DNA from: an uncultured Porticoccus sp.
GTDB taxonomy: Bacteria > Pseudomonadota > Gammaproteobacteria > Pseudomonadales > Porticoccaceae
Assembly (NCBI GenBank): GCA_947259505.1
Contig: CAMYLT010000008.1
Location: forward strand, 310,001 to 374,000
Direction of reading: 5' to 3'
Length of the DNA: 64,000 nt
Shown here: piece by piece, positions 1-64,000 of the stretch
Layout of the letters: the number at the start of each line of letters is the position of its first letter
Position numbering within the stretch: the stretch's first letter is position 1
The notes under the pieces: model-generated
Database searches by the model: none
Seen by the model: only the letters and a program-made list of their open reading frames with translations
Told to the model about the DNA's origin: nothing
Made by a program: the position numbers and the translations under genes

Positions 1-70
1 GGCTCGGGGTCATGCTCGGTGCAGGGGCACAATCACGGTCAACCGCTGGCAAAGGAGATGAGCCATCATC

Positions 71-733
71 GTGAGTGTGGCGATTGATACACTTAGCCAT
101 ACGCTCAAAAATCTATTGCCCTCTGCCCGATTGCAGGAAACCACACTTTCCTTGAGTTCTCCCCTGCGGTTGATGCTGATTGATCCTGAGGGCATGGATG
201 TCCCCCTCAGTGGCGGAGAAACAGACGCCATTTTTGAAGCTCCTCCCTATTGGAGCTTTTGTTGGGGCAGCGGCAAGGCACTAGCTGACCGATTGTTGAT
301 GACTCCATCTCTGGTCCTGGGTAAAACTGTACTGGATTTTGGATGCGGTTCCGGCGTGGTGGCAGTTGCTGCTGCTTTAGCCGGGGCAAGGCGGGTAATT
401 GCCTGTGATCTTGATCCGATTGCGTTGGAAGCTGTGCGTATCAATGCTCGGCTCAATGACTGCAACATCGAAACCCTCGCCGATTTGAGTCTTTTGGAGG
501 AGTCCGTAGACCTGCTTCTGGCGGCCGATGTACTTTATGACCGAGATAATCTGGGGTTACTGCAAGTTTTTCGTCACTGTGCCCCCGAGGTCTTGCTGGC
601 TGATTCTCGTGTTCGAGATTTATGTGAACCGGGCTACCATTTACTTGATTCAACTGATGCCGTAACAGAACCGGATTTGGGTGAGCTGGACTCGGTTAGA
701 ACCGTGCGTTTCTACCGTGCCGAAAGAGACTAA
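71..733 (+). CDS. class I SAM-dependent methyltransferase (ETFB lysine methyltransferase / Nnt1-like)
   Basis: 220-aa ORF, GTG start; motif I 'VLDFGCGSGVVAVAAALAGA' and 'ACDLDPIALEAVRINARLN', 'LLLAADVLYD'. Confidence 0.85.
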   Translation: MSVAIDTLSHTLKNLLPSARLQETTLSLSSPLRLMLIDPEGMDVPLSGGETDAIFEAPPYWSFCWGSGKALADRLLMTPSLVLGKTVLDFGCGSGVVAVAAALAGARRVIACDLDPIALEAVRINARLNDCNIETLADLSLLEESVDLLLAADVLYDRDNLGLLQVFRHCAPEVLLADSRVRDLCEPGYHLLDSTDAVTEPDLGELDSVRTVRFYRAERD

Positions 734-845
734 GGCGACATGTTGAGGGCCCAGTGACGTTCTCGGAAAAGGCTGTTCCAGGCTCGACAAACCACATTGA
801 TGTACACTGCTTAATATTCGAGCATGGTAAACAAGGCAGCCTGAT

Positions 846-2024
846 ATGAATTCCAGCACCAAGCCAACGTTGCTTGCAACGGTGGAAAAGCTTGATCCGG
901 TCAAAGCGGCCGAGCTTCTAGGCACTGAACCCCAATCCAGCATTCAGAGTCTCCTTGCCCAGTTGCCGCCTGAGCGGGCACTGCTGATCGCGTCTCACTT
1001 GCCGGGGACGGCGACACGTGGTGAAGCAGAGACCACGGCCCTTGTCAGTGGCATAGAGGGCACGGTCGAGAAGTTGATGTCTCCCCCGCTAGGTGCGTTA
1101 CCGATGGATACCACGGTAGCGGGCGCCCTGGATTACATTGTTCATCTCAAGGAAGTATCCAGTATCACCTACATCTATGTGGTGGATGAGTTCTCTCATC
1201 TGATGGGTGTGGTTGCCATGCGCGACCTGTTGCTGGCGAGCCCTGCACAAACCCTTGCCGATATTATGACGGTTGAACCGTTTGCTTTTTCGCCAGGCAC
1301 CCATATGCCAGAGGCGATCAATGCCGCATTAAAGCGTCACTATCGTCTGTATCCCGTGGTGGGCAAGAACAACAAACTGATTGGTTTGGTGTTTAGTTGG
1401 AAGCTGTTCGAATATGTCGCGACAGAAATCAGTTCCCAGAGTGGATCAATGGTCGGTTTGGACCGGGAAGAGCGCGTGACCACCTCTATTCTCCAGTCTT
1501 TCCGAATGCGCCACCCATGGTTACAGGTCAATTTGCTCACTGCCTTTGCGGCCGCATTCGTGGTTGGGATGTTTGAAGACACCATTGCCCGCATTGTTGC
1601 CTTGGCAGTATTTTTACCTGTATTGGCAGGGCAGAGTGGCAATACCGGTTGTCAGGCCTTGGCTATCACGCTTAGGGGACTAACACTGGGGGAGCTTGGC
1701 GATTATCCAGTGAGGAAATTGCTGCAGAAGGAAATTGCCCTGGGAGCCATGAATGGGTTTGCTGTCGGCTTGGTTGCCGCGTTAGCTATGTGGTTATATG
1801 CGGGATACAGTGGAACAGAACAACCATTCTTACTTGCATTTGTTGTGTTGATCGCAATGGTTGGCGCTTGCGTTGGAAGTGGTATTTTTGGGGTTTTGGT
1901 TCCGCTGACCCTGCGGCGTATGGGGGCAGACCCTGCCATGGCCAGTAGTATTTTCCTGACCACCTTTACCGATATTCTGGGTATGGGGTTGATGTTGTTT
2001 CTGGCGACGGCCTTATTGTTGTAG
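846..2024 (+). CDS. mgtE: magnesium transporter MgtE family (CBS pair plus MgtE membrane domain)
   Basis: CBS-domain region followed by 'AGQSGNTGCQALAITLRGL' MgtE membrane motif; short N-terminal domain. Confidence 0.9.
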   Translation: MNSSTKPTLLATVEKLDPVKAAELLGTEPQSSIQSLLAQLPPERALLIASHLPGTATRGEAETTALVSGIEGTVEKLMSPPLGALPMDTTVAGALDYIVHLKEVSSITYIYVVDEFSHLMGVVAMRDLLLASPAQTLADIMTVEPFAFSPGTHMPEAINAALKRHYRLYPVVGKNNKLIGLVFSWKLFEYVATEISSQSGSMVGLDREERVTTSILQSFRMRHPWLQVNLLTAFAAAFVVGMFEDTIARIVALAVFLPVLAGQSGNTGCQALAITLRGLTLGELGDYPVRKLLQKEIALGAMNGFAVGLVAALAMWLYAGYSGTEQPFLLAFVVLIAMVGACVGSGIFGVLVPLTLRRMGADPAMASSIFLTTFTDILGMGLMLFLATALLL

Positions 2025-2058
2025 CAATGTGATCAAAAATATTATTTTGTTATCATAG

Positions 2059-2092
2059 GGGGTGTATAGGCCACTTGTGGCTATTCACACCC
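2059..2092. other. long imperfect hairpin downstream of mgtE
   Basis: GGGTGT-ATAGGCCAC tt GTGGCTATTCACACCC; nearly perfect arms, no T-tract. Confidence 0.5.
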
Positions 2093-2214
2093 ATCAGGAT
2101 CCATTTCGTTGTTCCTGTCGTAATAAGCTTAAATAAGTCAATTTCTAGTTTGAGTATTCTACTGCTTCTGTATTACTGTACCTGCCAATTCAAAGTACCG
2201 ACAAAGATAACGCT

Positions 2215-2958
2215 ATGAAAGACGTTCAATTAAAAAGTTACGATATCAAGCTTGAGGAAACGAACGCTGTTCCATGGGAAGAGTGGTTCGAGGAAATTGC
2301 CGAATTCAGTGCGAAACATGGTAACTGCATCGTGCCGCACGGCTTTAAAACCAAGTCCGGTCATTCACTCTGGCATTGGGTTGAGAAAGTCCGCCGCGAT
2401 TATGCAGAAGGAAACGTTTCCGAAGAACAATACAAACGTCTCGATGAACTGCATTTTATTTGGGACATGGAGGACCTTACCTGGGAAACCGGCTTCGCTG
2501 CCTTGCAAAACTACTATGACGAGTTTGGCGATTGTGTCGTTCCCCTTGGTTATCGTACTAAAGGCCGCTTTAGTCTCGGCTTATGGGTGAGCAACCAGCG
2601 CGAGTACGATGGTGTTTATCCCCGGGATAAATACCACCGACTTGCGGCGCTTGGATTTATCTGGAATTTGTTGGAGTACCGGTGGGAGAGGGGCTTTGCA
2701 GAGCTGAAAGTGTACAAAGCCACCCATGGAGACTGCCTGGTACCGAAAAAATATATCGTAGATGGTGATATGGACCTGGGCGCGTGGGTAACCAAACAGC
2801 GCGCAGATCTGCACTTCAATTTCCTCTCTGAGGAAAAAATGCATCGTCTGAATGAGATTGGCTTCTCCTGGGCGGCCACTGAAGGCAGTCCCTTGATCGT
2901 CATGCTGCCGAAAGATGGTTCGGAAGGACAGGGAGACGCCCGATCTAACCAGGGCTAG
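2215..2958 (+). CDS. stand-alone helicase-associated (HA) domain protein, three tandem HA repeats
   Basis: three ~68-aa units: 'WEEWFEEIAEFSAKHGNCIVPHGFKT...SLWHWVEKVRRDY', 'WETGFAALQNYYDEFGDCVVPLGYRT...SLGLWVSNQREY', 'WERGFAELKVYKATHGDCLVPKKYIV...DLGAWVTKQR'. Confidence 0.8.
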   Translation: MKDVQLKSYDIKLEETNAVPWEEWFEEIAEFSAKHGNCIVPHGFKTKSGHSLWHWVEKVRRDYAEGNVSEEQYKRLDELHFIWDMEDLTWETGFAALQNYYDEFGDCVVPLGYRTKGRFSLGLWVSNQREYDGVYPRDKYHRLAALGFIWNLLEYRWERGFAELKVYKATHGDCLVPKKYIVDGDMDLGAWVTKQRADLHFNFLSEEKMHRLNEIGFSWAATEGSPLIVMLPKDGSEGQGDARSNQG

Positions 2959-2993
2959 CCTGGCGTTAGGCGTGGTTCCTGCTATTACTGCAT

Positions 2994-3020
2994 AAAACAC
3001 CGCGAATATCGCGGTGTTTT
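2994..3020. terminator. putative bidirectional rho-independent terminator
   Basis: AAAACACCGCGAATATCGCGGTGTTTT palindrome between convergent genes. Confidence 0.8.
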
Positions 3021-3048
3021 GCTATGGGTGATCGGTTAGTAGTGTCTC

Positions 3049-3833
3049 TTACCAAAGGTAGAGACTCGCCTTTTTACCGATAATGTTCAATTCTGCATAC
3101 TCCTCACAGGCCCGGCTTGTCAGTCCATAGCAAACGAGCAGGGGGAGCAGGTGCTCTTCTCTCGGATGGCAGTACTTGGCATAGGGTGCCTGCGCCCAGT
3201 TTTCCAGCCGCCTGGCCCGCTCCACTTCATCGATTGAGTCCGTTGCACAGGTGTCGATCAACCAGGCTTCGAACTGTTCATTCATCTTCTTCGTCTGCTC
3301 GGTATCTTGAGCGAAAAATGCCTGCATGTTGTGGAAAGAGAATCCTGATCCGATAACGAGCAACTTGTCATGCTTCAAGCTGGCTAGCGCTCTTCCCATG
3401 CGCAGATGTTCAGCCGGGTCGAGGCTCTTCAGCAGGGACAGCTGCACACAGGGAATATCCGCGCCCGGATACATAATCTTCAAGGGAATAAACACCCCGT
3501 GATCCAAACCCCGTTCCTCATCAAGTTGGGCATTAAAACCGGCATCAACCAGGACCGCCTTTGTTTGCCTGGCCAGTGCGGGCTCACCGGGGCAGGGGTA
3601 TTGAATTGCGTAAGCGGCATCGGGAAAGCCTAATAGTCGTAAACCAGAGTGGGATTCGGGTTGGCGGTAATGGTCGGCGCGGCGGTCTCCCAATGGGCAC
3701 TGATGACCAGAATAGCCGAGGGCTTGCTGATCTTTTCGGTAATCCTGCGCAGGTGCTTAACCAGCTCAGTATGCTCAGAATCACCGAGCAGTGGGAGAGG
3801 GCCGCCACCGTGGGATAAAAATAGAATGCGCAT
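3049..3833 (-). pseudogene. DODA-type extradiol aromatic ring-opening dioxygenase (YgiD-like), frameshifted
   Basis: N-terminal part 'MRILFLSHGGGPLPLLGD...ISAHWETAAPTITANPNPTLVYDY' (ORF 3630..3860) continues in another frame as 'LLGFPDAAYAIQYPCPGEPALA...' (ORF 3049..3693); consistent with a 1-nt deletion near 3630. Confidence 0.8.
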
Positions 3834-3954
3834 GTCATCTCGCCTGAGCTTTTTGAACAAAAACGACCTGTGTTCAGAGTATATCCGGCACGTGCCTGTT
3901 GTCAGAACTCACCCGCAACAGCTTTCAAAAGGCACATATCAGGAATACCTGATT

Positions 3955-4186
3955 TCAGATCGCCATTCCAAACAGCACCTCAGTATTTGCTTGGGGACTG
4001 GTGGATACATGTTCTCCTGCGACCAGGTCGACAATCCCCGCGATCAGCACATCCGTCAAGGGGGTGTGCCGACAGCGGCGACGCCCAAAATCAGGCCCAC
4101 GCTAGAGGCAATAGCGTCATTGCGCTGAGCATGGCTGCCCCTGGTCAGTAGCTTTTGTGCATTCGGTCTCTTTCTGGGCGTCACAT
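3955..4186 (-). pseudogene. degraded VIT1/CCC1-family (vacuolar iron transporter-like) remnant
   Basis: minus-strand fragments in different frames: 'RPERDRMHKSY*PGAAMLSA', 'NDAIASSVGLILGVAAVGTP', 'LTDVLIAGIVDLVAGEHVSTSPQANTE', matching the family pattern '..WLRAAVLGANDGIVSTASLIVGVAAA...LIAG..LVAG..S...GEYVS.SSQ.DTE'. Confidence 0.6.
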
Positions 4187-4320
4187 AACGTCTTCTTTGT
4201 TAATGGGTAAGCATAACCATTAGAACGGTATAAGCTGGTTCAATTTGAACACAAGATAAAGCGGGTGACCTCAAACGACCGTTGCCACTTTTGAAGTTTC
4301 AGGGCGTGAGGATCGAGAGA

Positions 4321-4365
4321 GGCTAGAGAGGCTAGAGAGGCTAGAGAGGCTAGAGGGGCTAGAGG
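4321..4365. repeat. 9-bp tandem repeat, five copies of GGCTAGAG(A/G)
   Basis: ggctagaga x3 then ggctagagg x2, read directly. Confidence 0.95.
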
Positions 4366-4470
4366 GGCGGGGTGGCTTCGACCACAGCGAAGACATAAAG
4401 AAGGCGTATAGCTTTATAGCGCCAAAAATTCTAAGGCTTGGACGGCATTTTAATAGGGGGAGGACATTTT

Positions 4471-4668
4471 TTAAGGTTTGACAACAACTTGCCAGAACTC
4501 ACCGCTCCAATCAACGCGGAGTTTGGTGGTTTTGAAGCTGTGTTGGAAATAACCAACGAACAATGTGCCATCGTCATGAATATTGTATACCTGACATTCA
4601 ACAGCTTCCGAATCGGGAGCTGTTTTTACCATAATCCAGTCACGACGTTGTACATTTGGTCGTTCCAT
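4471..4668 (-). CDS. small uncharacterised protein (65 aa)
   Basis: ATG at 4666-4668 preceded by GAGGTGG-like [67 protein letters not shown]. Confidence 0.6.
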
Positions 4669-4722
4669 TTTTCCACCTCGGTTATCTTTTTTATGGTGGG
4701 CTGTTCCCACTTGTTCTGGCTC

Positions 4723-4750
4723 AAAAAAAAGCCCTTGTATAACAAGGGCT
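4723..4750 (-). terminator. rho-independent terminator after tRNA-Ser
   Basis: minus strand AGCCCTTGTTATACAAGGGCTTTTTTTT. Confidence 0.85.
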
Positions 4751-4757
4751 ATCAATT

Positions 4758-4845
4758 TGGCGGAGGGACAGGGATTCGAACCCTGGGTACCTCTCGATAC
4801 GCCGGTTTTCAAGACCGGTGCTTTCAACCGCTCAGCCATCCCTCC
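4758..4845 (-). tRNA. tRNA-Ser(UGA)
   Basis: GGAGGGATGGCTGAGCGG...CACCGGTCTTGAAAACCGGCG...GGTTCGAATCCCTGTCCCTCCGCCA; anticodon TGA, long variable arm, encoded CCA. Confidence 0.96.
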
Positions 4846-4986
4846 TGTAACTTTTTTGTGTGGCTTCGTGTCCAGGAAACTCCGAAGTTCACATCCGGGT
4901 GTCCCCGGAAAAGAGCGGCAGATTATACAGCGGATTCCTTTCCTTACAAGGCCGAACCCGCTGTCATTTCGCCTTTCTTACCAAGC

Positions 4987-7947
4987 TCAGCTGTTCCCGC
5001 CCTGTGAGATAGCAGATTGGTCCCCGGACTCGTTGTGTTGGTCGTCAGTTGACGGCGACGTGCTGGGTTTTGGTACCGCTTTTGCGCGCGGATCATTGGC
5101 CGCTCTGGTGAAATCATTCGGTTTAACCTCAACCGGCGAGGGCAGGGATGTATCCAGAGGCTGCGGCAACGGCTTGGAGCGAATATCGGTTACCACATTG
5201 ACCTGACCTACAGGGCGTGGTGCCAACCTGGGATCATTGCTGGCCCTGGTTGTTGGCGGCTCTAAGGCTGCTTCCGTGTTCTGTGCGGGTGCCTCTGTGG
5301 GTAGTTCTATTGCCGGTGCTGCTGCCACTGTGTCGGCTGAGGGTGGATTTGATACCGCTTCTTCAATATTTGCTTCTGGAACAGTTTCTTCCGCCGGTGT
5401 TTCAACAGCCGCAGGAGCAAAGTCGTCAGCGACGACTTTAGCCTCAGTTTCAATCTCTTCTGTGGGGGCCGTTGTTTCCGGTGCCGCTTCAGCAGCCGTG
5501 TCTTGCTTCTCATTCTGTGCTACAGCTTGAGGTGCGTCCGTCGCTGTTAACACCGGTTGAACAGCCTCAGTGATCTCCTCAGATGCAGCTGATGGCAAAG
5601 CAGTGTGATCTGTTGCTGCAGGCTCTATGGATTGCTCAATGGGTTGTGCATCGTTATCCGTGTCAATCTGAGCCAATGTGAAGACGTCGGCTGTGTTTTC
5701 TGCGGGGGTTTCTCCACTGCTTTCAGGTGCCTTGGTAGCCACTTCGGTTACAGCTGCTCGAGACTCATCAGCAGTTTGGGTGCTTTTCGTCTCGGTTGAC
5801 GTGTCAGGCATACCAGTGGTGGTATCTGTTGGTGCAGCATCAGTTCCCATGGCAGTGATCAGTTCTGCTGGAACTTCACGGCGTTGACGTCTCTGGCGCG
5901 GATTGCGGCGCTTGTCGCCTTCGCGTCGCGGCGGGCGATTGCTTGTGCTCGTCTCGGCTTCGGTGGCTGTTGGCGAGATAGTCGCTTCAGATTGCTGTTC
6001 CGGGCGAGGTTTTCTGGGCTGCTGTTCGCGCCGTGACTTTTGCTCTTCAGGCTGTTGTTGACTGCCGCGTTGTTGCTGTTGGCTGTCACGCTGCCCAGAT
6101 CTTGGCCCCTGGCGGCCACGATTACGACCATTGCGACGATCATCCGGACGGCGATTGCGGCCCTGAGATCTCTGATCATCGCGCCCAGACCGAGTGTCTG
6201 AAGCTTTTTTCTGGGGGGCTTGTGGTTCTTTGCTCCCAAACAAAAATTTCTTCAATCGCTGCAGCAAGCCTGGCTGTTTGTCAGCAGCCTGGTCTTTTTT
6301 GGCGCTGACCGGTTTTTCAACCGGAGTGGGTGCTGGTTGCGACGGCGTCAGCGTTTGAACGGCAGGCTGTGGTGCTGGGGGAACCGGTTTTACCAGGTCG
6401 TCATCCTGACTGATAAATTCTTCAGACAGTGTGTTGGTCAGGCGATAGCTGTATTCGCTGGTCACACCATCCTGTTCGCGAATGCGTTTTACCTCAAAAT
6501 GAGGTGTTTCCAGTCGCTCATCGGGGATAACCACTATTTTGGAACCGTGGCGCTTTTCTATCTCAAAAACTTCTTTGCGTTTTTCATTTAGCAAGAAGGT
6601 GGCAACTGAAACTGGGGTTATGGCGCGGATTTCAGCACTGAATTCTTTTTGTGCTTCTTCTTCAACCAATCTGAGAATGGACAGCGCCAGAGAGCGGGTG
6701 CCACGAATGGTGCCCTGTCCCAAGCAGCGTGGGCAGACTTTTGAAGTGGTTTCTTCCAGAGAGGGGCGTAGACGCTGGCGGGACATTTCCAGCAGGCCAA
6801 AACGGGAGATACGACCAACCTGAACCCTGGCTCGGTCAAGCTCCAGGGCATCGCGCATACGGTTTTCCACTTCGCGCTGGTTTTTGGTGGAGCTCATGTC
6901 GATAAAGTCGATGACTACCAGCCCGCCGACATCGCGCAAGCGCAGTTGTCGGGTAATTTCATCAGCAGCTTCCAGATTGGTGCGTAGTGCCGTTTCCTCA
7001 ATATCTCCACCACGCGTGGCACGGGCGGAGTTGATATCGATAGAAACCAGTGCTTCAGTCACATCAATGACAATAGAGCCGCCGGAGGGCAGCTTAACTT
7101 CGCGCTCAAAAGCGGTTTCGATCTGGTTTTCAATTTGATAGCGGTTGAAAAGGGGGAGAGGGTCTTCATAAAACTTAACCCGGCTTTGGAAGTTGGGCAT
7201 AACTTGCTTGATAAAGGCCGATGCCAGGTCGAAAGCTTCGCGGTTATCCACGATGACTTCGCCCACGTCCTGGCGCAGGTAGTCGCGCACGGCACGAATG
7301 ATGACGTTGCTTTCCTGGAATAAGAAGTGTGGGGCCTTGGCTTTGTTGGCCTCCTCGCGGATGGTTTCCCACAACTGAAGCAGGTAATCCAGATCCCACT
7401 GAAGTTCTTCAGCAGAACGACCGATGCCAGCAGTGCGCACGATAACACCCATGCCGGGAGGGGTGTTCAGGTCGCGCATGGCAGTTTTCAGGTCGGTACG
7501 CTCATCGCCTTCAATGCGTCGGGAAATCCCGCCTGCCCTTGGGTTATTCGGCATCAGAACCATGTAGCGGCCGGCGAGACTGATAAAGGTGGTGAGTGCC
7601 GCGCCTTTATTGCCGCGTTCTTCCTTGTCGACTTGGACGACAACTTCGGTGCCTTCCCGGATTACGTCCTGAATTTTGATACGACCTTCAACTTCGGATG
7701 TTTTTTTGGAGAAGTATTCGCGGGATATTTCTTTGAGGGGGAGAAAGCCGTGGCGTTCGGCGCCGTAGTCTACAAAGGCAGCCTCGAGGCTAGGTTCTAC
7801 CCGGGTGATCTTGCCTTTGTATATGTTGGCCTTGCGCTGTTCCCTGGTGCGATTTTCAAGGTCCAGGTCATACAGTCGTTGTCCATCGACCAGTGCCACC
7901 CTCAGCTCTTCGGGCTGGGAGGCGTTAATAAGCATGCGTTTCATCAA
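4987..7947 (-). CDS. rne: ribonuclease E
   Basis: 986 aa; '[30 protein letters not shown]', S1 and catalytic domains, '[11 protein letters not shown]' Zn-link, R/Q/A-rich C-terminal scaffold. Confidence 0.97.
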
Positions 7948-8624
7948 GTTTTCCTAATGTCTTGCGCGTAGCAAGCACAGGAGTACTGCTGAAATAAGAA
8001 CAGCGTGCGTACAAAAACGGGGCAATAGCAACGTGGATTAGCTAAAATCTAATTAAATAAGGTATTTAACCTGTTGATTTTCCATGTATTGCCGTTATCA
8101 GTCACTGAATCTGTCCGGTGTTACCTTCGAGTGTTGGTTCTGATTGTCTTGTCGCTAATTGTTCGGTGGTGGCAGAAGACTACTCTGTTAAGTCTCGATG
8201 CTGTTGCTCTAACATCCGTGCCTCATTTGTGTGTCGGGCAGGAAGGCATTAGCCGGTCTTATGCCATCGTCTGAACGGTACTGATGTTCAATATATTGTG
8301 CAGTAACTTCTGCGCTATCAGCGCGGTTTTGCTATGACAGCTGCGGTAAATCTTCAGTGCAGCTGCCGGAATTAATCAAAAGGTGTGGGCTTGCGCCGCG
8401 TTGGCCCGGTCTTTTAATGAAGCTCTACGTCTGGATAGCCTGTATATCAGGGCGTATCCGGTGAGTCCGGTACAACGAAGCGAGAATATATCAGGTATGC
8501 GCCATCGCTTCAATTTATGAAAGGTGATTTGTGTCGATAATCTTATGATTCCGGAGGGTTTTTTCTGGTGTCTCTGCCTGGCACTGCTGCTAGAATGGCG
8601 ACCTTTCCGTTCCAAGACAGCCTC

Positions 8625-9572
8625 ATGTCCGATATAAGTAATAAGCCCGTTTCAGTTCAGATGATCGAGATAACCGAGCATCATGCCGGACAACGTATCG
8701 ATAATTTCTTGATCACCTTTCTCAAGGGTGTGCCCAAATCCCGTATCTACAGAATTGTCCGTAAAGGGGAGGTGCGGGTGAATCGCTCCAGGGTCAAAGC
8801 GGAGTATCGCCTGCAAGAGGGTGATCTGGTGCGTGTGCCGCCTGTCAGGGTGGCCGAGCGGGAGGTGCCTGCCGGGCCTAGCCCCAGACTGCAACAATTG
8901 CTGGAACAAAGTGTTGTCTATGAAGATGAAGGCTTGCTGGTGATTGACAAGCCTGCTGGCTTGGCGGTCCACGGTGGTAGTGGCGTCAGTCTTGGTCTTA
9001 TTGAATCGCTCAGGGCTGCACGACCTAATCAGCCTTTCCTTGAGCTGGTCCATCGACTGGATAGGGAGACATCGGGATGTCTTCTGGTGGCCAAAAAGCG
9101 CTCTGCGCTGCGACATCTTCAGGAGGAGATGCGAGCAGGGCGTGTATTGAAGGTTTATCAGGCCTTGGCCTGTGGTCGTTGGCCCAAGGGCATGAAGCGT
9201 GTCAGCGTCCCTTTGCGCAAGAATGAGCTCAAGTCTGGCGAGCGGATAGTAAAGGTTGATCCGGAGGGCAAAGCTTCGGTAACCCATTTTGCAGTACTGC
9301 GGCGTTTTGATCGCCATACCTTAGTTGAAGCGACCCTGGAGACAGGCAGGACACACCAGATACGTGTGCATAGCCAGTTTGTTGGCTGTCCCTTGGCAGG
9401 AGATGATAAATACGGCGATGATGAATGTAATCGCCAGCTCAAAACCTTGGGTTTGAAACGCATGTTTCTTCATGCCGGAAAGCTGGCGTTTACCAGCCCC
9501 TCTGGAACGAAACTGAAAGTCGAGTCACCCTTGCCGGTGGAATTGGCGTCAGTGTTGGAAAAGTTAGGATAG
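8625..9572 (+). CDS. rluC: 23S rRNA pseudouridine synthase RluC
   Basis: S4 domain plus 'LVHRLDRETSGCLLVAKK'; start chosen at MSDISNKPVSVQ. Confidence 0.93.
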   Translation: MSDISNKPVSVQMIEITEHHAGQRIDNFLITFLKGVPKSRIYRIVRKGEVRVNRSRVKAEYRLQEGDLVRVPPVRVAEREVPAGPSPRLQQLLEQSVVYEDEGLLVIDKPAGLAVHGGSGVSLGLIESLRAARPNQPFLELVHRLDRETSGCLLVAKKRSALRHLQEEMRAGRVLKVYQALACGRWPKGMKRVSVPLRKNELKSGERIVKVDPEGKASVTHFAVLRRFDRHTLVEATLETGRTHQIRVHSQFVGCPLAGDDKYGDDECNRQLKTLGLKRMFLHAGKLAFTSPSGTKLKVESPLPVELASVLEKLG

Positions 9573-9577
9573 CAGCT

Positions 9578-10243
9578 ATGGCGAAACTCCTGGTGTTTGA
9601 TTGGGATGGTACGCTGTGTGATTCTCTGTCGAGGATCGTACTGTGCATTCGTTGTGCCGCAGAAGAGGTGGGGTTGCCTGCCCCTACCGATGACGCTTCC
9701 AGGGATATCGTAGGGCTGGGTTTGGTTGATGCGTTGGAAACGCTATTTCCCGGTATTGGTCGTGAGCAGATTTTCGCCATGCGCGACAGTTATTCTCGCC
9801 ATTTCGTGGAGTTTGATCAGGAGCCATCCCCCTTTTTTGATGGCGTATTCGAGACGTTGGAGTCGTTGCGCGAGGAAGGCTATCTGTTGACGGTGGCTAC
9901 AGGAAAAAGTCGTCGCGGGCTGGACAGGGTATTACAGGCACGCGGTTTGACAGATTTTTTTCATGGTAGTCGTTGTGCGGATGAAACGGCGGGCAAGCCT
10001 GACCCTAAGATGCTGTTGGAGCTGATGGCTGAGTTTCGGGTGCCGCCGCTATCGACGCTGATGGTGGGCGATACGGAGTACGATCTTGCGATGGCGGTCA
10101 GCGCTGGTACGCCCAGCGTGGCGGTAAGTTATGGCGCACACCATCCTGGTCGATTGCTGCAATATCAGCCGTTAGCCTGCATTGAACAATTTTCCGAATT
10201 AAAATCAATCATTGAATTATATAAAAAACAAATAGATATGTAG
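9578..10243 (+). CDS. HAD-family hydrolase (phosphoglycolate phosphatase-like)
   Basis: 'LLVFDWDGTLCDS', 'VATGKSRRGLDRVL', 'MVGDTEYDLAMA'. Confidence 0.9.
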   Translation: MAKLLVFDWDGTLCDSLSRIVLCIRCAAEEVGLPAPTDDASRDIVGLGLVDALETLFPGIGREQIFAMRDSYSRHFVEFDQEPSPFFDGVFETLESLREEGYLLTVATGKSRRGLDRVLQARGLTDFFHGSRCADETAGKPDPKMLLELMAEFRVPPLSTLMVGDTEYDLAMAVSAGTPSVAVSYGAHHPGRLLQYQPLACIEQFSELKSIIELYKKQIDM

Positions 10244-10248
10244 TTTAT

Positions 10249-10827
10249 CTACAGTAGGTTATAGTTATTTGTGCGAAGCATTTGGCATAGTCGAATCAAT
10301 GGCAGGCCAATCAATGCAGATGGGTCAGTGCTGTGGATGGCGTCAAACAGGCAGATGCCAAGCCCTTCGCTTCTGAAGCTGCCTGCGCAATTGTAGGGCT
10401 CGTCCCTGTTCAGGTAAGCACAGATCTCTTCATCATCCAGTGTTTTAAACTCGACTTCGGTGGGTACGATATCAACCGTGCAATCCCCGCTCTGACTGTT
10501 CAGTAGTGCCAGCCCTGTTAGAAATAGCACCCGCTTGCCGGATTGAGCTCTAAGTTGCTTGGTCGCGCCCTCAAAATCACCCGGCTTGGTCAAAATCGTT
10601 TGGTCGAGAACGGCCACCTGGTCAGAGCCGATAATCAGGTGAGATGGGAATCTGTCAGTCAGGGCCCTGGCTTTGGCTTCAGAGAGTCGTCGTACCATTG
10701 CCTCCGGGCTTTCCCCGTGGAGCCGCTGTTCATCAATGTCGGGAGCTACGGCCTCAAAGGGCTGCCTCAGTCTTTCCAGCAAGCTTTTGCGATAAACCGA
10801 GGAGGAGGCGAGTACCAGTTTGTGCAT
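10249..10827 (-). CDS. Maf/YceF nucleotide pyrophosphatase
   Basis: 'LVLASSSVYRKSLLERLRQPFEAVAPDIDE', 'LIIGSDQVAVLD'. Confidence 0.93.
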   Translation of the reverse strand: MHKLVLASSSVYRKSLLERLRQPFEAVAPDIDEQRLHGESPEAMVRRLSEAKARALTDRFPSHLIIGSDQVAVLDQTILTKPGDFEGATKQLRAQSGKRVLFLTGLALLNSQSGDCTVDIVPTEVEFKTLDDEEICAYLNRDEPYNCAGSFRSEGLGICLFDAIHSTDPSALIGLPLIRLCQMLRTNNYNLL

Positions 10828-10982
10828 GGATGTTTCCTCTGTAGAAAGCCCGCTATTATATACGGACTGATTTGTCCTTTATCCCGGCATCTGAATGCCG
10901 TTGTGCCAATGCGCTGGAGGCCACGGAATTAAAGGAATTTTTCTTTGACAGATCAAAGTCATATCACTATTATTGCGCGCCT

Positions 10983-11522
10983 ATGTTGACACCCCCTCAG
11001 AGAAGTCAGTTGCCGAGGATTCTGGATCCCAGACGTTTGGCGAATCAGGGTGTGATCCTGGCGGGTCAGGTGGCGCTTGCACATTGTGAAAGATTGCAAG
11101 AGGCAGTACTTGAGGTCAGTGAGCCTATAGATGTCAGTTTGACATTTGAGATCGCTGAACAAGGTCGAAAAGTGGTGCGTGGCCAAGCCAGTACGACTGT
11201 GATGATGGCCTGCCAACGGTGTCTTGAGCCTATTGCGTCGCCAGTGAAGGCGTCAATTCAGCTGGGTATCGTTTGGAGTGAGGATGAAGCAAAAGCACTC
11301 TCCAAAGATCTCGATCCCTGGATTGTAGATGGGGAAGAAGCTGATATATCAGTAATGGTCGAGGATGAGTTGCTATTGGCCTTGCCATTTGTAACATACC
11401 ATCCAGAAGGTCAGTGCCATGTGGTCATACCTTCCGCGATGGGTGAAGAGACCAGTGATGGCGGGAAGGAGAATCCCTTTAGTATTCTGGAGCAACTGAA
11501 AAATAGTGGCTCTGACAATTAA
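10983..11522 (+). CDS. yceD: YceD/DUF177 family protein
   Basis: 'MMACQRCLEPIASPVKASI' motif; immediately upstream of rpmF. Confidence 0.88.
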   Translation: MLTPPQRSQLPRILDPRRLANQGVILAGQVALAHCERLQEAVLEVSEPIDVSLTFEIAEQGRKVVRGQASTTVMMACQRCLEPIASPVKASIQLGIVWSEDEAKALSKDLDPWIVDGEEADISVMVEDELLLALPFVTYHPEGQCHVVIPSAMGEETSDGGKENPFSILEQLKNSGSDN

Positions 11523-11555
11523 CAGATAAAAGACAGTTTTCAGCAGGAGTATAAA

Positions 11556-11735
11556 ATGGCCGTTCAACAGAACCGTAAAACCCGTTCCAAGCGTGGCATG
11601 CGTCGTGCACATGATGCATTGACTGGACCCACTTTGTCCGTCGATCCGGTCAGTGGTGAAAAGCATCTCCGCCACAATGTTACTGCCGACGGTTTCTATC
11701 GCGGCAAGAAAGTGGTTCCTTCAGTCGAAGACTGA
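11556..11735 (+). CDS. rpmF: 50S ribosomal protein L32
   Basis: 59 aa [59 protein letters not shown]; shorter than the ORF-track minimum. Confidence 0.97.
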
Positions 11736-11761
11736 TATCTAGCAATCCTGAACGTATTTTT

Positions 11762-12799
11762 TTGGCCGACTCTCCTTGTCTCGCCATTGACGCCATGGGC
11801 GGGGACTTTGGTCCCCGCATCACGGTACCTGCGACTCTCGAAATTCTTCGCCAGCAACCTCGTCTGAAGGTTGTTCTGTTCGGCGATAGCCAGCAAATCC
11901 AAGCCCTTCTCGATAACACCTCCGAATCATTTTCCGGGCGTCTGCGTGTGCAACATTGTACCCAGTCAGTCGCCATGGATGAAAAACCCAGTGCGGCTCT
12001 GCGCCACAAACGGGAATCTTCCATGTCGCAAGCGTTGCAGCTGGTTGCAGATGGCGATGCGCAGGCCTGTGTCAGTGCCGGCAATACAGGTGCCCTGATG
12101 GCCATGGCTCTTTTCAAGCTGGGTACGCTGTCGGGTATCAGCCGACCAGCGATCTGCACTCGTATCCCAACCAGTAACGGTTCTACCTATTTGCTTGATC
12201 TGGGCGCGAATCTTGAGTGTTCAGCCAGGCAGCTTTATGAGTTTGCACTGATGTCCTCTCTGGCGGCGTCCACCATTGCCGAACCGACGCCCAAAGTGGG
12301 TTTGCTTAATATCGGTGTTGAAGCGATTAAAGGCCGTCAGGAAATACTGGATGCTGCGGAATTGCTGAAAGCAGATGCCGATCTCAACTATATAGGCTTT
12401 GTGGAAGGCGATGCGTTGTTTGCCGGGGTGGCGGATATCGTCGTCTGTGACGGTTTCAGTGGAAACGTGGCATTGAAAACCGGCGAAGGGGTGGCAAAAA
12501 TGATTCAGGGTCTGCTGCGGCAGGCACTTTCCGAAAGCCTGTTAGCCAGATTAGGGGCGCTGCTTGCCCGGCCAGCGCTAAAACGGCTACTGAAACAGGT
12601 CGATCCAGCCCAATATAATGGGGCCAGTTTGTTGGGATTGCGCAGTGTTGTGGTGAAAAGTCACGGCGGCGCATCTGAGTGGGCATTTTCCCGAGCCATC
12701 GAAGTGGCCATTGGTGAGGTTGAAAAGGATCTTCCAAACCTGATCGAAGGGCGGTTGGCAGATAAAAACAAGCAATCAGAGGTAAGCGATGAAAAATAA
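11762..12799 (+). CDS. plsX: phosphate acyltransferase PlsX
   Basis: TTG start; 'LAIDAMGGDFGPRITVPA', 'SAGNTGALMAMA', 'CDGFSGNVALKTGEG'. Confidence 0.96.
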   Translation: MADSPCLAIDAMGGDFGPRITVPATLEILRQQPRLKVVLFGDSQQIQALLDNTSESFSGRLRVQHCTQSVAMDEKPSAALRHKRESSMSQALQLVADGDAQACVSAGNTGALMAMALFKLGTLSGISRPAICTRIPTSNGSTYLLDLGANLECSARQLYEFALMSSLAASTIAEPTPKVGLLNIGVEAIKGRQEILDAAELLKADADLNYIGFVEGDALFAGVADIVVCDGFSGNVALKTGEGVAKMIQGLLRQALSESLLARLGALLARPALKRLLKQVDPAQYNGASLLGLRSVVVKSHGGASEWAFSRAIEVAIGEVEKDLPNLIEGRLADKNKQSEVSDEK

Positions 12800-13724
12800 T
12801 CTCGCCTTTGTCTTTCCCGGACAGGGCTCACAAAAAATCGGTATGTTGGCCGAACTAGCCCAGAACTACGGCGTGGTCGGCGAAACCTTCGCTGAGGCAT
12901 CTGAAGTGCTCGGCTACGATCTATGGGACTTGGTGCAGAATGGTACCCAAGAAGAAATCACGATGACTGAACGCACCCAGCCGTTGCTGCTGACGGCGAG
13001 CGTTGCCGTTTGGCGCATCTGGCAGCAGGAAAATGGTGCTCAGCCTGTGCTGATGGCCGGACACAGTCTTGGCGAGTGGTCAGCCTTGGTTTGTTCTGGT
13101 GTGGTGGCATTTAAGGATGCGGTAAGGCTGGTCCGCAATCGCGGTGCCTATATGCAGGATGCCGTTGCCCCGGGAGAAGGTGCTATGGCAGCGATTATCG
13201 GCCTTGATGATGACAAGATTAAAGCTGTTTGCGCAGATGCCTGCCAGGGGCAGGAAGTGTCAGCAGTAAACTTTAACTCTCCGGGTCAGGTCGTGATCGC
13301 GGGGAATGCCGCCGCAGTGGAGCGGGCTATCGAAGGCTGCAAGGCAGCGGGGGCAAAACGTGCTATGCCGTTACCCGTTAGCGCGCCTTTCCATACCAGT
13401 CTCATGCAACCTGCTGCGGATCGCTTGGCCAGCGAAATTTTGGCAACAGAATTTTCGGTTCCCCAGGTTTTGGTGGTTCATAATGTCAATGCTAAAACTG
13501 AGGGCGACCCGGAAAAGATCAAACAACTGATGATCGAGCAGATATGCAGCCCGGTACTGTGGGTGGATTGTGTCAACACACTGACCACAAATGGTGTCGA
13601 CACTGTTGTAGAGTGCGGTGCAGGGAAGGTGCTGAGTGGCCTCTGCAAGCGCATTGATCGTTCGGTTAACAGTTATGCTACTGAAGACAATGACAGTTTG
13701 GCCCAAGCCCTGACAGCAGTTTAA
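12789..13724 (+). CDS. fabD: malonyl-CoA-ACP transacylase
   Basis: 'AFVFPGQGSQKIGML', 'MAGHSLGEWSALV'. Confidence 0.97.
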   Translation: MKNNLAFVFPGQGSQKIGMLAELAQNYGVVGETFAEASEVLGYDLWDLVQNGTQEEITMTERTQPLLLTASVAVWRIWQQENGAQPVLMAGHSLGEWSALVCSGVVAFKDAVRLVRNRGAYMQDAVAPGEGAMAAIIGLDDDKIKAVCADACQGQEVSAVNFNSPGQVVIAGNAAAVERAIEGCKAAGAKRAMPLPVSAPFHTSLMQPAADRLASEILATEFSVPQVLVVHNVNAKTEGDPEKIKQLMIEQICSPVLWVDCVNTLTTNGVDTVVECGAGKVLSGLCKRIDRSVNSYATEDNDSLAQALTAV

Positions 13725-13754
13725 CGCTGGGCAACTCATAGATAGGAGAGAAGG

Positions 13755-14498
13755 ATGAGCTTACAGGACAAAGTCGCACTGGTGACCGGTGCTAGCAGAG
13801 GTATTGGCGCCGCCATTGCCGACAGCCTTGGCGCACAGGGCGCCATTGTGATCGGCACCGCCACGTCCGAGTCGGGCGCCGAAAAAATTTCAGCCCGCTT
13901 CGCAGAGAAAGGCATCAAAGGTGTTGGCATGTTATTGGACGTAGCCAGTCAGGCCTCGGTCGATAGCTTGATTGAAGCTGTTACCGAGAATTACGGTGCG
14001 CCACTGATTCTGGTCAACAATGCCGGGATCACCAAAGACAACCTGTTGATGAGAATGAAAGATGAGGAGTGGTTCGATGTCATTGATACCAATCTCAATT
14101 CCATTTACCGCTTGTGCAAGGCCTGCCTGCGTGGGATGACCAAGGCTCGCTGGGGGCGTATCGTCAACATCAGCTCTGTGGTCGGAGCAATGGGGAATGT
14201 TGGGCAGACCAACTACTGCGCCACCAAAGCCGGGGTCGGAGGGTTTACTCGCTCCTTGGCTAAGGAGCTGGGTCCGCGCAATATTACTGTCAATGCTGTA
14301 TCTCCGGGTTTTATTGATACCGATATGACCAAGGAACTGGCGGATGCCCAGCGGGAGGCCATTCTGTCCCAAGTGCCGCTCAATCGTTTGGGTCAGCCGG
14401 AGGAAATTGCTGCAGTGGTGGACTTCTTGATTGGTGAAGGCGGTGCTTATGTCACTGGAGAGAATATCCACGTCAATGGCGGTCTTTATATGGCGTAA
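13755..14498 (+). CDS. fabG: 3-oxoacyl-ACP reductase
   Basis: 'ALVTGASRGIGAAIA', 'NNAGITKDNLLMRMK', 'YCATKAGVGGFTRSLAKE'. Confidence 0.97.
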   Translation: MSLQDKVALVTGASRGIGAAIADSLGAQGAIVIGTATSESGAEKISARFAEKGIKGVGMLLDVASQASVDSLIEAVTENYGAPLILVNNAGITKDNLLMRMKDEEWFDVIDTNLNSIYRLCKACLRGMTKARWGRIVNISSVVGAMGNVGQTNYCATKAGVGGFTRSLAKELGPRNITVNAVSPGFIDTDMTKELADAQREAILSQVPLNRLGQPEEIAAVVDFLIGEGGAYVTGENIHVNGGLYMA

Positions 14499-14669
14499 TG
14501 GCCTGAATATAAAAGAAATTTTAGGTTTTTGTCGAAAGCGGTTACAGAGTGCAGTATTTGAGGTAAAATGCGCGCCTGACATGCCGTCAATAACAGATTT
14601 TTTGTTGTGGGGTGGTTTTATACACCGTGCATCAGAATACTTTCTTAGATACAGGAGAGAATAAATATC

Positions 14670-14906
14670 ATGAGCAGCATCGAAGAACGCGTAGCCAAAA
14701 TGGTTGCTGAACAACTGGGCGTTAAAGAAGAAGATGTTAAACCTGAGTCTTCTTTTGTTGAAGATCTGGGTGCTGACTCCCTGGATACCGTTGAACTGAT
14801 TATGGCTCTGGAAGAGGAATTCGACACTGAAATCCCTGATGAAGAAGCCGAAAAAATCGCTACTGTTCAAAACGCGATTGACTACATCAACACCAACCTT
14901 GGCTAA
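14670..14906 (+). CDS. acpP: acyl carrier protein
   Basis: 78 aa with '[20 protein letters not shown]'. Confidence 0.98.
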
Positions 14907-14931
14907 TGTTGCTTGGTTGTTGAATAGAAAA

Positions 14932-14960
14932 GGCCGCTCCTTTGCGAGCGGCTTTTTTTG
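14932..14960 (+). terminator. rho-independent terminator after acpP
   Basis: GGCCGCTCCTTTGCGAGCGGCTTTTTTTG. Confidence 0.88.
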
Positions 14961-14999
14961 TTGCTGATTTTTCTTTTCTGGCCGCGCTGATTCACCCTT

Positions 15000-15842
15000 A
15001 TGCGTTCTGGCGATCTCTTCTGCTTGCTCAATGGTAGCTGGACCGATCCTTTCCCGTTAATCGATCGGGGACTGTCATATGGACATGGCTTGTTTGAAAC
15101 CATGCGTCTCTACGGCGGTTCCATTCCGTTGTGGTTACATCATTTACAGCGCCTGTCATTTGGTGCCGATCGCTTGGCGATCAAACTGGATGTTCCACTT
15201 TTACAGTCCTATCTCGATACCCTTCTAGCTAGCTGTCCCCGCGATGGCGTGATAAAAGTCATCTTGACAGCTGGGGTGGGCGGTCGTGGCTATCAGACTA
15301 ACGCTTCCTCTGAACCAAGCTATGTGCTGCTTTGGTTTCCTGTGCCGACATCTTTGATGGAGTGGTCACCGCAAGGGGTTTCCCTAACACTCTGTGAGCA
15401 TCGGTTGCCATCGAACCCGAGGTTGGCTGGTATCAAGCATTTGAATCGACTCGATCAGGTGCTGGCTCGCATGGAATGGCAGAATGAATGTCAAGAGGGG
15501 CTGATGCTGGATCAGCAGGGTAGGGTAATCGAAGGGACGGCAACCAACCTCTTCTGTTTGCGCAAAGGGCGATGGCTGACCCCCAGCCTGCACGACTGTG
15601 GTGTGGCCGGGGTGATGCGCCAGTATTTGCTGGACAGTCTGTTGCCGGGTATGGGCTTATCCGTTTCTGAAGTGGTGCTCAATATAGATGAACTGAGTGC
15701 TATGGATGAATTGTTTGTTTGCAACTCGGTTTCCGGGGTCTGGCCGGTGCGCACCATAGCGGGCGTCGGCAGTTGGCCTGCAGGAACTGGGGTGCAGGCC
15801 ATTCGCTCTCGACTGCAACAGGAATTCCCATGTTACGGCTGA
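15000..15842 (+). CDS. pabC: aminodeoxychorismate lyase
   Basis: 'DRGLSYGHGLFETMR', 'KHLNRLDQVLA', class IV PLP fold; next to mltG. Confidence 0.92.
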   Translation: MRSGDLFCLLNGSWTDPFPLIDRGLSYGHGLFETMRLYGGSIPLWLHHLQRLSFGADRLAIKLDVPLLQSYLDTLLASCPRDGVIKVILTAGVGGRGYQTNASSEPSYVLLWFPVPTSLMEWSPQGVSLTLCEHRLPSNPRLAGIKHLNRLDQVLARMEWQNECQEGLMLDQQGRVIEGTATNLFCLRKGRWLTPSLHDCGVAGVMRQYLLDSLLPGMGLSVSEVVLNIDELSAMDELFVCNSVSGVWPVRTIAGVGSWPAGTGVQAIRSRLQQEFPCYG

Positions 15843-16861
15843 TGCAAAAAGGAATAATTGCGCTGTTATCAGTTCTTTTCCTGGCTTTGATAGCGGCTAA
15901 TTGGCTGCTGAATCATTATCTGGCTACGCCGCTTTTACTTGAGAGTAGTTCTAAAGCTATTCGGGTGTCTCCGGGCACTTCTTTGACATCACAATCCCGT
16001 CAGTTGGCAGATCAGGGCATACTGCAATGGCCGCGACTGTTGACGGTATACGGACGTTTCAGTGGCCAGGCCGATATCAAAGCGGGAGAGTATCTGCTGA
16101 ATCCGGGTGATACCCCACGCGATCTATTGGCAATGTGGGTGAAGGGGGACGTCATTCAATACAGCCTGACGTTTCCAGAAGGACGCCGATTTGCAGATTG
16201 GCTGCTTCTGCTCTCCGGTACAGAGAAGATTAACCATGTGCTTCAGGGTGAGGGTATGGATGAGCTTCTGGTTGAGCTTGACTTAGATGTTAACCACCTT
16301 GAAGGTTGGTTTTTTCCAGACACCTATAGTTTCAGTGCTGGTGATACAGATCGAGATATTCTGCTTCGGGCACATGCCAGGATGATTGCCGTGCTGGAAG
16401 CCGAATGGCAGGGCCGCGCACCCAACTTGCCTTATGAGAGTCCTTACCAGGCGCTGATTATGGCTTCCATCATTGAAAGGGAAACTGGTGCTCCGGACGA
16501 GCGGGGCCAGATCGCTGGTGTATTTGTGCGGCGTTTGCAAAAAGGCATGCGCCTGCAGACAGACCCGACTGTTATCTATGGACTGGGGGATGAGTACAAG
16601 GGCAACATACGACGTAAACACCTCCGCCAGCCGAGTGCCTATAACACGTACCTGATTGATGGGCTGCCGCCTACGCCTATTGCCATGCCCGGTCGTGATG
16701 CCATTCATGCTGCGCTACATCCAGAGCAAGGCGACAGCCTTTATTTTGTTGCCAAGGGTGATGGCAGTCATTACTTTTCTGCTACCCTCGAGGAGCACCA
16801 GAAAGCGGTTAGGGAATTTCAGTTGAAACGGCGTTCGGATTACCGCTCCAGCCCTCAATAA
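15830..16861 (+). CDS. mltG: endolytic transglycosylase MltG
   Basis: '[26 protein letters not shown]', '[10 protein letters not shown]'; start MLRLMQKG. Confidence 0.95.
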
Positions 16862-16880
16862 CGGAAACAACTGTCTCAGC

Positions 16881-17522
16881 ATGACCAGTCAAAAGGCACA
16901 ATTTATTACCATTGAAGGCGGTGAGGGTGTGGGAAAAACCACCAATGTCGCCTTCATTCGTCAGTGGCTGGAGCAGCATGGCATCAGTTATGTGGCTTCT
17001 CGGGAACCTGGTGGCACACCACTAGCTGAGGAAATTCGTACGCTGCTGGTAAGTACCAGGGATGAGTCTGTTGACGAAAATACCGAGCTGTTATTGATGT
17101 TTGCTGCGCGCGCTCAACATCTGGCGCAGGTCATTAAGCCTGCTTTGGCAGAGGGGAAATGGGTGCTCTGTGATCGCTTTACTGATGCAACTTTCGCCTA
17201 TCAGGGTGGTGGGCGAGGAATGGCCCTGGAGAAAATTGCACAGTTGGAAAATTTGGTTCAAGGTGAGCTGCGTCCCGATTTGACACTGCTGTTAGACATT
17301 CCGGTTGATCAAGGGATGGCACGGGCTAATGGGCGTGGAGCTCCTGATCGTTTTGAGCTGGAAAAGTTATCCTTTTTCAATGCCGTGAGGGACTGTTACC
17401 TGGCCAGAGCCGCAGCAGACCCAGCCCGTTTTCGCATTATTGACGCATCGCAACCTCTTGAGCAGGTTCAGCAAGATCTAGCGCGTGTTCTACAGCAGTT
17501 TTTTGATTGCATTCATGAGTAG
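16881..17522 (+). CDS. tmk: thymidylate kinase
   Basis: '[15 protein letters not shown]', '[13 protein letters not shown]', '[16 protein letters not shown]'. Confidence 0.97.
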
Positions 17523-18462
17523 GCTCATTCAAAAGACATCGATGATGTACTACCCCTGGCAGCGGAACCAGTGGCAGATGCTCGACGGCCTGATTGAAAT
17601 GGACAGGTTGCCCCACGCGATGATGCTTTGTGGCCCGGCCTATATTGGCAAACAACAATTTGCCTCGGTGCTGGCTGGCCGATTGCTCTGTGAAAAACCA
17701 CAGGCGGGGTTTGCCTGCGGTAACTGCAAGCAATGTTTACTGCTCGCTGCCAAAACCCACCCGGATTTACTTTGGCTATTGCCGGAAGAGGAGGGCAAGG
17801 CCATACGTATTGATCCGATACGCTCTCTTGGTCAATTCGTCAGCAAGACTGCCTTGCAACGCGGTAGAAAAGTGGTGGTTATCAGTCCTGCAGAGTCCAT
17901 GAACCTCAATGCGGCCAATGCGCTGCTGAAAAATCTGGAGGAGCCTGCGCCCGGTACCCATGTCATTCTCGTGAGTCATGAACCTTCGCGCCTGCCAGCT
18001 ACGGTGCGTAGTCGCTGTCGTATGATTACCTTCCCGGTTCCACCCCTCTCGGAGGTGGAGAACTGGTTAACACAGGTCAGTGGCAAGAAAGAGAACTTGA
18101 GTGAATTGATGGATTACGCTGGTGGCCGCCCGCTGCTGGCGTTGCAGTTACTGGAATCAGATTTACTGGAAAACAGGCGGACATTTGAACGGCTGTTGGA
18201 TGATGTGGCCGTTGGAGCTATGAACCCTATTGCTGCAGCTGAAAAATGTCTCTCCAGTCCTTCCGTGATGACGGTTGATTGGCTATACAGTCGTGTGGCG
18301 ACTCAGGTCAGGAATGCCGGTGCAATGGGAGCCAGTCCGTTACAATTTCGCTTTCTGGACAAGCTGGTGCAGGTGAAAAGCCGATTGCTGAGTTCAGCAA
18401 ACCCTAATGCCAGTCTATTGTGGGAAGAGCTGATGATGGATTGGCAACGCCTTACACGGTGA
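17515..18462 (+). CDS. holB: DNA polymerase III delta' subunit
   Basis: '[12 protein letters not shown]', '[10 protein letters not shown]'-like zinc site '[19 protein letters not shown]', '[35 protein letters not shown]'. Confidence 0.93.
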
Positions 18463-18566
18463 TCTACTTCAAATCCTGACATTTTCTTTGTTTTCGCAGT
18501 ATTCAGTAAGGTGGAACGGTCGGTTAAGCCTATAGTACACTAGGCAAAATTACCCTTGGGTTGACT

Positions 18567-18926
18567 ATGAATATGGAAGCATTTGGCGGCAGTGTCAGAA
18601 ACGGTATTCTGAATCTTGCCATCAAAGATGAACATGCCCTCTACGCGGCTTATATGCCCTATGTTCAAAACGGTGGGCTGTTTATCTGTACGCGCAAACA
18701 ATACGTCCTGGGTGATGAAGTCTTTATCTTGCTTGATTTGATGGATGAACCGGAACGCATCCCCGTGACCGGCCGCGTTATCTGGCTTACCCCCAAAGGT
18801 CTTGGTGGTAACCGCAAGGAAGGTGTCGGTATACAGCTGAATGAGCGACACAACAATATCCAGGGTAAAATCGAAACCTATCTGGCGGGATTGATGGAAT
18901 CCGGCAAGCCCACTAACACCATGTAA
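18567..18926 (+). CDS. pilZ: PilZ-domain protein (type IV pilus PilZ)
   Basis: 'NGGLFICTRKQYVLGDEVFILLDLMDEPERIPVTGRVIWLTP'; holB-pilZ-tatD synteny. Confidence 0.88.
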   Translation: MNMEAFGGSVRNGILNLAIKDEHALYAAYMPYVQNGGLFICTRKQYVLGDEVFILLDLMDEPERIPVTGRVIWLTPKGLGGNRKEGVGIQLNERHNNIQGKIETYLAGLMESGKPTNTM

Positions 18927-18948
18927 CGCGGACGTAGCGGTTAACAGC

Positions 18949-19728
18949 GTGTTGGTGGATTCCCACTGTCATCTGGATCATTTAGATCTGGCTGACTATC
19001 AAAACTCCTTATCAGAAATACTGGCAGCGGCTCGCCAACGCGGTGTGCAGCAATTTCTATCTGTGGGTGTTGACCTGGCAACCTCTGCCAAGCTGATTGA
19101 AATGGCTCAATCTTTCCCTGATGTGGTTGTGTCGGTCGGTGTTCACCCGCTACAGCGGGAATTGCCCCCCCTGCCAGAGGTGGCGGAGCTGATTGATCTT
19201 GGCCGTCAGCAGGGAGTTGTCGCTATCGGAGAGACGGGACTCGATAACTACTACGATCAGGATAATGCTGCGTGGCAGGAGCAGAGTTTTATTCGTCACT
19301 TGCAGGCTGCCGCCCAGCTAAAAAAGCCAGTAATCGTTCACACCCGCGATGCGAGAGAGCAAACACTGGCTATTCTCAAGGCCCATGTGGACCAGGAGAT
19401 GGGTGGTGTCATCCACTGCTTCACGGAAAACTGGGAGATGGCTAAGGCGGCCATGGATCTGAATTTCATGATTTCCTTTTCTGGCATCATCACTTTCCGC
19501 AATGCAAAAGAGCTGCGAGAAGTGGTGAGACAGGTGCCGTTGGATAGAATGTTGGTCGAGACCGATGCGCCCTGGCTCGCTCCTGTGCCTTATCGCGGTA
19601 AGCAAAATGAACCCGGGTACGTGGTGGAGGTTGCGAAAATGGTTGCGGAGATTAAGGGGATCGATTGGCAAGAGGTGGCTGAAGTGACAACAGCTAACTT
19701 TCGGAAATGCTTTTTACAGGTCAACTGA
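18949..19728 (+). CDS. TatD family metal-dependent hydrolase
   Basis: 'MLVDSHCHLDHLDL', 'IGETGLDNYY', 'LVETDAPWLAPVPYRGKQNEP'. Confidence 0.94.
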   Translation: MLVDSHCHLDHLDLADYQNSLSEILAAARQRGVQQFLSVGVDLATSAKLIEMAQSFPDVVVSVGVHPLQRELPPLPEVAELIDLGRQQGVVAIGETGLDNYYDQDNAAWQEQSFIRHLQAAAQLKKPVIVHTRDAREQTLAILKAHVDQEMGGVIHCFTENWEMAKAAMDLNFMISFSGIITFRNAKELREVVRQVPLDRMLVETDAPWLAPVPYRGKQNEPGYVVEVAKMVAEIKGIDWQEVAEVTTANFRKCFLQVN

Positions 19729-19742
19729 CTGGTTTGAAGGAA

Positions 19743-19780
19743 GGCCACCCGGTATAGACAATCCCGGGTGGCCGTTTTTT
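19743..19780. terminator. rho-independent terminator after tatD-family gene, in a convergent gap
   Basis: GGCCACCCGGTATAGACAATCCCGGGTGGCCGTTTTTT. Confidence 0.8.
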
Positions 19781-20759
19781 AGCTCTGTGTGGCGTCGGCC
19801 GTGCCGCCTGGAGAGACTTCCTCAGAGGACTGCTGTTGAACTGTCAGTTTCTCAATGTCCATTTCGGCAATTTTCTCGTAATCGCTCCAGCCGATGGAGA
19901 ACATCGCATCATAGTCACTGCGTGTCACATAACAGCGTTCTTTGGTCTGGTAAAACTGATACGTCAGCGGCTTATCTTCACCCGCGACCTTCACGGCGAG
20001 CTGGGCATAGCCACTGTTGCTCAAATCGGGCAGCTCGGTAACCAGCTTGCGAACCTGCAGCCCCTGAAGGGCATAAATGATGTCCGCCACACTGCCACTG
20101 TTGAGTTCAGGGTTTTCTCCTGAGTCGTTTTGTGGTGTCCCAGTATGAAGTTTCCACTGTTCACCAATTTTTTGTAGCGCGTAATCAGCCCCCTGGATTG
20201 ATTCCAGAGATTGGGTAGCTAACAACGACTTGTCGAACCAGCTCTGGTCGCTGGTAATCATATCCACCAGTTCAAGGGGTACCGTGTAGACGTTGTCTTC
20301 GCCGTCCATGCGGACATGCAACTTGTGTAATCCTGGTGATGAGCCGACGATCAGTTTGCCCAACAGGCGGTCGTCCTGATAGAAGGCGACATAGCGATTG
20401 GCCTTATCTTCTGTCACCTCAAAGCGATCGTGACTGGCTCGAGTGGACGCCACTGGCCAGCTGGTTTGCAGGGTTTTAAGCTTTTCCAGTAATGTCTCGG
20501 TGTTGCCATCCATAACGGGCAGATTGCCTTGTTTGGTCAGAAGCCAACCGTTACTGCCTTTGCCGAGCGTGACCTGGTGATTGCTATCGCCGACAACCAA
20601 ATGGTTGAGAGCTTGCCAATCAATATCGATCAAGGGTTGTGGCAGATTTTTTTGTAGCTCATTTTGTGTATTCCAGTAGAGACCAATTGCCAGTGCCAAT
20701 TGCATCACCAGTAGGGCGCTTAACCAGGTTTTCATCTTAGTCATCAGGAGTCCCCGCAA
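19779..20759 (-). CDS. DUF4340-domain protein
   Basis: N-terminal TM segment plus DUF4340-like repeats; directly downstream of the GldFG-like fusion. Confidence 0.75.
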   Translation of the reverse strand: MRGLLMTKMKTWLSALLVMQLALAIGLYWNTQNELQKNLPQPLIDIDWQALNHLVVGDSNHQVTLGKGSNGWLLTKQGNLPVMDGNTETLLEKLKTLQTSWPVASTRASHDRFEVTEDKANRYVAFYQDDRLLGKLIVGSSPGLHKLHVRMDGEDNVYTVPLELVDMITSDQSWFDKSLLATQSLESIQGADYALQKIGEQWKLHTGTPQNDSGENPELNSGSVADIIYALQGLQVRKLVTELPDLSNSGYAQLAVKVAGEDKPLTYQFYQTKERCYVTRSDYDAMFSIGWSDYEKIAEMDIEKLTVQQQSSEEVSPGGTADATQS

Positions 20760-23678
20760 TTAATTGGCCAAAACATTGAGATAGTGCTGGTGGCGGGACT
20801 TCTTCCGCCTTCTTTGCAGCAACGCGATAACCACCAGGGCGAGAATGGCCAGGGCATAGTTCAGGTATTCCCAGAATACTTGGCTGTCATGCTCCATGGG
20901 GGACAGGGTTCGATTGAAGTGGCCCCGTGAACGAATGCTCAACAATCCGGAATCCTCCAATGCCCAGTCAACCGTGTTAGCCATCAACTGCATGGGGTTG
21001 AGATACTCGCTGCCCGCCGATGAGTTGGCCATGGTCATGGTCTGGTCACGTAGAAAATCATTAGAGCTGTAGAGGATGATTCGTGCGGAATCAGCAGAAT
21101 GCTCGATGACACTGGTGACGGTGGGTGGGGCAGGGTTCTCTGCCGCATCCTTATTAGTAGTCTCATTTTCGCCTTCGGCGGGTTGTTCGTCAGAGTTATC
21201 CTCGGTCAGCAGAGGCGATGTCTTGCCAGCGAAGTAAGAGGTGAAACGTCCTTCACTGATAACGCCGAGTAATTGCGAGCCGGTTTCTTGTGGTGCCGGG
21301 AATTTGGCCATACCGTTGGCGTCGATATCGGGCATGATTTCCATATCGTCAGATGCCCATGCATTCCCGGTGCTGTGAATCAGCTCGGTGATTTTGCGAT
21401 TGCCCTGTTTTTCTTGGTCAATGGTAATGGGGGAGGCCCACGCCATGGTGACCTGGGGAATATTGCCCGAAATCGGATTATCCTGATTGAGGCCACTTTC
21501 CCGGACGTCGACAAAGTAGGGATATTCAATGACACGGATTTCCTGCGACTGATAGCCACCTACATTGCGCACTACCGGCATGGGGAAAGCGGCATTCTGA
21601 GTATCCAGTACCAACTTATCCGCGACATTAAGACCGTGGAATGACAACCAGTCCTGGAAGCTGCCCTGCAGTTTCGCGACGCCCAGGCCTTGTTGGGTAA
21701 GCGTAGTGGTAAAGGGTGATGCGGACGCTATTACTGTACCCCCCTTCATGAGGAACTGATCGATGGCGAAAAGCTCTTTGTCTTCGAGATTGTTAGGCGC
21801 CGCAACAATCAGGATATCTGCATCTGCAGAAACGCTGCCATCGCTGAGATCTTCGTCCGCCACATTCATATCTGCAGCAAGGGTGTCCCCCAGCAGGGTG
21901 AAGTGTGGAACGGTAATGCCATATTGCTCCATTTTGGGGTCGACCTTGGGAACCACCATCGCGACGGTCTTGGTGATGCCTGAGGCAAAACGCTTGAGGC
22001 CGGTTTTTATATTGCGTTCAAAGCTTTCCTTACTGGCATCCTCGATAGATACCTGGACTACCTGGCCATCTTGTTCCAGTGTCATATAAAAATAGAAGTG
22101 ATCTTGGGACCATTGATCGGTAGCCATTGGCTGAAAGCCGTATCGTTTGCCAATCATACGGGCCACGGCGCCGCCGTTGGCTTCAGGATCATAAAAATTC
22201 ACTTTCAACCGGTCGCCGGCATCCTGACGCAGCTGCTCAGTCACTTCCTCAACACCTTTGCGGAATTCAACCAGTTGCTCTGGCAAAAGTTGTTCGTCAG
22301 AAACAAAGGCATTAAACGTGACGGTGCCTTCGACAAGGTCAAATACGTTGTTGCCGCCACGGTAACTGTTGAGTACTTTTTTGATGCTCCGGGTGAGGTC
22401 GTATTCCGGGTTGCGGAGCTGGACTTCGAGGTCATTGTCGCCGCGGGATTTCACTTCGATCAGATCCTGGAAACCGAGGGTCTGGAACTCGTCGCCGTAG
22501 TTCACCAAAATATTGAAGTAAGAGTTGACGATGGCTGACTGATAGCGGTCTGCCACTTGCAGAGGCGTCGCTCGAATACCGTATTTCTTATTGGCCTCTT
22601 CTTCCAGTGATGGATCGCTCACCGGGTCGATAAATTCCACTTTCACCTTGCCGTGACCGGCGATCTCATATTCGCGAATCAGGTCTTTGATCTGCGGCAC
22701 CAGAGGTGCCAACAGGGGTGAAGTCTTGCTGCTGAAATAGCCGCGAATAAGGAGTGGTTCCTGCAACTGGTTGAGGTAATTCAACGTTGCTTCAGAGATG
22801 GAGTACTGGTTGCCCTCAGTGGTATCAACACGCAACAAGTTGACCTGCCCCAGCCACACGTTGGCACAGATGGCGTTGGCCAGCAGCAGGCCAGTGACGG
22901 CGCGCCAGGTTTGATGGTTGGGCGTGTTTTTCTGATTTGCCCAGCGCTCCTTCTCAAGGAAGAACGTATTCAGGGCGAGAAAGGCAATGATGATACTCAA
23001 GTAGTAGTAAAGATCCCTAACATCAATCACTCCCCGGGTAATGGAATCAAAGCGAGAACCCGTGCCTAGGGTGCGCAGCCACTCGCCGGCAATATTGCCA
23101 AAGAAGTCAGTGATGACGGATGTTCCCACCAGATAAAAGAGACCGCAGAGGGCGACGGCACAAATCATGCTGATAATCTGGTTGTCACTGCGGGCTGACA
23201 CAAACAGTCCGATAGAGAGGTAAGCGGCACCCAACAGGAAGGTCGCCAGGTAACCCGCCCATACGGGGCCCCAATCCAGCTGGCCCATTTGCGCTACCGT
23301 CAGGGGCAGTGGCAGGGTGATCAACAGGGCGATAGCCAGTAATACCAGGCAGCCGACGAATTTGCCCATCACAAAGTGCCAGAGGGGTAGCGGTTGGGTC
23401 AGAATGTGTTCGAGTGTGCCGGTGCGCCGCTCTTCACTCCAGAGGCGCATGGTGAGCGTGCTGGTGAGAAATATCAGCAGGACTGGCATCCATTCAAAGA
23501 GTGGACGGACATCGGTGATATTGCGGGAGAAAAAAGATTCTCCCCAGAAAAAGATAAACAGGCTGATGCCGGCAAAAGTCGCCAGGAAAAGGTATGCAAT
23601 AGGTGAAGCAAAGAACAGTGAGACTTCCTTGGCGGCAATGCGACGAATCATTGGCAAATGTTTTTGATCAGGCTGCAT
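20760..23678 (-). CDS. fused ABC-2 permease (GldF-like) and GldG-like auxiliary protein
   Basis: 972 aa: N-terminal 'KEVSLFFASPIAYLFLATFAGISLFIFFWGE...LWSEERRTGTLEHILTQPL' permease, then GldG-type region 'NLLRVDTTEGNQYSISEATLNYLNQLQEPLLIRGYFS'. Confidence 0.85.
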   Translation of the reverse strand: MQPDQKHLPMIRRIAAKEVSLFFASPIAYLFLATFAGISLFIFFWGESFFSRNITDVRPLFEWMPVLLIFLTSTLTMRLWSEERRTGTLEHILTQPLPLWHFVMGKFVGCLVLLAIALLITLPLPLTVAQMGQLDWGPVWAGYLATFLLGAAYLSIGLFVSARSDNQIISMICAVALCGLFYLVGTSVITDFFGNIAGEWLRTLGTGSRFDSITRGVIDVRDLYYYLSIIIAFLALNTFFLEKERWANQKNTPNHQTWRAVTGLLLANAICANVWLGQVNLLRVDTTEGNQYSISEATLNYLNQLQEPLLIRGYFSSKTSPLLAPLVPQIKDLIREYEIAGHGKVKVEFIDPVSDPSLEEEANKKYGIRATPLQVADRYQSAIVNSYFNILVNYGDEFQTLGFQDLIEVKSRGDNDLEVQLRNPEYDLTRSIKKVLNSYRGGNNVFDLVEGTVTFNAFVSDEQLLPEQLVEFRKGVEEVTEQLRQDAGDRLKVNFYDPEANGGAVARMIGKRYGFQPMATDQWSQDHFYFYMTLEQDGQVVQVSIEDASKESFERNIKTGLKRFASGITKTVAMVVPKVDPKMEQYGITVPHFTLLGDTLAADMNVADEDLSDGSVSADADILIVAAPNNLEDKELFAIDQFLMKGGTVIASASPFTTTLTQQGLGVAKLQGSFQDWLSFHGLNVADKLVLDTQNAAFPMPVVRNVGGYQSQEIRVIEYPYFVDVRESGLNQDNPISGNIPQVTMAWASPITIDQEKQGNRKITELIHSTGNAWASDDMEIMPDIDANGMAKFPAPQETGSQLLGVISEGRFTSYFAGKTSPLLTEDNSDEQPAEGENETTNKDAAENPAPPTVTSVIEHSADSARIILYSSNDFLRDQTMTMANSSAGSEYLNPMQLMANTVDWALEDSGLLSIRSRGHFNRTLSPMEHDSQVFWEYLNYALAILALVVIALLQRRRKKSRHQHYLNVLAN

Positions 23679-24663
23679 CTTTTGCCTCCTCAGTAGTAGC
23701 GCGCATGGGCGCTGAATTCACTTCTCTGAACAGGGTTTCAAGATCGCGGCGCTCTTCGCCGATGCCATAAACCTCGGCACCTGCATCGATCAGGGTTCTG
23801 GAGATAACAGCGCCAAGTTGCAAATGGTCGGTAGCGTCCTCCACTGCAATCCGGTAGCGGTGTACTTGTGCTCCGGCCTTCGTGCTGCCTTCAGCCGATG
23901 TTTCAATACCGAGAATACCGGGCTGGTTAACAAGTAGAGAATTCAAGGCAGAATAGTCGAGCGAAGTGGCGATCAATAGACTGTTGCTTTTCTCCAGCTC
24001 ATCACGGCTGGTATCCACTGCCAGCTCACCATTGCGAATGATCAGCACACGGTCACAGATGGCATCTACTTCCTGCATGATGTGAGTGGAAAGAATGACC
24101 GTTGCCTCATTTGACAGCTCGTGAATGAGTTCGCGCATTTGCTGGGTCTGGGTGGGGTCGAGTCCGTTGGTCGGCTCATCGAGGATCAATAGGCGTGGTT
24201 TGCCGAGAATGGCCTGTGCTACGCCGACACGCTGTTTGTATCCCCGGGATAGTGTCGAGATGGGGGACAGTAGTTTTTCCACTAGACTGGTAGCCTGGAT
24301 GACGCGTTTAATTTCGTTGATCTTGTCCTGCCCGATCAGGCCCTTCATGTCACTTGTGTAGTCAAGGTAGTCGGCCACGGTCATTTCAGGGTAAATGGGC
24401 AGGTTTTCTGGCAGATAGCCAATGCTACGCTGCGCCCGCTTGGGGTCCAACTGCATATCAATGTTATCAACTTTGATGGCGCCTTCGTTGGGCTCCAGAT
24501 AACCGCTGATCATCTTCATGATGGTGGTTTTCCCGGCACCGTTGTGACCGAGCAGTCCAACGATCTCACCCTGACCTATCTTGAAGCTGACGTTGTCAAC
24601 GGCCTTGAACTCGCCAAAAAAGCGAGTTAACTGGCTCACTTCCAGCATGTTGTTCTCCTGCAA
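23668..24663 (-). CDS. ABC transporter ATP-binding protein (GldA-like)
   Basis: Walker A 'GLLGHNGAGKTTIMK', 'STLSRGYKQRVGVAQAI', Walker B 'LLILDEPTNGLD'. Confidence 0.93.
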   Translation of the reverse strand: MQENNMLEVSQLTRFFGEFKAVDNVSFKIGQGEIVGLLGHNGAGKTTIMKMISGYLEPNEGAIKVDNIDMQLDPKRAQRSIGYLPENLPIYPEMTVADYLDYTSDMKGLIGQDKINEIKRVIQATSLVEKLLSPISTLSRGYKQRVGVAQAILGKPRLLILDEPTNGLDPTQTQQMRELIHELSNEATVILSTHIMQEVDAICDRVLIIRNGELAVDTSRDELEKSNSLLIATSLDYSALNSLLVNQPGILGIETSAEGSTKAGAQVHRYRIAVEDATDHLQLGAVISRTLIDAGAEVYGIGEERRDLETLFREVNSAPMRATTEEAKDAA

Positions 24664-24932
24664 TGGGTTAGCTTTTTTTATTCTGTTTTCATGGGGTGCA
24701 AATTATGCGCTGCAGACTCTTGGAGGTGGGGGAGCCGTGCGAGATCGTAACTGCAAATCAACGTTATTTAGCATTGTTTTGGCATTCTTTTTTCGTGAAT
24801 CTGGTGGCCGCCCAACTTTGCCTGTTGCGACAAAACGTACATATCGGGCACATCCTTATAAATTCAAGGGATGGGATCATAACAGAGGGGGTATAGAGGT
24901 AAAAGTTCCCCGGAGAATACTTCCAGAGGCAC

Positions 24933-25859
24933 CTAGCGAAGGGTTACCGCCTGTAGCAACGCCTTACAGCCGATTGTCTCCAGCTCGCTAAGTTGTTGCT
25001 CGTTTTTGACCAGGAGTGTGCCGGCAAATCCCAGGGCATTTACGCCAAGCCCACGGTAGTGTGCACAACTGCGTGGCACTACCCAAAGAAAATTCCTCGT
25101 CATCAACAGATTGTGGGCCGGTGACAGTTGGTTCCCATCTGGTTTCATACCCATTTGTTCGGCCATCCTTTGATAATTGTGCCAGTTGGTTTCGGCACAG
25201 TCCCGAGGATCGCCGCCAAAAGCCGTGGTCGTGACAAGATGTGGCAGGGGTAGTGATGATCTCTGAAGCTCGCCACGATGAAGGGTGAGACCAGAGAAAA
25301 GGTCGTGCAAGGGGAATGGTGTATCTCTGGACAAAGGTAATGGCACCATTTGCAGGTGTTTATGGGTAATGCTGGCCCCCGCTTCTGGTCCGCCGTTGTA
25401 AAACACCAGACCATCGCGGGCGTGCAGGCACAATTGTGTTGCCAGAAAATCCTCTCGGTTGAGTGGTTCAAGCTGGGTGACGAAACGGCTCGTCACCATC
25501 AGTATATGGTGTTCCATGACGTTGAATTTGTTCAGCAGACATCGGTACTGATCGGTCAACTCGCCCACATACAGAGCAGGGTCATAGGGTAGAAATGGAT
25601 TGAAATCAGTTGCCGTAGGCGTTTGCTCAGCACGCTGTTTCATTTCCTTGGATTTGCGGGTGAGATTTTTCACCACCCTAATTTGGAAGGCCACATCCGT
25701 ATCGTTTAGGGACTCTTTATGTTCTACACAGCGGGTGGGTATGGATTGCAGGGCTCCGCAGCCAAGTGCAGATGCAGTGGTGTCGATAACCTCTTGCCAG
25801 AGTGCCTCACCGCTTAGGTAGTTCAACTTGCCTTCCTTCTTTCGTGGCTGGATATTCAT
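24933..25859 (-). CDS. ATP adenylyltransferase / Ap4A phosphorylase-like (APA family)
   Basis: 'NPFLPYDPALYVGEL', 'HHILMVTSRF', 'GASITHKHLQMVPLPL' (HxHLQ motif), 'HNLLMTRNFLWVVPRS'; start set at MNIQPRKK. Confidence 0.85.
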   Translation of the reverse strand: MNIQPRKKEGKLNYLSGEALWQEVIDTTASALGCGALQSIPTRCVEHKESLNDTDVAFQIRVVKNLTRKSKEMKQRAEQTPTATDFNPFLPYDPALYVGELTDQYRCLLNKFNVMEHHILMVTSRFVTQLEPLNREDFLATQLCLHARDGLVFYNGGPEAGASITHKHLQMVPLPLSRDTPFPLHDLFSGLTLHRGELQRSSLPLPHLVTTTAFGGDPRDCAETNWHNYQRMAEQMGMKPDGNQLSPAHNLLMTRNFLWVVPRSCAHYRGLGVNALGFAGTLLVKNEQQLSELETIGCKALLQAVTLR

Positions 25860-25974
25860 TTTTGACCGATAGCACAAATACTGCGTTGGCAGGCTTCTGA
25901 CCGCAAGTGTGCCGTGCTGGAGAGTAGTCACTATACTCATATGGCGTGCATCAAATACAGGGGGAGGATTGACC

Positions 25975-26295
25975 ATGACTGCGAACAATCTGCCGGGAGC
26001 ATACTCCCGTCTCGCCGTAAAATATCCGGAACTTGCCCGTGCTGTGGAGGCTGTAGGGAGCACCGCCAAGGAGCTCGGCCCGCTGGATGAAAAAACCGCG
26101 CAACTTATTCAGTTGGCTGCCGCGGCGAGTATTCGCTCAGAAGGCGCAGTGCACAGTCATGCGCGCCGTGCATTGGGTGTGGGGGCGAGCGCTGCGGAAG
26201 TCCATCATGCGCTGTTGCTGCTGGTCAGCACCATCGGTTTTCCTTTCCTTATGGCGGCAATCAGTTGGGTCGACGATATTATTGACCCTGTGTAA
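25975..26295 (+). CDS. carboxymuconolactone decarboxylase-family protein
   Basis: 'LDEKTAQLIQLAAAASIRSEGAVHSHARRALGVGASAAEVHHALLLLVSTIGFP'; lacks the AhpD CxxC pair. Confidence 0.75.
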   Translation: MTANNLPGAYSRLAVKYPELARAVEAVGSTAKELGPLDEKTAQLIQLAAAASIRSEGAVHSHARRALGVGASAAEVHHALLLLVSTIGFPFLMAAISWVDDIIDPV

Positions 26296-26326
26296 CTGGG
26301 GTGGTGGCTTGGCCTATAATGGCCCG

Positions 26327-27037
26327 ATGACTCCCGCGCGCTATCAAAAAATTGTCGATGTTCTCAATCGGCGCCAGCCCGACCTGACGGTGATCACTGA
26401 TCAGGTAAACAAAGGCCAGAATCTTTCCGCCATTATCCGCACCTGTGATGCCGTTGGTATTCACCGGGTGCATGCGGTGTATGATAAGGGGCGTTTCCGC
26501 CCCCACACCGGCACCTCGATGGGCTCACAAAAATGGGTCAAAACCACAGTTCACCGGGAAATCGAAACGCCCATTGTGCAACTACAGCAACAGGGTTTTC
26601 AGGTGTTGGCAGCCCATTTTGATGAGCGGGCGGTGGATTACCGACAAGTGGATTACACTCGTCCCACGGCATTGCTGTTGGGCGCAGAAAAGATTGGTGT
26701 AAGTACAGAGGCTTCCGCCAAGGTGGATGGTAGTGTCGTTGTGCCGATGATGGGTATGGCGGAATCTTTCAATGTCTCGGTGGCTTGCGCCATCATCCTT
26801 GCTGAGGCACAACGACAGCGGGAAGCGGCGGGGCTTTACGAGCAGTGCCGTATCGATGCCGAGGAATACCGTCATGTGTTGTTTGAATGGTGCCAGCCAG
26901 TACTCGCCCGTTTTTGCCGTCAACGTGACATTCCCTATCCCGAACTGGACGATACGGGTCACTTGTGTGAGCCACAGGCTTTTTCTGAGTTGGTCCGGCA
27001 ACCGAAAGCGCCGTTTAGCCACCCATGGATCAACTGA
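26327..27037 (+). CDS. trmH: tRNA (guanosine(18)-2'-O)-methyltransferase TrmH
   Basis: 'MTPARYQKIVDVLNRRQPDLTVITDQVNKGQNLSAIIRTCDAVG', 'LLLGAEKIGVS', 'ESFNVSVACAIIL'. Confidence 0.9.
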   Translation: MTPARYQKIVDVLNRRQPDLTVITDQVNKGQNLSAIIRTCDAVGIHRVHAVYDKGRFRPHTGTSMGSQKWVKTTVHREIETPIVQLQQQGFQVLAAHFDERAVDYRQVDYTRPTALLLGAEKIGVSTEASAKVDGSVVVPMMGMAESFNVSVACAIILAEAQRQREAAGLYEQCRIDAEEYRHVLFEWCQPVLARFCRQRDIPYPELDDTGHLCEPQAFSELVRQPKAPFSHPWIN

Positions 27038-27162
27038 GCGCTGGAACCCGTGAGTCACAGAACACCATAGGCATTTTATGGCAAAGGGATAGAATCCATC
27101 CCCGAAAGCGCTATCGATAGAAGCGAAGCCATACTGATAACAGTCTAAGCATAAAGGGGTGA

Positions 27163-28941
27163 ATGATGACCGTATACAAGGCTCCCGTAGATGATATGAC
27201 CTTCCTGATGAATCAGGTGTTGGGCATGGATGAAATTGCCCAACTACCGGGATTTGAGGAGGCAACTCCCGATATGGTAGATGCGATTCTCTCAGAGGCG
27301 GCGCGGTTTTTTGGCGAGGTAGTGGCGCCCACCAATCAGCTAGCCGATGGTCAAGGCTCAAAACTTGACGGCACCAAGGTCGTCACAGCTCCAGCACTTG
27401 ACGGTATTTACCAGCAGATGACGGAAGCGGGCTGGACCAGCCTGACCGGCGATGTGAATTACGGTGGCCAGGGCATGCCGATGCTGCTGTCTGTGGCGGT
27501 GGACGAGATGAGTCAGTCCGCCAACATGTCATTTGGTTTGTGCCCGATGCTGACCAAGGGGGTGGTGACCGCCCTGAGTATCTACGGCGATGATGCACAG
27601 AAAAATCTCTACCTGCCGAAACTGATCTCCGGAGAATGGGCTGGCACCATGAACCTCACCGAGCCCCAAGCTGGGTCGGATTTGGCCGCGGTGCGCACTA
27701 GGGCGGAGCCCCAGGGTGATCACTACCTGCTCAGCGGCCAGAAGATTTTTATCACCTGGGGTGATCACGAATACACCGACAATATTATCCACCTGGTACT
27801 GGCGCGCACCCCGGATGCGCCGGAAGGTGTCAAAGGTATTTCATTATTTGTGGTGCCCAAATTCCTGATCAATGAAGATGGCAGCTCCGGTGAGCGCAAC
27901 GACGTTTACTGCGTCGGTCTGGAACACAAGATGGGCATTCACGCCAGCCCCACCTGCTCGCTGTCGTTCGGTGACAACGGCGGTGCCGTGGGCTACCTGG
28001 TGGGCGAGGAAAACCAGGGCCTGGTGTACATGTTTGCGATGATGAACGAAGCGCGACTGGCGGTTGGCTTGCAAGGCGTTTCCATCAGCGAGCGGGCCTA
28101 TCAGCAGGCGGTGGCCTACGCCAAGGATAGGGTGCAGGGCAGTGCTCCGGGGGAACCGAAAGCCACCATTATTCACCATCCGGATGTGCGTCGCATGCTG
28201 ATGCAGATGCGGGCCTTGACTGAGGGTGCCCGGGCACTGGCCTACTGTTCAATGGCCCATGAAGACCGGGTCCATAAACTGGCGGATCTCGAGCAGGCCG
28301 ACTATCACCGCCGTCGAGTGGATATTCTGACGCCACTGGTCAAGGGTTGGTGTACCGAAATTGGCATGGAGGTGACGTCACTCGGTGTACAGGTGCACGG
28401 AGGCATGGGCTTTGTGGAGGAAACCGGCGCCGCCCAGCATATGCGTGATGCCCGCATTTTGCCGATCTATGAAGGTACCAATGGTATTCAGGCCATGGAT
28501 CTGGTGGGTCGCAAAATCGCCCGGGACAAGGGTGTGTCGGCAACCGAACTAATGAGAGACTTAGCACCGGTGGTGGCGGCCGCCAATGGTGCCGATCTCC
28601 GTGTGATCGCAGATGCACTGGATGCTTCGTTGGGAGCCTGCCAGCAGGCGGTTGAAGCCTTATTTGCCAATGCACGCGAGGACTGGGCAGCCCCTGGAGC
28701 CGGTGCCTACAACCTGTTGATGCTGATGGGTACTACCGTGGCCGGTGCTTTGCTGGCTAAAAGCGCCATAGCAGCGGTGCAGTTGAATGCGGCAGGGGAC
28801 GGTAACCAGACGTTTAACAACAGTAAGATATCTACCGCTACATTCTTTGCCGAACAGGTCATGCCGCGTAACCAGGCTTATTTGGCGGCCATCAAGGCGG
28901 GATCTGCCTCCGTGATGGCGCTGGACATTGATGCCTTCTAA
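27163..28941 (+). CDS. acyl-CoA dehydrogenase (DmdC-like, ~592 aa)
   Basis: 'NLTEPQAGSDLAAVRTRA', 'LSGQKIFITWGDH', 'VQVHGGMGFVEETGAAQHMRDARILPIYEGTNGIQAMDL'. Confidence 0.9.
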   Translation: MMTVYKAPVDDMTFLMNQVLGMDEIAQLPGFEEATPDMVDAILSEAARFFGEVVAPTNQLADGQGSKLDGTKVVTAPALDGIYQQMTEAGWTSLTGDVNYGGQGMPMLLSVAVDEMSQSANMSFGLCPMLTKGVVTALSIYGDDAQKNLYLPKLISGEWAGTMNLTEPQAGSDLAAVRTRAEPQGDHYLLSGQKIFITWGDHEYTDNIIHLVLARTPDAPEGVKGISLFVVPKFLINEDGSSGERNDVYCVGLEHKMGIHASPTCSLSFGDNGGAVGYLVGEENQGLVYMFAMMNEARLAVGLQGVSISERAYQQAVAYAKDRVQGSAPGEPKATIIHHPDVRRMLMQMRALTEGARALAYCSMAHEDRVHKLADLEQADYHRRRVDILTPLVKGWCTEIGMEVTSLGVQVHGGMGFVEETGAAQHMRDARILPIYEGTNGIQAMDLVGRKIARDKGVSATELMRDLAPVVAAANGADLRVIADALDASLGACQQAVEALFANAREDWAAPGAGAYNLLMLMGTTVAGALLAKSAIAAVQLNAAGDGNQTFNNSKISTATFFAEQVMPRNQAYLAAIKAGSASVMALDIDAF

Positions 28942-28965
28942 ATTAGGCGCTAGTTAGCTTGTGAT

Positions 28966-28997
28966 AAAAAACCGCCGCTGATGCCGGCGGTTTTTTT
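28966..28997. terminator. bidirectional rho-independent terminator
   Basis: AAAAAACCGCCGCTGATGCCGGCGGTTTTTTT between convergent genes. Confidence 0.88.
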
Positions 28998-29868
28998 ATG
29001 ATGTTTCCATGTCCAGTAGCTGAATAAATGCCCTGGCGGCGTTGGAGAGGCTTTTTTCGCGGTGGTGGATATAGCCCAGCTGTCGTTCGATGTGGACGTC
29101 GGGGATATCGATGGCCTGCAAGCCGGATTCCAGCATGCTTTCTGGGAGCAGACTCCAGCCGAGTCCAATACTCACCATCATTTTTATGGTTTCCAGATAG
29201 TTGGTGGCCATGGTGGCGGGCAGCGGCACTCGCTGTTCTTCAAATACGGCCCGCGCCATACGGCCGGTATAAGTGCCGAGCCCCGGCAGAATCGCCGGGT
29301 GGTTGCAGAGCGTCTGCAGACTGGGGCGCTGTTCTTTTGTCAGGGGGTGGTCATCGGCCACCATAAACACCAGTGGATCAGGCCAGATGATTCGAGCCTC
29401 TATCTTTGGATGGGGTTGAGGTGCCAGGGTGATCACCGCCACTTCAAAGTGCCCATGCAGAATGCCTTCGTAGGCCTTTTCCGAATCCATAAAGTCCACA
29501 TCAATGGTCACGGAAGGGTGTTGCTGGGCAAATTGCTTGAGACTCGGTGGCAGGCGGTGCAGGCCAATATGGTGGCTGATGGCCAGTCGCAGCCTGCCAC
29601 TGATCTCTCCGGACAGGTCGTGGATGGCCTGGCGTGTGTCGGCAATGGCTTGGAGAATTTGGTGAGCGCGAGGCATCAGGGCTTCGCCTGCTTCGGTGAG
29701 CGTCACGCTGCGGGCAATACGGTCAAACAGCCGGCATTCAAGAATATCTTCAAGCTGTGCGATGCGCTTGCTGACCGCCGGCTGGGTGACATGGATGCGC
29801 TCCGCCGCCACGGAAAAGGAGCCGCTTTCGGCTACGGCAATGAAGGCTTCGAGTAACTGGGTATCCAT
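28996..29868 (-). CDS. LysR-family transcriptional regulator
   Basis: N-terminal HTH 'LLEAFIAVAESGSFSVAAERIHVTQPAVSKRIAQLE'; divergent from leuC. Confidence 0.93.
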   Translation of the reverse strand: MDTQLLEAFIAVAESGSFSVAAERIHVTQPAVSKRIAQLEDILECRLFDRIARSVTLTEAGEALMPRAHQILQAIADTRQAIHDLSGEISGRLRLAISHHIGLHRLPPSLKQFAQQHPSVTIDVDFMDSEKAYEGILHGHFEVAVITLAPQPHPKIEARIIWPDPLVFMVADDHPLTKEQRPSLQTLCNHPAILPGLGTYTGRMARAVFEEQRVPLPATMATNYLETIKMMVSIGLGWSLLPESMLESGLQAIDIPDVHIERQLGYIHHREKSLSNAARAFIQLLDMETS

Positions 29869-29880
29869 AATGCGGAGTAT

Positions 29881-29925
29881 ACGAATTCCATTTTAGAATC
29901 GAAACGATAAAAAATATGAATTCGT
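29881..29925. promoter_or_regulatory. candidate operator: ACGAATTC ... GAATTCGT inverted repeat in the LysR/leuC divergent gap
   Basis: 8-bp arms at 29881-29888 and 29918-29925, read directly. Confidence 0.45.
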
Positions 29926-29979
29926 GTTATTTGTAGTTGTTGGTTAAAATATCGCCATTCACGTTGGCTGGAAGAGACG

Positions 29980-31401
29980 ATGGCTGGAAAAACGCTTTAC
30001 GACAAACTGTGGGATGCGCACCTGGTTAAGCAGCGCGAGGACGGTTCCGCACTGATCTATATTGATCGCCATATTTTGCATGAGGTGACTTCGCCGCAGG
30101 CCTTTGAAGGGCTGCGTCTGGCCGGCCGCAAACCTTGGCGGCTGGATGTGAACGTGGCGACGCCGGACCACAATATTTCCACCGATTCGGCAGAGCGCGC
30201 CGCGGGGGTGGATGCTATTCCCGATGAAACCTCGCGCATTCAGGTCAAGACCCTGGATGAGAACTGCGATTATTTCGGTATTCGCGAGTTCAAGATGAAC
30301 GAGATGGGGCAGGGCATCGTGCATGTGATGGGTCCGGAACTGGGCGCCTCGCTGCCGGGTATGACCGTGGTCTGCGGTGATTCCCACACCGCCACCCACG
30401 GCGCCTTTGCCTGCCTGGCCCACGGTATCGGCACTTCCGAGGTGGAGCACGTGCTGGCCACCCAGTGTCTGGTCACCCAGAAAATGAAAAACATGCTGAT
30501 CCGTGTGGATGGCACACTGGGTCCCGGAGTTACCGCCAAGGATGTGGTGTTGGCCATCATCGGCGAGATCGGCACTGCCGGCGGTACCGGTTATGCCATT
30601 GAGTTTGCTGGTCAGGTGTTCCGGGATATGTCCATTGAAGGCCGTATGACCGTTTGCAACATGGCGATTGAAGCCGGTGCACGGGTCGGTATGGTGGCAG
30701 TGGATGACAAATCTATTGATTACTTCAAGGGGCGCCGTTTTGCCCCGACGGGTGAGATGTGGGATCAGGCTGTCGAATACTGGCGGACATTACAAAGTGA
30801 CGATGACGCGGTGTTTGATGCCACGGTCGAGCTGGATGGCAGCGCCATTGTGCCCCAGGTCAGCTGGGGTACCTCGCCGGAGATGGTGGCGCCGGTAACC
30901 GGCTCCATTCCGCGCCCTGAAGATGAAACCGATCCGACCAAGCGTCAGGGAATAGAGCGCGCCCTGAAATATATGGGGCTTGTAGGTGGTTCGCCGATCT
31001 CCGACATCCCAGTAGATCGGGTATTTATCGGTTCTTGTACCAATTCCCGTATCGAAGACCTGCGGGCTGCGGCGGCTGTCGCCAAGGGCCGCAAGGTGGC
31101 CAATTCGGTGAAGCAGGTGCTGGTGGTGCCCGGTTCCCAGATGGTGAAAGCCCAGGCTGAGTCGGAGGGTCTCGATAAAATCTTTATCGCTGCTGGCATG
31201 GACTGGCGCGAACCTGGCTGTTCCATGTGCCTGGCCATGAACGCAGACCGGTTGGGAGCGGGGGAGCACTGTGCTTCCACCTCCAACCGCAACTTTGAGG
31301 GACGCCAGGGTAACGGCGGTCGCACTCATCTGGTGAGTCCGGCGATGGCGGCTGCGGCTGCTATTGCCGGTCATATCACCGATGTTCGAACACTGGATTG
31401 A
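29980..31401 (+). CDS. leuC: 3-isopropylmalate dehydratase large subunit
   Basis: '[32 protein letters not shown]', '[16 protein letters not shown]'. Confidence 0.98.
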
Positions 31402-31411
31402 GGAGGCTGTC

Positions 31412-32059
31412 GTGAGAGCTTTTACTGTACATACGGGGTTGGTAGCACCCATGGATCGCGCCAACGTCGATACCGACATGATCATTCCCAAGCAGTTTCT
31501 GAAATCTATCAAGCGCAGCGGGTTCGGCCCGAACCTGTTTGACGAATTGCGTTATCTGGATGAAGGGCAGCCGGGGCAGGATTGTGCCAACCGCCCGTTG
31601 AACCCGGAATTTCCGCTCAACTGGCCCCGCTATGAGGGAGCATCAGTGTTGCTGGCTAGGGAGAATTTCGGTTGTGGATCGAGCCGTGAGCATGCCCCTT
31701 GGGCGCTGGACGACTACGGTTTTCGTGCCATCATTGCCCCGAGCTATGCAGATATATTCTTTAACAACTGCTTTAAGAATGGATTATTACCAATTGTTTT
31801 TGAAGAGAATATTGTTGATGATTTATTTAAAGAGGCGGAGATTGCAGAGGGTTATGAACTGATCGTCGACCTGCCGCGCCAGGTGGTTGTCAAACCCTCG
31901 GGTGAAGAGTTGCCGTTTGAGATCGACGAGTTTCGCAAACACTGTCTGCTGGAAGGGCTCGACGAAATTGGCCTGACCTTGAAGGAAACGGACGCGATCC
32001 GTGGCTACGAATCCCAGCGTGAGAAAACCTGCCCCTGGCTGTTTCACGCTATTAAGTAA
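31412..32059 (+). CDS. leuD: 3-isopropylmalate dehydratase small subunit
   Basis: GTG start; '[19 protein letters not shown]', '[15 protein letters not shown]'. Confidence 0.97.
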
Positions 32060-32073
32060 AGGAAGCTGGTTAC

Positions 32074-33147
32074 ATGAGCAAGAAAGTATTGATTCTCAAG
32101 GGCGACCATATTGGCCCGGAGATTGTCGACGAAGCCATCAAGGTGTTGACCAGGGTTAACGAAAAGTTTGGTCTGGATCTGGAGTTTGAGGAAGGGCTGC
32201 TGGGTGGTGCCGCTTACGATGCGGTGGGCGACCCCTGTCCCGATGAGACCCTGGAAAAAGGCCGCCGCAGCGATGCCATTCTGATGGGCTCCGTCGGCGG
32301 TCCGGAATGGGATGGATTGGAGCGCCATTTGCGCCCGGAAAAGGGGCTGCTGAAGTTGCGCTCCGGACTGCAATTGTTCGGCAATCTGCGTCCGGCGATT
32401 CTGTATCCGCAGTTGGCTGATGCCTCCTCCCTCAAGCCGGAAATTGTGTCTGGGCTGGATATCCTGATCGTACGGGAGCTGACCGGCGGTATCTATTTCG
32501 GTGAACCCCGCGGCATTCGTGTGCTGGAAAACGGTGAGCGCGAAGGTTACAACACCTACAAGTATTGCGAGTCGGAAATTCGCCGTATCGGCAAGGTGGC
32601 CTTCGAAGCCGCCATGGTGCGCGACCGCCGGGTTTGTTCCGTGGATAAGGCCAATGTGTTGGAGGCCACCGTGCTGTGGCGCGAAATCATGGAAGAGGTG
32701 GCAAAGGACTATCCCGAGGTGGCGTTGAGCCATATGTACGTGGACAACGCCGCCATGCAACTGGTGAAGGCGCCCAAGCAGTTCGATGTGGTGGTCACCG
32801 GCAACATGTTCGGCGACATCCTGTCCGATGCGGCGGCCATGCTCACCGGTTCCATCGGCATGCTGCCCTCCGCCTCCCTGGACAAGGATGGCAAGGGCTT
32901 GTACGAGCCATGTCACGGTTCGGCGCCGGATATTGCTGGCCAGGGTGTTGCCAACCCATTGGCAACCATCCTGTCTGCCGCGATGATGCTGCGCTATTCC
33001 CTCGATGCCCCGGAATCGGCCGTAGCCATTGAGCAGGCGGTCAGTCGTGTGCTGGATCAAGGACTGCGCACACCAGATATTTATACTAGCGGTACCACCC
33101 GGGTGGGTACCGTCGAGATGGGTGATGCAGTGCTGGCTGCACTTTGA
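32074..33147 (+). CDS. leuB: 3-isopropylmalate dehydrogenase
   Basis: '[19 protein letters not shown]', '[14 protein letters not shown]', '[20 protein letters not shown]'. Confidence 0.98.
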
Positions 33148-33218
33148 CAAGCTCGCCGCAGGCACAAATATTATCTAATATAATTTGTGATAAAGTACTT
33201 TTAACAGGTTGAATCTAA

Positions 33219-34334
33219 ATGAAAAAGGTTGGTTTTGTAGGTTGGCGAGGCATGGTCGGTTCAGTATTGATGGACCGCATGCAGCAGGAAAATGATTTTG
33301 CCCTCATCGAGCCTGTGTTCTTTACCACTTCCCAGCTGGGTCAAGCCGGTCCGGATGTGGGGGCAGAGGTCCCGCCGTTACAAGATGCGCGGGATGTTAC
33401 CGCACTGGCCAAGATGGATGTCATTATCACCTGCCAGGGTGGTGATTACACCAAGGCGGTCTACCCCGAACTGCGCAAGTCCGGCTGGGACGGTTACTGG
33501 ATTGACGCTGCGTCTGCGCTGCGCATGGCGGATGATGCCCTGATTATTCTGGATCCAGTCAACCTCAATGTGATCAAGGACGGTATTGCCGGGGGTATTA
33601 AAAACTTTGTCGGTGGCAACTGTACCGTCAGCCTGATGCTGATGGCCATGGGAGGGCTGTTCAACCGCGGCTTGGTGGAATGGACTTCGGCCATGACTTA
33701 TCAGGCAGCCTCCGGTGCCGGTGCCCAGAATATGCGCGAGCTGATTGCCCAGATGGGTGCCATTGAGCAATCCGTGGCCGCAGAGCTGGCCGATCCAGCT
33801 TCTGCGATTCTGGATATTGACCGCAAGGTGGTGGCGGCCATGCGCAGCGACAGTTTTCCGACTGAACATTTCGGGGCTCCCCTGAGTGGTAGCCTGCTGC
33901 CCTGGATTGACGTGCAACTGGAGAGTGGTCAGAGCAAGGAAGAGTGGAAAGGGCAGGCGGAAACCAACAAGATTCTTGGTCGCTCTGGTGACACCCTGAT
34001 CCCGGTGGATGGTATCTGCGTGCGTATTGGCGCCATGCGCTGTCACAGTCAGGCGTTGACGGTCAAATTAACTCAGAATGTGCCCCTGGATGAGATCGAA
34101 GCCATGCTGGCGGAAGCCAATGACTGGGTGAGGGTTATTCCCAATGATCGCACAGCCAGCCTCAAAGAGCTGACGCCGGCTGCGGTTACCGGCAACCTCC
34201 ATGTGCCGGTAGGGCGCCTGCGCAAGATGAACATGGGTGACAACTACCTGGCGGCCTTTACCGTGGGCGATCAACTGCTTTGGGGCGCAGCAGAACCACT
34301 GCGTCGCATGCTGCGGATTTTGCTGGAGGGCTAG
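33219..34334 (+). CDS. asd: aspartate-semialdehyde dehydrogenase
   Basis: '[18 protein letters not shown]', '[17 protein letters not shown]'. Confidence 0.97.
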
Positions 34335-34355
34335 GCCTCCGGCAAACTTCATTCC

Positions 34356-34392
34356 GAGCACCCCGCAAACACTCGGGGTGCTTGTCTCTTTC
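34356..34392 (+). terminator. putative terminator after asd
   Basis: AGCACCCCG...CGGGGTGCT followed by tgtctcttt. Confidence 0.6.
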
Positions 34393-34604
34393 ACGGGTGG
34401 TCGACGTTGTGTTTTTGTGCAACTGGTCATAAACAGGGCGATATCTGGGTGGTATTGACCATATTTGCCCTCCATAGCGGTTGAACAATTTCATTTACTC
34501 ATAAATACTTGCACTCAGAACCTCACATCATGTAAATGGTTTTTTGTGTGTCTATGCAGCCTTTGCGGAAGGTGGCCCGCGCACAGCAAAACAGGGAATA
34601 TCGT

Positions 34605-37121
34605 ATGAAGTTACGTCACTTGACCTTGGCAGCCGGATTGTTCGGTGTGGTTGTCTCCAATCAGACGTTCGCCGTCGGGTTGGGGGAGCTCAAACTCAAT
34701 TCGGCATTGAATGAGCCACTGGATGCTGAAATCCAGCTCTTGAATGTTGGTGAGCTGTCCGAGCTGGAAATGCTGGTCGGACTTGGTTCCCAAAAGGATT
34801 TTGACAATGCCGGAGTAGAGCGCCCGTTCTCGCTGACAGATTTGCGTTTTGAGGTCGATCTGTCCAAGCCTGGCAACCCCGTCATCCTGGTGACTTCCCG
34901 CAAACCACTTCGTGAGCCTTTCGTTGATTTCCTGGTGGAGGTTGATTGGCCGACGGGTCGATTGCTCCGTTAATACACTGTATTGCTTGATCTTCCTGTC
35001 TATGCGACGGAGAAGCCTTCTGCAAAAAAGATTGAGGCTGCGAGCTCAGGTTCGCAGCCTGCGTCGCAGCCGCGGCGGCAATCTCCTGCACCTGCGGCAA
35101 CTGCAGCGGTAAGTGCGCCATCGCTGGCGGTGGGTGATGACGAATACCGGGTGAGTGGTGGCGATACAGTCTGGGCTATTGCAGAAAAAATACGTCCTCA
35201 GGGTGCTTCTATGGCACAGACCATGGCGGCTATCAAGCAGGCTAATCCCCATGCGTTCATTAATGACAATATCAATCTTCTAAAGAAAGGTGCGGTACTG
35301 AGGCTGCCTGAAGGCAGTGATATCGCAGCCCTTTCGGACGTCAGTGTAGATCTTACCCCCAGTGCAGTCGCATCAAATGAAGCTCAGGCCCCTATGCTGG
35401 ATGCCACCCCGATGACCAGTGAAACAGGGTCGTCAGATGAGGCTGGTGAAGGTCGTTTGAAGTTGGCGGCGTTGGGTGCAGATGAGGCACTGACATCAGC
35501 TGCCGCCGGCGTTGATGGAGGCGATGCTGCAGGCGTCGATACGGCGGGGTCTGCTTCAGATGTGCTCACAGTTGCTCAGGAGGAACTGGATAAGACAGTT
35601 CGGGAAAATACTGAATTGAAAGACCGCATCGCGAAGCTGGAGGAGCAGCTTTCAACGATGAATCGTCTGGTGGAAATCCAGGATGATTCCTTGCGTGGTG
35701 CCCAGGTGGCGACTCAGGTAGATCAGGAAGCCGCACCGATTACTGGTGGTGCGTCTGAGCAAGCATTGAACGACGATGCAGAGACAGCGGTTGCTGTTGC
35801 AGAAGAAGCGATGCCCGAGTCTGAGAGTGAAGTAGAGTCTGGCAAAGCCAAGACCTTCGACCTTGCCAGCCTGATGGATTATTTGCTTTATCCTGCCATT
35901 GGCCTGTTGGCGTTATTGCTGGCTGTGCTGATGTTCTTTCGGAATCGCAAGCCGGAAGAAGAGGAGGTTGACGAGCTTTCCCTGCAAAGTCTTGTGGATC
36001 GCCAGGAGCCAGAAGCACCACAAGAGGAGAGTGATCAGCTCCTTACAGAGGACGACAAGGAATACATTGCCGCACTCGCTGAAGAACTTGATGACGAAGA
36101 GCAGCAGGATTTTGATGTCCTGCAGGAGCTTGAGGAGCTGCAGCTAGGTGATGGAGAAGGCGTTGATCCAAAGGGCGAAGCAGATATCTATTTGTCTCTG
36201 GGTAATTATCGTCAAGCCGAAAATATTCTTAAGGGTGCCATAGAGACCGATCCGGAAGACAGCTCATTGCGAATGAAGTTGCTGGAAGTCTATGTGAATG
36301 CCAATAACCTTGAGGCATTTGATGAACAGCGGGCGCAATTGGCAGCACTGAATAATCCTGAAGCTGATGCCAGGGCAATGAAGCTTCGTGCGGAGCTGTC
36401 ACCCGAAGCTATGGACGATTCCAGCGCTGAGCCGGATGTTGACATCATTGAAGAAGCCGCCCCCACCATTGGTGAGCAGCATAACGGAGAGGGGTTCGAT
36501 GCCCCCTCCCTTGATTACGACCTCGGAGATGTCTCACCTGAGCTGGTTGCCTCCTTGACTGAGGGCGCTGCACAAAAGAAACCCGGTGGTGACGAACTTG
36601 ATGTGCCTGATAGTGATGACGAGCTTGTGGCATCCGTGACCTCCCCGTCGAAAGAGCCAGTTGCTGAAGACTTTGATCTGGACTTGGATCTGGGCGATAT
36701 AGACCTAGACTCCCTCTCGTCTGAAATCGATCAGGGGATGTTTGACATCGATCTTGATGAGCCTGAGCCCGCGGTCTCAGAACCTTCTGCCGTCGAAGAG
36801 ACGCCAGCAGCAGTTGCCGAGGTTGAGGATTCTTTTGGTGCGCCCGAATCTCTCAAGGAGCAGACGTTTGAGGAGCTGGAAGATTCCATCCTGTCTGCCG
36901 CTGACACAGAAAACGATGGTGCTTATGACGTGGAAGCAGAGCTGAAAGAATTTGGAGATGAGGATGTCTGTGATACGAGGTTGGTATTGGCTGAAGCCTA
37001 TATAGACTTGGGCGATCAAGATAACGCTCGAGATTTGCTTAATGAAGTGGTTGATGAAGGCACTGAAGAGCAAAAAGAGAAAGCTCGTAATTTGCTCGAA
37101 ATGATGACCCGAATATCATGA
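34605..37121 (+). pseudogene. fimV: FimV/HubP-family polar protein, split by an in-frame TAA at 34971-34973
   Basis: 'LGELKLNSALNEPLDAEIQLLNV...FVDFLVEVDWPTGRLLR' TAA 'YTVLLDLPVYA...' LysM-like 'YRVSGGDTVWAIAEKIRP', TM, C-terminal 'DTRLVLAEAYIDLGDQDNARDLLNEVVDEG'; both halves in the same frame. Confidence 0.88.
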
Positions 37122-37981
37122 CCCAGGGGAAACCCTGGGAGTACCTCTCCAATGGCTTGGTGCCAGAAGGCGAAGTGCTTCCAGAAGGTCTAAAACGCAT
37201 CGCTGCTGCCGTCGAATATGACGGCAGTGCTTTTTGTGGTTGGCAGCGCCAAACCCATAGCCCCAGCGTTCAGTTTCATGTTGAAGCTGCGATTACTCAG
37301 GTCGCTAATGAGCGTATCAGTGTCGCCTGTGCGGGCCGTACCGACACTGGGGTCCACGCTACCAATCAGATCATTCATTTTGACACCCGCGCGGAACGCA
37401 ATTCGAGGAACTGGGTGCTGGGTGTGAATGCTAATTTGCCCTTTGGCATTCGTCTGCATTGGGTGGCAGAACAACCAGCTCAATTTCATGCGCGTTTCGC
37501 CGCAACGGCCAGAACCTACCGCTATTTAATTGTGAATCAGCCACATCGCTCAGCACTTTTTTACCATTGGCTGACTTGGGAAAAGCGCTTGCTAGATCAA
37601 TCCCTTATGCACGTTGCGGTGCAGCAGTTGCTGGGTGAGAATGACTTTAGCTCTTTCCGTGCTGCGGGCTGCCAGTCAAATTCGCCTAACCGCAATGTGC
37701 ATGCAGCTCGGGTCTGGCGCCAGGGTGAGCTGGTCATCCTGGAGATTACCGCCAATGCTTTCTTGCATCATATGGTGAGAAATATCACTGGGGCATTAAT
37801 GTGTATCGGGAGGGGTGATTATCCGGCGGAATGGCTGGGGGAATTGCTGGAAAAACGTGATCGCACCCAAGCGCCACCTACCGCACCGCCCAATGGCCTA
37901 TATTTGGTTGGGGTGAACTATCCTCAACATTTTGACGTACCCAGTTTTAAGCCGGGTCCTCAGTTCATCAGTGATTGCTGA
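37118..37981 (+). CDS. truA: tRNA pseudouridine(38-40) synthase
   Basis: 'AAVEYDGSAFCGWQRQ', 'CAGRTDTGVHATNQIIHFDT'. Confidence 0.96.
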   Translation: MTQGKPWEYLSNGLVPEGEVLPEGLKRIAAAVEYDGSAFCGWQRQTHSPSVQFHVEAAITQVANERISVACAGRTDTGVHATNQIIHFDTRAERNSRNWVLGVNANLPFGIRLHWVAEQPAQFHARFAATARTYRYLIVNQPHRSALFYHWLTWEKRLLDQSLMHVAVQQLLGENDFSSFRAAGCQSNSPNRNVHAARVWRQGELVILEITANAFLHHMVRNITGALMCIGRGDYPAEWLGELLEKRDRTQAPPTAPPNGLYLVGVNYPQHFDVPSFKPGPQFISDC

Positions 37982-38047
37982 GCGCACTGGCGATAGGCGG
38001 GCCGAGACCTTTTTGCTACAATCCGCCACTTGCTATTGGATGCCACT

Positions 38048-38668
38048 GTGAAACGAACCCGAGTCAAAATCTGCGGTATAACCCGAGAAGGCGATGCGAG
38101 GGTGGCAGCGGAGGCCGGGGCAGATGCTATCGGTCTGGTGTTCTATCAGAAAAGTCCCCGATACGTGGAACAGTCAACTGCAGCTGTCATTGCGCGCTCG
38201 GTAGGCCCGTTTGTGACCACTGTGGGACTTTTCGTGAATGCGCCAGCAAGCCAGGTCCTGGAAACGCTGAATAACGTGGGGCTACAGCTGTTGCAGTTTC
38301 ATGGCGATGAGGATGACGTCTATTGTCGTCAATTTGGCAGGCCCTACATCAAAGCTATAAGGATGTCCCCCGATCTTGATCTGGTATCAGAGATGGCACG
38401 CTTTCCCGGTGCTTGCGGCTTTCTCTTCGATGCTTGGAATAAAGATAAGTATGGTGGTACCGGACAGACATTTGATTGGCAACGTTTACCTGATAAAGCG
38501 AACTTTCCGCTGGTTCTAGCGGGGGGGTTGACGCCTGTGAATGTGGCCGAAGCCGTTCAACAGATTGCTCCTTATGGGGTTGATGTGAGTGGCGGTGTCG
38601 AGGAGTCCCCCGGCATTAAATCAGCAGAGCTTGTACAACAGTTTATCGCTCGCGCCAATGGCGGGTGA
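38048..38668 (+). CDS. trpF: phosphoribosylanthranilate isomerase
   Basis: 'RVKICGITREGDARVAAEAGADAIGLVFY', 'LLQFHGDE', 'VDVSGGVEESPGIK'; start uncertain (GTG 38048 or upstream 38030). Confidence 0.95.
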   Translation: MKRTRVKICGITREGDARVAAEAGADAIGLVFYQKSPRYVEQSTAAVIARSVGPFVTTVGLFVNAPASQVLETLNNVGLQLLQFHGDEDDVYCRQFGRPYIKAIRMSPDLDLVSEMARFPGACGFLFDAWNKDKYGGTGQTFDWQRLPDKANFPLVLAGGLTPVNVAEAVQQIAPYGVDVSGGVEESPGIKSAELVQQFIARANGG

Positions 38669-38695
38669 TCTTGGGAGTGATCCGTGAACGAAAAA

Positions 38696-39901
38696 ATGAA
38701 TATTGATTTCAGCCAGGTGCCTGATGCCCGTGGCCATTTTGGTCCTTACGGCGGCCGCTTTGTGTCTGAGACGCTGATTTACGCTCTGGACGAGTTGGAA
38801 AGAATTTACCGCAGCTTGAAAGATGATCCTGAGTTTCAGGCCCAGTTTGACTACGATCTGGCTCACTATGTGGGACGGCCATCGCCGCTTTATTTTGCCG
38901 AGCGCTGGACTCGCGAAACCGGTGGTGCGCGTCTGTTCCTGAAGCGCGAAGATCTCAATCACACCGGCGCACACAAGATAAATAACACCATTGGCCAAGC
39001 ACTTCTGGCCAAGCATACCGGTAAAAGGCGTGTTATTGCAGAAACCGGTGCTGGTCAACATGGTGTGGCCACAGCCACCGTGGCGGCCAGGCTAGGGCTG
39101 GAGTGCCATATCTTTATGGGTGAGGAAGACGTTCATCGACAGTCTCTCAATGTTTACCGCATGAAACTGCTGGGCGCCACTGTTATTCCCGTGACCTCCG
39201 GCTCCAAGACGCTCAAGGATGCGATGAATGAAGCCATGCGCGATTGGGTCACTAACGTGGATGATACCTTCTACATTATTGGCACCTGTGCTGGTCCGCA
39301 CCCCTACCCAGAGCTGGTGCGGAATTTTCAGTCGGTAATCGGCCGTGAAGCACGCCAGCAATCTCTTGCCCAGGCAGGACAATTGCCGGATGCTTTGGTG
39401 GCCTGCGTCGGTGGCGGCTCTAATGCTATCGGCCTGTTCCATCCATTCCTGGAAGATGAATCGGTCGCCATGTATGGCGTGGAGGCGGGTGGTTTCGGTT
39501 TGGCGACGGGCAAGCATGCGGCACCGCTCAATGACGGTATTCCGGGTGTATTGCATGGTAATCGCACCTATCTGATGGAAGATGAAAACGGCCAGATTAT
39601 CGAGACACATTCAATCTCTGCCGGGTTGGATTACCCTGGAGTGGGGCCAGAACACGCCTGGTTAAAAGATATTGGCCGGGTCAACTATGTCACCATCGAT
39701 GACGATGAGGCCATGGATGCTTTCCGCCGCCTGACCAAGGTAGAGGGTATTATGCCTGCCCTGGAATCCAGCCATGCGGTTGCCTATGCTGAAAAGCTGG
39801 CCCGTCAGATGGATCCGGAACAGATGATTGTGGTTAATCTGTCTGGTCGCGGTGACAAGGATATCCTCACCGTGGCAGAAATTGATGGCATTACTCTCTA
39901 G
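38696..39901 (+). CDS. trpB: tryptophan synthase beta chain
   Basis: '[12 protein letters not shown]', '[15 protein letters not shown]', '[13 protein letters not shown]'; start MNIDFSQ or 38684. Confidence 0.98.
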
Positions 39902-39941
39902 GTCATCTGTAGCGATAACAAGAATTGTTGGAAGTAACTGA

Positions 39942-40757
39942 GTGAACAGAATTAATAAACGTTTTGAAACCCTTCGCCAGCAAGGTCGTAAGGCCTTGAT
40001 TCCTTATCTGGTGCTGGGCGATCCCGCCCGAGATGTCACCTTGCCGGTCATGCACGCTATGGTGAAAAGCGGTGCAGATATTATTGAACTCGGTGTGCCA
40101 TTTTCAGACCCGACCGCTGAAGGCCCGGTGATTCAGAAAGCCCATGAAAGGGCATTGTTGAATGGCAGCAGTCTTCGGGACGCGTTGGCATTGGTGGCAC
40201 AGTTTCGCGAGACCGACCCGGACACGCCGGTGCTGTTGATGGGCTATGCTAACCCCATTGAGCGCATGGGATATGAGACGTTTATCGCCGCAGCAGTTTC
40301 TGCCGGGGTAGACGGTGTTCTCACGGTGGATTTGCCTCCAGAGGAGGCGGAAGAATTTAATCAGCACCTGGGTAAAGCGGGTATTGAGAACATATTCCTG
40401 TTGGCGCCAACCAGCAGCAATGACCGGCAGAAAATGGTCACTGGCATGGCTGGCGGTTTTATCTATTATGTCTCTCTGAAAGGTGTGACCGGTGCGGGCA
40501 ATCTTGATGTGGCTTCGGTAAAACAGCATGTGGATCATATCCGTTCATTGACTGATCTGCCTGTCTGTGTAGGATTTGGTATCAAGGATGGTGCTTCTGC
40601 CAGATCGGTAGCTGAATTATCGGATGGCGCAGTAGTTGGCAGTGTACTGGTCAACCGGATGGCAGGGCTTGCTGAGGCCGGGGAAAGTGACCCGGCAGCA
40701 TATGCTTCCGCCGTATCTGAGTTGATCACCGAGATGCGCAACGCGCTGGATAACTGA
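39942..40757 (+). CDS. trpA: tryptophan synthase alpha chain
   Basis: '[21 protein letters not shown]', '[14 protein letters not shown]'. Confidence 0.98.
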
Positions 40758-40768
40758 CGGAAATAACT

Positions 40769-41662
40769 ATGAGCTGGCTGGAAAAAATTCGTCCCAAGGG
40801 TCCGGGTACCCAGAAAAAAGACCGCACCCAGAGTGTTCCGGAAGGGTTGTGGAAAAAATGTCCCAAGTGCAGTGCGCCGCTTTATCGTCCCGAACTTGAG
40901 AAGAACCTCGAGGTCTGCCCAAAGTGTGATCACCACTTGCGTATTGGCGCCCGCCGTCGCCTGGATTACTTTCTTGACGCTGAAGATCGTCAGGAGCTGG
41001 CCACCGAAGTCAAACCCATTGATCGCCTGAAATTCAAGGATGTGCGCCGGTATAAGGATCGTCTGGCTGACGCCCAAAAAGCGACCGGTGAAGACGATGC
41101 GCTCGTTGCCATGCGCGGCACACTTAAAGGGATGCCGGTGGTAGCGGTTGCTTTTGAATTTGCCTTCCACGGCGGTTCCATGGGCTATGTAGTTGGTGAG
41201 CGTTTCACCCGCGCGGCTCAAGTTGCTCTGAAAGAAAATATCCCCTTTGTGTGTTTTTCCGCCACGGGTGGTGCCCGTATGCAGGAAGCACTGATTTCGT
41301 TGATGCAGATGGCCAAGACCAGCGCCATTATTGAGAAGCTCAAGGCGCAGGGAACACCCTATATCTCCGTAATGACTGACCCTGTTTATGGAGGTGTCTC
41401 CGCCAGCTTGGCGTTGCTCGGCGATATCAATGCTGCAGAGCCCGGTGCGAGAGCAGGCTTTGCCGGTCCAAACATCATTGAACAGACCATTCGCCAGCGT
41501 CTGCCGAAGGGCTTTCAGCGAGCAGAATTCCTGATGGAGCACGGTGCAATTGACTTGATCATTTCGCGTCCGGCAATGCGGGATACCCTCGCGTCTTTGC
41601 TGTCCAAATTCACTAACTCCCCCGAACCTGCCGAACTAGATGCCCCGGCATTCACTGAGTGA
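40769..41662 (+). CDS. accD: acetyl-CoA carboxylase carboxyltransferase beta subunit
   Basis: zinc motif '[26 protein letters not shown]', '[24 protein letters not shown]'. Confidence 0.98.
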
Positions 41663-42896
41663 ATGGCTGGGTCTGCTTCAGCAGCGGCATCCCACTGAAA
41701 TAGATCTTGGGCTGACACGAATTAATCGTGTCGCCCAGCTAATGCAGTTGGTGACGTCAGGTCACCTGCCGCCAGTTAAAACACTGGTTACCGTGGGCGG
41801 CACCAATGGAAAGGGCTCCTGTGTCGCCGCGCTGAATGCTCTGCTGACAAAATCGGGATACAGCGTCGGTTGTTACACCTCTCCACATCTGATCCGCTAT
41901 AACGAACGCATCGTCATCAATGGCCAGATGGCCAGTGATGAGGCGATCTGTGATGCATTTGAACGGATTGAGCAGGCGAGAGGCGATATCAGTCTCACCT
42001 ATTTTGAGTTCGGAACCCTCGCTGCCCTGTTATTAATGGCTGACGCGGCTGTGGATGTGGCCATACTTGAAGTCGGGTTGGGTGGCAGGTTGGATGCTGT
42101 CAATATCCTTGATGCCGATATCGCCATTGTCACCAGTATTGCCCTCGATCATCAGGATTGGCTGGGTGATGACCTCGACCAAATTGGCGCTGAAAAAGCC
42201 GCCATTGCCCGGCCTAGCCGGCCGCTAATCTGTGGTGACCGTTCGCCGAATGTTGGCGTGCTTAAAACAGCAACGGCCACCGGCGCGACACTATTGGTAA
42301 ACGGCCGTGATTTTGACCTGAATTCAGTTGCCTCAATGCCGGCTAATCGACTTCCCCCTAACAGTGTTGCCTGTGCTTTGCAGGCAATGGCACTGATCAG
42401 TGATTTGCCATTCGACAGAGTGGATACCTCCGCATTAGGGAATGTCTCAGTGCCTGGTCGGTTTCAGCAGTTGCAGGTGGGCTCGGTTCCCGTCATCCTG
42501 GATGTGGCACACAATCCCCAAGCGGCTGAATTACTCGCCGAACGGTTGCTGTTGGACAAGGGTCACATAGTGGCAGTTGTGGGAATGATGTCGGATAAGG
42601 ATATCATCGGATCCCTTGCTCCCCTTATTCCTCTGGTCAAAGCCTGGTGTTTTTGCAATATTCCCGATCAGCCAAGGGCGGCTACTGCAGGAAAACTGCA
42701 GGCATTGTTGTACAATGCTGGAGCACTGGGTGTCGGGGAGGCTGTTTGTTGTCCTTCCCCATTGGCGGCTTTCGACAACGCGCTAAAGTTGGCTGCAGTG
42801 GACGACACGGTGGTGGTATTTGGTTCCTTTTTTACAGTGGGCCCGATACTGGAACATTTGCAATACTCCTGCGAAGGAACGATCAGTGTTGACTGA
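41640..42896 (+). CDS. folC: dihydrofolate/folylpolyglutamate synthase
   Basis: '[20 protein letters not shown]', '[13 protein letters not shown]', '[10 protein letters not shown]'. Confidence 0.96.
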
Positions 42897-43416
42897 AAAT
42901 GTTAAACAGAGAATTGTCGGCGGTTTCGTGCTATTGGCGCTGGCGCTGATTTTATTTGCCGTCCTGTTTGATTTTTCTGATGCCCCTCAAGTAGATACCA
43001 CCTCTCGCATTCCCCCCAAACCAGACATTGCTGCCGTTGATGTGGCGGAACCTGTTCGACCAGAAAACATTGAGCCGGCACCCGCGCCGGAAGAGGGCTT
43101 TGAACTTGGTGTAGATGAGCCCGATCAGGCCGTGGCCGCGACACCGGAACCGCCAAAACTCTCTGATGAAGGTCTCCCGGAATCCTGGATTTTACAAGTG
43201 GGTAGTTTCCGCGATGCTGACCGTGCGAATGCGCTGGTAAAAAAATTACTGGACGATGGCTACCGTGCCTTTGTGCAACAACAATCGGATAGTCAGGGCC
43301 AGTTGAGCAGGGTGTTTGTGGGTCCCAAAGTACTAAAAGAAAAATTGCTGCAGGAAAAGGCCGCCATCGACAAAAAATATGGCCTGAACGCACTGGTCGT
43401 GCGCTTTGAACCCTGA
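42886..43416 (+). CDS. dedD: SPOR-domain protein (DedD-like)
   Basis: single TM 'FVLLALALILFAVLF' and SPOR 'WILQVGSFRDADRANALVKKLLDDGYRAFVQ'. Confidence 0.85.
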   Translation: MLTENVKQRIVGGFVLLALALILFAVLFDFSDAPQVDTTSRIPPKPDIAAVDVAEPVRPENIEPAPAPEEGFELGVDEPDQAVAATPEPPKLSDEGLPESWILQVGSFRDADRANALVKKLLDDGYRAFVQQQSDSQGQLSRVFVGPKVLKEKLLQEKAAIDKKYGLNALVVRFEP

Positions 43417-43468
43417 CCTCGGTCAGCCACTCTGTTAAACTTTGCCGCTGTTTTCTCGAGACCGGACC

Positions 43469-43963
43469 ATGAGCTGGGCTGATTGGGCAATAATCGCTAT
43501 TTTGGGGCTTTCGGGGCTGATCAGTCTGGTGCGTGGCTTCGTCAAAGAAGCCATGTCGCTACTGATCTGGCTGGCGGCAGCGGTGATTGCTTCCATTTTT
43601 CATGATGAGCTGGCCAGTTGGATGGAACAGCTGATCACTACGCCTTCCCTGCGGCTGCTGGCAGCCTGGGTGAGTCTCTTCGTGGCGGTGCTGATTGTTG
43701 GCGGTATCTGTAATTACCTGCTGGGCAAACTGGTTGAAGCCACCGGACTCTCAGGGACTGACCGATTGCTTGGACTGGTATTCGGTGTGACACGTGGCGT
43801 GATCATTGTCATGGCGGTGTTGATATTGATGACGGAGATGTTGCCCGTTAAAGATGATCTCTGGTGGCAGCAATCCGTGATGGTTTCATTTTTTATGCAA
43901 TTTGAAGACTGGGCCAGGGATACCGGCGCAGCGGTGCTGAACTTTTTAAAGAACTTGCTCTGA
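43469..43963 (+). CDS. cvpA: CvpA family protein
   Basis: 'MSWADWAIIAILGLSGLISLVRGFVKEAMSLL', upstream of purF. Confidence 0.92.
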   Translation: MSWADWAIIAILGLSGLISLVRGFVKEAMSLLIWLAAAVIASIFHDELASWMEQLITTPSLRLLAAWVSLFVAVLIVGGICNYLLGKLVEATGLSGTDRLLGLVFGVTRGVIIVMAVLILMTEMLPVKDDLWWQQSVMVSFFMQFEDWARDTGAAVLNFLKNLL

Positions 43964-44014
43964 GAGCAGTGCAAATAGCTTAGTAAACGACTGTTGATAG
44001 AGGTTGCCTGACCC

Positions 44015-45550
44015 ATGTGCGGTATAGTCGGAATTTTTGGTAAAAGTGATGTAAAACTGCAGCTCTATGATGCGCTGACCATGTTGCAGCATCGTGGACA
44101 GGATGCTGCCGGCATCATGACCTGTGTGGGTGGACGCCTGAATCAGCGTAAGGGCGTGGGCTTGGTCAGGGATGTGTTCCATACCCGCCACATGGCCGAA
44201 CTGGAAGGTAACATGGGTATCGGCCACGTGCGCTATCCTACTGCGGGCAGCTCCGGGCCAGCACTGGCCCAACCGTTTTATGTGAATTCCCCCTACGGTA
44301 TTTGCATGGCTCACAACGGTAACCTGACCAATACGGAAGAGTTGCTGGAGCACTTGTTCAAGTCTGACCTGCGGCATATCAACACCGATTCCGATTCCGA
44401 GGCACTGCTCAACGTCTTCGCGCATGAGTTGCATCTGCAGGGCAAATTGCAGCCCACGCCGGAGGATATTTTTGAATCTGTGCGTCGGGTGCACCGGCGT
44501 TGTCGGGGCGCTTATGCGGTAGTGGGCATGATCGCCAACTATGGCCTGGTGGCGTTCCGCGATCCATTAGGCATTCGCCCACTGGTGTATGGCCAGCGCC
44601 AGACGGAGCTTGGCATGGAATACATTGTGGCTTCTGAGAGTGTGGCACTGGATGTGTTGGGTTTTCAGTTGGTCCGCGACCTGGCACCCGGTGAAGCGTT
44701 ATATGTGGATGAGCACGGCGAGTTGCATCTGCAACAGTGTGCTGAAAATCCCCGCCTGAATCCCTGTATTTTCGAGCATGTCTATTTCGCTCGCCCCGAC
44801 TCCATCATTGATCGTATTTCGGTATACAAGTGTCGTCTGCGCATGGGCGAGCACCTGGCTGAGAAAATCCTGCGAACCTACCCAGATCATGACATCGACG
44901 TGGTAATACCGATTCCCGATACCAGTCGGGTGGCTGCTCAAGCCATTGCCGAGCATTTGGGTATCAAGTTTCGTGAAGGTTTCATGAAAAACCGCTATAT
45001 CGGTCGAACATTTATCATGCCCGGCCAGCAAGAGCGCAAGAAGTCGGTACGCCAGAAGCTCAACCCGGTGAAGCTGGAATTTAAGGGTAAGAACGTATTG
45101 CTGATAGATGATTCTATTGTGCGTGGTACGACCTCACGTGAAATCATCCAAATGGCCCGGGACGTGGGTGCTAACAAGGTCTATATGGCTTCAGCTGCGC
45201 CAGCAGTGCGTTTTCCAAATGTCTATGGCATTGATATGCCGTCGGCGCGTGAGTTGATTGCCCATGACCACACGGAAGAAGAAGTCGCGGCACTTATTGG
45301 TGCTGACTGGCTGGTCTACCAGGATCTAGAAGACTTGGTGGCGAGTGCGTCAGAGGGTAACAGTGACATAGAGGCTTTTGACTGCGCGGTATTTGATGGT
45401 AAATATGTTACGGGCGATGTGGATCAATCTTATCTGGATAAACTCGATTCAGCGCGCAATGACAATGCAAAGAACAATAAGAACAAGCCTACCAACTCCG
45501 GTAATGGTGAGGTGATCGGCTTGCACAATCCCGGTGCGGACTCAGAGTAA
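44015..45550 (+). CDS. purF: amidophosphoribosyltransferase
   Basis: 'MCGIVGIFG', '[11 protein letters not shown]', '[17 protein letters not shown]'. Confidence 0.98.
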
Positions 45551-45556
45551 CAGGCC

Positions 45557-46756
45557 ATGGCAGATCGAGAACAAGACAATCCTCTGGCGGGCGCAGCCCT
45601 GGATACTCTGGCCGTTCGGGCAGGCCATGTGCGCACGGCGGAAGGGGAACATGGAGAGCCGCTATTCCTGACCTCCAGTTATGTCTTTGCCAGCGCCGAA
45701 GAGGCGGCGGCGCGTTTTTCCGGTGAGCAGCCCGGTAACGTCTACTCCCGCTATACCAATCCTACCGTACGCACTTTTGAGGAGCGTATTGCCGCCCTGG
45801 AAGGGGCAGAACAGGCTGTGGCGACGGCCTCGGGTATGGCCGCCATTCTCAGCACCTGCGTCGCACTGCTGAAGGCGGGTGATCATGTGGTCTGTTCTCG
45901 AGACGTATTTGGTACCACCACCGTCTTGATGGATAAATACCTGGGCAAGTTCGGGGTCGACAGCACCTTTGTGCCGGTTACCGACCTGGAGCAGTGGCGA
46001 GCGGCTATGCGCCCGGAAACCAAAATACTGTTTCTGGAGACTCCATCCAACCCACTCAATGAAGTGGCGGACATTCAGGCGCTGGCCAAGCTTGCCCATG
46101 ACCATGGAGCCTGGTTGGTAGTGGATAACTGCCTCTGTACGCCTGCACTGCAACTTCCGCTGAAACTGGGTGCCGACCTGGTGGTGCATTCCGCCACCAA
46201 GTATCTGGATGGCCAGGGCCGCTGTCTGGGCGGTGTGGTGTGTGGCCGACGTGAGCTGGTAAACGAGGTACTATCGTTTATTCGCACTGCTGGTCCTTCG
46301 ATGAGTCCCTTCAATGCATGGGTATTTCTGAAAGGATTGGAAACCCTGCGTTTGCGGATGGATGCCCACTCGGTTAGCGCATTGAGCCTGGCCAAGTGGC
46401 TGCAGCAGCAGCCGACAGTAGAAAAAGTATTTTATGCCGGTTTACCTGATCATCCCGGACATGAGTTGGCAGCCAAACAGCAACGTGGCTTTGGTGGGGT
46501 GTTGTCATTCCGTGTTAAAGGTGGGCGGGAGCAGGCTTGGCAGGTGATCGATAGCACCCGCATTCTCTCGTTGACGGCTAATCTGGGGGACGCTAAAACC
46601 ACTATTGTTCATCCAGCCACAACGACCCATGGACGCCTCAGTGACGAACAGAAAACTGCGTCGGGCATTACTGAAAACTTGATCCGTATCGCAGTTGGCC
46701 TTGAGGATATCGAGGATATTAAAGCGGATCTGCAGCGCGGGCTGTCAGCGATCTGA
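45557..46756 (+). CDS. metZ: O-succinylhomoserine sulfhydrylase
   Basis: Cys/Met metabolism PLP enzyme 'VVHSATKYLDGQGRCLGGVV'; purF-metZ synteny. Confidence 0.93.
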   Translation: MADREQDNPLAGAALDTLAVRAGHVRTAEGEHGEPLFLTSSYVFASAEEAAARFSGEQPGNVYSRYTNPTVRTFEERIAALEGAEQAVATASGMAAILSTCVALLKAGDHVVCSRDVFGTTTVLMDKYLGKFGVDSTFVPVTDLEQWRAAMRPETKILFLETPSNPLNEVADIQALAKLAHDHGAWLVVDNCLCTPALQLPLKLGADLVVHSATKYLDGQGRCLGGVVCGRRELVNEVLSFIRTAGPSMSPFNAWVFLKGLETLRLRMDAHSVSALSLAKWLQQQPTVEKVFYAGLPDHPGHELAAKQQRGFGGVLSFRVKGGREQAWQVIDSTRILSLTANLGDAKTTIVHPATTTHGRLSDEQKTASGITENLIRIAVGLEDIEDIKADLQRGLSAI

Positions 46757-46814
46757 TTTCAGGATTGGAGCGTCAGGCCCAAGCTGTTGTTCTCCGACAA
46801 AGGAAGAGGACTTT

Positions 46815-47741
46815 ATGCAAGGGGTTGTAGACAAGCTGGTAGCTGCCGTGGGAACGGTACTGATTGGCAAGGATGAGCAGATCAGGTTGGCGTTAGCCTG
46901 TCTCTTCGCTCGCGGACACCTGCTGATCGAAGATTTGCCTGGCATGGGTAAAACCACTTTGGCCCATGGATTGGCAAAGGTCCTGGGGCTTTCCTTCAGT
47001 CGTATTCAGTTCACCAGCGACCTTCTGCCTGCCGATATCCTTGGTGTTTCCATTTACGATCGTCATCACAGCAAGTTTGAATTTCATCCCGGTCCCGTAT
47101 TCAGTCAGCTGCTGCTAGCAGATGAAATCAACCGTACTACTCCCAAGACTCAGAGCGCATTGCTCGAGGCCATGGCAGAGGGGCAGGTCACTGTCGAAGG
47201 GGAAACCCGGGCACTGCCAACACCTTTTTTTGTCATTGCCACCCAGAATCCAGCCAGTCAGGCCGGGACTTATCCCCTCCCTGAGTCTCAACTGGATCGC
47301 TTCTTGATGCGTATCGCATTGGGTTATCCGGACCCGCAGTCAGAGCGCCAGTTACTTTCGGGTGTCGATCCCCGTAGCCGACTGGCAGAACTCAAGGCAA
47401 TGCTCAGTCCGGGTCAATTATTGCAAATCCAACAGAAGGTCAACGAAGTGAAAGCATCGGAGAGCCTGGTGGATTATCTACAGCGATTGGTGCAATACAC
47501 TCGAGATGAACCGGGATTTCATTGTGGGTTATCGCCGCGTGGTGCGCTGGCTGTGTTGCAATGCGCCCGCGCCTGGTCCTTGATACATGGCCGCCATTAT
47601 GTGATTCCCGAAGATGTACAGGCAGTTTTCCCTGCCGTGGCGGCTCACCGCCTCAGTGCAGAAGGCGAGCACGCTGGTATGGACAGCGATGCGCTGGTCC
47701 GTCGGGTGTTGAACGCGGTCGATATTATTGATGTCAGCTGA
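46815..47741 (+). CDS. MoxR-family AAA+ ATPase
   Basis: 'LIEDLPGMGKTTLAHGLAKVLGLSFSRIQFTSDLLPADILG', 'LLLADEINRTTPKTQSALLEAMAE'. Confidence 0.95.
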   Translation: MQGVVDKLVAAVGTVLIGKDEQIRLALACLFARGHLLIEDLPGMGKTTLAHGLAKVLGLSFSRIQFTSDLLPADILGVSIYDRHHSKFEFHPGPVFSQLLLADEINRTTPKTQSALLEAMAEGQVTVEGETRALPTPFFVIATQNPASQAGTYPLPESQLDRFLMRIALGYPDPQSERQLLSGVDPRSRLAELKAMLSPGQLLQIQQKVNEVKASESLVDYLQRLVQYTRDEPGFHCGLSPRGALAVLQCARAWSLIHGRHYVIPEDVQAVFPAVAAHRLSAEGEHAGMDSDALVRRVLNAVDIIDVS

Positions 47742-47775
47742 AACCTCTCCAGTGGCAGATTAAAGGACAGGATAC

Positions 47776-48756
47776 GTGGCAGTGTCAGTTCGGGGTTTTT
47801 TTCAGCAGCGCTTTTCACGCTGGCTTGCCCGTCGGTTACCGCCTTCTTCAGCTGTCTCCCTGGGGCGGCGCAACCTGTTTATTTTCCCTTCTGCCACGGG
47901 CTTCGCATTCCTGCTGTTGATCGGACTTTGCTGGCTGGCGGCGACCAATTATGAGAACAATCTTGTCTTCGGCATAACCTGTCTGTTGGCATCGCTCTTT
48001 GTGGTGTCCATTCTGCACAGCTTTGCCAATCTTTCCGGCCTCACTGTGAGCTGCCTCAAGGTCACACCGGGTTTTGCTGACAAAACGCTGACGGTGGAGC
48101 TGTTATTGCGCCAGCCACGGTCCCGCTTTCGCGATGGACTGGGTTGTTCCTTCGCTGGATCTGAGAAGGTGATGGCGGCAATGTCCGGCGTAACAGAGTG
48201 TCGCGTTAAATTAACGGTTCCCGCACCGCAGCGAGGACTGCATGACCCCGGTCGTCTACGCATCGAGAGTATCTACCCAGTGGGATTGCTGCGCGCCTGG
48301 ACCTATGTGGATCTGGCGATACGGGGCCTGGTGTATCCGCGACCGTTATTTCCTGACTCATACCCACCGGGCAGACGTACTACCGGTGAAGGATTACTAC
48401 AGGGAGGTGAAGGTGGTGATGACTTTGTGGGCTTGAATCGCTACCGTCCGGGCGATTCCCTCAAGCATGTGGCCTGGAAACATTATGCCCGTGAGCAGGG
48501 GTTGTATACCAAGCACTATGGAGATGTGCTCGACCGACAGCTATGGCTGGACTGGGATCAGTTTCCGGGACTTGACCGGGAGGCAAGGCTGTCGAGATTA
48601 TGCGGGTTGCTGTTGCAAATTGTGCCGTTAGGGCAGCCCTATGGTCTGCGTTTGCTTGGATTGGTGCTAGAACCTGCGATGGGCGACGCACACCGGCAAC
48701 GGGTGTTGGCGGAACTTGCCCTGTTCGAAATCCCCAACAGGGAGGGTTTCTTGTGA
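47776..48756 (+). CDS. DUF58-domain protein
   Basis: 'DDFVGLNRYRPGDSLKHVAWKHYAREQGLYTKHYGD' DUF58 signature; after MoxR. Confidence 0.9.
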   Translation: MAVSVRGFFQQRFSRWLARRLPPSSAVSLGRRNLFIFPSATGFAFLLLIGLCWLAATNYENNLVFGITCLLASLFVVSILHSFANLSGLTVSCLKVTPGFADKTLTVELLLRQPRSRFRDGLGCSFAGSEKVMAAMSGVTECRVKLTVPAPQRGLHDPGRLRIESIYPVGLLRAWTYVDLAIRGLVYPRPLFPDSYPPGRRTTGEGLLQGGEGGDDFVGLNRYRPGDSLKHVAWKHYAREQGLYTKHYGDVLDRQLWLDWDQFPGLDREARLSRLCGLLLQIVPLGQPYGLRLLGLVLEPAMGDAHRQRVLAELALFEIPNREGFL

Positions 48757-50762
48757 CACCCTCATGGCAGATCCGCCGCCATGCACTGTTCTGGTTGTTA
48801 ACCGCTTATGCCGCCGTGATAGCCCTCCATGCGGAACACTTGCCCCGTTGGATACTGGTTGCAGCGGTAATTGCCGCATGCTGGCGTATCCAGTGTTTCA
48901 GGGGCGCTTGGCCGCTACCTGGCAGACCGTTAAAGCTGGGGCTGTTAGCCATGTGTTTGACGGGCTTGCTGCTGGAATATGGTAACCCCATTGGGCTTGA
49001 GCCGATGGTGGCGCTATTGGTTAGTGCCTACGTCATGAAGTTACTGGAAATGGTCCATCGCCGTGATGCCTATCTGGTGGTGTTGCTGGCCTTTTTTGTG
49101 GCGGCACTGGCTGCCCTGTTTGACCAATCCATCTCGGGAGCGGGGTATGTCCTAGGTTGCCTGCTGTTGGTCCTCGCCGCTCTGATCGGGTTGCACCAAA
49201 GTGATACGACCTCCGGCAGACTTCGTCCTCTACGGGGTGCTGCGGCATTGTTGTTCCAGGCCATGCCGTTGATGATCCTGATGTTTTTACTCATGCCCCG
49301 TGTCGGCGCGTTATGGTCGGTTCCTATTCAGACCCACAAGGCGAAAACTGGCGTCACCGATACGATGTCGCCGGGGGATTTCAGCCAGTTGGGTCGCTCG
49401 GCCGAGCTGGCTTTTCGGGTCACTTTTGACGGCGCTATCCCTCCCCAGCGCCAGCTGTATTGGCGTGGCCTGGTTCTGTCGAAGTTCGATGGCAGAGTCT
49501 GGTCTCGGACTTTTCGCACCAGTCTGGATGATGGCGCTCTGCTGCAATGGTATGGCCAGCAACCAAAACATTGGGATCAATTGATTGAGCGTCGAGGTGA
49601 CCCGTTGCGCTATTCAGTGGTGATTGAGCCAACCCAGCAACCCTGGCTTTATGCCCTGAATACGGCTTTACCAGGAGGCCGTGGAGTGGCGCTGACCCGG
49701 GATTTCCGCTTGATATCCGCCCAACCGGTTACCAGTAAGCAGCAATACCAAGTGATCAGTTGGCTTGATTACCGTGTTGAGTCGGCGAACCTGTCCCCAG
49801 ATCGACGCAAGATCGAGTTGCAGCTGCCCGATGGCTTTAATCCCCGAGCAGTGGCCTTGGCTCAACGCTGGCGCCGTCTGGAAAGTGATGATCGCGCATT
49901 GGTGCAACGAGTGCTCAACCTCTACAACCGCGAGTTCATCTACACCTTGCAGCCGCCTTTGTTGGGCAGGGATTCAGTGGATGAATTCCTGTTCGATACC
50001 CAGCGGGGGTTTTGTGAACATTTTGCCGGTAGCTTCGTATTTTTGATGCGTGCGGCGGGGATTCCCGCTCGAGTCGTGGCTGGTTATCAGGGTGGCGAAC
50101 GCCACCCAGACGGCTATCTGTCGGTGCGCCAGTACGATGCCCATGCCTGGGCTGAGGTTTGGTTACCAGATGAGGGTTGGGTTTCGATTGACCCTACCGC
50201 CCATGTGGCCCCGGAGCGCATAGAAGGGGATATTCAGACACTACTGGGGGATGAAGAGGGCTTCCTTGCAGATTCTCCAGCGTCATTGATGCGCTTTCGC
50301 CATATTGGCTGGATTAACCGTTTGAGGCTGGATATGGAGGCACTGAATTACCACTGGGCACTCTGGGTGCTGGGCTACGACCAGAAACAGCAGTCATTCT
50401 TGCGCGGCTTGCTAGGTGATACCTCGCCGTTGCGAATCGCACTGGCGCTGCTGGGTACCGGCGGTGGACTGGTTTTGCTGATTGGACTGTGGAAGCTCAT
50501 TCCAGACCGTCCCAAGCCGCTCGATCCCCTAGATCGGCAGTTTCAGGCACTTTGCCGCAAGCTGGAGAGAGGGGGCTGCGCTCGGCTATCTGGTGAAGGG
50601 CCGCGCGCGTTTGCCGAGCGTATTGGCCTGGAGCAGCCTGAACTGGCGGAGCAGGTGATGGCCATCAGTCGGGCTTATGAAGGCATGCGCTATGGTGAGC
50701 AAGCGTCACAACCCGAGTTGCTGGCCAAGGCAGTGAAACGACTCCCAGCGATACGGCGTTGA
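48753..50762 (+). CDS. transglutaminase-like TgpA family membrane protein (DUF3488/transglutaminase/DUF4129)
   Basis: multiple TMs, 'GFCEHFAGSFVFLMRAAGIPARVVAGYQGGE', 'YDAHAWAEVWLPDEGWVSIDPT'; GTG start near 48753 overlapping DUF58. Confidence 0.92.
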   Translation: MTPSWQIRRHALFWLLTAYAAVIALHAEHLPRWILVAAVIAACWRIQCFRGAWPLPGRPLKLGLLAMCLTGLLLEYGNPIGLEPMVALLVSAYVMKLLEMVHRRDAYLVVLLAFFVAALAALFDQSISGAGYVLGCLLLVLAALIGLHQSDTTSGRLRPLRGAAALLFQAMPLMILMFLLMPRVGALWSVPIQTHKAKTGVTDTMSPGDFSQLGRSAELAFRVTFDGAIPPQRQLYWRGLVLSKFDGRVWSRTFRTSLDDGALLQWYGQQPKHWDQLIERRGDPLRYSVVIEPTQQPWLYALNTALPGGRGVALTRDFRLISAQPVTSKQQYQVISWLDYRVESANLSPDRRKIELQLPDGFNPRAVALAQRWRRLESDDRALVQRVLNLYNREFIYTLQPPLLGRDSVDEFLFDTQRGFCEHFAGSFVFLMRAAGIPARVVAGYQGGERHPDGYLSVRQYDAHAWAEVWLPDEGWVSIDPTAHVAPERIEGDIQTLLGDEEGFLADSPASLMRFRHIGWINRLRLDMEALNYHWALWVLGYDQKQQSFLRGLLGDTSPLRIALALLGTGGGLVLLIGLWKLIPDRPKPLDPLDRQFQALCRKLERGGCARLSGEGPRAFAERIGLEQPELAEQVMAISRAYEGMRYGEQASQPELLAKAVKRLPAIRR

Positions 50763-51437
50763 CTACTTGGTCAGCATATTACGCGCGCCCTTGACGAATT
50801 TGTTCGCCTGGTCGTCTTCTTCATACTCGGCAGCAGGGCGTTTGATACCCTTTTGAAAGGCCGGGCGTTGAGCGAGGCGGTCAACCCAACCTGCTAAATG
50901 TGGGAAAGGTTCAATATCCACTCCCGACCAGTTGTGAATGCGCACCCAGGCCCAGTTGGCGATATCGGCAATACTCAACTCATTGGTGAGAAATTCACGG
51001 CCGTTCAAATGGCCATCCAGTACGCCAAACAAACGTTTCACTTCATTCTGGTAGCGGTCGATAGCCGGTTGGTAGGTTTCTTCCCAGTAGCGATACCAGA
51101 CATTTGCCTGCCCCATCATTGGGCCGATGCCGCCCATCTGGAACATCAACCACTGGATAGCCCGGGAGCGCTCCTTGGCATCTTTGGGCAGTAATTGGCC
51201 CGTTTTTTCCGCCAGGTACATGAGGATGGCACCGGACTCAAATACCACAAAGTCATCGTTGGCGCGGTCGACAATGGTAGGAATTCTGCCATTGGGGTTC
51301 AATTTCAGATACCAGGGTTCTTTCTGCTCGTTATCACTGAGAGTGAGTCTGTGCAGCTCGTAGGGCAGATCCAGCTCTTCCAGGGCGATACTGATCTTGT
51401 GTCCGTTGGGTGTGGCGGCAGTATAGAGATCAATCAC
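50763..51437 (-). CDS. glutathione S-transferase family protein (YfcG-like)
   Basis: '[29 protein letters not shown]', '[11 protein letters not shown]', '[15 protein letters not shown]'. Confidence 0.92.
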
Positions 51438-51633
51438 GAAACATTTCCTCCCGGTTCAGGTCACCACAGGTTAGGTGCGCGGTTTGTGGTTAGCAAGTAA
51501 ATTATATGTGACAGGGTGGCGGCGATCATGGTTTGCTATTCTGAGAATGGCCTGGATGATGATCCCTGAATTGACGCCGATGCGTTGCTCATTATCAATC
51601 CCGGTTTGAAATCGATTCTGTGGGGTAATTGAC

Positions 51634-52167
51634 GTGTCTATCCAAAAAATTGTTCTAGGTGGCGGCTGCTTCTGGTGCGTTGAGTCAGTTTTTCAAGGCA
51701 TTATTGGCGTTCAGTCTGTGGTATCCGGGTATGCAGGCGGTCAGGATGAGAACCCTTCCTATGAAAACGTTTGTTCAGGGATAACAGGCCATGCGGAAGT
51801 GGTGGAAGTGACGTTTGACAGCTTAATCATCAACCTTGCAGACCTGTTGAAAATATTCTTCACAATTCATGATCCAACCACCCTTAATCGTCAGGGAAAC
51901 GATGTGGGCACTCAGTACAGATCGGTGATTTTTTACGCTGATTCTGAAGAAAAAAGTGTGGCGGAAAGTGTTATTGCGGACTTAAAAAAGAGAGCCGTAT
52001 TTCATGATGAAATTGTGACCACATTAGAGCCTTTGACAACGTTTCATGTGGCGGAAGACTATCATCAAAACTACTTTGAAAAAAATCCCGCAAATCCCTA
52101 CTGTCGATTTTCTATTCCCCCCAAGAGAGCAAAAGTCCTGAAAAACTTTTCAAGTTTTATCAAATAG
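51634..52167 (+). CDS. msrA: peptide-methionine (S)-S-oxide reductase
   Basis: 'IVLGGGCFWCVESVFQGI', 'VVSGYAGG', 'EDYHQNYFEKNPANPYC'; GTG start. Confidence 0.95.
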   Translation: MSIQKIVLGGGCFWCVESVFQGIIGVQSVVSGYAGGQDENPSYENVCSGITGHAEVVEVTFDSLIINLADLLKIFFTIHDPTTLNRQGNDVGTQYRSVIFYADSEEKSVAESVIADLKKRAVFHDEIVTTLEPLTTFHVAEDYHQNYFEKNPANPYCRFSIPPKRAKVLKNFSSFIK

Positions 52168-52302
52168 TAACGTGCTTATGAAATGTTTCTCGGCACCGCT
52201 CTGGCATCCAGTTGGCGCTGTGATGGATATATATCCTGGCGTTAAAACCTACTACATAATAAACCCGGTTAATTACTCGATACGCCCAATGGTTTTTTTA
52301 TC

Positions 52303-54144
52303 ATGAATGATCTTGTCATTATTCTGGCGAGTGTTGGTCTGCTTTCGATTGGCTGCCAGTATTTGGCCTATAGAATAAAAATTCCGGCTATTTTACCGCT
52401 GCTCATCTGTGGCCTGCTTGTCGGTCCCGTTACTGGATTGCTTAATCCAGATGCGGTCTTTGGTGATCTTTTCTTCCCCATCGTTTCATTAGCCGTTGCG
52501 GTGATTCTATTTGACGGTGCACTAACCTTAAAGTTTGAAGACCTGGCCGGACATGGCAGCATGGTCCGCAATCTGTGCACCATTGGCGCATTAACCACCT
52601 GGCTTAGCATTACCCCGGTCGCACATTATGCCCTCGGCATACCCTGGTCCCTGGCATTTCTCTTTGGCGCCATCACAACGGTGACGGGGCCGACCGTCAT
52701 TGTCCCGATGCTGCGGTCGGTTCGCCCGACATTTAAAATTTCGAATATTCTGCGTTGGGAGGGCATTGTCATCGACCCTATTGGCGCGTTACTCGCCGTT
52801 TTGGTCTATGAATTTATCGTCGCCTCCCAGCATGCATTCGCACACACAGTCATGGCCTTTGGGCTAAGTGTTGGTGTGGGGTTGGGAATAGGGCTGAGTA
52901 CCGGCTACAGCCTGGGGATAATGATCAAGAAAAACTGGGTACCGCATTATCTGCTGAACACCGCTGTACTCACTTTGATGCTTGCTGCGTACGCATTTTC
53001 CAACGAACTCGCGCACGAATCCGGACTGCTTGCCGTCACGGTTATGGGCATCTGCATGGCGAACATGAAAGACGTAGATGTGGATGACATTTTAGAATTT
53101 AAAGAGACGCTTAGCGTATTACTCATATCCGCACTGTTCATACTGCTGGCCGCCAAACTGGACTATCACGCGATCACCTCACTTGGCCATGGCATTTTCT
53201 GGGTGCTGTTGGCCGTTATTCTGATTGCCAGACCGTTGTCGGTATTATTTTCATCAATCAACACGGGTCTGAATTGGAAGGAAATCGCTTTATTGAGCTG
53301 GATAGCGCCTCGAGGAATTGTCGCTGCTGCGGTTTCTGCACTGTTCGCCTTCAAGTTGGAAATAATAGGCCATGAACAGGCTGCGTTACTTGTGCCGCTG
53401 GTATTTTCTGTGATTATTTTCACTGTCGTTTTACAAAGCTTAACGGCAGCCCATGTAGCACGATTTCTCGGTCTAAGAAGTCCCAAGCCCAACGGCATTT
53501 TAATATTTGGGGCAGGCAAGTTTTCGCGTCTGTTAGCTAAGGAATTAATCAGTAAAGATATTCCAGTTATCATTGCCGACACCAACTGGGATGCTATTCG
53601 AGAATCCCGGATGGACAGCATTCCTACCTATTATGGCAACCCTATTTCCGAGCATGCCAAACGTACCCTGGAATTGGCGATTGTAGGTAAAGTGCTGGTG
53701 ATCTCGCCATACCGACAATTAAATCCGCTCATCATGTACCACTTTGAGTACGACTTAGGTAAAGACAACGTGTTGGGATTGCCCAGTGGCGAGCAGGAAT
53801 CAAGAGAAAGCCATAAGCTTTCTGAAGAATACGCAAAAAAACTGTGTCTCTTCTCGGATAAAGCTTCATACAGCCGCCTCGCCAGCCTTGTCGCAAAGGG
53901 TGCGGTGATTAAAACCACCAAGCTCAGCGATTCTTTTACTCTGGAAGAGTATGAAAAGACCTATAAGGATCGAGCCTATCGGTTGTTTGCGATGGATCCA
54001 CTCGATAAGTTATTTATCTACACAGGATCAAGCACTTTCAAGCCCAGTGCAGGCTGGCAAATAATCAGCCTGGTGGTTTCAGAAAATGGCGACACTGAAG
54101 TGATCCCCGGCGCTGAGACAGCACGAGAAAGCCCTGCCCATTGA
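52303..54144 (+). CDS. CPA1-type Na+/H+ antiporter with C-terminal TrkA-N-like domain
   Basis: ~12 TM segments, 'GAITTVTGPTVIVPMLRSVRP', 'WIAPRGIVAAAVSALFA', then 'ILIFGAGKFSRLLAKELISKDIPVIIADTNWDAI'. Confidence 0.88.
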   Translation: MNDLVIILASVGLLSIGCQYLAYRIKIPAILPLLICGLLVGPVTGLLNPDAVFGDLFFPIVSLAVAVILFDGALTLKFEDLAGHGSMVRNLCTIGALTTWLSITPVAHYALGIPWSLAFLFGAITTVTGPTVIVPMLRSVRPTFKISNILRWEGIVIDPIGALLAVLVYEFIVASQHAFAHTVMAFGLSVGVGLGIGLSTGYSLGIMIKKNWVPHYLLNTAVLTLMLAAYAFSNELAHESGLLAVTVMGICMANMKDVDVDDILEFKETLSVLLISALFILLAAKLDYHAITSLGHGIFWVLLAVILIARPLSVLFSSINTGLNWKEIALLSWIAPRGIVAAAVSALFAFKLEIIGHEQAALLVPLVFSVIIFTVVLQSLTAAHVARFLGLRSPKPNGILIFGAGKFSRLLAKELISKDIPVIIADTNWDAIRESRMDSIPTYYGNPISEHAKRTLELAIVGKVLVISPYRQLNPLIMYHFEYDLGKDNVLGLPSGEQESRESHKLSEEYAKKLCLFSDKASYSRLASLVAKGAVIKTTKLSDSFTLEEYEKTYKDRAYRLFAMDPLDKLFIYTGSSTFKPSAGWQIISLVVSENGDTEVIPGAETARESPAH

Positions 54145-54254
54145 TCCATCTGAAAAAACGGCCTGTGCGGGGGTTCCCGCACTGACGATTATGATCCCGC
54201 GTGCAGGCATGGCCTCCGCGGCAGCGGCATCACTTGTCAGAATTCCGGTCGACG

Positions 54255-54704
54255 CTAACCTTTGTATGCCTTTATATCACCGGGCTTGCGCAACATCTTG
54301 TTGACTTCGGCCTCGTGCACTTCCTCTTCGAAAATCATGCGGCGGGCGTATTCTTCCAGCATCACGGAATTGTCTTTCACCAGTTCCAAAAGGTCGTAAT
54401 ACAGCGCTTTGGCCTGTCCCTCCTGTTCAAGGGATTCCCGCAGAATATCGCCGATATCGTGCTGGTGGGTTTCCAGCAGGGGGCCGATACCCAGTGACGG
54501 ATGGCCGCCGAGGGCGGTAATCATCTCACCAGCTTCCTGAGCATGAATGATGCTGCTGTCGGCCTCGGAGCGCAGCCAGCTGACGATGGGTATGCGGTTG
54601 TAGCCGAACACCATCAGCGCGTAGTGGTTGTAGCGCACCACGCCGGCCATCTCAAATTCCATGATTTTGTTGAGCAACTCGACAATTTTATCCTGGTGTT
54701 TCAT
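54255..54704 (-). CDS. bacterioferritin/ferritin-like protein
   Basis: 'MEFEMAGVVRYNHYALMVFG', 'SIIHAQEAGEMITALGGHPSLGI', 'IFEEEVHEAEVNKMLR'. Confidence 0.88.
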   Translation of the reverse strand: MKHQDKIVELLNKIMEFEMAGVVRYNHYALMVFGYNRIPIVSWLRSEADSSIIHAQEAGEMITALGGHPSLGIGPLLETHQHDIGDILRESLEQEGQAKALYYDLLELVKDNSVMLEEYARRMIFEEEVHEAEVNKMLRKPGDIKAYKG

Positions 54705-54803
54705 GGTCCTCCCTCCTCATTTTTTTCGCCCTCGGAAGAACGTCGGGGTTCCTTCTTCAGGATAGACGAGGGGACTAAAGGCGGCCAATGCCGGTTGAAT
54801 GAA

Positions 54804-55583
54804 TCAGCCGTGCAGGGCTTCGGCGATCAACAGCACACCGCAGATGGGCATCAGAATCAGGGTGTAGAGACGGAAACGGTCGGTATTGATCCTGACCAAG
54901 TGGCGATGGGCCAGCCAAGCGCCAACCGCGCCGCTGAGACCGATCAGCAGGCCGTAGCCGGCAATCTCCAGGGTCATCACCCCAAAGCCGGTGTAGGCCA
55001 GCAGCTTGGTCAGTTGCAGCGCCAGGGAGTTAATGGCCTTGGTGGCCACCAGTTGTTCCTTTTCCAGACCGTAGTTGAGCATAAAGGGGTTTTGCACCGG
55101 ACCGGTGCCGCCCACCAGCGCCGACAGGAAGGCAATGACCAGCCCTAGGGGGAAAAACCAGCTGCGCTTCATGGGGAAGGAGCGCCGGGACTTGCCGAAA
55201 CGATACTGGAATATCGTGGAGACGAGAAAGCTCCCAAGCACCATCTGAATCCAGAAAACCGGAAACTGACTGAAAGCCCAGACACCCAGTAATGCGCCGC
55301 AGAGGCTGCCCGGCACCAGCCAGCGGCATACCTGCCAGTCCACCGCATCGCGGAACAGCCAGGCTCGGGAGGGGTTGGCCACAAAGGCACCCACACTGAT
55401 GGCCGGGGCCACCACCTGTGGTCCCAGTAAAAAAATGACCACAGGAATCATCAGCATGGCGGCGCCGCCTGCGGCTACCGTGCTGACAAACCAGGCAACG
55501 GCGCCGGTGGCGATCAGTGTCAGGGCAATCAATATCATCAGGGTGTATCGCCGGTGGCGATGGAATTCTCCGGATAGCTGCAC
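54804..55583 (-). CDS. TauE/SafE family sulfite exporter-like permease
   Basis: multi-TM protein 'STVAAGGAAMLMIPVVIFLLGPQVVAPAISVGAFVANPSR', 'LVGGTGPVQNPFML'. Confidence 0.85.
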   Translation of the reverse strand: MQLSGEFHRHRRYTLMILIALTLIATGAVAWFVSTVAAGGAAMLMIPVVIFLLGPQVVAPAISVGAFVANPSRAWLFRDAVDWQVCRWLVPGSLCGALLGVWAFSQFPVFWIQMVLGSFLVSTIFQYRFGKSRRSFPMKRSWFFPLGLVIAFLSALVGGTGPVQNPFMLNYGLEKEQLVATKAINSLALQLTKLLAYTGFGVMTLEIAGYGLLIGLSGAVGAWLAHRHLVRINTDRFRLYTLILMPICGVLLIAEALHG

Positions 55584-56374
55584 CAGTCACTCCAGCTGCC
55601 GCTGTAGAGCCGGGCGTTATCCACCCCAATCATTGCCAGCGACAGCAGATCGACACAGGCGGTCACACCAGAACCGCAGTACACCACCGGGTTGGACAAT
55701 GCGCCCAATGATTGCCATTGTTGCCGCTGCACCTCGGCGGAGACAAAGCAACCCACCGAATTGGTGAGTTGTTGCCAGGGTAGGTTGAGTGCGCCGGGGA
55801 TATGCCCGGCTACGGGATCTATTGGTTCCTGTTCACCCCGGTAGCGGGGCGCTTCGCGGGCATCGATCAGGGTGGTGTTGTCTAATCCCTGTTGGAGATG
55901 CGCCATGGTTGCTGTCAGGTGAGGATTGGCCTTCGCCAGAAATCGTCCCGATTCCGAGGTGGGGATAGCGGTGCTAAGTTCTCCGCCGCAGGCCAGCCAG
56001 CCCTTGATGCCGCCATCCAGCACCCGCACGTTGTCGTGGCCGAAATAGCGCAGCAGCCACCACAGCCGGGCGGCACCCGCCATACGGTTGTCATCGTAGG
56101 CCACCACCAGTGTGTCGGCATTGACACCGCAGTCTCGCAGGGTGGCGCTGAACTGCTCTGGGGTCGGCAATGGATGGCGACCACCATGTTGTCCCTTGGG
56201 CCCAGACAGATCTTTTTCCATGTCCAGATGAAATGCCCCTGGAATATGTCCCTGCTGGTACTGTTGCCGACCCAGGGTGGCATCTGCCAGGGAAAAACGG
56301 CAATCAAAAATGATCCGTTTTGTTGGGTCGAGTTGTTGCAGTTGTGCTGGAGTAATCAGCGGTGACGTCATCAT
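55538..56374 (-). CDS. sulfurtransferase (rhodanese tandem, SseA-like)
   Basis: 'IIFDCRFSLADATLGRQQYQQGHIPGAFHLDMEKDLSG', active-site loop 'VVYCGSGVTACVDLLSL'. Confidence 0.92.
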   Translation of the reverse strand: MMTSPLITPAQLQQLDPTKRIIFDCRFSLADATLGRQQYQQGHIPGAFHLDMEKDLSGPKGQHGGRHPLPTPEQFSATLRDCGVNADTLVVAYDDNRMAGAARLWWLLRYFGHDNVRVLDGGIKGWLACGGELSTAIPTSESGRFLAKANPHLTATMAHLQQGLDNTTLIDAREAPRYRGEQEPIDPVAGHIPGALNLPWQQLTNSVGCFVSAEVQRQQWQSLGALSNPVVYCGSGVTACVDLLSLAMIGVDNARLYSGSWSDWCSYPENSIATGDTP

Positions 56375-56519
56375 GTCTCACCTGCCTGGGTAACAGTTGT
56401 CGGAAGGTGGAATATAGCAGTGAGCGATGTCTGGTGGGATGCCTTTTGGTGATGAAGTTTGCAAGTTGTCGTCTGCCCCCATACCCTTGTAAGGCCTGTT
56501 TCCTGACCACGGATTTGTC

Positions 56520-57797
56520 ATGCTGACATTGATTGTTCCGATTTGCGCCCTGCTGGCAGGTATTGGCCTGTTACTGCTGGGTACCGGCCTGTTGAATACC
56601 TTGCTGGCCCTGCGCGGTGGCATGGAAGGCTATAGCGATAGCGTCATGGGCATGATCATGTCCGGCTATTTCATCGGTTTTATCTTTGGCACCTTTTTGG
56701 GGTTGCCGTTGATCAAGCGAATTGGCCATATTCGCACCTTCGCCTTCTGTGCTGCATTCACCTGCTGTTTCTCCCTGCTGCATGTGATTTTCGTGCATCC
56801 CGTCACCTGGTTTCTGTTGCGGGTTTTTACCGGCATTACCCTGGTGATTCTCTACACGGTGATCGAGAGTTGGCTGAACGGCCAGACCGCCGCCAACCAG
56901 CGCGGCAAGGTATTTGCCATCTATATGATGGTCAATCTGGTGGCCCTGGCCTCAACCCAGCAATTCCTGCATTTGGCCGGCGCCGAATCGTTTCTATTGT
57001 TTGCCCTGTCAGCAATTTTTATCAGTACCAGTGTCGCCGCTGTGACCTGGACGCGCATGATCCAGCCGGAGGTCAGCGATACGTCGCGCATGAAGTTGAC
57101 CGCTATCTGGAAGCTGGCCCCGGTCGCCGTGGCCGGTTCACTGTTCTCGGGCCTGGCGATGGGGGCGTTCTGGGGACTGGGTGCCGTGTATGCCAGCCGG
57201 GTAGGGTTGGATAGCGCCGGTGTGGCCACCTTTATGAGTCTCGCCATCTTCGGGGGGGCGGTATTCCAATATCCCTTTGGCCGTTATTCCGATAATCACG
57301 ACCGCCGCAAGGTACTACTGGTGGTGGGAGCCGCCGGTGCAGCGGCGGCGCTGCTGCTGGCAATTTTCTCCTATGGAGGCGGTTGGCTGTATCTGGCTGC
57401 GGTGCTCTATGGCGGGCTGGCCTTTGCCATCTACCCGGTGGCAGTGGCACATCTGGTTGACCACTTGGAACCGGGCGACATTCTGCCCGGCGGCAGCACC
57501 CTGTTGCTGTTGCACGGTGCTGCCGCGGCGATTGGTCCGGCTCTGGCGGGTTTCCTGATGGAATACCTCGGCCCGCAGGCACTGCCCCTGTATTTTTTTG
57601 TGATGCAACTCGGCTTGGCAGCCTTTGCCGCCCGCCATGTGTTGCGCCGGGTCAGCGATATTCCCGAAAACCCCTCCCAGTTTGTCGCGATGGTGAGAAC
57701 CACCCCGACGGCCCTGGAAATGCTCCCCGACGAACTGGTCGGTGAGTCTGGGGCGTCTGGGGAGTCCGGCGGGGACGACACCGGGCAACGATTGTAA
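56520..57797 (+). CDS. MFS transporter (YcaD-like)
   Basis: 12-TM, 'GYFIGFIFGTFLGLPLIKRIGHIRTFAFCAAF', 'ESWLNGQTAANQRGKVFAIYM'. Confidence 0.9.
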   Translation: MLTLIVPICALLAGIGLLLLGTGLLNTLLALRGGMEGYSDSVMGMIMSGYFIGFIFGTFLGLPLIKRIGHIRTFAFCAAFTCCFSLLHVIFVHPVTWFLLRVFTGITLVILYTVIESWLNGQTAANQRGKVFAIYMMVNLVALASTQQFLHLAGAESFLLFALSAIFISTSVAAVTWTRMIQPEVSDTSRMKLTAIWKLAPVAVAGSLFSGLAMGAFWGLGAVYASRVGLDSAGVATFMSLAIFGGAVFQYPFGRYSDNHDRRKVLLVVGAAGAAAALLLAIFSYGGGWLYLAAVLYGGLAFAIYPVAVAHLVDHLEPGDILPGGSTLLLLHGAAAAIGPALAGFLMEYLGPQALPLYFFVMQLGLAAFAARHVLRRVSDIPENPSQFVAMVRTTPTALEMLPDELVGESGASGESGGDDTGQRL

Positions 57798-57906
57798 TCT
57801 GTTGGCTTTTTCCTTCTGATTGCCGGCAGTATGGCCGCGAACAGTGCTGGGCTGCGGTTGGGTTTCACTGGGCTCGGGTTGGGTTTCGTTGGGGTAGAGG
57901 GGTGAT

Positions 57907-58800
57907 ATGAGGGTTGTGCTGTGGATGCTGGGTGCGTTGCTGTCGCTGTCATTGATGGCAGTGGGCGCGCGGGAGCTGTCCGGCGAAATCAACACCTTCC
58001 AGACGCTGTTTATCCGCAGTGTCATCGGGCTGCTGATTATTTCGCTGGTGATTGCCAGGAGTGGCGGTCCTCGGCTGTTTGCCACCCTGCGCCCCGGCAT
58101 ACATATCGTGCGCAACCTGTTCCATTTCGGTGGCCAGTACGGCTGGTTTGTGGGCATTGGCCTGCTGCCGCTGGCCCAGGTCTTTGCCCTGGAATTCACG
58201 GTGCCGTTCTGGGTGGCGTTGATCGCTGCGCTGTTGCTGGGGGAGCGCCTGACCGGGCGAAAAATCCTGGCGGTGGCGATGGGCGTAGCGGGGGTGCTGG
58301 TGATTCTGAAACCCGGTGTGGAAATCCTCGAACTGGCCTCGCTGATCGTGCTTGCCTCTGCCGTTAGCTTTTCCTTTGCCTACGTGGCAACCAAATCCCT
58401 TGCCGCCACCGAGAATCCCCTGACGGTGTTGTTCTACATGTGCCTGGTGCAGATGCCGGTGAGTCTGCTGCTGGCGCTGCCCCATTGGCAGTTGCCCACG
58501 GAACCGCTGATCTGGTTGTGGCTGTTGATCGTGGGGGTGACGGCGCTGAGTGCCCATTTCTGTATCACCCATGCCATGACGTGTGCCGATGCGGGCATTG
58601 TGGTGACATTGGATTTCCTCAGGTTGCCGCTGATCGGCGTGGTGGGCATTGTTTTTTACTCAGAGTCGTTTGATATGGCGCTGTTGCTCGGGGCCTCACT
58701 AATGTTGTTCGGCAATCTGATCAACGTCTACCGGCCCGCCTATCAGCGAAATATGTTGGCAACAATGCACAAGGGTGAAGATGGCATTGAAAATCGGTGA
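57907..58800 (+). CDS. DMT-superfamily (EamA) transporter
   Basis: 10-TM EamA pattern with repeat 'FVALIAALLLGERLTGRKILAVAMGVAGVLVILKPG'-like motif. Confidence 0.88.
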   Translation: MRVVLWMLGALLSLSLMAVGARELSGEINTFQTLFIRSVIGLLIISLVIARSGGPRLFATLRPGIHIVRNLFHFGGQYGWFVGIGLLPLAQVFALEFTVPFWVALIAALLLGERLTGRKILAVAMGVAGVLVILKPGVEILELASLIVLASAVSFSFAYVATKSLAATENPLTVLFYMCLVQMPVSLLLALPHWQLPTEPLIWLWLLIVGVTALSAHFCITHAMTCADAGIVVTLDFLRLPLIGVVGIVFYSESFDMALLLGASLMLFGNLINVYRPAYQRNMLATMHKGEDGIENR

Positions 58801-58866
58801 GCAAAATCGCTCACCGGTTGTCAGAGATCGTCCGCAGAGCAATTAACGATCACTAGGGAGACGGGT

Positions 58867-59586
58867 ATGTCGGGAAGAAATGGAATGAACGCGCTGATCC
58901 TCGGGCTGGGAATCCTGCTCGGCCTGGGCGTGCTGGGGCATCAACTGGCAGATGCCGCCATCCGCTTTAAGGAATACGAGCGCACCGTCAACGTGAAAGG
59001 GCTGGCCGAGCAGGAATATCCCGCCGATGTGGTGATCTGGCCGATCCAGTTTGCCGAGGCCAGCAACAATCTGGAAGAACTCTACAGTGCCATTGACCGG
59101 GGCGCGGAAAAAATCCGTCAATTCCTGCTGGCTAAGGGCTTGAGTGACGAGGAAATCACCATCGCCATGGCTTCGATCACCGATAAATCCGCCCGGGATT
59201 TCGACAGTGGCGTGCGTGCCGAATTTCGCTATACCGCCCAGCAAACGGTTACCGTCTACTCCAGTCAGGTAGACAAGGTGCGCGGGGTAATGGGCTCACT
59301 CTCTGAACTCGGTAAGCAGGGCATTGCGCTGACAGGCGGCAATTACCAGAGCCAGCCCCAGTACCTGTTTACCCGCCTTAACGAGGTCAAGCCAGAGATG
59401 ATCGAGGAGGCGACCCGCAAGGCCCGGGAAGTGGCGGAGAAATTTGCCGAGGATTCCCAGAGCCGGCTGGGCAAGATCAAGCGGGCATCCCAGGGGCAGT
59501 TCAGTATCAGTCCCCGTGATATCAACAACCCCCACCTGATGAATGTGCGGGTGGTGTCCACTGTGGAATACTATTTAGCGGATTGA
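58867..59586 (+). CDS. SIMPL-domain (DUF541) protein
   Basis: 'RTVNVKGLAEQEYPADVVIWPIQF', 'EATRKAREVAEKFAEDSQSRLGKIKRASQGQFSI'. Confidence 0.88.
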   Translation: MSGRNGMNALILGLGILLGLGVLGHQLADAAIRFKEYERTVNVKGLAEQEYPADVVIWPIQFAEASNNLEELYSAIDRGAEKIRQFLLAKGLSDEEITIAMASITDKSARDFDSGVRAEFRYTAQQTVTVYSSQVDKVRGVMGSLSELGKQGIALTGGNYQSQPQYLFTRLNEVKPEMIEEATRKAREVAEKFAEDSQSRLGKIKRASQGQFSISPRDINNPHLMNVRVVSTVEYYLAD

Positions 59587-59643
59587 GTAGGGCGGATTGA
59601 GCCTGGCCGACCGACTAAGCGGCGCTGCTCAGAGTCGCGCTGT

Positions 59644-61266
59644 TCAGACCATCACAGCTATCGGGCCGTCCAGCAGCGGGATGGCGCTGAGTAACTGGCG
59701 GGTGTAGTCGTGCTGGGGCTGGGCAAACAGGGTTTCTGTTTCCCCGGTTTCCACCAGCTTGCCGTGGTGCATCACCGCGATGCGGTCCGACATGTAGCGC
59801 ACCACCGACAGATCATGGGAAATAAACAGCATGGTCAGGTTGTGCTTCTCCACCAACTGTAAAATCAGCTTGAGAATCTGCGCCTGAATGGTGACGTCCA
59901 GCGCCGATACTGGCTCGTCGGCGATCACCAGTTCCGGCTTGGTGGCGATGGCGCGGCCTACGGCGATGCGCTGGCGCTGGCCGCCGGAAAATTCGTGGGG
60001 ATATTTGCGGATTGACGCCCGCGCCAGCCCCACATCATCCATCAGTGCCAGCACTTCCTTGGTCACGGTCTTGCGCGTGGCAAGTTTGTGATAGAGCAGC
60101 GGTTCCGCCAAGGCATCGAACACTGTCATGCGCGGATTCAGGGAGGCGTAGGGGTCCTGAAAAATCATCTGCATGCGGCGGCGCAGGGGCGTCATCTGCT
60201 TGCCGGACATCCCGGTCAGGTCGATGCCGTCAAACACCACACTGCCGCCGGAGGTGGGCACCAGTCCCAGAATGGAACGCCCAAGGGTGGACTTGCCGGA
60301 ACCGGATTCACCCACCAGGCCGAGAATTTCCCCGTGCTGTATATCCAGCGAGACATCATCCACCGCCCGCACCAGCTTTTGTTCCCGCTTCAGGAAACTG
60401 CCACTGTGATCCCGGAAGGTAGTGCTCAGGCCGTGAATACTGAGCAGCGGTTGATCTTCAATTCTAGCGGGGATGGGCTTGGCACCTTTGGGAATGGAGG
60501 CCAGCAGTTTTTTGGTGTAGTCGTGTTGGGTGTGGTTAAAGATGGCATCCACCGAGCCCTGTTCGACGATCCTGCCTTCCTTCATCACCGCCACGGTGTC
60601 GGCAATATCGGCCACCACGGCGAGGTCGTGGGTGATGAAAATCACTGCGATATTGCGGCGCTGTTGTAACTCTCGAATCAGTTTCAGAATTTGCGCCTGA
60701 ATGGTGACATCCAGTGCTGTGGTTGGCTCATCACAGATCAACAGTTTCGGCTCGGCGATCAATGCCATGGCAATCATTACCCGCTGGCGCATGCCTCCGG
60801 AAAATTCGTGGGGGTAGCTGTGAACGCGCTTCTCCGGCTCGACAATGCCCACTTCGCCGAGTATTTCCACGGCGCGCTGTAACGCCTGTTTGCGCGCCAT
60901 ATCCCGGTGGTAGAGCAGCGGCTCAATCAACTGTTCGCCCACCGTCAGATAGGGGTTCAGGGACGTCATCGGGTCCTGGAAGATAATGGCGATATCGTTG
61001 CCGCGTACCTTGCGCAGTTGCTTCTCGCTGAGGCTCAACAGATCGCGGCCATCGAACAGCGCCGTACCCGATTCGATCTTGCCGGGTGGCTGCGGAATCA
61101 GCTTCAGCAGGCTGTAACAGGCCACCGATTTGCCGGAACCGGACTCGCCGACAATGGCCAGGGTCTGCCCCTGATCCACGGAAAAACTGACGCCGTCCAC
61201 GGCCTTGACCACCCCGGCGCGGGTATGGAAGTGGGTGGTTAAGTCGTTGACAGTGAGTAGTGGCAT
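59644..61266 (-). CDS. dual-domain oligopeptide ABC transporter ATP-binding protein (YejF-like)
   Basis: two Walker A sites '[20 protein letters not shown]' and '[17 protein letters not shown]', two 'EFSGG' signatures. Confidence 0.95.
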
Positions 61267-61268
61267 AT

Positions 61269-62024
61269 TTAGTTTTCTGTGATTTTCTTTGAAAGAGTGA
61301 TTGGTTGTACTTCAACAGACCTTCGAGTTCTTGCTCTAATATTGAGCATCTCGACGGCAAACGAAAATGCCATTGCGAAATATATGTAGCCCTTTGGAAT
61401 ATGTACATCGAACCCTTCAGCAACAAGGGTGAAACCGATAAGTATAAGGAATGAAAGGGCGAGCATTTTAATTGTAGGATTTTTGTCTACGAAAGTTCCT
61501 ATAGGTTCAGCTGCGACCAGCATCACACCTACAGCAGCCACCACAGCTATCACCATGATGCTTAGATGTTCTACCATCCCAACCGCTGTAATGACTGAAT
61601 CTAATGAGAAAACAATATCGAGAATTGCGATTTGTACGAGTATTGAAAGAAAACTGGAAATTGCGGGCTTGGTATCAGGCTGTGTTTCTATTTCCAGGCT
61701 GCTATGAATCTCATGTGTCGATTTTGCGAGAAGAAATAGCCCACCCAACACCAAAATTATGTCTCTACCAGATATTTCATTGTCAAAAATGGTGAAAATG
61801 GGCTTAACCAAGCCCATTACCCAGACTAAACAGAACAGCAACAATAACCTGCTTGCCATAGCTAGCGCCAAACCTAGTTTTCTGGCCTTGTTTCGTTGGT
61901 TACTGGGCAATCTTCCGACAAGTATCGATATGAAAATTATATTATCTATGCCAAGCACAATTTCCAGTGCTATCAGGGTGGCCAGCGCGATCCAGGCTTC
62001 GGGACTAATAAACCACTCAAGCAT
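61269..62024 (-). CDS. TerC family integral membrane protein
   Basis: 'ALIALEIVLGIDNIIFISIL'-type TerC motif, 'ILVQIAILDIVFSLDSVITAVGM'. Confidence 0.93.
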   Translation of the reverse strand: MLEWFISPEAWIALATLIALEIVLGIDNIIFISILVGRLPSNQRNKARKLGLALAMASRLLLLFCLVWVMGLVKPIFTIFDNEISGRDIILVLGGLFLLAKSTHEIHSSLEIETQPDTKPAISSFLSILVQIAILDIVFSLDSVITAVGMVEHLSIMVIAVVAAVGVMLVAAEPIGTFVDKNPTIKMLALSFLILIGFTLVAEGFDVHIPKGYIYFAMAFSFAVEMLNIRARTRRSVEVQPITLSKKITEN

Positions 62025-63082
62025 ACTTATTTATCCAATTGTATTTGTTGTTCATAAGCATCTTGCATGCAAGCTTGCCAAGTTTTGGTGACGTCGTTGT
62101 ATCGCCTAATATCTGTATCGTGCGCAAATATACCCCGCTAAATCTTTGGTCGGGCTTGCTCAATAAGTCAGTAAATTTTTTGTTATCGCCCCTCAATCCT
62201 TCGAAGCCCTGGGGTCCAGCGCATCCCGCAAGCCATCACCTAGGAAGTTCAGGGCAAACAGGGTGATGGACAGGGTCAGGCCGGGGAAGATCAACAGCCA
62301 GGGATATTCCTCCATGGTTTCCACGCCGTAGGAGATCAGCAGGCCCCAGGAACTCTGGGGCGGCTGGATGCCGAGGCCCAGGAAGCTGAGAAAGGCCTCC
62401 AGCAGCATCACGCTGGGGATGGTGAGGGTGGTGTAGACGATTACCGGCCCCAGGGTGTTCGGGATCAGGTGGCGGCGGATAATGGTCCAGCGGGACAGCC
62501 CTAGGGAAATCGCCGCCTCGATAAATTCCTGGCGGCGCAGGGACTGCACCTGACCGCGCACGATGCGCGCCATGGTGAGCCATTCCACCGCCCCGATAGC
62601 CAGGAACAGCAGTAGGATATTGCGGCCGAACACCACCATCAGCAGCACGATAAAAATCATGAAGGGCAGGGCGTAGAGAATGTCGACCAGGCGCATCATC
62701 ACCGCGTCCACCCGGCCGCCGGCGTATCCCGCCACGGTGCCGTAGAGCACGCCAATCAGCAGCGCCACGCCGGTGGCGATAAAGCCCACCGCCAGCGATA
62801 CTCGGCTGCCGTACATGATGCGGGTGAGCATGTCGCGGCCAAAGATGTCGGTGCCGAGCCAGTGCTCCCAGGAAGGCGGCGCGGCGCCCAATTGCAGGTT
62901 CTGGGTTTCATAGCCGTAGGGGGCAATCCACGGGGTCAGCAGGGCGATGACGCAGAGAAACAGCATGACGCCGAGGCCAAACAGTGCCAGCTGGTTCTTG
63001 CGTAGCCTTACCCAAGCGTCTTTCCACAGGGAGGTGCCCTGTTCCGCATCGGCGAGATCGGTAATGGCGATGGATTCAGTCA

Positions 63083-64000
<918 letters not shown>

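Follow-up and report, generated by a model that had tools for sequence, protein, structure and literature searches.

An in-frame TAA codon in the fimV gene of a Porticoccus-like marine genome

The fimV gene assembled from an uncultured Porticoccus sp. carries TAA at codon 123, at a position where none of the relatives compared has a stop, and the remainder of its reading frame is intact and without signs of decay. We consider it fairly probable, though well short of certain, that this is an isolated nonsense mutation, of very recent origin, in the otherwise ordinary fimV of one Porticoccus-like marine genome. In such an allele, translation would end after 122 residues, and the product would be an exported, incomplete Ig-like domain lacking the LysM domain, the membrane anchor and the cytoplasmic TPR domain, so that the cell would be without a working FimV. 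Work on Pseudomonas FimV leads us to expect that polar organisation would be lost and that type IV pili would be weak or mislocalised. That the living cell carries the stop, lacks the full-length protein and shows this phenotype is our inference.

The fimV reading frame and its internal stop codon

The window, which is the whole stretch of 64,000 nucleotides that was analysed, includes the complete fimV locus. Translation of positions 34605-37121 gave 838 codons before the final TGA; the ATG at 34605, the TAA at 34971-34973 and the final TGA at 37119-37121 lie in a common frame, in which codon 123 is the sole internal stop. A genome-wide search with FimV returned one fimV locus, with '1 TAA' inside, and thus agreed with the codon count on the single in-frame TAA of the original prediction. 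The list of open reading frames divides the gene in two, 34536..34973 and 34983..37121, the second part being 712 aa long when counted from a TTG. After the stop the frame remains open for about 715 codons and is homologous to FimV along its whole length, which argues that it is not a random ORF and exceeds what chance would be expected to give.

The matches to PF25800, TIGR03505 and TIGR03504 (Table 1) each exceed the curated cut-off, which bears out the naming of the gene as fimV; the PF25800 match was obtained with the frame read through, and the domain would be incomplete if translation ended at codon 123. Three features of the FimV/HubP family are therefore present, namely the LysM-like FimV_core, the C-terminal FimV TPR domain and the FimV-type N-terminal Ig-like domain, and the downstream part retains its LysM-like, transmembrane and C-terminal FimV domains as had been proposed. 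A further family feature is an exported periplasmic part, a transmembrane segment and a cytoplasmic part encoded in one uninterrupted frame. Here that frame is interrupted by the TAA at codon 123, and for this reason the locus is classed as a putative broken fimV gene and not as a working FimV. A sequence search found no solved structure of the FimV Ig-like domain. In an AlphaFold2 model of this domain from the relative G003 (mean pLDDT 79), the last strand comprises residues 118-127 and codon 123 is mid-strand; the stop is thus predicted to lie inside the last strand, not at a domain boundary, and a cut at this codon would leave a broken Ig-like domain.

Table 1. Features of the fimV locus, with positions numbered from the first letter of the window
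Feature	Position	Strand	Evidence
asd-like gene (presumed), upstream neighbour of fimV	33219..34334	+	ORF; same neighbour in L013
fimV reading frame, one internal TAA	34605..37121	+	Translation; FimV_N, FimV_core and FimV_Cterm matches
Probable signal peptide, residues 1-23	34605..34673	+	Sequence MKLRHLTLAAGLFGVVVSNQTFA; hydrophobic start conserved in relatives; inferred from sequence
N-terminal Ig-like domain FimV_N, residues 24-131, interrupted at codon 123	34674..34997	+	Pfam PF25800, E=3e-37
In-frame TAA, codon 123, within last predicted beta-strand of Ig-like domain	34971..34973	+	Column comparison; G003 domain model
TTG, only start-type codon from the stop to 35130; poor candidate start	34983..34985	+	Upstream TGCTCCGTTAATACACTGTA without Shine-Dalgarno-like stretch
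LysM-like domain FimV_core, residues 187-245	35163..35339	+	TIGR03505, E=2e-20
Single transmembrane segment, about residues 423-445	35871..35939	+	Hydropathy maximum of the frame
TPR-like stretch, residues 525-591	36177..36377	+	Pfam TPR families, E about 1e-6 to 1e-7
C-terminal FimV TPR domain FimV_Cterm, residues 792-832	36978..37100	+	TIGR03504, E=4e-16; PDB 4mal FimV, E=9e-9
truA-like gene (presumed), downstream neighbour, overlaps fimV stop	37118..37981	+	ORF; same neighbour in L013

Codon 123 in relatives and constraint on the frame

Related genomes, one per species, were searched for FimV, and a match was obtained in 52 of the 58. Position 123 is a sense codon in all 29 fimV genes of other species that align across the site (L003-L031), as well as in two further named records (L039 and L040), and a stop at this codon was found in none of these sequences. 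The encoded residue is Glu in every aligned record except L039 (Zooshikella), which has Gln, in line with the earlier statement that Glu normally occupies the site. Because every aligned relative has a sense codon, the stop appears to be private to the host genome among the sequences compared. Relatives with a conserved stop and an independent start of the second part, which the original prediction had named as counter-evidence, were sought and not found. Two apparent lesions in relatives were rejected: the frameshift implied by split matches in fimV of G015 (L015/L036, UBA2511) is an N run in the linker, i.e. an assembly gap, and the 'internal TGA' in G013 is the normal end of the gene. Separately, the phage record OQ572409.1 encodes at 16151-17230 a protein similar to FimV (36% over a stretch of 363 residues); it is an unannotated 22.6 kb record under the name Pseudomonas phage Y7 and probably represents host DNA in a phage record.

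Constraint was assessed by a leave-one-out count of departures from otherwise invariant FimV columns. Before the stop the host (G000) departs at 5/54 such columns versus 4/53 in G003, and after the stop at 9/158 versus 11/160; in the LysM columns the counts are 0/29 and 1/30, respectively. FimV distances to the outgroups are slightly smaller for the host than for G003. Both before and after the stop, pN is much lower than pS, with synonymous sites saturated and dN/dS poorly measurable. Since conservation at these columns is on a par with that in G003, the lesion would seem either too recent for any trace of decay or absent from the cell. Its age is bounded only by the lack of decay, because the nearest relative, G003, is just 61% identical in FimV. 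The intact frame of the relatives, the private lesion and the scarcity of other decay would suit a recent nonsense pseudogene. A very recent change or an error, as first suggested, fits both the private codon and the unrelaxed columns.

Genome context and consensus accuracy

The host genome (2.46 Mb in 8 contigs, 94% complete) has marine Porticoccus and Cellvibrionales metagenome assemblies as its closest named relatives. The neighbours of fimV are presumably asd-like and truA-like genes, giving the order asd-fimV-truA, and a relative (L013) has the same two neighbours. A genome-wide search found no second intact fimV, and the only other FimV match in the genome is a LysM domain on a different protein. 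This domain (L002, G000:C4:3595-3855) is of the FimV type, 55% identical to that of fimV, and lies N-terminally in a serine hydrolase with predicted export and similarity to D-alanyl-D-alanine carboxypeptidases. PilQ, PilB, PilT and PilU all have intact frames, as do the flagellin genes of the host. Flagellin is patchy in the genus, occurring in 8 of 17 genomes, the host included. Within the same genus, the small genomes G001 and G004 lack fimV, PilQ and PilT together, and the small genome G014 has neither a fimV match nor a true PilT over the cut-off; these three fimV-less members are 1.2-1.7 Mb in size. This joint absence shows that the pilus and polar landmark system can be lost in the genus. 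The host genome is not of this small-genome kind.

The ORFs of a complete relative (G008) were compared with 404 kb around the window as a survey of interruptions, and among the approximately 170 evaluated ORFs with homologues fimV was the only real one. Other apparent breaks (trpA, an NfeD-region ORF, a TolC-like ORF and others) proved to be antisense frames or reading frames extended upstream of the start; three of the flagged breaks were examined individually, and the remainder were judged by a stop near the first residues of the query or by many stops in a frame overlapping another gene. Because no other interrupted gene emerged from these comparisons, the assembly is not generally poor, and it is neither error-ridden nor rich in pseudogenes.

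This clean background, together with a stop site lying outside any homopolymer or repeat as judged by eye, weighs against the main alternative, namely that the stop is a consensus error from sequencing, assembly or strain mixing and that the fimV of the cell is intact. We regard such an error as a serious possibility, of lower probability than the nonsense allele. About 3-3.6% of single-base substitutions in the genes here would create a stop; at a consensus error rate of 1e-5 per base, which is an assumption and not a measurement and counts to that extent against the argument, a genome of 2.46 Mb would be expected to contain about 25 substitutions, of which about one would create a false nonsense codon, so that a single such codon would be unsurprising. 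A fimV frame without other damage or relaxation, intact pilus partners and close database relatives that are metagenome assemblies also favour an error.

The downstream part, readthrough and known systems

It is very improbable that the two parts act separately, the first as an Ig-like domain that is exported and the second as a HubP-like protein of LysM-TM-TPR architecture. The long open downstream frame with its FimV domains is in keeping with such a division, as is the lack of an Ig-like domain in HubP of Vibrio and Shewanella (PMC12918733), but translation would break off within the final strand of the Ig-like domain, not between domains, and no relative shows a split fimV. The alternative downstream starts are the TTG at 34983, a GTG just ahead of LysM, or a codon within LysM; the best of them, the TTG, has no Shine-Dalgarno stretch, and the first ATG falls inside LysM. 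Inspection of the downstream sequence revealed no signal peptide, no ATG ahead of LysM and no visible ribosome-binding site. As no hydrophobic export signal precedes LysM, the usual route to peptidoglycan would be closed to this domain. Peptidoglycan binding and polar anchoring both require the LysM domain in P. putida (PMC12918733), and in P. aeruginosa the pilus alignment complex is delocalised upon loss of FimV or of its LysM (PMC5285504). The proposal of two separately functioning parts therefore fares poorly, with a cut in mid-strand and a second part lacking a signal peptide or plausible start, and a naturally split FimV, whose leaderless LysM-TM-TPR part is translated alone and still serves as a HubP-like landmark, is more doubtful still.

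Readthrough or suppression of the stop, by which full-length FimV would still be produced, has a similarly slim chance. It would account for the normal constraint on the frame after the stop, but the TAA is followed by T, and +4U reduces readthrough in E. coli (PMC5289835). No tRNA with an ochre anticodon occurs among the tRNA genes listed (at least 30, with some expected tRNAs absent and the genome 94% complete), and a whole-genome search for an ochre anticodon combined with a T-loop pattern gave no suppressor tRNA, its sole tRNA match being tRNA-Lys with anticodon TTT. The case for the absence of an ochre suppressor is strong but not exhaustive. Conserved recoding is unlikely because the relatives lack the stop; programmed readthrough would call for a stop conserved at the same place, where every aligned relative has a sense codon. 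The bypass first envisaged thus runs against both the TAA-T context and the tRNA search, and neither programmed readthrough nor a functional FimV in two pieces has support.

If real, the nonsense allele would add another type IV pilus regulator lost through one mutation, perhaps selected by phage or by growth on surfaces; the smallest genomes of this genus have no fimV or pilus genes at all. If the stop is an error, its only relevance is as a warning when the host genome is annotated. In either case knowledge of FimV is unchanged.

FimV of Pseudomonas is a polar organiser required for type IV pili. Like the proteins of P. aeruginosa and P. putida, the frame described here encodes a signal peptide, an Ig-like domain, LysM, one transmembrane segment, an acidic cytoplasmic part and a C-terminal TPR, and its 838 residues are close to their 911-919 (PMC12918733); unlike them, the host copy has a stop within the Ig-like domain. 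The LysM-TM-TPR architecture of the downstream part resembles HubP of Vibrio and Shewanella, but HubP has a periplasmic LysM part, while the downstream part of the host gene lacks a signal peptide for export. Nonsense and loss-of-function lesions of fimV are already known in Pseudomonas, where a nonsense mutation was reported in 1 of 88 cystic fibrosis isolates (PMC9241816) and fimV transposon mutants were phage resistant (PMC9603268); the present lesion is an ordinary one. As in those alleles, fimV here is intact apart from one lesion; the Pseudomonas alleles come from clinical or laboratory isolates of P. aeruginosa, whereas this one comes from a marine genome known from its assembled sequence.
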